Part shown: piece by piece, positions 1 to 21,168 of the stretch
How the letters are laid out: the number at the start of each line of letters is the position of its first letter
How positions within the stretch are numbered: position 1 is the stretch's first letter
Origin: a virus
DNA: 21,168 nucleotides
IMG/VR virus record: IMGVR_UViG_3300049215_000816
Span: 1 to 21,168 of that record
Direction: 5' to 3' (one strand)
Notes under the pieces: generated by a model
Database searches by the model: none
What the model was told of the DNA's origin: nothing
Seen by the model: only the letters and a program-made list of their open reading frames with translations
Translations under genes and position numbers: made by a program

Positions 1-627
1 ATGCGAGCGATCATAATAAAATCCTTCGTCGTCCTGATCGCTGTGGCAATCGCATGGGTCTTCGGTGCGCGCCCGCTCGCATTGATTGTCGATCGATTCT
101 ACACAGCCCCCTTGTCTTCGCTGCCGGTAAGTCCGCTCGCCTATAGCCTCGACACCTTATGGATCGGCGACCTCTCGTTCAGCTTGTCTCCCGATGTCCG
201 ACCCATCGAAGTGCGCGTGGGCTGCGGCTCCGCGAATCGCGTGATTCTGTCCAGCGGCGGCCGCTTGTTCGCGCTCGGCACATGCACCCGCCGGATGCCG
301 GCGCGGACCGGCGAGTTTCAATTCGTCCCCGATCCCGGCGACGACGTTTCACTCGTCGTCAGTCGCAGCGTAATCAGTTGGCCCACGCCCTTCGAACTCA
401 ATTTCATGACGGGCGCCGCACCCTCATGGAAACGCGATCTTTACTACCAGCTGAGATGGAAAAAGCCGTCCGGCGCGCAACTCGCGATGGTCTGGCGCTT
501 CGAGCAGGGCTTCTCCCACGACGACGGTTGGACCGCCGGTACGATGACCCGCGAAGGCTCAACCGGCCTCCTCCACCTCGAGCTCCAAAGCACGAGCAGC
601 ACCCACCCGATCGATGGCCCACCATAG
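1..627 (+). CDS. Hypothetical protein with N-terminal membrane anchor or signal
   Basis: 208 residues. I do not recognise the family. Residues 4-30 are hydrophobic (run IIIKSFVVLIAVAIAWVFGA) behind a short basic start (MRA..K), which fits a signal anchor or uncleaved signal peptide; the rest looks soluble and beta-rich, with only two cysteines (CGS and CTR motifs) in the exported part. The open frame starts at the first base of the window, so its ribosome binding site is not visible. It runs toward the repressor gene on the opposite strand, with a 204-base non-coding gap between them. It may be a host gene flanking the prophage or a phage accessory gene; nothing in the sequence decides. The reading frame is clean and GC-rich at third positions, so it is very likely coding. 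Confidence 0.7.
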   Translation: MRAIIIKSFVVLIAVAIAWVFGARPLALIVDRFYTAPLSSLPVSPLAYSLDTLWIGDLSFSLSPDVRPIEVRVGCGSANRVILSSGGRLFALGTCTRRMPARTGEFQFVPDPGDDVSLVVSRSVISWPTPFELNFMTGAAPSWKRDLYYQLRWKKPSGAQLAMVWRFEQGFSHDDGWTAGTMTREGSTGLLHLELQSTSSTHPIDGPP

Positions 628-729
628 TCTTGCCAATGGGAAGTCTGAAACCTCGACACCAGGCGAGCCTGCGAGCCGAGCGAACGAGTCTGCGAGGCGC
701 GCAAAACTAAGAATCTGAGTTTCAGTGAA

Positions 730-747
730 AGCTCATAATTTTGAGCT
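730..747. terminator. Possible terminator hairpin between convergent genes
   Basis: Inverted repeat AGCTCA - TAATTT - TGAGCT (730-735 / 742-747) in the gap between the gene ending at 627 (+) and the repressor ending at 832 (-). It has a 6-bp stem and a 6-base loop. There is no clean T-run directly after it on the + strand, only a CT-rich tract, so termination is a guess from position. Confidence 0.25.
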
Positions 748-756
748 CTTCAACAA

Positions 757-831
757 CCTCCCCTTTTCCTTCGTTTCTCCTCGCTTCCCCGTATCCTCTT
801 CTTCCCCTTCTCCCTCTTCCCCATTCCCCCC
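757..831. repeat. Polypyrimidine/polypurine tract
   Basis: About 75 bases of almost uninterrupted C/T on the + strand (A/G on the -), directly after the repressor stop codon. It is low-complexity and non-coding. Such tracts can form triplex (H-)DNA or mark an insertion boundary; neither can be shown here. Confidence 0.6.
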
Positions 832-1497
832 TCATAGGCGGCCGCCGACCCATAGCGCCCGGCCCAGCACGCTGACCTCCTCGGCCCTGACCGGATACGA
901 CTCGTAAGCCGGATTATCGCTGCGAATCAGAATCGAGCCGTCGGGCTGCCGTTGCAGCCGTTTGACCGCGAGATCGCTGCCAGTGCGCAACACATAGACG
1001 CCGTCGTGGCGAAAGCGCGTCTCGCGCGTATCGATCAGCACCACGTCGCCTTCATCAGCCGTCGGCGACATCGAATCTCCAATCACTTCGACCAGCGCGG
1101 TACCGCGCAAATCCAGGTTAAGCACGCGCTGCAACCATTCCGGCCGGAAGCTCAGATAATCCACAATTTGTTGATTCTGAATCGCCGCCCGGCCGACCGG
1201 CAACCGCAACACTGGCCGAGCTGCACCGCCGTCGTCGATGACTTCAGTTGGATGAACCTCGGTCCGGGCCTTGGTCGGAGCGCCGCGCCCGGTCGCCAGC
1301 CATTCGACCGAGACGCCTGCTGCCTTGGACAAATTCACCAGGCTCATCATGCTGGGCTGCCCGCGGCCGGAGACCCACTTGTAGATCGCGTTATCCGAGA
1401 CGCCCACAGCGCGCGCGAGATCGGCGACCGATCCGAACTGCTGCATGATCAGGCGTAGGCGGCGCCGGAATTCCTCGTCTACTAGTGTAGTTGACAT
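832..1497 (-). CDS. CI/LexA-type phage repressor (HTH + S24 peptidase fold)
   Basis: 221 residues. The N-terminal HTH (about 10-68) contains VADLARAVGVSDNAIYKWVSGRGQPS, split here as an HTH core at 25-40 and a GRGQPS wing at 44-49. The C-terminal S24/LexA-like domain (about 98-221) carries the nucleophile Ser142 in GDSMSPT and Lys179 in DLAVKRL, so the catalytic dyad is intact. I see no Ala-Gly or Cys-Gly pair in the linker (about 70-140), the usual self-cleavage bond, so classic RecA-triggered cleavage is uncertain. The start is supported by AGGAGA four bases upstream on the - strand. The gene is divergent from the early operon and faces an AT-rich intergenic region; this is the expected layout for a lysogeny repressor that controls the early promoter and itself. 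Confidence 0.9.
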   Translation of the reverse strand: MSTTLVDEEFRRRLRLIMQQFGSVADLARAVGVSDNAIYKWVSGRGQPSMMSLVNLSKAAGVSVEWLATGRGAPTKARTEVHPTEVIDDGGAARPVLRLPVGRAAIQNQQIVDYLSFRPEWLQRVLNLDLRGTALVEVIGDSMSPTADEGDVVLIDTRETRFRHDGVYVLRTGSDLAVKRLQRQPDGSILIRSDNPAYESYPVRAEEVSVLGRALWVGGRL

Positions 1498-1510
1498 GAT
1501 TCTCCTACTG

Positions 1511-1538
1511 TGGGATATATTCAGAGCCCTTTGGGATA
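1511..1538. promoter_or_regulatory. Candidate repressor operator pair
   Basis: TGGGATA occurs at 1511-1517 and again at 1532-1538, start-to-start 21 bp, i.e. two helical turns on the same DNA face. The pair sits 14-41 bases upstream of the repressor start codon, where its promoter should be, which fits autoregulation. No extended dyad symmetry is visible. Confidence 0.35.
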
Positions 1539-1616
1539 CTCATAGCAGCTTAACGAGCCCATAGATAGCCCAACACAGTCGAAAGTTATTTGGCGAGAAA
1601 ATCTAATCTGAATTAA

Positions 1617-1644
1617 TTGAATCATATCTAAATCAAGTTTTAAT
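1617..1644 (+). promoter_or_regulatory. Candidate early promoter (sigma70-like)
   Basis: TTGAAT (1617-1622), 16-bp spacer, TTTAAT (1639-1644) in the AT-rich divergent region. It reads toward the early operon. It is not the only AT-rich hexamer pair there, so this is a best guess. Confidence 0.3.
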
Positions 1645-1805
1645 CGGCTATTAAGATCAATATTAGTGCTTTGATAAGCTGAAAGAAGTTAATGAATGCC
1701 TGAGCCGGGATTACAAATCCTCGATCCGATAGAAACGGTCGCTTCTTTGGTACTACGCAAGATGCGCTCCACTGCGTCCCGGCTTCGTTGGCTCGGGACG
1801 AATCG

Positions 1806-2045
1806 ATGACTACTTCACTCAATTCCCCAACCGTCGTCAAATCGATGCCTCAACCAATCGACCCGATTCCCGGTCCGAAACCCGATCTATCGACGGCAAT
1901 CGCACGCCGGTTTCGTGAGAAAATCAGACTGATTACGGCTCCGGAACTGTCCATCGGCCCGGTCTCGGACCTCCCGAATGGCGGCACTCGCGGCTTAGCG
2001 GCCATTCGCAGCGCCAATCAATGCGTTCGCAGCGGCAAACTATGA
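1806..2045 (+). CDS. Small early ORF, unknown
   Basis: 79 residues from the ATG at 1806 (an in-frame ATG at 1788 would add six). No family recognised; the product is Pro/Ser-rich in its first third and moderately basic in the middle (AIARRFREKIRL). The Shine-Dalgarno signal is weak. In its favour: it is the first open frame of the early operon, and its TGA overlaps the next ATG as ATGA (2042-2045), the same coupling used by the real gene pair at 2639-2642. It may still be leader sequence. Confidence 0.35.
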   Translation: MTTSLNSPTVVKSMPQPIDPIPGPKPDLSTAIARRFREKIRLITAPELSIGPVSDLPNGGTRGLAAIRSANQCVRSGKL

Positions 2046-2233
2046 AGGTAGCTCGCCCCCGCACCCACAAATGCGAATCGAAGCCAATCGCAGCCACGGC
2101 GGCGGCGCCATTTTCTTATCGCTGCACCCAGGTAACGGCCGCGAAATTGGCGCTCGCGACTGTGCCGCTTGAGCGCGGGCGCGACAGGGGGCCCTCAAGT
2201 GCTTCCTGGAGTGCCCTGCGGCACCTCAATTGA
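2042..2233 (+). CDS. Small early ORF coupled to the preceding one, unknown
   Basis: 63 residues from the ATG at 2042, which overlaps the upstream stop as ATGA. It is basic and Ala-rich with two cysteines (HKCESK and YRCTQV) and has no recognised motif. It ends 13 bases before the DnaA-like gene, and its stop codon abuts that gene's strong ribosome binding site. It has no ribosome binding site of its own, so translation would depend on coupling. Position and overlap are the only support. Confidence 0.3.
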   Translation: MKVARPRTHKCESKPIAATAAAPFSYRCTQVTAAKLALATVPLERGRDRGPSSASWSALRHLN

Positions 2234-2246
2234 AGGAGAAAGATCG

Positions 2247-2642
2247 ATGATTTCAGCCGGCTCCGCTCGCAGCATATCGATTCGCGAGGTCCAACGGACG
2301 GTCGCGCACGCCTTCAATCTGACCGTGGCCCAAATGCTCTCGTCCACTCGCGTTCAGCCCATCGCGAGTGCGCGCCAGATTGCGATGTACCTCAGCCGCG
2401 AGGTCGCCGCTCGCCGATCTTCTCCAGTTGACCGCGACGGTTTCCTCGAGATGCCTGCGCCGCCGTCGTTCCCACGTATCGGGATTGCCTTCGCCCGCAA
2501 TCATTCGAGCGTGATGTACGCCTGCCGCAAGGTCCGCCGCCGCCTCCGCGACGACCTCGCCTATGCCCTCCTGATCGATCGCCTCGCCACCGACGTGCGC
2601 GCGCACGCCACCCTCTCACCCGCCACCCAGGAGGCCGCATGA
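2247..2642 (+). CDS. Stand-alone DnaA domain IV-like DNA-binding protein
   Basis: 131 residues. Residues 10-52 match the first half of DnaA domain IV: a helix like IREVQRTVAHAFNL, then LSSTR and the ARQIAMYLSRE helix (42-52), which corresponds to the PRQMAM..AKE helix of bacterial DnaA. Residues 75-97 correspond to the signature IG..F.GRDHTTV.HA..KI, here IGIAFARNHSSVMYACRKV. About 15 residues are inserted between the halves. There is no AAA+ domain, so it cannot bind ATP or load helicase itself. Start 2247 is chosen over the upstream in-frame ATG (2169) because AAGGAGAA at 2233-2240 is well spaced. Its stop overlaps the next start (ATGA). It probably binds DnaA-box-like sites as a regulator or replication factor; this is inference. 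Confidence 0.8.
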   Translation: MISAGSARSISIREVQRTVAHAFNLTVAQMLSSTRVQPIASARQIAMYLSREVAARRSSPVDRDGFLEMPAPPSFPRIGIAFARNHSSVMYACRKVRRRLRDDLAYALLIDRLATDVRAHATLSPATQEAA

Positions 2643-3166
2643 TGGACCCCTATCGATCGCTGACCCGCCGGGTTTTAGCCACCTACGATGCCCGCAGCGG
2701 TATCGCTCCCAAGCGAGGTTTTCCGCGCAAGCCCGCTTCACCCTCTAGCCGCCCCAAGCCAGCGGCTGCGACTACCCCCGCGGTCCCCCGCACTTCCACC
2801 TTCGATCACCTCGCCGACCTGATTGGCAACGACGGCGCGACGCGCCTGGTTGCGGCCTTCGGCGGCACCCGCATCTATATTCCGCAAACCGCCGATCCCG
2901 ATGACGCGCTGAGCGCTTCCATCGGCTTTCCTGCCGCCACCGCGCTCGCCGAGATCTACGGCGGCGACCGTATCGAGATCCCCAATCCGACGCCCCGCCG
3001 CGTCCGTATCGTCGAGCTGCGCGCGAGCGGCCTCAGCATCGATGCGATCGCTCTCGCCCTCCACTGCACCCGCCGCCGCGTCTTCCAGGTGATGGCCGAG
3101 GCGCGCGCCGTCACCCTCCCTCCCGCGAGCGTTACGCGAAGAGTCCGCCATCGACCGGCACGCTGA
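2639..3166 (+). CDS. Mor/C-family-like late or middle transcription activator
   Basis: 175 residues (174 from the alternative ATG at 2642, which is better spaced from AGGAGG at 2629-2634). After a basic, Pro-rich N-terminal tail (1-52) comes a helical segment LADLIG..GATRLVAAF, then GGTRIYIP (75-82), a second GGDRIEIP (108-115), and a C-terminal helix-turn-helix (about 120-153, LRASGLSIDAIALALHCTRR). The GG.x.YIP beta-turn followed by an HTH is characteristic of the Mu Mor/C activator family. Its place at the end of the early operon, before the late genes, suits an activator of the middle/late promoters. Its last 35 bases overlap, tail to tail, the SDR gene on the other strand. The Mor assignment rests on motifs read by eye. 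Confidence 0.7.
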   Translation: MMDPYRSLTRRVLATYDARSGIAPKRGFPRKPASPSSRPKPAAATTPAVPRTSTFDHLADLIGNDGATRLVAAFGGTRIYIPQTADPDDALSASIGFPAATALAEIYGGDRIEIPNPTPRRVRIVELRASGLSIDAIALALHCTRRRVFQVMAEARAVTLPPASVTRRVRHRPAR

Positions 3167-3893
3167 CGCCCGTGATGTATGACGCCTGGTCCGAGCACAG
3201 CCACGCGACCGTCGCCGCGATCTCCCGCGGCGCCGCATAGCGCCGCATCGGCACGATCGCTTCGAAGTCCTTGCGCCCCGGCGCTCCTTCGTTGTTGGCG
3301 ATCCGTTCCATCATCGGCGTGTCCACCGGCCCCGGACACACCGCGTTCACGCGAATTCCCGCCTGCGCGCATTCCATCGCCGCCGATTTGGTCAGGCCCA
3401 CCACCGCATGCTTGCTCGCGACGTAAATCCCGAGGCCCGGAAACCCCTTCAGCCCTGCCACCGACGCGGTGTTCACGATCGCCCCGCCGCCCTGCTTGCG
3501 CATCTGCCGGATCTCGTACTTGAGGCACAGCCACACGCCCTTCACGTTCACTCCCATCACCCGGTCGAAGTTGCGATCGCTGGTGTCGTGCAATTCGATC
3601 ACGTCGCCCTCGATACCGGCGTTGTTGAACGCGCAATCCAGTCGCCCATGCGCGCTGACCACCCGCGCCACTAACGCCTGCACCGCGTTGCCGTCGGTGA
3701 CGTCCACTTGCACGAAGTCGGCCTTGCCCTTCGCCTCGCGAATTAGCGCGACGGTCTCCTCGCCCCCTTTCTGATCGACGTCCGCACACGTGACGATCGC
3801 GCCGTTGGCCGCAAACGCCAACGCGGTCGCGCGCCCGATCCCGCTGCTGCATCCGGTGATTAACGCTGACTTGCCCTCAAGCAGATTTGCCAT
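3132..3893 (-). CDS. SDR-family NAD(P)-dependent oxidoreductase (cargo)
   Basis: 253 residues, the normal length of a classical short-chain dehydrogenase. Rossmann motif TGCSSGIG (13-20), an Asp after beta-2 (D38 in CADVD, which favours NAD over NADP), DV at 64-65, NNAG at 90-93, and the tetrad Asn116, Ser144, Tyr157 and Lys161 (YVASK) are all present; PGPVDTP (187-193) and a C-terminal PVDGG follow. It is predicted to be a cytosolic active enzyme; the substrate cannot be read from sequence. Start supported by AAGGAGT on the - strand, about nine bases upstream. It lies between the phage activator and the lysis module on the opposite strand, the typical placement of a moron or lysogenic cargo gene. 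No phage role is evident. Confidence 0.93.
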   Translation of the reverse strand: MANLLEGKSALITGCSSGIGRATALAFAANGAIVTCADVDQKGGEETVALIREAKGKADFVQVDVTDGNAVQALVARVVSAHGRLDCAFNNAGIEGDVIELHDTSDRNFDRVMGVNVKGVWLCLKYEIRQMRKQGGGAIVNTASVAGLKGFPGLGIYVASKHAVVGLTKSAAMECAQAGIRVNAVCPGPVDTPMMERIANNEGAPGRKDFEAIVPMRRYAAPREIAATVAWLCSDQASYITGVSVPVDGGLFA

Positions 3894-4222
3894 TGCTCAG
3901 AACTCCTTCGCACCGTCACTGCGGCGCAATCGCCCGACTCTAACCCTTCGCGATTTTGAGGTCCACGATCCCGCCATCGCGCGCCGCCGCCGAGGCCAGC
4001 GCCAAATGCTTCGACGACGCCATAACGATGCGCGCTATCACCACTTGCGCAGCGGTGCACCTTCGCTTGCGGCGGCCGCTCGCGCTCTCGCCAAGTCCTT
4101 CAGCCCCAACGTTTTTAGATTTACTATTTGTTATTTTTTCATACATTTCGGCCTTCGTTGATTCAGTCTGGCTAATGGCGTGAAGAATTTCACCCTTATC
4201 CCGCGTCCCGGAAACTCGCACT
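3894..4222. promoter_or_regulatory. SDR upstream / lysis-module control region
   Basis: 329 bases with no convincing gene. 3894-3910 holds the SDR ribosome binding site (- strand). 4108-4150 is an AT-rich patch in a GC-rich context, with a possible promoter TTTACT - 16 bp - TACATT (4120-4147, + strand). A conserved palindromic element follows at 4180. Open frames on both strands (3956-4183 +; 3940-4221 -) cross the region but have no recognisable content and run through the AT-rich patch. Confidence 0.5.
4180..4220 (+). promoter_or_regulatory. Conserved palindromic promoter element, copy 1
   Basis: GTGAAGAATTTCAC (4180-4193; inverted repeat GTGAA/TTCAC with a 4-base centre) followed by CCTTAT. 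The same block recurs at 11017. Aligned without gaps the two copies agree at about 29 of the first 42 positions, including GTGAAnnATTTCACCCTTAT. It lies upstream of the lysis module. It probably binds a regulator (Mor-like protein or repressor) or is a phage promoter. Confidence 0.6.
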
Positions 4223-4453
4223 ATGCGTCCTGTGACGACTGACTATCGAGAACCGGCGGAATCCGGTGCGCCGGAATCTGAGCATGCGATCATCCTCGGC
4301 GCGCGCATGCCGCTGGCTATTGATCTGAGTAATGAATGCGGCGCGCCCGCGCCGCGTCGTCACGATCGATCTCGCGAGCGGCGGCTCCACTTTCCGGGCG
4401 CGCGTCTCACCCCCATCACTGATTACCAACCGCCGGCCATGAGCCGGCAATAA
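4223..4453 (+). CDS. Doubtful small ORF after the palindromic element
   Basis: 76 residues, no recognised family. It starts 43 bases after the start of the conserved palindrome and ends 17 bases before the next gene. No Shine-Dalgarno. A shorter alternative frame (ATG at 4332, stop at 4442, 36 residues) overlaps it and is no better supported. It may simply be the leader of the lysis operon. Confidence 0.3.
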   Translation: MRPVTTDYREPAESGAPESEHAIILGARMPLAIDLSNECGAPAPRRHDRSRERRLHFPGARLTPITDYQPPAMSRQ

Positions 4454-4470
4454 CGACGGAGGACTGAACG

Positions 4471-4833
4471 ATGGAAGCTCTGATTTTGGCGAATATGGCC
4501 GGATACCTGATCGTGGGCGCGGGCGGACTGGTGGTCGGCACTCTCGTCGGCAGCAAGGTCACGGGCGCTGTGATGTCGATGGTGCACGGCCTGGAGACGC
4601 GGGTCACCGCGGTCGAAGCCGCGGCGACCGCGACCCAGGCCGCTGCCACCACCACCGGCACTGGCAAACATGCGGCGGCAATCGAAGCGCATGCAACCGC
4701 CGTGACCAAGCTCGCCGGCGCGATCGAGAAGCACGCCGCCGCCGTTGACGAGCACGGCGCGGCCACCGTGGCCGCCGCCGTCGAGACCAGCGCGGCCGCC
4801 GCCACGGCCACAGCCGCGACGGCCACCAAGTGA
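4471..4833 (+). CDS. Single-TM, Ala-rich coiled-coil protein in lysis module
   Basis: 120 residues. GGAGG (about 4459-4463) is correctly spaced before the ATG. One N-terminal membrane segment (about 8-38, Gly/Val-rich: GYLIVGAGGLVVGTLVG) is followed by an extremely Ala/Thr-rich tail with heptad-like spacing (AAAIEAHATAVTKLAGAIEK) to the end. It has no catalytic motif. Placed first in the module, before an i-spanin/o-spanin pair, it could be a single-TM holin or an unrelated small membrane protein; I cannot tell which. The low-complexity tail makes homology calls unreliable. Confidence 0.6.
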   Translation: MEALILANMAGYLIVGAGGLVVGTLVGSKVTGAVMSMVHGLETRVTAVEAAATATQAAATTTGTGKHAAAIEAHATAVTKLAGAIEKHAAAVDEHGAATVAAAVETSAAAATATAATATK

Positions 4834-4851
4834 CTATTGCCGCGAACGCAT

Positions 4852-4896
4852 CGCGCCCCGCGCGGCCTGGCCTCGGCCAGGTCCGCGCGGGGCGCG
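4852..4896. repeat. Very strong GC-rich hairpin
   Basis: Left arm 4852-4872 and right arm 4875-4896 pair over 21 base pairs with a single bulged T (4882); the centre is CTCG. It lies in the 126-base gap between the 4471-4833 gene and the i-spanin start at 4960. No T-run follows, so it is not a standard intrinsic terminator; an RNA stability or attenuation element is possible. Confidence 0.8.
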
Positions 4897-4959
4897 CGAT
4901 CTCCCCCATCTGCGGCCATCGCGACACCCACTGATGAAGGCTCTCGAGGAAATGCGGCA

Positions 4960-5361
4960 ATGCTGATCGGCACGATGATTCAGAATGCGAAGTGGATACT
5001 CCTCGTTTTGCTGATTGCAGCCGCAGTGGCCTATCGCGCCGTGCTGATCCATCAGCGCGACAGCGCGCGGGCGCAGGTGACGACGCTCACCGCGGCGGCC
5101 GCCGTGCTGCAGGCCGACAACGCTTCGATGGCGGCGGCGGTCGCGCGGCAAAACGCCGCGCTCGACACGCTGCAAGCGCAGATGAAGGTCGCGCAGAGCG
5201 CCGCTGCCGCGCGCCAGACTCAATACGCGAACAGTGCCGCGACCGCGATGACGCAGGAGCGCACGCACGCCAATTCAATGATGACCGCGCCGATCGCGGT
5301 CGGATGCGCCGGCGCGATCGCATGGGGAAACGCGCAGGGACCGGAGTTGGGACGATGGTAA
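4960..5361 (+). CDS. i-spanin (Rz-like inner-membrane spanin)
   Basis: 133 residues. The N-terminal hydrophobic segment (about 12-27, AKWILLVLLIAAAVAYRAVL region) is followed by a long Ala/Gln-rich coiled-coil (about 33-105). This is the architecture of Rz-type i-spanins, which link to an o-spanin across the periplasm and fuse the inner and outer membranes at lysis. Start 4960 is chosen because GAGGA (4946-4950) is well placed; longer in-frame starts run through the hairpin. The downstream lipoprotein gene begins inside this gene's end (start 5355, stop 5361), as is common in Rz/Rz1 pairs. It implies a Gram-negative-type (diderm) host. Confidence 0.75.
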   Translation: MLIGTMIQNAKWILLVLLIAAAVAYRAVLIHQRDSARAQVTTLTAAAAVLQADNASMAAAVARQNAALDTLQAQMKVAQSAAAARQTQYANSAATAMTQERTHANSMMTAPIAVGCAGAIAWGNAQGPELGRW

Positions 5362-5864
5362 GGCGCTTCCTCCCGCTTAGCCTGATCCTGCTTTCCGGCT
5401 GCGCGTTCTCCCCGCCATTATTCGCACCGGCCACGCCGATAGAAGTGCAGGTGCCGGTTTACCAGCCGGTCTATTGCACGGCGCCAACACTGGCTAATCC
5501 GAAGCTGCCGGTTTCGGCTTTAACTGCGGCCTCGCCGCCCGCCGACACGATTCGAGCGTATGCGGCGTCGGTCGTCTTGCTGAAGGGCGCGGTGCGCGAG
5601 CTCGATTCGATCATCCAGGGATGCGCGGAGCCTGCAGCCGCATCGGCACCAAGCGGTATCGCGAACGGCGCCGCTGCGCCCTCCGGCGCAGCGTCATCAA
5701 TCGGGACGTCGCCATCGATCGGAGTGACGCCCCCGGCGGCGGCAACTCCTCCGAGCGGCCTCGCTCCGCCAACTAGTGCTCCGGCGATTGACGCTACACC
5801 TTCGGGCGGTCCGATTGCCGACAGTATCCGCGTAATCGTCTGCAAGTTCCGGGCGCTCGAATGA
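5355..5864 (+). CDS. o-spanin-like outer-membrane lipoprotein (Rz1-like)
   Basis: 169 residues from the ATG at 5355, overlapping the i-spanin stop by 7 bases. The signal peptide MVRRFLPLSLILLSGC has a lipobox LLSGC with Cys16 as the lipidation site. The mature protein is Pro/Ala/Ser-rich (long low-complexity stretch about 95-155), as Rz1 proteins often are, though much longer than lambda Rz1. Three further cysteines (CTAP, QGCAEP, VCKF) could form disulfides. It would pair with the adjacent i-spanin. The assignment rests on architecture and gene order, not on sequence identity. Confidence 0.75.
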   Translation: MVRRFLPLSLILLSGCAFSPPLFAPATPIEVQVPVYQPVYCTAPTLANPKLPVSALTAASPPADTIRAYAASVVLLKGAVRELDSIIQGCAEPAAASAPSGIANGAAAPSGAASSIGTSPSIGVTPPAAATPPSGLAPPTSAPAIDATPSGGPIADSIRVIVCKFRALE

Positions 5865-6022
5865 CTATCCGACTGAGTAATCGCAAGAGCGCCGTTCGTG
5901 GCACGTCCGGGGCGGAACGCAGCGTTCCTTCAAGGCGCGGCGAATGGGCCTCGCACAGCGGTGTCATCGCCGTTTCGCGAATGACCGAAACAGGCCCGCG
6001 TCCTGTCAGGCGATACCTATGA
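5861..6022 (+). CDS. Small ORF coupled by ATGA at both ends
   Basis: 53 residues, unrecognised, basic (many Arg), starting MTIRLSNRKS. Its ATG overlaps the o-spanin stop (ATGA at 5861-5864) and its TGA overlaps the ATG of the holin-like gene (ATGA at 6019-6022). It has no ribosome binding site of its own. It fills exactly what would otherwise be a 154-base gap in a compact module. The double coupling is the only evidence; it could be chance. It contains the dyad GGAACGC-A-GCGTTCC at 5914-5928. Confidence 0.4.
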   Translation: MTIRLSNRKSAVRGTSGAERSVPSRRGEWASHSGVIAVSRMTETGPRPVRRYL

Positions 6023-6264
6023 AGTGGCTGCAGGACTCATTGACCGGCAAGGACAACCTAACTTACGACGCCGCGCGTATCGTCGGTGTAATCGGAGCCG
6101 CCGCGTACGTGTTTTTCTGGGCGGCCGCGGTCTTTAATTTCGGTCATTTCAGCGCCACCGACGCGGCTGCATACGGAGCCGGTCTCGCGACCGTGCTGCT
6201 GTCGATGTCGGCCGCCGTCAGACTGAAGCTGATCACGGAACCGGACGCCCCGCCTCAATCATGA
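6019..6264 (+). CDS. Holin-like two-TM membrane protein
   Basis: 81 residues from the ATG at 6019 (overlapping the previous small ORF as ATGA). A short polar N-terminus MKWLQDSLTGKDNLTYDAAR precedes two hydrophobic segments (about 21-42, and 49-70) and a charged tail ending KLITEP. The form '..GKDN.T.D.AR.. TM-loop-TM ..K..TEP' is one I know from small phage membrane proteins in lysis regions, usually called putative holins. A longer in-frame start at 5944 is rejected because it adds a basic, non-phage-like leader. Holin function is inferred from topology and place beside the spanins. Confidence 0.65.
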   Translation: MKWLQDSLTGKDNLTYDAARIVGVIGAAAYVFFWAAAVFNFGHFSATDAAAYGAGLATVLLSMSAAVRLKLITEPDAPPQS

Positions 6265-6283
6265 CGACGAGGATCAACTGACT

Positions 6284-6640
6284 ATGGCTTGGGAAGCATT
6301 AGCTACTTTCGCGCTTTCATTCGTCACGCTCGTCGGCCTCAATTTGGGAGCAATCCGATGGCTGCTGATGCGCAACGAAGCGGAGCTCGGCAAACGCATT
6401 AACGACATCAAACGCGACGGCCGCGACTTCGCGCACCTGATCGAACGCGAACTGCTGCAGTTGAAAGCAACGCTGCCGGTGGAATACGTGCGGCGCGAGG
6501 ACTGGATTCGTTTCAGCAATACGCTGGAAGCAAAAATCGATGCAATGAGAGCAGAAGTGCGCGCGGAGATCGCGGATTTGCGCGCCCGTATGTATCAGCG
6601 AGGCGGCCGGGTAGTGCCGGTTGCGGAACTCACGCCATGA
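6284..6640 (+). CDS. Membrane-anchored coiled-coil phage protein (DUF2730-like)
   Basis: 118 residues. An N-terminal TM (about 5-29, ALATFALSFVTLVGLNLGAI) is followed by charged helix with coiled-coil character (35-100), including the motif YVRREDWIRFSNTLEAKID, typical of small phage proteins found just before the packaging genes in Mu-like genomes. DUF2730 is the nearest family I can name, without certainty. Its stop overlaps the next ATG (ATGA at 6637-6640), so it is translationally coupled to the winged-helix gene. Confidence 0.65.
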   Translation: MAWEALATFALSFVTLVGLNLGAIRWLLMRNEAELGKRINDIKRDGRDFAHLIERELLQLKATLPVEYVRREDWIRFSNTLEAKIDAMRAEVRAEIADLRARMYQRGGRVVPVAELTP

Positions 6641-6954
6641 GCGGCGGCACGATGGATCTTGAACAAAAGCAGCGGGAAGAAGCGCGGTGGCGGATTCTGC
6701 GGGTGCTCGACGCCGGTCGCCCTATCGCAGTCTCGGAAACTATCGTGTGGCGCGTTCTGCACGATATTCGCCTGCCCATGTCAGTCAACTCGGTCCGCCG
6801 CGAGATTACCTACTTGCGCGATCTCGCCCTGCTCGAAATAGAGGGCGAAGGAACTGAGATTTGGTTCGCCAAGCTGACCGCGCAGGGAGTCGATGTAGTC
6901 GAATACACAGTGAACGCACCAGCGGGCGTGGCGCGTCCGCGAAAGTACTGGTGA
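6637..6954 (+). CDS. Mu-like winged-helix protein before small terminase
   Basis: 105 residues. The core (about 15-65, WRILRVLDAGRPIAVSET, then VNSVRREITYLRDLALLEI) reads as a winged helix-turn-helix. The C-terminus (KLTAQGVDVVEYTVN, ending ARPRKYW) matches what I know of the conserved small gene between the DUF2730 and DUF3486 genes of Mu-like phages. A role in packaging or regulation is unproven. The start is coupled to the upstream gene; a second in-frame ATG (6652) is possible. It is followed after four bases by the GTG of the small terminase gene. Confidence 0.7.
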   Translation: MSGGTMDLEQKQREEARWRILRVLDAGRPIAVSETIVWRVLHDIRLPMSVNSVRREITYLRDLALLEIEGEGTEIWFAKLTAQGVDVVEYTVNAPAGVARPRKYW

Positions 6955-6958
6955 GGGC

Positions 6959-7525
6959 GTGACCACAGCATTGACCATCTCGCCAAAAGGGAAACGTCCC
7001 CGCGGCGACATCCGGCGGCTGTCGCCGCAAGTGCGCGCGGAACTCGACGATCGGATCCTGAATCGTAAGTTCACCGGCTATCGCGATCTGAAGATATGGC
7101 TGCGCCAGAACGGATGCATGATCGCGACCACTTCCGTGAAGCGCTACGCCAACAAGCTCGAGCAACGACTCGGCGCGGTCAGACTCGCAACGGAACAGGC
7201 GCGCTTGGTGATCGACGCGGCGGCCGATGACGATATGGAGATCAATGAGGCCCTGTTGCGTCTCGTGCAGCAACATCTGTTCACGGTGCTAGTCGAATTG
7301 AACGGGGTGGATGCGACCAACGCGAACATCCCCGCGCTGGCGCGCAGCGTCAGCGCCCTCGCACGCGCCTCTATCGTGCAAAAGCAGTACATCGAAGAGA
7401 TGCGCGTGCGGATCATCGACAAAGTCGCCGCCGCCCAGCAGGCAGTTGAAACGGCTAAGGAGCGCGGGCTGACCGAGGCCGGAGCGGCGCAAATCAAAAA
7501 CGTCTTGCTGGAGATCACTGAGTAA
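6959..7525 (+). CDS. Small terminase subunit, DUF3486 (Mu gp27-like)
   Basis: 188 residues with a GTG start. Opening KGKRPRGDIRRLSPQVRAEL followed by helical DNA-recognition segment (IWLRQNGCMIATTSVKRYANKLE, about 47-69) and long helices to the C-terminus is the pattern of DUF3486, the Mu gp27 small terminase family. It should bind the packaging start and dock the large subunit. Gene order (winged-helix, this, large terminase) agrees. The start is tentative: TGAGGG lies very close upstream of the GTG, and TTG at 6971 is an alternative. Confidence 0.88.
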   Translation: MTTALTISPKGKRPRGDIRRLSPQVRAELDDRILNRKFTGYRDLKIWLRQNGCMIATTSVKRYANKLEQRLGAVRLATEQARLVIDAAADDDMEINEALLRLVQQHLFTVLVELNGVDATNANIPALARSVSALARASIVQKQYIEEMRVRIIDKVAAAQQAVETAKERGLTEAGAAQIKNVLLEITE

Positions 7526-7549
7526 TCGAGACCCAGGAGGGAATGAGTA

Positions 7550-9112
7550 ATGGTCACAGAAGCAAATCAGGCGAGTGAGCATCGCAAGGACGTACTACTG
7601 CCCTACCAGGTTCGCTGGATGGCCGACGAGTCGCCGATCAAGATCGCGGAGAAATCGCGGCGTGTCGGACTGACCTGGACCGAGGCTGCCGCGAGTGCGC
7701 TCTCGGCGTCCGCGATCAAGGGTATGGATACTTGGTACCTCGGTTACAACCAGGATATGGCGCGCGAATTCGTCGAGACCGCGGCCGCCTGGGCGCTGCA
7801 ATTCAACAAGGCGGCGAAGGCGATCGAGGAGATCGCGATCGACGACGAGCGGCGCGCGTTGCTCGCCTACCGCATCCGCTTCAGCTCAGGCCACAAGATC
7901 ATCGCGCTGTCCTCGCGGCCCTCCAATCTGCGCGGCAAGCAAGGTCGCGCGGTGATCGACGAGGCCGCCTTTCACGACGATTTGAAGGGCCTGCTGAAGG
8001 CCGCACTCGCCTTCACGATGTGGGGCGGATGCGTCCGCGTCATGTCCACCCACAACGGCGCGAATAGTGCTTTCAATGAACTAGTCAATGAGATCCGCGC
8101 CGGCCGCAAGCCATACTCACTTCATCGCGTGACCTTCGACGATGCGGTGGCCGACGGCTTGTACTATCGCATCTGCAGCAAGCTCGGGCGCAAGTGGTCG
8201 AGCGCCGCCGAGAGCGAATGGCGCGCGCAGATTTTCGCCGAATACGGCGAAGACGCCGAAGAGGAGTTACTCTGCATCCCGCGCGCGTCGGGCGGCGCTT
8301 ATCTCTCGTCGGTGCTGATCGAAGGCCGCATGAAGGAAGGCATCCCGGTCATTCGATGGGAACTGCCGGAAGACTTTGCGCGACGTCCGGAAAGCGAACG
8401 CACCCGCGTTGCGCAGGAGTTTTGCGCGGAACAGATAGCGCCGCATCTGCAGACGCTCGATAGCTCGGCCCGGTCCTTTCTGGGTGAGGATTTTGGCCGG
8501 TCCGGCGACTTGACGGTCATCTGGCCGCTGCAGCTAAGGGGTAATACCTTGCGCCGCACTCCCTTCGTTATCGAGTTGCGCAACATACCGTTTCGGCAAC
8601 AGGAACAGGTGCTGTTCTACGTCGCCGATCGCCTGCCCCATTTCGCCGCGGGCGCGATGGATGCGCGCGGCAACGGACAGTATCTCGCGGAAACCGCGAT
8701 GCAACGGTACGGCAGCCGGATCCAGCAAGTGATGCTTTCCAACGAGTGGTATCGCGACCACATGCCGCGCTACAAGGCGGCGTTCGAGGACGGCATGATC
8801 GAGTTGCCGCGCGACGCCGATATTCTCGCCGACCATCGCGCGTTGGTGATGGAACAAGGCGTGGTGCGCATTCCGGATCGGCGCAGCACCGCGGTTGATG
8901 GCAAGCGGCGGCATGGCGATGCGGCGATCGCCGGCGCACTCGCCTACTTCGCGAGCCAGGTTGAGGTCGCCGAAATCAACTATCAGCCGGCGCCGCGCGT
9001 GCGGCATTTCGACACCGTCAGCCGGGAAGGAATGCGCAAACGCCCCGAGCCGGAGGTGGAAACACGCAGTGCGCGCCGGGGACGCTTTGGCGCGCACGCC
9101 GGCGCGTGGTGA
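7550..9112 (+). CDS. Large terminase subunit (Mu gp28-like)
   Basis: 520 residues, full length for the family. ATPase half: Walker A-like KSRRVGLTW (35-43), Walker B AVIDEAA (134-140, D137/E138) and coupling motif STHNG (166-170). RNase H-like nuclease half: acidic residues in GEDFGRSGD (about D314), MDARGNG (D371) and HGDAA (D457). It is the motor that pumps DNA into the prohead and cuts it. The C-terminal 45 residues are Arg-rich and probably disordered. AGGAGGG at 7534-7540 fixes the ATG at 7550. It lies directly after the small subunit gene. Confidence 0.96.
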   Translation: MVTEANQASEHRKDVLLPYQVRWMADESPIKIAEKSRRVGLTWTEAAASALSASAIKGMDTWYLGYNQDMAREFVETAAAWALQFNKAAKAIEEIAIDDERRALLAYRIRFSSGHKIIALSSRPSNLRGKQGRAVIDEAAFHDDLKGLLKAALAFTMWGGCVRVMSTHNGANSAFNELVNEIRAGRKPYSLHRVTFDDAVADGLYYRICSKLGRKWSSAAESEWRAQIFAEYGEDAEEELLCIPRASGGAYLSSVLIEGRMKEGIPVIRWELPEDFARRPESERTRVAQEFCAEQIAPHLQTLDSSARSFLGEDFGRSGDLTVIWPLQLRGNTLRRTPFVIELRNIPFRQQEQVLFYVADRLPHFAAGAMDARGNGQYLAETAMQRYGSRIQQVMLSNEWYRDHMPRYKAAFEDGMIELPRDADILADHRALVMEQGVVRIPDRRSTAVDGKRRHGDAAIAGALAYFASQVEVAEINYQPAPRVRHFDTVSREGMRKRPEPEVETRSARRGRFGAHAGAW

Positions 9113-9345
9113 CCGTTCGCACTCACAACCAAGCGGCGGAATTTCCGCGGAAACTGAAATCTCACTGAGGCTTGAGTTTCCTGACACCAACGGCAACGAA
9201 CCGCTATGCAACGAAATTTCGGCTCGATCGACGATGACCGCCCGCCTCTTGAACGCTCTGCCGATCACTCGGGACGCGGATTGTGATGGCGGCTAGCGAA
9301 AATAGGCTTTGCCGGATTCCAGTTCGAACCAGTGCGGAGTAGCTA
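9113..9345. other. Intergenic gap between terminase and portal genes
   Basis: 233 bases without a convincing gene. It contains the 13-bp odd dyad GCGGAA-T-TTCCGC (9136-9148), and a 26-residue open frame (9204-9284) with no ribosome binding site or recognised content. The portal ribosome binding site GGAG is at 9336-9339. Confidence 0.4.
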
Positions 9346-10938
9346 ATGACACTTTACGATGCGTACGGCCGGTTAGTGGATACCGCGCGGCTTCGCGACG
9401 AACAGGCGGCGCCGACCATGACCGGCGTGCGGAATATATACTCCGTGATGCATCCGAGCGTGGGGCTGACGCCGGAGAAGCTCGCCGCGGTACTGCGGCA
9501 GGCCGAATTCGGCGACCCTTATCTTTATCTCGAACTGGCCGAGGAAATGGAGGAGAAAGACCTCCATTACCTGGCCGTGCTGGGTACGCGCAAACAGACG
9601 ATTGCCGGACTGCAAATCTCAGTGCGGCCCGCTTCAAGCGAAGCCGCCGACGTGCGTAACGCCGACCTGGTGCGCGATCTGCTCCTCGGCGGAACGCTCG
9701 ACCTCGCGGATACTCTGTTCGACATCCTCGACGCCATCGGCAAGGGTTTTTCCGCGACTGAGATCATCTGGGACACTTCGGGTCGCGAATGGATGCCGGT
9801 GCGGCTCCTGTGGCGCGACCCGCGATGGTTCGCGTTCGATTGCGTAAGCGGCGAACAGTTACTAGTGCGGACGCTCGGCGACGATAGTCAGTACCCGTCC
9901 GCATCGGACGGCGCCGGCGGTAGCCACTTCGAGCGCGCAGGCACTGGCTATCCCGGCGCCAGCCGCGGCCACGGACCCTGCGGATCGGCCCAGAGGGGCA
10001 CCGGTGGCCATTCCGAACAGGGGCACGCCGGTTATCCAGCCGCTCACGCCAGCGAGCTCAATCGATCGAGCCAACGCGGCGGCGGTGGCCATTCCGAACG
10101 GGGGCACGCCGGTTATCCCGGCACTCACGCCAGCGGACCGAGTGGATGGGCCGGCTGGAACGGAGCCTCGCGCGCCTCTGTCGAGACCTTCCTCCAGCCG
10201 ATGACCGCGCCGCTCGAACCCTTCAAATTCATCGTCCATTGCTCGAAAGCCAAATCCGGACTGCCTATTCGCGGCGGCCTCGCGCGCGCGGCCGGCTGGT
10301 CCTACCTCTTCAAGAACTACGTGCTGAAGGACTGGATAACCTTCGCCGAAGTATTCGGCCAACCCTTGCGACTGGGCAAGTACGGCGCGGGCGCAACCGA
10401 AGCCGACAAACAGGCATTGCTGAGCGCCGTCGCGAATATCGGCACCGATGCAGCCGCGATCATCCCCGACTCAATGATCATCGAATTCACCGAGGCGCGC
10501 CAAAGCGGCAGCGCTGAATTGTACGAACGCTTTTGCGAATACCTCGATCGCCAGGTCAGCAAAGCCGTCCTCGGCCAAACCCTCACGACCGAATTGCCGC
10601 GCGGCTCCGGCTCCCGCGCCGCAGCCCAGGTGCATGACGCCGTGCGCCGCGACATCCTCGCGTCCGACGCGCGCCGCCTGGGCGACACCCTCACCCGCGA
10701 TCTGATCAAACCAATCGTGGACCTCAACACCGGACCGCAACGCCGCTACCCAACCGTCGCGCTGGTCCTCCCAAACGATCAAGACGACGAGGAATTCGCC
10801 GGCATCCTCTCACAGCTTATCGATCGCGGTCTGCGCGTTAGTCAAAAGACAGTGCTCGATCGCCTCGACCTACCTGCGACCGCCGTCGACGAAGCCGTTC
10901 TGCATCCGCTAGGGACGCCGGCCGGCGACGAGGATTAA
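9346..10938 (+). CDS. Portal protein, DUF935 (Mu gp29-like), with repeat insertion
   Basis: 530 residues. DUF935 features: N-terminal segment through LTPEKLAAVLRQAEFGDP (41-58), YLELAEEMEEKDLHYLAVLGTRK (61-83), GFSATEIIWD (134-143), LLWRDPRWFAFD (154-165), and after the insertion LEPFKFIVH (290-298), GGLARAAGWSYLFKNY (310-325) and FAEVFGQPLRLGKY (333-346). It forms the dodecameric DNA gate at the capsid vertex. Residues about 184-280 are a Gly/His/Ser-rich insertion between two normally adjacent segments, with three degenerate repeats of 27-28 residues. GGAG six bases upstream supports the ATG. The next gene is the protease; no MuF-type minor head gene follows. Confidence 0.95.
   Translation: MTLYDAYGRLVDTARLRDEQAAPTMTGVRNIYSVMHPSVGLTPEKLAAVLRQAEFGDPYLYLELAEEMEEKDLHYLAVLGTRKQTIAGLQISVRPASSEAADVRNADLVRDLLLGGTLDLADTLFDILDAIGKGFSATEIIWDTSGREWMPVRLLWRDPRWFAFDCVSGEQLLVRTLGDDSQYPSASDGAGGSHFERAGTGYPGASRGHGPCGSAQRGTGGHSEQGHAGYPAAHASELNRSSQRGGGGHSERGHAGYPGTHASGPSGWAGWNGASRASVETFLQPMTAPLEPFKFIVHCSKAKSGLPIRGGLARAAGWSYLFKNYVLKDWITFAEVFGQPLRLGKYGAGATEADKQALLSAVANIGTDAAAIIPDSMIIEFTEARQSGSAELYERFCEYLDRQVSKAVLGQTLTTELPRGSGSRAAAQVHDAVRRDILASDARRLGDTLTRDLIKPIVDLNTGPQRRYPTVALVLPNDQDDEEFAGILSQLIDRGLRVSQKTVLDRLDLPATAVDEAVLHPLGTPAGDED
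9919..10136 (+). repeat. Three degenerate tandem repeats inside the portal gene
   Basis: Repeat units start at 9919, 10003 and 10084 (84- and 81-base periods, both multiples of three). They encode GGSHFERAGTGYPGAS, GGHSEQGHAGYPAAHAS and GGHSERGHAGYPGTHAS. The last two are nearly identical at DNA level (for example GGTGGCCATTCCGAAC in both), pointing to recent duplication that kept the frame. Confidence 0.8.
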
Positions 10939-11016
10939 CATCATGGCGAACTGCATAGGCATCATCACAGTAACTATTCACCTTTTTATACTTTCGATAC
11001 TCACTCAATGTACAAA

Positions 11017-11058
11017 GTGAAATATTTCACCCTTATGGCGCACCCTCGAAAATGTCAC
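11017..11058 (+). promoter_or_regulatory. Conserved palindromic promoter element, copy 2
   Basis: GTGAAATATTTCAC (11017-11030) is a perfect 14-bp palindrome followed by CCTTAT, matching the copy at 4180. It follows an AT-rich patch (10968-11016) containing the -10-like hexamer TATACT (10987-10992), in a 113-base gap between portal and protease genes. It marks the head of the capsid/tail transcription unit. Confidence 0.65.
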
Positions 11059-12245
11059 ACTCGCCTCCGATGAACACTAGCAACAACACACAGACACCTC
11101 AGGGAGCAATTGCTAATGAACTCGGCGTCACCGGAACCATTATCAGCGAATATAGTTCGGCTCCGGAATGGATCGAGTTGTTGCCGGCGGGAGATTTCGC
11201 GGGACGCGATGGACGCGGACCATTCCGGCTATCCAATCCCGCAGCAGTAGTCACCGCTACCGTCGGATTACGGATGGACGCAGGCCTGCCGATTGACTAT
11301 GACCACGCGACTGATTTTGCGGCGCCATCGGGACGTCCGGCACCAGCGGCAGGATGGATCCGGGCGATCGAGGTGCGCGACGGCGCGCTGTGGGGAAGGG
11401 TCGAATGGACCGGTCATGGCAGGGCCGCAGTGGTGACGCGAGAGTATCGTTATATCTCGCCGGTTTTCGAATACTCAGAGGATGGCGAAGTGCAACGGTT
11501 GCTGCGCGCGGCGCTCACGAACAATCCTAATTTGTATTTGACTGCGATCTCGGCGCGCGCCGCCCGTGGCGAGTCCGTATTCCCGAAAGTGTCAGCGCAT
11601 CAGCATGCGGGGGCCGCGCAAGATCGCTCGCAAGCACACGGGTCGGAGGACGGCCTGGCGTCACAACTGCGCGCGATACTGGGACTCGAAAACGAATCGA
11701 ATCCCGAAGAAATCGTGGCGGAAGTGAGCAGAGTGATCGCAGAGCGACGAGGCGGCAATCCAGCGGAAACAGGCACACCGTCGGCTTTCGAGTTACATTC
11801 GGCCGCTGGCGGAAGCGTCGGGGACCCGGCGCGATACGTGCCGATTGAGCAATTCGAAAACATATTGACGGAGCTCAACCAGTTGCGTGCGACCAGCTCT
11901 CGCGAGCGAGCAAGCTTTCGGGTGGATGCGGCGATGAAGGCGGGCAAGATCGTGCCGGCGCAACGCGAATGGGCGATCGCATACTGCCAGGCAAACCTGG
12001 ACGGCTTCGAGGAATTCGTCGCACGCCAACCGGCGATGGTGACTGGAGTGAGTATCGGCTTCGAGGGCGAACCTGCGGCCGCGCGCATCGGTATCGGCGA
12101 TCGGCAGCACGAGGGCCTCGAGAGCCGTGGCCCGGGCACCAGGCTGACGCGCACGGAACTGGCGGTATGTGCGAGGCTCGGGCTTAGACCGAATGACTAT
12201 TTGCAGCGACGCAACGCCCGTGACGAACTATCGATGCCAAGTTAG
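11052..12245 (+). CDS. Head maturation protease / scaffold (Mu gpI-like)
   Basis: 397 residues. The protease domain (about 25-170) carries DYDH (82-85), GWIRAIEVRDGALWG, EWT and YRYISPVFEY (132-141) with the candidate nucleophile Ser136 and His85, then LTNNPNL (155-161): all hallmarks of Mu-type prohead protease I. The C-terminal part (about 200-397) is charged and helical, as expected for the overlapping scaffold region, including AMKAGKIVPAQREWA and a terminal LRPNDYLQ. It should cut scaffold and head proteins during maturation. No Shine-Dalgarno is visible before 11052 or before the alternative ATG at 11070; the transcript may be leaderless or nearly so, given the promoter-like element just upstream. 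Confidence 0.9.
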   Translation: MSHSPPMNTSNNTQTPQGAIANELGVTGTIISEYSSAPEWIELLPAGDFAGRDGRGPFRLSNPAAVVTATVGLRMDAGLPIDYDHATDFAAPSGRPAPAAGWIRAIEVRDGALWGRVEWTGHGRAAVVTREYRYISPVFEYSEDGEVQRLLRAALTNNPNLYLTAISARAARGESVFPKVSAHQHAGAAQDRSQAHGSEDGLASQLRAILGLENESNPEEIVAEVSRVIAERRGGNPAETGTPSAFELHSAAGGSVGDPARYVPIEQFENILTELNQLRATSSRERASFRVDAAMKAGKIVPAQREWAIAYCQANLDGFEEFVARQPAMVTGVSIGFEGEPAAARIGIGDRQHEGLESRGPGTRLTRTELAVCARLGLRPNDYLQRRNARDELSMPS

Positions 12246-12334
12246 CGGCATAGTCAGTTCGGTCACGCAAAGATTCACAGCTACTTACTCGAACACACCC
12301 GGACGCTAAAGCCACAACACGCAAGGATGACAAC

Positions 12335-13033
12335 ATGGCGGCATTAACTAATTCGCGCAATACCCCGGAACTCGCCGATGGAGGCCGAACGATGGTGTAT
12401 CCAGTCGAGGCGAACACGAACGTGTACCTGGGCAGTATCGTCGCACTCAATGCTAACGGCAATGCGACACCAGCGTCGAGCGGCGCGAATCTGAAGCTGA
12501 TCGGGCGAGCCGAGATGGTATATGGCGGAATTCCCGGCCAGGACGCGGTAAACAATCCGGGCGCAGCCGCAGCGATCTCGATCGTAGCCCGCCGCGGCGT
12601 GTTCATGTACGCGGTCAACGATGCCTCAATCGCCGCCGCCCAAGTGGGGCAGATGGCCTTCGCGGTGGATGACAACTCGGTCTCGGCGAGCGACGGCAGT
12701 GGAGCGACGGCGGTGGTTGCACAATCGACGACATTCCCGGCGTCGGCATCGGCACAGATCATAAGCCTAGGCCATGAAGCGGTGGTGAAGGTGAAAATAC
12801 ATAGTACGTCTGGCGGCGGAACGGTTTACGTCGAAGGCACTGACTATGTAGTGGACTATCAGGCCGGCCTCGTGATGTTGATTGCCGGTGGAGCAATCGC
12901 GGCTGCCGCGACTGTTTTCGTCGATTACAACTGGGGCGCGCCGACGCGAAGCGTGGCCGGTCGAATCGCCGGGCTCGACCCGAGCGGTCAAGTGTGGGTC
13001 GATTTCTGGCACCAATCCGTAGCCGCATTCTAG
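12335..13033 (+). CDS. Capsid cement/decoration protein with inserted beta module
   Basis: 232 residues. The start NSRNTPELADGGRTMVYPVEA, split here as NSRNTPELADG then MVYPVEAN, with VYLGSIVALNANGNA, ARRGVF, QVGQMAFAVDDNSVS and the ending AGRIAGLDPSGQVWVDF, fits the small cement protein that lies between protease and capsid genes in Mu-like phages. Those are usually about 130-140 residues. The excess is accounted for by a module at about 141-201 (from IISLGHEAVV through VYVEGTDYVVDY and IAGGAIAAAATVFVDYNW), which is also found in the gp37-like protein and the tail sheath. AAGGATG before the ATG gives a good start. It should bind the outer capsid surface. Confidence 0.82.
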   Translation: MAALTNSRNTPELADGGRTMVYPVEANTNVYLGSIVALNANGNATPASSGANLKLIGRAEMVYGGIPGQDAVNNPGAAAAISIVARRGVFMYAVNDASIAAAQVGQMAFAVDDNSVSASDGSGATAVVAQSTTFPASASAQIISLGHEAVVKVKIHSTSGGGTVYVEGTDYVVDYQAGLVMLIAGGAIAAAATVFVDYNWGAPTRSVAGRIAGLDPSGQVWVDFWHQSVAAF

Positions 13034-13158
13034 GATACTCCGTCCACGGCATTTGCCGCCCCGCAGACAACCCGAAGGCCTTATGACTATTCGCGTCACC
13101 GCCTTAGCGAAGCTGTTTTCGGCGTGAACGTGACGACACCAACTCAAAGCAGGGACCA

Positions 13159-14115
13159 ATGGAAATAACGACTGCCAATCTAACTGCATTGTTCACGGGG
13201 TTCGACGTAATCTTCCAGCGCGGCTTTGACAAGCCGCCATCCTATTACGAGAAGATCGCAACCGTTGTGCGATCGGCTTCTCGTCAAACTACATACCCGT
13301 GGCTAGGTCGAACCACGAAATTTCGTGAGTGGCTGGACGAGCGTGTAATCCAGGCGCTCGAAGCGCACAGCTATACGATCACGAACAAGGATTTCGAAGA
13401 CACCATCAGCATCAGCCGCAACGACATCGAAGATGACAACTACGGTGTGTACGAGCCGGTGATCGAGCAGCTCGGCTGGGATACGAAGGTCCATCCGGAC
13501 TCACTACTGTTCTCGATGATCAAGAACGCAGTGACGACACCCTCGAGCGTACTAAGTTTCGATGGGCAACCGTTCTTCTCCGCGACTCATCCAGTAGGGC
13601 CCCTGGGGGCGGCGAACGACGCGCGGGACACGGTAGCGTCAAATGTAAACAGCTCGGGTTCCGGACCGTATTGGTATCTGCTCGATGCGTCGCGAGCGGT
13701 GCGCCCGTTCATTTTTCAGCTCCGGCGCGAATACGCGATGACGCGTATGAACACGCTGACCGACGAGGCCGTATTTACACGGCGCGAGTTTCGCTTCGGG
13801 GTGGACGGGCGAGCCAACACGGGGGTGGGTCTCTGGCAACTTGCATACGCCAGCAACACCGATCTGAGCGTACCCTCGAACTATGGCGCGGCGCGCGCGG
13901 CGATGCGGTCGATAAAGACTGACGCGGGGTTACCGTTTGGCGCACTGACCAGTCCGAACGACATCTACCTGCTGGTGCCGCCGGCGCTCGAGGAAGTCGG
14001 AGCGCAATTGTTACATTCGGACTTTATGGTGGGTATCGGCGCAAGCTCGAGCGTGACGACGGGAAATATCTGGAAGAGCACCGCTACGCTGATCGTGAGT
14101 GAGTATTTGTCCTAA
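13159..14115 (+). CDS. Major capsid protein (Mu gpT-like)
   Basis: 318 residues, close to Mu T. It opens TTANLTALFTGFDVIFQRGF, with YPWLGRTTKFREWLDERVIQ (46-65), the NKDFEDTISISRNDIEDDNYG region (76-96), SFDGQPFFSATHP (132-144) and PPALEEVGAQLL (274-285), all familiar from the Mu-like major head subunit (HK97-fold) family. It follows the cement gene as expected. AGGGA lies a few bases before the ATG. It forms the icosahedral shell. Confidence 0.95.
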   Translation: MEITTANLTALFTGFDVIFQRGFDKPPSYYEKIATVVRSASRQTTYPWLGRTTKFREWLDERVIQALEAHSYTITNKDFEDTISISRNDIEDDNYGVYEPVIEQLGWDTKVHPDSLLFSMIKNAVTTPSSVLSFDGQPFFSATHPVGPLGAANDARDTVASNVNSSGSGPYWYLLDASRAVRPFIFQLRREYAMTRMNTLTDEAVFTRREFRFGVDGRANTGVGLWQLAYASNTDLSVPSNYGAARAAMRSIKTDAGLPFGALTSPNDIYLLVPPALEEVGAQLLHSDFMVGIGASSSVTTGNIWKSTATLIVSEYLS

Positions 14116-14226
14116 GGCGCCGGCCCTGACCGCGCGATACAACGGCCTCCAGGTAAACCGCCATTAACGGCGCATTCAGCCCTGATCACTCGCAAGCATC
14201 GAATCATCGAAACAGGTGGACCAGAC

Positions 14227-14685
14227 GTGCACTACGCATCGCCGAACGACATGATAGCCAGATATCCGAATCGAGATCTGGTGCAACTGAGTAATGAAGA
14301 CCCGACGCAAACGACGGTGAATCTGACAACTCTGGGCCAGGCGCTCGACGATGCGTCAGCGGAAATTGACGGCTATATCGAGAGCCGCTTCGTCCTGCCG
14401 CTCAGCGACCCACCGACCGTTCTCAACCGGATCGCATGCGATATCGCAATGTACCGGCTGCAATCGCTGCGACCGCTGCACGACCTCGCCGACCCGCGAA
14501 AACGCTACGAGGACGCGGTTGAACTGCTGGTTCGAGTGGCGCGCGGAGAAGTCACCCTCGGGCTCGGAACAGACGATGCAGAACCGCCGGCGGCTCCGGG
14601 TTCAGTCGTGACCGAAGCAGGCGGTCAGGCGGGCGGCGAAGTACCACAGCGGATTTTCAGTCGGGGAACGCTCAAGAGTTATTGA
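14227..14685 (+). CDS. Head-tail connector, DUF1320 (Mu gp36-like)
   Basis: 152 residues with a GTG start preceded by AGGTGG (14213-14218). YASPNDMIARYPNRDLVQLS followed by LGQALDDASAEIDGYIESRF (36-55) and DIAMYRLQSLRP.HDLADPRKRYEDAVELL is the DUF1320/gp36 signature. Residues beyond 110 are a Gly/Pro-rich tail ending in a short conserved-looking RIFSRGTLKSY. This family completes the head at the neck. It lies directly after the capsid gene, as in Mu. Confidence 0.9.
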   Translation: MHYASPNDMIARYPNRDLVQLSNEDPTQTTVNLTTLGQALDDASAEIDGYIESRFVLPLSDPPTVLNRIACDIAMYRLQSLRPLHDLADPRKRYEDAVELLVRVARGEVTLGLGTDDAEPPAAPGSVVTEAGGQAGGEVPQRIFSRGTLKSY

Positions 14686-14723
14686 CCAGTCAAGTAACCA
14701 TTTAACTCATAGAGGTAGCAGTC

Positions 14724-14957
14724 ATGCGCGTAAAGTTTATTTGCACACAGGCTCAGAAGAAAGACAACTGGCATCCCGGACGGCTGGTACATAGTGCGCG
14801 ATTAGTGCCGGTAGTCGATGATTCGGCGGAGGCTCGCGAGTACTTCTCGGAACCGCCGGCGGGCGAGCTGAATCTCGACGCACTCGCCTCGGAGCATTTC
14901 AAGGTGGGGCGCACTTACACCGTATATATCGAAGAACTCGCGGCAGAATCCCGCTAA
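14724..14957 (+). CDS. Small structural-region protein, unknown
   Basis: 77 residues with a good ribosome binding site (GAGGTAG, about 14712-14718). It begins MRVKFICTQ and ends FKVGRTYTVYIEELA, with EPPAGELNL before it. The form 'F..PsG.l.l..F..G..Y.v.i' is familiar from small beta-rich proteins in Mu-like head-tail gene clusters, but I cannot name a family with confidence. It sits between the gp36- and gp37-like genes on the same strand. Confidence 0.65.
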   Translation: MRVKFICTQAQKKDNWHPGRLVHSARLVPVVDDSAEAREYFSEPPAGELNLDALASEHFKVGRTYTVYIEELAAESR

Positions 14958-15000
14958 TAAATCGAAGGGAAGGCCGAGTAGATCGCACCAGGATACGGCA

Positions 15001-15837
15001 ATGGGAGCAACACTCGATAGTCCGTGGGTCGGACAGGAATTTACGCCACCGAGTCCGCTCGATATCGGGACGATCGAAACGGCATTGGTCAACCAGTTAG
15101 TCGCACAGATCAGCGAGATCGAAATAGTTCATTTTCCAGACAAGCCCGAAGCGTATCGAATGACGCACCGCATTGGTTCGGCGCTGGTGCGCTATGAAGG
15201 TGCGGAATACGGCGAGGTAATCGATATCGCGGCGATTGTGCAGGAACGTACGCTCAAGTTTGAAGTTACATTGATGATGCGAGACCTGGGTTGGAGCTTC
15301 GGAGGGCCGGCGAGTGGTACGGACCCGGGAGCGTACGCGATGATCGAGGCCGTGCGCGGCGCGCTAACCGGGTTTCGAGTTCCAGGATGTGACAGGACGT
15401 ATCCGCTTCGTGAGCGGTTTATCAAACGCGACAAGCAGGGTGGCGTCTGGGTTTACGCGATTAGCTTCGCGTTGCGGACGGCGGCGGTGGAAGCCTCGGC
15501 GCCAAACAATTACCCGCTGTTCCTGCTTGGCATCGCCCAAGAACAAGGTGGCGTCACTTCAGTTACTGTCGCCCCGGCTTCATACCAATTCAATCCGAGC
15601 GACCAGATCAATCTTTCACATGGAAATATCTCGGCGCTATTGATTACGAATCCGGACAATGGCGCCGCATACATCAGTGGGGACGATTACACACTCGATG
15701 CGGTCAACGGGATTGTCCTGCGAAATCCAGCTGGTGCGATTGATCCGGGCACGCTGGTTAACGCCGGATTCACCTACGGGGAGGTGGTGACCGCGATCGC
15801 AGACGGGGGTGGCATTCCGACTGCACCAACCAACTGA
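15001..15837 (+). CDS. Tail completion protein, DUF1834 (Mu gp37-like) plus beta module
   Basis: 278 residues; the family is usually near 180-200. Residues 20-165 show the DUF1834 pattern: IGTIETALVNQLVAQI, HFPDKPEAYRMTH, GSALVRYEGAEYG, VQERTLKFEVTLMMRDLGW, MIEAVRGALTGFRVPGC and GGVWVYAISFALR. Residues 201-261 form an added C-terminal module (INLSHGNIS, TNPDNGAAYISGDDYTLDA, then GAIDPG and FTYG), clearly related to a segment of the tail sheath encoded next and to the cement protein. The base family finishes the tail-head junction; the extra module's role is unknown. The start follows AGGA at good distance. Its TGA is three bases before a tiny ORF. Confidence 0.88.
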   Translation: MGATLDSPWVGQEFTPPSPLDIGTIETALVNQLVAQISEIEIVHFPDKPEAYRMTHRIGSALVRYEGAEYGEVIDIAAIVQERTLKFEVTLMMRDLGWSFGGPASGTDPGAYAMIEAVRGALTGFRVPGCDRTYPLRERFIKRDKQGGVWVYAISFALRTAAVEASAPNNYPLFLLGIAQEQGGVTSVTVAPASYQFNPSDQINLSHGNISALLITNPDNGAAYISGDDYTLDAVNGIVLRNPAGAIDPGTLVNAGFTYGEVVTAIADGGGIPTAPTN

Positions 15838-15840
15838 GTA

Positions 15841-15924
15841 ATGGCTCTCAAGGCGTATGCGATAACCACTGGTGCCGCCACTCCTGCGATCGGCAGTGGA
15901 TCAATCCAGAGGTCAATCGAATAA
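15841..15924 (+). CDS. Tiny ORF after the gp37-like gene, doubtful
   Basis: 27 residues (MALKAYAITTGAATPAIGSG then SIQRSIE) starting three bases after the upstream stop (TGA-GTA-ATG). Mu has a small gene (gp38) at this place, but I see no similarity to it. The remaining 105 bases to the sheath gene hold only an A-run and the sheath ribosome binding site. Confidence 0.22.
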   Translation: MALKAYAITTGAATPAIGSGSIQRSIE

Positions 15925-16029
15925 CCGAAGACAACCGCCGCACAGCAAAAAAAGATATCCCGGAATAAAAGCTCGACCGTCGGGAGCTAGCTCAATAGCA
16001 CGCAAAACGCCCGCAGAGGTGAAGTACAA

Positions 16030-17784
16030 ATGCCAGCATCCTTCCTGCACGGAGTAGAAGTAATAGAGCTCGTCACGGGCCCGGCACCGATAACTGTGGT
16101 CAAATCGTCGGTAATCGGACTGGTAGGAACGGCGCCTTGTTGGGCAGTATCAGCAGGGACAACCGCGGCGGGAATAAACGCGCCAACACTGGTGAGCTCG
16201 CCGCAAGACGCCGTGCAATTTGGCCCGGCGGTGCAAGGATATACGATCCCCTACGCACTGAGGGCAATTCTTGGACAAGGCGCGGGGCAGGCGGTCGTAG
16301 TCAATGTCTTCAACCTCAGCAAGCACACCAGCGATATAGTCGCGTCACCAACATTCAGCGCGGCCGGCGCAATCAATCTCGGCCACATGGGTGTTACGAA
16401 CCTGTCGGTGATGCCGACGACGACGGCACCAGTCACAGCGGAGTCGCATAGCTTCGGCGGCACCCCGGCAACGATACAACTGGCGCACGGCAACGTGCAG
16501 GGTTCGTCGATAGTACTAACGAGTAATCCCATCGGCACCACCTATGTCCAGGAAACGGACTATCTGGCGGACAGCCGTACAGGCTTGATAACTCGAGTAA
16601 CGGGAGGGGCAATCGGCGCCACCGCGGCGGTATTGGCAAACTATACTTACTATTCGGGGACGGCATATAGCGCGGTTCATGATTACGCCACCGATTCAGT
16701 CAACGGGATCGTTACGCTCATCGCCGGCAGTACCATAGCGGCGGGGTCAACGGTGGCCGTCTCATTCAGTTACGCCGACCCGACTAAAGTGCAGGACTCA
16801 GACATAATCGGGGCCGTGACCGGTTCCGGATATTCAGGCTTGCAGGCTTTTCTGACGACTTACGGCACCATGGGCTTCTTCCCGAAATTGATGCTAGCGC
16901 CCGGTTACTCGCAAAATGGCGATGTCGCCAGCGCATTGCAGGCTACCGCCGCCACGCTGCGGGGAATGGCGCTCATCGATTCGCCGCCAAACACTTCTGC
17001 CGCAACGGCAATCGCGAACCGCGGGCTACCGGGTAATGCGTTCGACACGAGTTCGACACGCGCGATCTTGTGCTATCCGCAAGAGACCTTCTATGACGAC
17101 GGGCTAGTCCCGACAGGCGTGACCCTAAACGGCACCAGCCCGATACAGTTGGTCGCGAACCAAACAGCAGTAGGGCCATACTCACCATGGGTGGCTGGTG
17201 CGATAGCGTTGAAAGACCTTAACCAAGGCTACTGGTGGTCGCCCTCCAATACTCAAATAAACGGAATCCTCGGGCCTGATGTGACGCTCTACGCATCGCT
17301 ACTGGACGCGGCATCCGATGTTAACAACCTCAACTCGGCCGGGATCGTAACTGTGTTTAATGCGTTCGGCACCGGGCTCCGCGTTTGGGGTAACCGTTCC
17401 GCTGGATACCCAACCGTAACCACCCCGGACAACTTCATCAATGTGCGCCGAACGATGGATGTAATTGAAGAGTCAGTTGAATTGTCGATGCTGCAATTCA
17501 TCGATAAGCCAATCAGCAACGCTCTGATCACGGCAATCCTGGCAAGCGTAAACTCATTTATCCGAACGTTGATCCAGCGCGGAGCGCTCGTGGCGGGCTC
17601 TGCGAGTTACAGTCCCGCAGAGAATCCTCCCAACCAAGTCGCCGCGGGGCAACTAGTATTCGATATCGACGTCATGCCGCCGCCGCCCGCTGAGCGTCTG
17701 AGCTTCAACGTTTACATTGACAGTACACTGCTGACGCAACTCGGCACCTCAAGCCCGTTGACGAGTACGGCACTGACTGCATAG
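16030..17784 (+). CDS. FI: Contractile tail sheath protein (P2 FI / Mu L-type)
   Basis: 584 residues. N-terminal HGVEVIELVTGPAPITVVKS (7-26) and VIGLVGTAP (28-36) are the universal sheath start. The C-terminal half shows NRGLPGNAFDTSS, GPYSPWVAGAIALKD, GYWWSPSN.QINGILGPD, and the end region FINVRRTMDVIEESVELSM through NAFIRTL-like NSFIRTLIQRGAL, with a conserved FDIDVMPPPPAERLSFNVYI. Residues about 147-249 insert two beta modules in tandem (IQLAHGNVQ..TYVQETDYLADSRTG..; HDYATDSVNG..STVAVSFSYADP) before the normal DIIGAV. Sheath subunits contract to drive the tube into the host. AGAGGTGA before the ATG supports the start. Confidence 0.95.
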   Translation: MPASFLHGVEVIELVTGPAPITVVKSSVIGLVGTAPCWAVSAGTTAAGINAPTLVSSPQDAVQFGPAVQGYTIPYALRAILGQGAGQAVVVNVFNLSKHTSDIVASPTFSAAGAINLGHMGVTNLSVMPTTTAPVTAESHSFGGTPATIQLAHGNVQGSSIVLTSNPIGTTYVQETDYLADSRTGLITRVTGGAIGATAAVLANYTYYSGTAYSAVHDYATDSVNGIVTLIAGSTIAAGSTVAVSFSYADPTKVQDSDIIGAVTGSGYSGLQAFLTTYGTMGFFPKLMLAPGYSQNGDVASALQATAATLRGMALIDSPPNTSAATAIANRGLPGNAFDTSSTRAILCYPQETFYDDGLVPTGVTLNGTSPIQLVANQTAVGPYSPWVAGAIALKDLNQGYWWSPSNTQINGILGPDVTLYASLLDAASDVNNLNSAGIVTVFNAFGTGLRVWGNRSAGYPTVTTPDNFINVRRTMDVIEESVELSMLQFIDKPISNALITAILASVNSFIRTLIQRGALVAGSASYSPAENPPNQVAAGQLVFDIDVMPPPPAERLSFNVYIDSTLLTQLGTSSPLTSTALTA

Positions 17785-17849
17785 TTCGGCTAACCATCCA
17801 TAAGAACCTTTTAGTTGCGACAGCAGGGCATCCGCCAAGGACACATCAA

Positions 17850-18368
17850 ATGGACATCTCGGTAAATCGAATAACCAACGCGAACATTTACATGGACGGT
17901 ATCGGCCTACTGGGACGAGCTGAAGAAATCCAGGTCGCTCAACCGCATCATCGAATGGCGGACCACAAGGCCCTGGGAATGGCCGGTACCGCGGAATTCT
18001 GGGCTGGCGTGGAGAAGCTCGAAGCCAAGATTAAATGGGCGTCGCTGTACCCTGAAGTCCTGGCAGCGGCGGGGAGCCCATTCGTATCGCATTCATTTCA
18101 GGTACGTGGAAGTCTCGACCAATACACAAGTCAAGGCCGGAGCGCGCAATTGCCGGTGGTGTATCTAATGACGGGCGTATTCAAGGACGCCGGTGCCTTC
18201 ACGTTCAAACAGCATGAAAATGTAGATACGACTTCAACGATAACCGCATATCACACAGAATTGTACATCGCCGGTAACCAGATTCACCTATACGACGTGC
18301 TCGCAAATATATACGTCGTGAACGGAGTGGACCAACTCGCTCAGTTTCGGGCCAACCTGGGAGGCTAA
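17850..18368 (+). CDS. FII: Tail tube protein (P2 FII-like)
   Basis: 172 residues, same size as P2 FII. NRITNANIYMDGIGLLGRAE resembles the FII start (N.FNDG..Y.G), ADHKALGMAGTAEFWAGVEK resembles the R.LE.Y.GGGM.G segment, and the ending IYVVNGVDQLAQFRANLGG matches FII's end (EIVNGVDRLAKARAALG) almost residue for residue. It forms the inner tube within the sheath. AAGGA about nine bases before the ATG. It is the strongest single sign that the tail is P2-type. Confidence 0.95.
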   Translation: MDISVNRITNANIYMDGIGLLGRAEEIQVAQPHHRMADHKALGMAGTAEFWAGVEKLEAKIKWASLYPEVLAAAGSPFVSHSFQVRGSLDQYTSQGRSAQLPVVYLMTGVFKDAGAFTFKQHENVDTTSTITAYHTELYIAGNQIHLYDVLANIYVVNGVDQLAQFRANLGG

Positions 18369-18420
18369 AGGAAAACAATTCACTGCTTACGATCACAACT
18401 GAGTATTGGAGTGAGTAACG

Positions 18421-18780
18421 ATGACTGAAGACCGAAAGACGATCGTACTGCCGTCGGGAAAACTAGGAGAGGTGCGCAAGGGTAAAGGCCGCGACCTGAT
18501 GCGGGCACATCGCGCCTCTGCGGGCAATCCGGAACCAATGTCGGTGTCGTTTGCGCTAATTGCCGAATTGGCTCGTGTGGACGGGAGCGCGCTGGTGTAC
18601 GAAGACGTTCTCGAGATGGATCTTAACGATGTACTGACACTCGAAGCGGAGATCATGGGGGTAGGCGAGAGCCGCGCAAATTTTCAGAACACCGCGGCGC
18701 CGCGAGAGGAGCCAACGGGCCGATCGGAGCCGCGGCAATCACCGGACTCATCGCCTTCGGATTCTCCTTCACAGAACTGA
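18421..18780 (+). CDS. E: Tail assembly chaperone, short form (P2 E-like)
   Basis: 119 residues. RKTIVLPSGKLGEVRKGKGR (5-24), DLMRAHRASAG, SFALIAELARVDG and VYEDVLEMDLNDVLTLEAEI are typical of the short tail assembly protein found between tube and tape measure in P2-like tails. After residue 88 the zero-frame tail (QNTAAPREEPTGRSEP...) is low complexity, whereas the -1 frame carries the conserved-looking extension, so the short form probably ends in filler. GGAGTGAG at about 18407 gives a good start. It should coat the tape measure during tube assembly. Confidence 0.9.
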   Translation: MTEDRKTIVLPSGKLGEVRKGKGRDLMRAHRASAGNPEPMSVSFALIAELARVDGSALVYEDVLEMDLNDVLTLEAEIMGVGESRANFQNTAAPREEPTGRSEPRQSPDSSPSDSPSQN

Positions 18781-18869
18781 AAATAATGGACATCGGGGAA
18801 CTTGCATATTGGGCGAGAGCGAAGACCGAATACCTTGCTCTTTTGCAAGTGAACAACACTAAGGAATGA
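18421..18869 (+). CDS. Tail assembly chaperone, -1 frameshift fusion (E+E'-like)
   Basis: Predicted second product of the same start codon: residues 1-88 in the zero frame, then a -1 slip on A AAT TTT (18678-18684) and 61 residues in the -1 frame to TGA at 18867-18869, 149 residues in all. The extension ends with FGFSFTELKIMDIGELAYWA and RAKTEYLALLQ, which fits the pattern of E'-type extensions (short aromatic/acidic helix, 'EL..W...a'). The -1 frame is open from 18627. In P2 and lambda the fusion is made at a low fixed ratio and links the chaperone to the tape measure; the ratio here is unknown. Confidence 0.8.
18678..18704 (+). promoter_or_regulatory. Programmed -1 ribosomal frameshift signal
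   Basis: Slippery heptamer A AAT TTT (18678-18684) lies in the correct phase (X XXY YYZ) relative to the zero frame GCA AAT TTT CAG. Eight bases later begins the 12-bp palindrome CGCGGCGCCGCG (18693-18704), which can fold as a CGCG/CGCG stem with a GCGC loop at the usual distance for a stimulator. Confidence 0.75.
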
Positions 18870-18899
18870 CGGCACGATCGGCTTAGCGTGGAGCGATAT

Positions 18900-19184
18900 A
18901 TGAGCAGACGCGTATACGCGGGAAATCTCAGTTTCGAGATGAATGACTTACTATTGCGAGAAACCTTCGCACGAGTCGGGGGAGTGGAGGCGGCCGAAGT
19001 AGTCAAAGACCGGTGGACAGGAATATCGCGAGGCTTTGGCTTCGTGGAAATGATAACGATCGAGGATGCTGAAACCGCGGTGAATGAATTGAACGGCATC
19101 GAAGTAATGGGACGAATGTTGCGAGTCGCACTAGCGAAGCCTCGTTGGGCCGCGGCCACAGTCGAGAGCCGCAGCCGCCAATAA
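18900..19184 (+). CDS. RRM-domain RNA-binding protein
   Basis: 94 residues from the ATG at 18900 (GGAG at 18890-18893, six-base spacer); a GTG at 18888 is less likely. It is one complete RRM: RNP2 RVYAGNL (4-10), RNP1 RGFGFVEM (44-51), and the rest of the beta-alpha-beta-beta-alpha-beta fold ending RMLRVALAKPR. The RNA-stacking aromatics Tyr6, Phe46 and Phe48 are kept, so it should bind single-stranded RNA. It resembles the small single-RRM proteins of bacteria, and is not a usual phage tail gene. It starts 30 bases after the frameshifted chaperone stop and ends 8 bases before the tape measure, so it is transcribed with the tail genes. Confidence 0.92.
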   Translation: MSRRVYAGNLSFEMNDLLLRETFARVGGVEAAEVVKDRWTGISRGFGFVEMITIEDAETAVNELNGIEVMGRMLRVALAKPRWAAATVESRSRQ

Positions 19185-19192
19185 GTTGTGCC

Positions 19193-20446
19193 GTGAGTAC
19201 CGAACGACAGCGCAACCATCGCGCACCAAGCGGGGAAGTAGCTGGGAAGTCGCGTATCCGACTGGCCGAGCGAGATCGACTCGGTGACATCGTTTCTTCT
19301 ATCCGGATGATGGGCGCGGCGACTGCGAAGCTACTCACCCTGAGGACATCGAAAGCCCTCGAACTGGCCGAGTTGCCGGCTCCGTCAACACCCTATGAAA
19401 ATAATAACCACCGCGTTGATCGCATGGCCGAGCATGACACCCTCGCGACAGGCCGACGGCAACTCTCTTTCCTCCGGGAGACTGCGAACAGGAAGGACTA
19501 TGCCGACCTGGACGATATCTCGACCAAGACAGCGCGATTGACGGCGCTATTTCTCGCCACCACGTCGATTTTGCCGACGGCGTCGCGAGCTGCTACTGAA
19601 CTCTCACTGATTGAAGCCCGAAGACGTTCCAGCACAATGCCCGCGCTCGCTACCGCACTTGGGTCCCGCTTGATACATGTCGAGGCGATCCCCGTTTCAC
19701 GCGCGAACAAGATTCCGTCGCCGGAGTTTAAAGACACCTTATCCACGACGAAGCGACAAACGACTGACTACCTCGCATCGATGGTTGCGTCGTTCAACGC
19801 GCACGCTCGCTATTCGAGACCTGCACACGCGAGCAATCGTCATTTTCATTCAGTGTCCAGCGAGATCTTGCAAACCCGTGGGGCCAAGCTCGGTTCACTC
19901 GAGCAACCCGGCCGAAAACATACGTCCTTCCTCACTATCGCGGCAAGGAACCAGAGCAGCTACCGTTCAGCGCATCGTGCTTCCAAGGTCGGGATAATGA
20001 AAGCTTCCGACTCCCGATTTGCCGACACAATCAATCGTGCAGCTTACTTTGGCGAACGCGCCATCGCCAGGAGACTTATCGCGGCTAACTCTCTACATGA
20101 CCAGTTAGATCGAACCGGGAATCCCTGGCTGCCTTCCGTCGCCCTACCACGAATTAATTCTGATAATGCCGAAATCCTGAAATTGGGAGAGCAATGGTCA
20201 CCATTTCACCGACCCACACTGGCCCAACCGCCGCACCTCCGTGGTTTTACCGTCCGATCACCGGCGGTCCCGAATAAACCTAAATCTCCCATTGTTCTGA
20301 ATTTTTCGCCCACCGTGGTTGTTCCAGGCGACTCTGCGGTTGGCGATATCACAGACGCTGTGATGCAAGCTATCAGACGACAAAGTCACGAGCTTATCCA
20401 GATTATCAAGCGGGAAATAGGAACGCGGAAACGCGCACGTTTCTAG
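19193..20446 (+). CDS. Short tail tape measure protein
   Basis: 417 residues from the GTG at 19193 (8 bases after the RRM stop; ribosome binding site weak, longer in-frame start at 19145 would overlap the RRM gene). Mostly helical, Ala/Arg/Ser-rich, without recognised domains until the end: SPIVLNFSPTVVVPGDSAVG followed by ITDAVMQAIRRQSHELIQII and KREIGTRKRARF. That 'P.I.I.fsPtv..aD..DI..A...alR.H..EL...I.rE..rr.R..F' tail is typical of P2-like tape measures. Position after the E/E' chaperone and before gpU agrees. Such proteins usually have 600-1000 or more residues and hydrophobic segments; I see none here. Confidence 0.8.
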   Translation: MSTERQRNHRAPSGEVAGKSRIRLAERDRLGDIVSSIRMMGAATAKLLTLRTSKALELAELPAPSTPYENNNHRVDRMAEHDTLATGRRQLSFLRETANRKDYADLDDISTKTARLTALFLATTSILPTASRAATELSLIEARRRSSTMPALATALGSRLIHVEAIPVSRANKIPSPEFKDTLSTTKRQTTDYLASMVASFNAHARYSRPAHASNRHFHSVSSEILQTRGAKLGSLEQPGRKHTSFLTIAARNQSSYRSAHRASKVGIMKASDSRFADTINRAAYFGERAIARRLIAANSLHDQLDRTGNPWLPSVALPRINSDNAEILKLGEQWSPFHRPTLAQPPHLRGFTVRSPAVPNKPKSPIVLNFSPTVVVPGDSAVGDITDAVMQAIRRQSHELIQIIKREIGTRKRARF

Positions 20447-20517
20447 GCCTTCCAAGCGCGGTAGACTTACACCCGCTCCATTAGTCAAACGCTTAAGAGA
20501 GCAGCCGATATAGACAT

Positions 20518-21168
20518 ATGTTTGCAGTATTTGGTGAAATTGTATTCGACCTTTTGAATGCTCCAGAAGATTTCGAGTCAACGCGTTCATGGGATTACGC
20601 GGAGCAACGAGTGGTGGAGGACCGTCCAAAGCTCCAGTGGATCGCGACTGGCCTCGAGATAATCGAACTGGATTTTCAATTTCACGCTTCATTCACCGAC
20701 CCGGCGTCCCAAGTGGAAGCGCTGATTGCTGCAGCGAATGACCATAGCGCGCGTCCATTGATATTCGGAAATGGTGTCCATCGAGGTTACTTCATCGTTA
20801 TGTCACTTCGTATGTCATCGCGGATGACGGCGGCGGATGGCAGCTTGATATCAATCACGGTGAGAGCCGTGCTGAAGGAATGGGCGGCGGGTTCTGAAAT
20901 AACGGCTACGGTGAGTCCGTTTGCCGAGTTTCCGCTGATCGGGATCGTGACTGCCTTACCAGGAGCCAGTACCAGCTCGCTTACATTTTCAGAGCCCGCC
21001 GGCGTGAGCGACGTGCCGAACGCGCCGACGACGCCGTATGTACCTCCATCGCTGGCGTCTCCAGGAGTGTCGCCTCTGCTCAATATTCCGAGTGTTGGTG
21101 GATTGCCAACGCCCCAGTTGACCTTCGGCGATGTGATCCCGAGTGCGATCGTGAGAGCAGCGCCTTAA
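20518..21168 (+). CDS. U: P2 gpU-like tail protein
   Basis: 216 residues. Residues 1-125 fit gpU: MFAVFGEIVFDLLNAPEDFE, YAEQRVVEDRPKLQWIATGL, LDFQFHASFTDPASQVEALI, ARPLIFGNGVHRGYFIVMSL, then TAADGSLISITVRAVLKEW. The remaining 90 residues are a Pro/Ser/Gly-rich extension. gpU completes the tail tube in P2-like phages, and U following the tape measure is the P2 order. The stop is the last codon of the window, so later tail genes (X, D, baseplate) would lie beyond. No clear Shine-Dalgarno close to the ATG; AAGAGAG is about 20 bases upstream. Confidence 0.93.
   Translation: MFAVFGEIVFDLLNAPEDFESTRSWDYAEQRVVEDRPKLQWIATGLEIIELDFQFHASFTDPASQVEALIAAANDHSARPLIFGNGVHRGYFIVMSLRMSSRMTAADGSLISITVRAVLKEWAAGSEITATVSPFAEFPLIGIVTALPGASTSSLTFSEPAGVSDVPNAPTTPYVPPSLASPGVSPLLNIPSVGGLPTPQLTFGDVIPSAIVRAAP

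Follow-up and report, generated by a model that had tools for sequence, protein, structure and literature searches.

A small module shared by the cement, gp37-like and tail sheath proteins of a soil phage, and nested within its own homologue in the sheath

Introduction

Why should one small segment recur on the capsid, the neck and the contractile tail of a single phage? The question is raised by IMGVR_UViG_3300049215_000816:1-21168, a virus record of 21,168 bases that was analysed whole and is called the window below. Mu-like head genes (portal, protease, cement, gpT capsid, gp36 and gp37) are joined in it to P2-like contractile tail genes (sheath, tube and GpU), and the setting of the hosts is that of soil bacteria. 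An earlier note on this DNA had read four segments as the same unit, one in the cement protein, one in the gp37-like protein and two in the tail sheath protein, and had proposed internal copying of a perhaps Ig-like surface domain with a common partner. Ig-like domains are known on varied phage proteins and are common; whether they serve as glue for the particle or in adhesion to the host is unsettled.

Results

The three proteins concerned are encoded on the plus strand. The cement (decoration) protein of 232 residues (12335..13033) matches phrog_1731 (E 3e-23), and its model folds like the capsid decoration chains of XM1, T1, FCWL1 and phiCD508 (Z 8.6–9.1). Its gene sits directly upstream of that of the gpT-like major capsid protein (13159..14115, plus strand; PF10124, E 1e-92), which is without the module and served as the reference for the phage tree. 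The gp37-like protein of 278 residues (15001..15837) carries the Gp37 domain PF09646 at residues 30–174 (E 1e-30), and its function as a tail terminator is assigned by analogy with Mu. The tail sheath protein of 584 residues (16030..17784) has the core and C-terminal domains of contractile sheaths (PF04984 and PF17482), and matches the fold of the pyocin sheath (Z 34.6).

Other genes of the window have features of their own. The portal protein (9346-10938, plus strand) contains, at about residues 190–280, an insert rich in Gly, Ser and His in which GGHSE.GHAGYP is repeated imperfectly; the Portal_Mu match on this protein falls into two stretches. Downstream of the tail assembly chaperone gene, a 98-residue RNA-recognition-motif protein (18888-19184, plus strand; PF00076, E 7e-18) is encoded within the tail operon, which is unusual for a phage tail region. 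At 2639-3893, a plus-strand gene with a Mor-like activator match overlaps the end of a minus-strand short-chain dehydrogenase gene, an unexpected metabolic gene for the early region.

The four segments were found where the earlier note had placed them. Their local alignments, each scored against 2000 shuffles, gave z values of 9.4–15.6, and for each segment pair the observed score was reached by none of the 2000 shuffles. When the sheath copy was searched against the whole record with tblastn, exactly three other places were returned (E 7e-10, 4e-8 and 1e-4, that of 4e-8 being the gp37 module). Profiles of the cement, gp37, inner-sheath and outer-sheath modules, built with relatives added, matched in all six pairs of positions, with hhalign probabilities of 98.4–99.6% over 71–76 columns. 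The shuffle scores and profile comparisons thus establish one homologous module common to the cement, gp37-like and sheath proteins. The outer sheath module is the best partner of every other copy, with hhalign scores of 107–124 against 76–97 otherwise.

The motif described earlier is indeed shared, and the start of the unit has to be moved: homology begins about 20 residues earlier, with an extra strand before IxLxH, so that the unit comprises about 80 residues. It consists of a strand ending in F, the IxLxHxNV motif, a VVVT strand, the stretch GTTYVxGTDYxxDxxxG, a Gly-rich turn and a final VxVxYxY strand. With these limits the cement module spans residues 128–203 (12716..12943, plus strand) and the gp37 module residues 186–263 (15556..15789, plus strand), on the C-terminal side of the Gp37 body.

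Most module positions share about 30–37% mean identity. Similarity at the DNA level is weak, and rises clearly above shuffles only between the gp37 module and the second half of the outer sheath module (z 7.3) and between that half and the inner sheath module (z 6.1); the copies are therefore not recent. Recent gene conversion was discarded on the same ground, and also because the copies group by protein and not by genome.

Across the module segment, each of the three proteins matches both the NCBIfam family tail_tube_6XGR and PHROG 807, described as a major tail protein with Ig-like domain. The domain 2 region of NF052337 (positions 73–174 of 245) is matched by the three window proteins with E values of 1e-11, 4e-8 and 7e-13; at 44.8, 32.9 and 48.5 bits they miss the whole-family cut-off of 60 bits, the match being to the domain only. 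Over the segment, Pfam gave no match at E ≤ 1, and the Ig, FN3 and Big families are absent. Searching PDB sequences with the module profile returned short or weak matches only, phmmer with the cement or gp37-like protein returned no relevant match, and the cement module, run by tblastn against the phage collection, found no match.

Fold comparison was made with the cement copy, whose module is modelled with a pLDDT of 80–91 (AF2). Cement residues 122–202 match residues 100–200 of the YSD1 tail tube (6xgr) with Z 7.0 and an rmsd of 2.5 over 77 residues; further matches are the baseplate of phi812 (Z 9.7), also the phi812 neck, the necks of chi (7.9) and T5 (7.7), and residues 92–171 of the JBD30 chain 8rk3_f (7.4), values of 7–8 being not decisive alone for a small β-sandwich. 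The JBD30 chain is presumably gp44, given the matching residue ranges. The major tail protein of that phage has an Ig-like decoration domain at residues 88–175 (PMC11445458). The fold match of the cement model bears out the Ig-like reading, and by profile and model the module is a predicted small Ig-like β-sandwich homologous to domain 2 of the YSD1 tail tube. As described in the YSD1 work, this domain has a DE-variant Ig-like fold, latches adjacent subunits, girds the ring and stabilises the hexameric ring (PMC7385642; PMC8718954).

The second sheath segment, which had been taken for a shortened copy at residues 209–249, is something else. It is the second half of an ancestral sheath module split by a complete inserted one. 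The outer module comprises residues 101–128 (16330..16413) and 209–253 (16654..16788), and the inner module, residues 129–208 (16414..16653), lies in its loop; all are on the plus strand. Alignment with single-copy relatives shows that the residues aligned to AINLGHMGV continue directly into TTYVxGTDY there, and are separated from it by a complete module in the window and its close relatives. When the single-copy module was cut into two separate HMM profiles, the first half scored a median of 39 bits at residues 101–128 against 13 for the inner half, and the second half 56 bits at residues 209–253 against 37, in 24 of 24 sheaths each. Profile searching of related sheaths gave consecutive matches to states 1–39, 5–83 and 41–83. 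The idea of a short copy was dropped on these three grounds, and the sheath clearly exemplifies a domain that has been inserted into a homologue of itself.

The AlphaFold models agree with this division. The sheath model has a pLDDT of 85–95 per block around the modules, with predicted strands at 148–150, 162–165, 178–181, 186–189 and 200–208 in the inner module, and at 114–116 and 122–128, then 219–222, 227–230 and 243–249, in the outer one. Those of the cement module are at 142–144, 150–156, 171–174, 179–182 and 193–200. Compared by strand order, spacing and profiles, in place of direct superposition, the predicted cement, inner sheath and outer sheath modules agree in strand order and spacing.

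The excess length of the cement protein is the module, as had been supposed: module-free cement proteins, about 60–70% identical, are without exactly that stretch, which in the window precedes the last strands of the cement fold. Among the 83 rows of the capsid tree, the cement module is present in 34 and absent in 33. In the relative L045 about 80 codons have been cleanly deleted in frame, which removed the module and left a remainder 91% identical to the cement protein of L043. The module is dispensable in cement, since it was cleanly lost in L045 and in a group of 53 rows. The cement insert of the window is bordered on its left by a 14-bp tandem repeat, GAGCGACGGCAGTG, in 2.1 copies (12688-12716), close to the deletion joint of L045. 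Another relative (L019:5126-5835) has the module on the plus strand, whereas the N-terminal part of cement, which lies just before the capsid gene, is on the minus strand. Inverted repeats, looked for there as a sign of an invertible switch, were not found and that idea was abandoned; the arrangement is possibly an assembly chimera.

The gp37-like protein likewise owes its excess length to the module, as distant gp37 proteins of 165–194 residues stop without it. In the main clade, every gp37 complete through the module region has the module, counting two split copies. Most of the module is parted from gp37 by an in-frame stop in one of these (L160:6146-6976) and by a frame change in the other (L019:7359-8302), which reflects either sequencing error or ongoing module loss. 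The gp37 modules are the most variable: they average 50% identity, compared with 63% in the remainder of gp37.

Relatives were gathered by capsid protein and by sheath protein; they are prophages of Binataceae and allied uncultured bacteria, and the metagenome-assembled genomes that contain them bear the titles Candidatus Binataceae, Candidatus Binatus, Deltaproteobacteria or Proteobacteria. The outer module is kept in every sheath complete over the region; it is degenerate in distant sheaths (about 40% identity), and visible by alignment only in L116 and L117. On the outgroup-rooted tree, in which the truncated contig L128 was scored otherwise, the cement module is older than the split of L193 and was lost in the 53-row group and in L045, the gp37 copy was gained after that split, and the nested sheath copy is restricted to one clade of 33 rows. 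The sheath copy is thus of early date, as is the cement copy, of which at least two losses occurred; the gp37 and nested copies came later. That the module is natural to sheaths, and was gained or lost in cement and gp37, is upheld by the relatives and the rooted tree. A sheath carrying an Ig-like domain is ordinary, as extra sheath domains are often Ig-like and positioned away from the tube (PMC9230969). A simple order from sheath to gp37 to cement is rejected, because L193 has the module in cement and sheath and none in gp37. L193:1-7663 is a distantly related prophage (45% capsid identity), the second of this kind in one host assembly.

Seven host assemblies and four virus records were searched for the module outside the sheath, gp37 and cement genes; no confident match was found, and a weak one (E 0.09) lies in a frame of 709 residues. 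Relatives of the module exist elsewhere, in chi-like tail tubes, in a fusion with the capsid-maturation protease of Rctr41k, in other sheaths, and in L191, a protein with weak tail-fibre matches.

The module tree, built on about 85 alignment columns, places each module position in one clade, support for the cement clade being weak when L193 and L146 are added. Internal copying, proposed in the earlier note, is neither established nor refuted by it: a single internal family is not rejected by the AU test (p 0.25), and the alternatives are equally unrejected. One of these is independent recruitment, in which the proteins drew their modules, each at its own time, from a pool common to phages, with no special functional link between the copies. 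Some modules of other phages, from tail tubes and Rctr41k, do fall with weak support among the cement and inner sheath copies, the gains and losses are stepwise, and no AU test rejects this origin. Forcing the main positions into one clade, the test with p 0.25 above, is, however, likewise compatible with the data, and the earliest-branching gp37 copy, that of L146, is closest to a sheath module (58%). This last similarity hints at internal copying, and does so for gp37 only. Independent recruitment is held tentatively, at somewhat less than an even chance.

Median dN/dS is 0.23, 0.31 and 0.19 for the cement, gp37 and sheath modules, and 0.22, 0.30 and 0.13 for their respective host domains; the modules are under purifying selection, like the host domains.

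Discussion

On the best reading, which is given a probability of about 0.5, the module is an insert used repeatedly on the outside of self-assembling shell proteins, where it clamps adjacent subunits together at the surface. It draws on the role of the YSD1 domain, on the occurrence in shell-forming proteins only, and on purifying selection like that of the host domains. Placed on the capsid cement, the neck (tail terminator) ring and the sheath of the phage lineage, the module would reach over the adjacent subunit as is described for YSD1 domain 2, adding contact and stabilising the assembled shell. The second module, in the loop of the first, would give the sheath a larger outer layer. In Mu, gp37 is the hexameric tail terminator, and its C-terminus touches the last sheath ring (PMC11915804). 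The terminator module may accordingly pack against the sheath modules, as it stands on the side that contacts the top sheath ring in Mu. The exposed position of the modules, their clamping and this packing are inferred.

Dispensability in cement suits an accessory role in adhesion no less than one in clamping, and recruitment solely to virion proteins is also consistent with surface adhesion. The main rival is that the modules are low-affinity adhesins on head, neck and sheath, which make encounters more frequent by binding weakly to glycans or proteins on the host surface or in the soil matrix. Weak binding of surface carbohydrates by virion Ig-like domains has been proposed (as cited in PMC9230969 and PMC8718954), and the related module of L191 is in a protein resembling, weakly, a tail fibre. 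Fibres would be expected to carry such an adhesin, but none of the other genes of the wholly searched phages and genomes has a confident match; diversifying selection is not seen in the dN/dS values; and the best-described homologue, YSD1 domain 2, is structural. Restriction to three genes together with purifying selection favours a structural clamp somewhat better than an adhesin, and adhesion is considered rather unlikely.

The closeness of every profile to the outer sheath module, the retention of both gp37 and sheath copies in every complete case of the main clade, and the contact of Mu gp37 with the top sheath ring would also fit contact between modules, those of the terminator and top sheath rings, and of cement trimers, binding each other in an interlocked outer layer and keeping their sequence as an interface. 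Most positions have nevertheless diverged to the low mean identity given above, cement is far from the sheath, and its copy is lost while the others stay. Such contact is judged improbable. Still less credence is given to a shared recognition module that binds itself or a common virion or host partner and builds a continuous outer lattice, which nesting would generally enlarge. The observation of the earlier note is confirmed, and its interpretation partly supported.

The lineage offers natural pairs with and without the module, such as the cement proteins of L043 and L045, as well as the module in three assemblies; matched proteins are thus at hand for comparing stability and binding.

Several known systems bear a likeness to the present one. 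The 2006 review of Fraser et al. reportedly describes phage Ig-like domains on many different virion proteins; those belong to the I-set, FN3 and Big_2 families, whereas the present module matches no such Pfam family. Mu gp37 is alike in its Gp37 domain and neighbouring genes, but ends in a C-terminal β-hairpin where a module of about 80 residues here follows the body. The extra Ig-like domains of contractile sheaths of types 2 and 3 are likewise β-sandwiches on a conserved core and away from the tube (PMC9230969); in the passages of that paper found by keyword, neither a nested module nor one shared with cement or terminator appears. The decoration domain of JBD30 gp44 resembles the cement module by fold match, and differs in belonging to the tail tube of a siphophage.

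One module on the cement, terminator and sheath of the same particle, or nested within its homologue, did not appear in the passages found by keyword, and the occurrence on three assemblies with nesting is taken as new to that extent. Among the closest systems is YSD1_22, the chi-like tail tube (PDB 6XGR), whose domain 2 is akin in profile (NF052337, PHROG 807) and in the fold of the whole module, and is likewise an insert in a self-assembling virion protein. It occurs there as one copy in a non-contractile tail tube, in contrast to the cement, terminator and contractile sheath with a nested copy described here. To the YSD1 authors, domain 2 was a distinguishing mark of chi and its relatives (PMC7385642). 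Members of its family, seen before in chi-like tail tubes, are now recognised in cement, terminator, sheath and capsid-protease proteins as well.

Follow-up and report, generated by a model that had tools for sequence, protein, structure and literature searches.

The single-RRM proteins of bacteria are modestly specific in the RNA they bind (PMC9313427), and those of cyanobacteria have a role in stress tolerance (PMC9333190). The protein described below resembles the cyanobacterial Rbp1/2/3 (PMC9333190) and AB-Elavl of A. baumannii (PMC9313427) in having one RRM of about 80–95 residues with RNP1 and RNP2 motifs; unlike these, it is encoded in a tail operon and belongs to a clade of its own, apart from the cellular RRMs. 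The cluster that contains it resembles a P2-type tail operon (FI-FII-E/E'-T-U-X-D) coupled to a Mu-type head in its gene order, its -1 frameshift at E/E' and its protein families. It differs from the P2-type operon in that an RRM gene lies between E' and T, host genes are present inside it, and its T is short, fast-evolving and sometimes moved. Finally, like the gene transfer agents (GTAs; viriforms, PMC9662315), it consists of Caudoviricete-derived genes that are chromosomal, apparently vertically inherited and under purifying selection, whereas it departs from the known GTAs in being a contractile Mu/P2-type module of Binatota, in including an RRM gene and in being known from genes alone. 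No paper on a gene transfer agent of the uncultured phylum Binatota was found in the literature searched.

The window, i.e. the whole stretch of DNA that was analyzed, is an IMG/VR record of 21,168 bases with the following features:

832..1497, - strand: S24/CI-type repressor (Pfam Peptidase_S24, HTH_3), place and strand kept in Binatia genomes
2169..2642, + strand: DnaA domain IV-like protein (Pfam Bac_DnaA_C, 5e-19)
2639..3166, + strand: Mor-like activator (Pfam Mor, 1.2e-6)
3132..3893, - strand: host-type SDR dehydrogenase (Pfam adh_short_C2, 5e-69)
6959..7525, + strand: Mu Gp27, small terminase type (Pfam, 1.1e-30)
7550..9112, + strand: large terminase (phrog_2, 3.9e-35)
9346..10938, + strand: portal, Mu type (Pfam Portal_Mu, 1.6e-102)
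11052..12245, + strand: head protease, Mu I type (Pfam Mu-like_Pro, 6e-66)
13159..14115, + strand: major head subunit, Mu gpT type (Pfam Mu-like_gpT, 1.2e-92)
14227..14685, + strand: Mu Gp36 (Pfam, 1.5e-33)
15001..15837, + strand: Gp37 protein (Pfam Gp37, 1.3e-30)
16030..17784, + strand: contractile tail sheath (Pfam Phage_sheath_1, phrog_23)
17850..18368, + strand: tail tube FII (Pfam Phage_tube, 7e-40)
18421..18780, + strand: tail assembly chaperone E, gpG/E type (phrog_21320, a family without assigned function, 2.5e-22; position after the tube; homologues)
18678..18684, + strand: -1 slippery heptamer A AAT TTT (in-frame A AAT TTY in nearly all relatives with or without the RRM)
18627..18869, + strand: E' open frame in -1 (stop 18867–18869; E' segment conserved in relatives)
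18900..19184, + strand: RRM gene (Pfam RRM_1, 7.2e-18; fold; conservation, dN/dS 0.05–0.10)
19192..20446, + strand: tape-measure-type T (GTG 19192, frame open from 19145; order E'-RRM-T-U; conserved C-terminal motif)
20518..21168, + strand: tail protein gpU, P2 type (Pfam Phage_P2_GpU, 9e-24)

The slippery heptamer and the open E' frame that mark a P2-type chaperone pair are both found here. Exactly 30 nt separate the E' stop from the ATG of the RRM gene, and T and then gpU follow downstream; the position after the frameshift product and before the tape measure had thus been read correctly in the earlier note. The RRM gene runs from the ATG at 18900 to a TAA at 19182–19184 and is preceded, 6 nt upstream, by a Shine-Dalgarno GGAG (18890–18893) that has similar counterparts in the related contigs L002, L008, L013, L014 and L016; a longer reading from the GTG at 18888 is possible and less favoured. 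The gene is on the same strand as the tail operon and shows no promoter or terminator of its own above background: the counts of promoter-like sites (1, versus 1.3 expected from shuffling) and terminator-like sites (1, versus 2.3) are unremarkable, and none flanks the gene on its strand, the promoter scan having used a sigma-70 consensus that may not fit a Binatia host.

The neighboring T protein is short (~300–520 aa) and fast-evolving (dN/dS ~0.5), that of the window being ~47% identical to its L002 counterpart (dN/dS 0.55). In some lineages no T is found beside E', yet a T-like C-terminus occurs elsewhere in the genome or cluster. The idea that T-less lineages are devoid of a tape measure is weakened by such C-terminal matches in G1155, G1156 and G012; "T-less" here concerns the local site only, and the fragments G010 and G011 lie outside this evidence.

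The product of 18900–19184 is confirmed as a canonical single RRM of 94 residues, complete and with the RNP1/RNP2 aromatics that had been seen in it earlier. It matches Pfam RRM_1 with an E-value of 7.2e-18 (64.7 bits, cut-off 20.7), and many solved RRMs are matched in phmmer searches. Its RNP2 reads V-Y-A-G-N-L and its RNP1 R-G-F-G-F-V-E-M, with M instead of F/Y at the eighth position; the RNA-stacking aromatics Y6, F46 and F48 are Y or F in ~98–100% of 48 relatives. The AlphaFold model has the order β1-α1-β2-β3-α2-β4, with pLDDT values of 91–96 over residues 1–80 (~95 in the core), and its closest PDB folds by Foldseek are RNA-binding RRMs such as HuR RRM1 (TM 0.80/0.89) and hnRNP A18. The protein is predicted to bind RNA through its RNP1/RNP2 sheet. 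Its location proved as unusual as had been supposed: there is no RRM match in 50,697 deposited phage records at an E-value of 1e-5, and a PHROG search of the protein gave no match.

The gene recurs at this place in the sister contig L002, with 84 of 94 residues identical and a dN/dS of ~0.09, and this puts the reading frame far beyond chance. When viral contigs were scanned with the tube only, a query that is blind to the presence of the RRM and hence unbiased, 80 loci were recovered, 62 of them readable at the site, and the RRM is present in 51 of these 62; an RRM-based scan brought up a further subclade, of larger size, whose members carry the gene at this position too. Candidatus Binatus soli carries an in-clade tube, and a tube match was obtained in 28 of the 148 genomes of its class (Binatia), mostly fragmented MAGs. 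Nineteen of the 28 have the RRM, four are in-clade and do not, two are cut and three are distant and RRM-less, so that the gene is found in 19 of the 23 readable in-clade genomes. The one-off insertion contemplated in the earlier note, which no related phage would keep, is therefore contradicted. The RRM is absent from distant relatives (tube ≤63%) and from known phages. Within the clade it has been lost cleanly a few times, several lineages keeping the same gene set without it and the RRM-less relatives showing no pseudogene remnants, which indicates that it is dispensable in some lineages. As candidate hosts, the Acidobacteriota (a guess from L211) and the Pseudomonadota (from L168) were rejected, there being no in-clade tube in 297 and 398 genomes of these phyla, respectively.

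Other viral contigs with RRM matches (L079, L096, L112, L114–L116, L118, L119, L122, L123 and L125–L133) show no match to the tail genes of the Binatia cluster. Some of these RRM genes reside on very long viral contigs of 152–482 kb (L096, at 482 kb, L119, L126 and L133), with no tail cluster nearby. The more distant L326 (G996) and L027 have no E, E' or T between tube and U; a conserved ORF of ~100–127 aa is found there instead.

The tail-operon RRMs form one clade (SH-aLRT 99) when compared with 80 cellular and 14 other viral RRMs, the latter being placed among the cellular ones, and the clade is kept (SH-aLRT 96) upon addition of 20 more cellular Binatia RRMs; the phylogeny against bacterial RRMs that had been proposed thus sets them apart. 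These trees derive from short alignments, with deeper branching unsupported, and do not single out a donor among host genes. RRM and tube distances are strongly correlated over 48 distinct pairs (Mantel r = 0.94, permutation maximum 0.32), also within the two subclades (0.73 and 0.92). To explain where the RRM is present or absent, 7 changes are required on the tube tree; taken with the fact that the RRMs form a single clade, this is best interpreted as one gain and several losses. By simple NG86 pair counts, its dN/dS is 0.09 against L002 and 0.10 and 0.05 in comparisons among the Binatia genomes G706, G955 and G910. A single acquisition followed by vertical inheritance and a few clean losses would best fit these observations, and it is well supported that this is a bacterial-kind single-RRM protein, acquired once by an ancestor with a Mu-type head and P2-type tail and kept in the late (tail) operon. 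It is probably a captured cellular-type gene; cellular relatives are up to 57% identical among the matches listed, and closer ones may exist. RRM genes occur in 142 of the 148 Binatia genomes, commonly in 3–8 copies; single-RRM proteins thus appear to have expanded in this bacterial class. Given these multiple copies in many genomes, a host gene is a possible donor.

The cluster as a whole appears to be chromosome-resident and vertically inherited in Binatia, soil bacteria of the phylum Candidatus Binatota. It is embedded in Binatia contigs of 64–480 kb, and a search of the cluster contigs of nine genomes for tyrosine integrases and rve transposases gave none in its vicinity. In three species (G706, G955 and G910) it lies in the same syntenic 60 kb, flanked by purA, serA, an aminotransferase gene and leuS, all identified by eye. 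The dS values of most cluster genes (0.09–0.36) resemble those of most neighbors (0.09–0.30). G1125 and G1129 have a flank in common with the murF side of G706 (flank genes again named by eye), and other groups show common flanks in G1134 with G1131, G1139 with G1140, and G1150 with G1148. The synteny and dS parity are strong signs of mostly vertical inheritance in the three species, and the common flanks elsewhere agree with it; co-diversification with the host over the class as a whole is a possibility. The cluster occurs at at least four different loci, which implies relocation or some horizontal movement as well. The nearest chromosomal relative of the window is G1134, where the S24 repressor and SDR genes lie at matching places. 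GTAs are described as having Caudoviricete-derived structural proteins and as being fully endogenised (PMC9662315), and the cluster shows the former and, judging from its long contigs and the lack of a nearby integrase or transposase, the latter. A domesticated GTA-like element, known here from genes alone, fits better than an active phage.

Several further observations concern this element. The tubes of the IMG/VR "virus" contigs L087, L098, L238 and L243 are identical to those of the Binatia chromosomes G706, G910, G1139 and G1150, which implies that resident clusters get listed as viruses. The host-type genes within the cluster comprise an ABC ATPase, a repeat protein and the SDR. The SDR gene of the window (3132–3893, - strand) is intact and separates the Mor-like regulator from the late genes; its homologue in G1134 is 88% identical, occupies the same place and has an endolysin-like gene next to it. 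In one group of clusters, genes for a divergent ABC-transporter ATPase and a long NHL/SBBP-type repeat protein split portal/TerL from the protease (L323, 32–3325; G008, 17198–21174; G010, 20766–24797). G008 also has a partial tandem duplicate of the 5' part of TerL (26676–28835) beside the full gene.

With respect to function, the RRM protein would be made together with the tail proteins from one polycistronic mRNA, would bind single-stranded RNA through its RNP1/RNP2 sheet, and would act in trans as a post-transcriptional regulator or RNA chaperone, the simplest target being the long late mRNA of the cluster, at the level of its stability or translation. We give a probability of about 0.4 to this reading, in which a host-type RRM was acquired once and resides in the late operon as a trans regulator or RNA chaperone of late mRNA. 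A function tied to the cluster is favoured because the RRM is fixed in the late operon and inherited with it. Speaking against a late-mRNA role, no obvious conserved target in cis is present between E' and the RRM gene; a candidate RNA element there was rejected as neither a conserved column pattern nor a consensus fold was detected.

The main rival target is host RNA: instead of acting on the mRNA of the cluster, the protein might, for instance, remodel the use of host mRNAs or shield transcripts while particles are made or the cell is under stress. The bacterial single RRMs discriminate rather little between RNAs (PMC9313427) and help cyanobacteria to tolerate stress (PMC9333190), the 3–8 RRM genes of many Binatia genomes suggest that RRM biology is important in the host, and the gene is retained when its tail neighbors leave. 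As the fixation in the late operon and joint inheritance run counter to it, we regard this alternative as somewhat unlikely, although a role on host RNA, or one in the particle, would give a sequence pattern identical to that of the late-mRNA role. That the gene is an ordinary moron, a passenger of an active temperate phage with no role in the cluster, is improbable. The part of this earlier proposal that stands is the cellular-type gene, probably captured, within a phage-like operon, and its absence by loss in some lineages would also agree with a passenger; the part that does not is a transcription unit of its own, as no promoter (by the sigma-70 consensus, with the above caveat as to the host) or terminator rises above the shuffled background. 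The single origin, long vertical retention and strong purifying selection, and the residence of the element in the chromosome with no integrase nearby, likewise argue against it. It is a little more improbable still that the RRM is a particle component or assembly factor, whose ligand would be a nucleic acid or a protein of the tail or of the packaged content: it is encoded among tail genes and co-inherited with them, but several in-clade lineages have the same gene set without it, and no contractile tail is known to have an RRM part.

The modulation of the E/E' -1 frameshift ratio, which the earlier note had put forward, is very improbable, even though the gene lies so close behind E' and an RNA-binding protein could act on the E/E' overlap, since the co-occurrence of heptamer, E, E', T and RRM across relatives rejects it as the main role, and no conserved RNA element is seen near the site. 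E' is always in the -1 frame in relatives, and A AAT TTT/C is conserved irrespective of the RRM, including in the RRM-less loci L019, L236, L239, L242, L243, L251, L279, L280, L282, L283 and L270; conversely, L093 and L124 have lost the heptamer and kept the RRM. L281 keeps its RRM gene in place, with the tube gene on one side and U on the other; E, E' and T no longer lie there, and a T-like gene is found at 2118–3362, between MCP and gp36 (L281/G012). From these three loci it follows that the RRM is kept independently of the frameshift and the T neighborhood, and a switch for the E/E' frameshift is disfavoured.

Although the phage records searched contain no counterpart, an RRM gene appears to have persisted here in a tail operon while a bacterial class diversified, and this ties the little-understood bacterial RRM proteins to a small and well-defined group of mRNAs as candidate targets. 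The cluster also suggests that a phage-like element has been domesticated in the uncultured phylum Binatota. More speculatively, and on balance doubtful, the Binatia may have an undescribed contractile GTA or other domesticated phage-like particle of the Mu/P2 type, the production of which would be controlled at the RNA level by a eukaryote-like RRM encoded in its own late operon.
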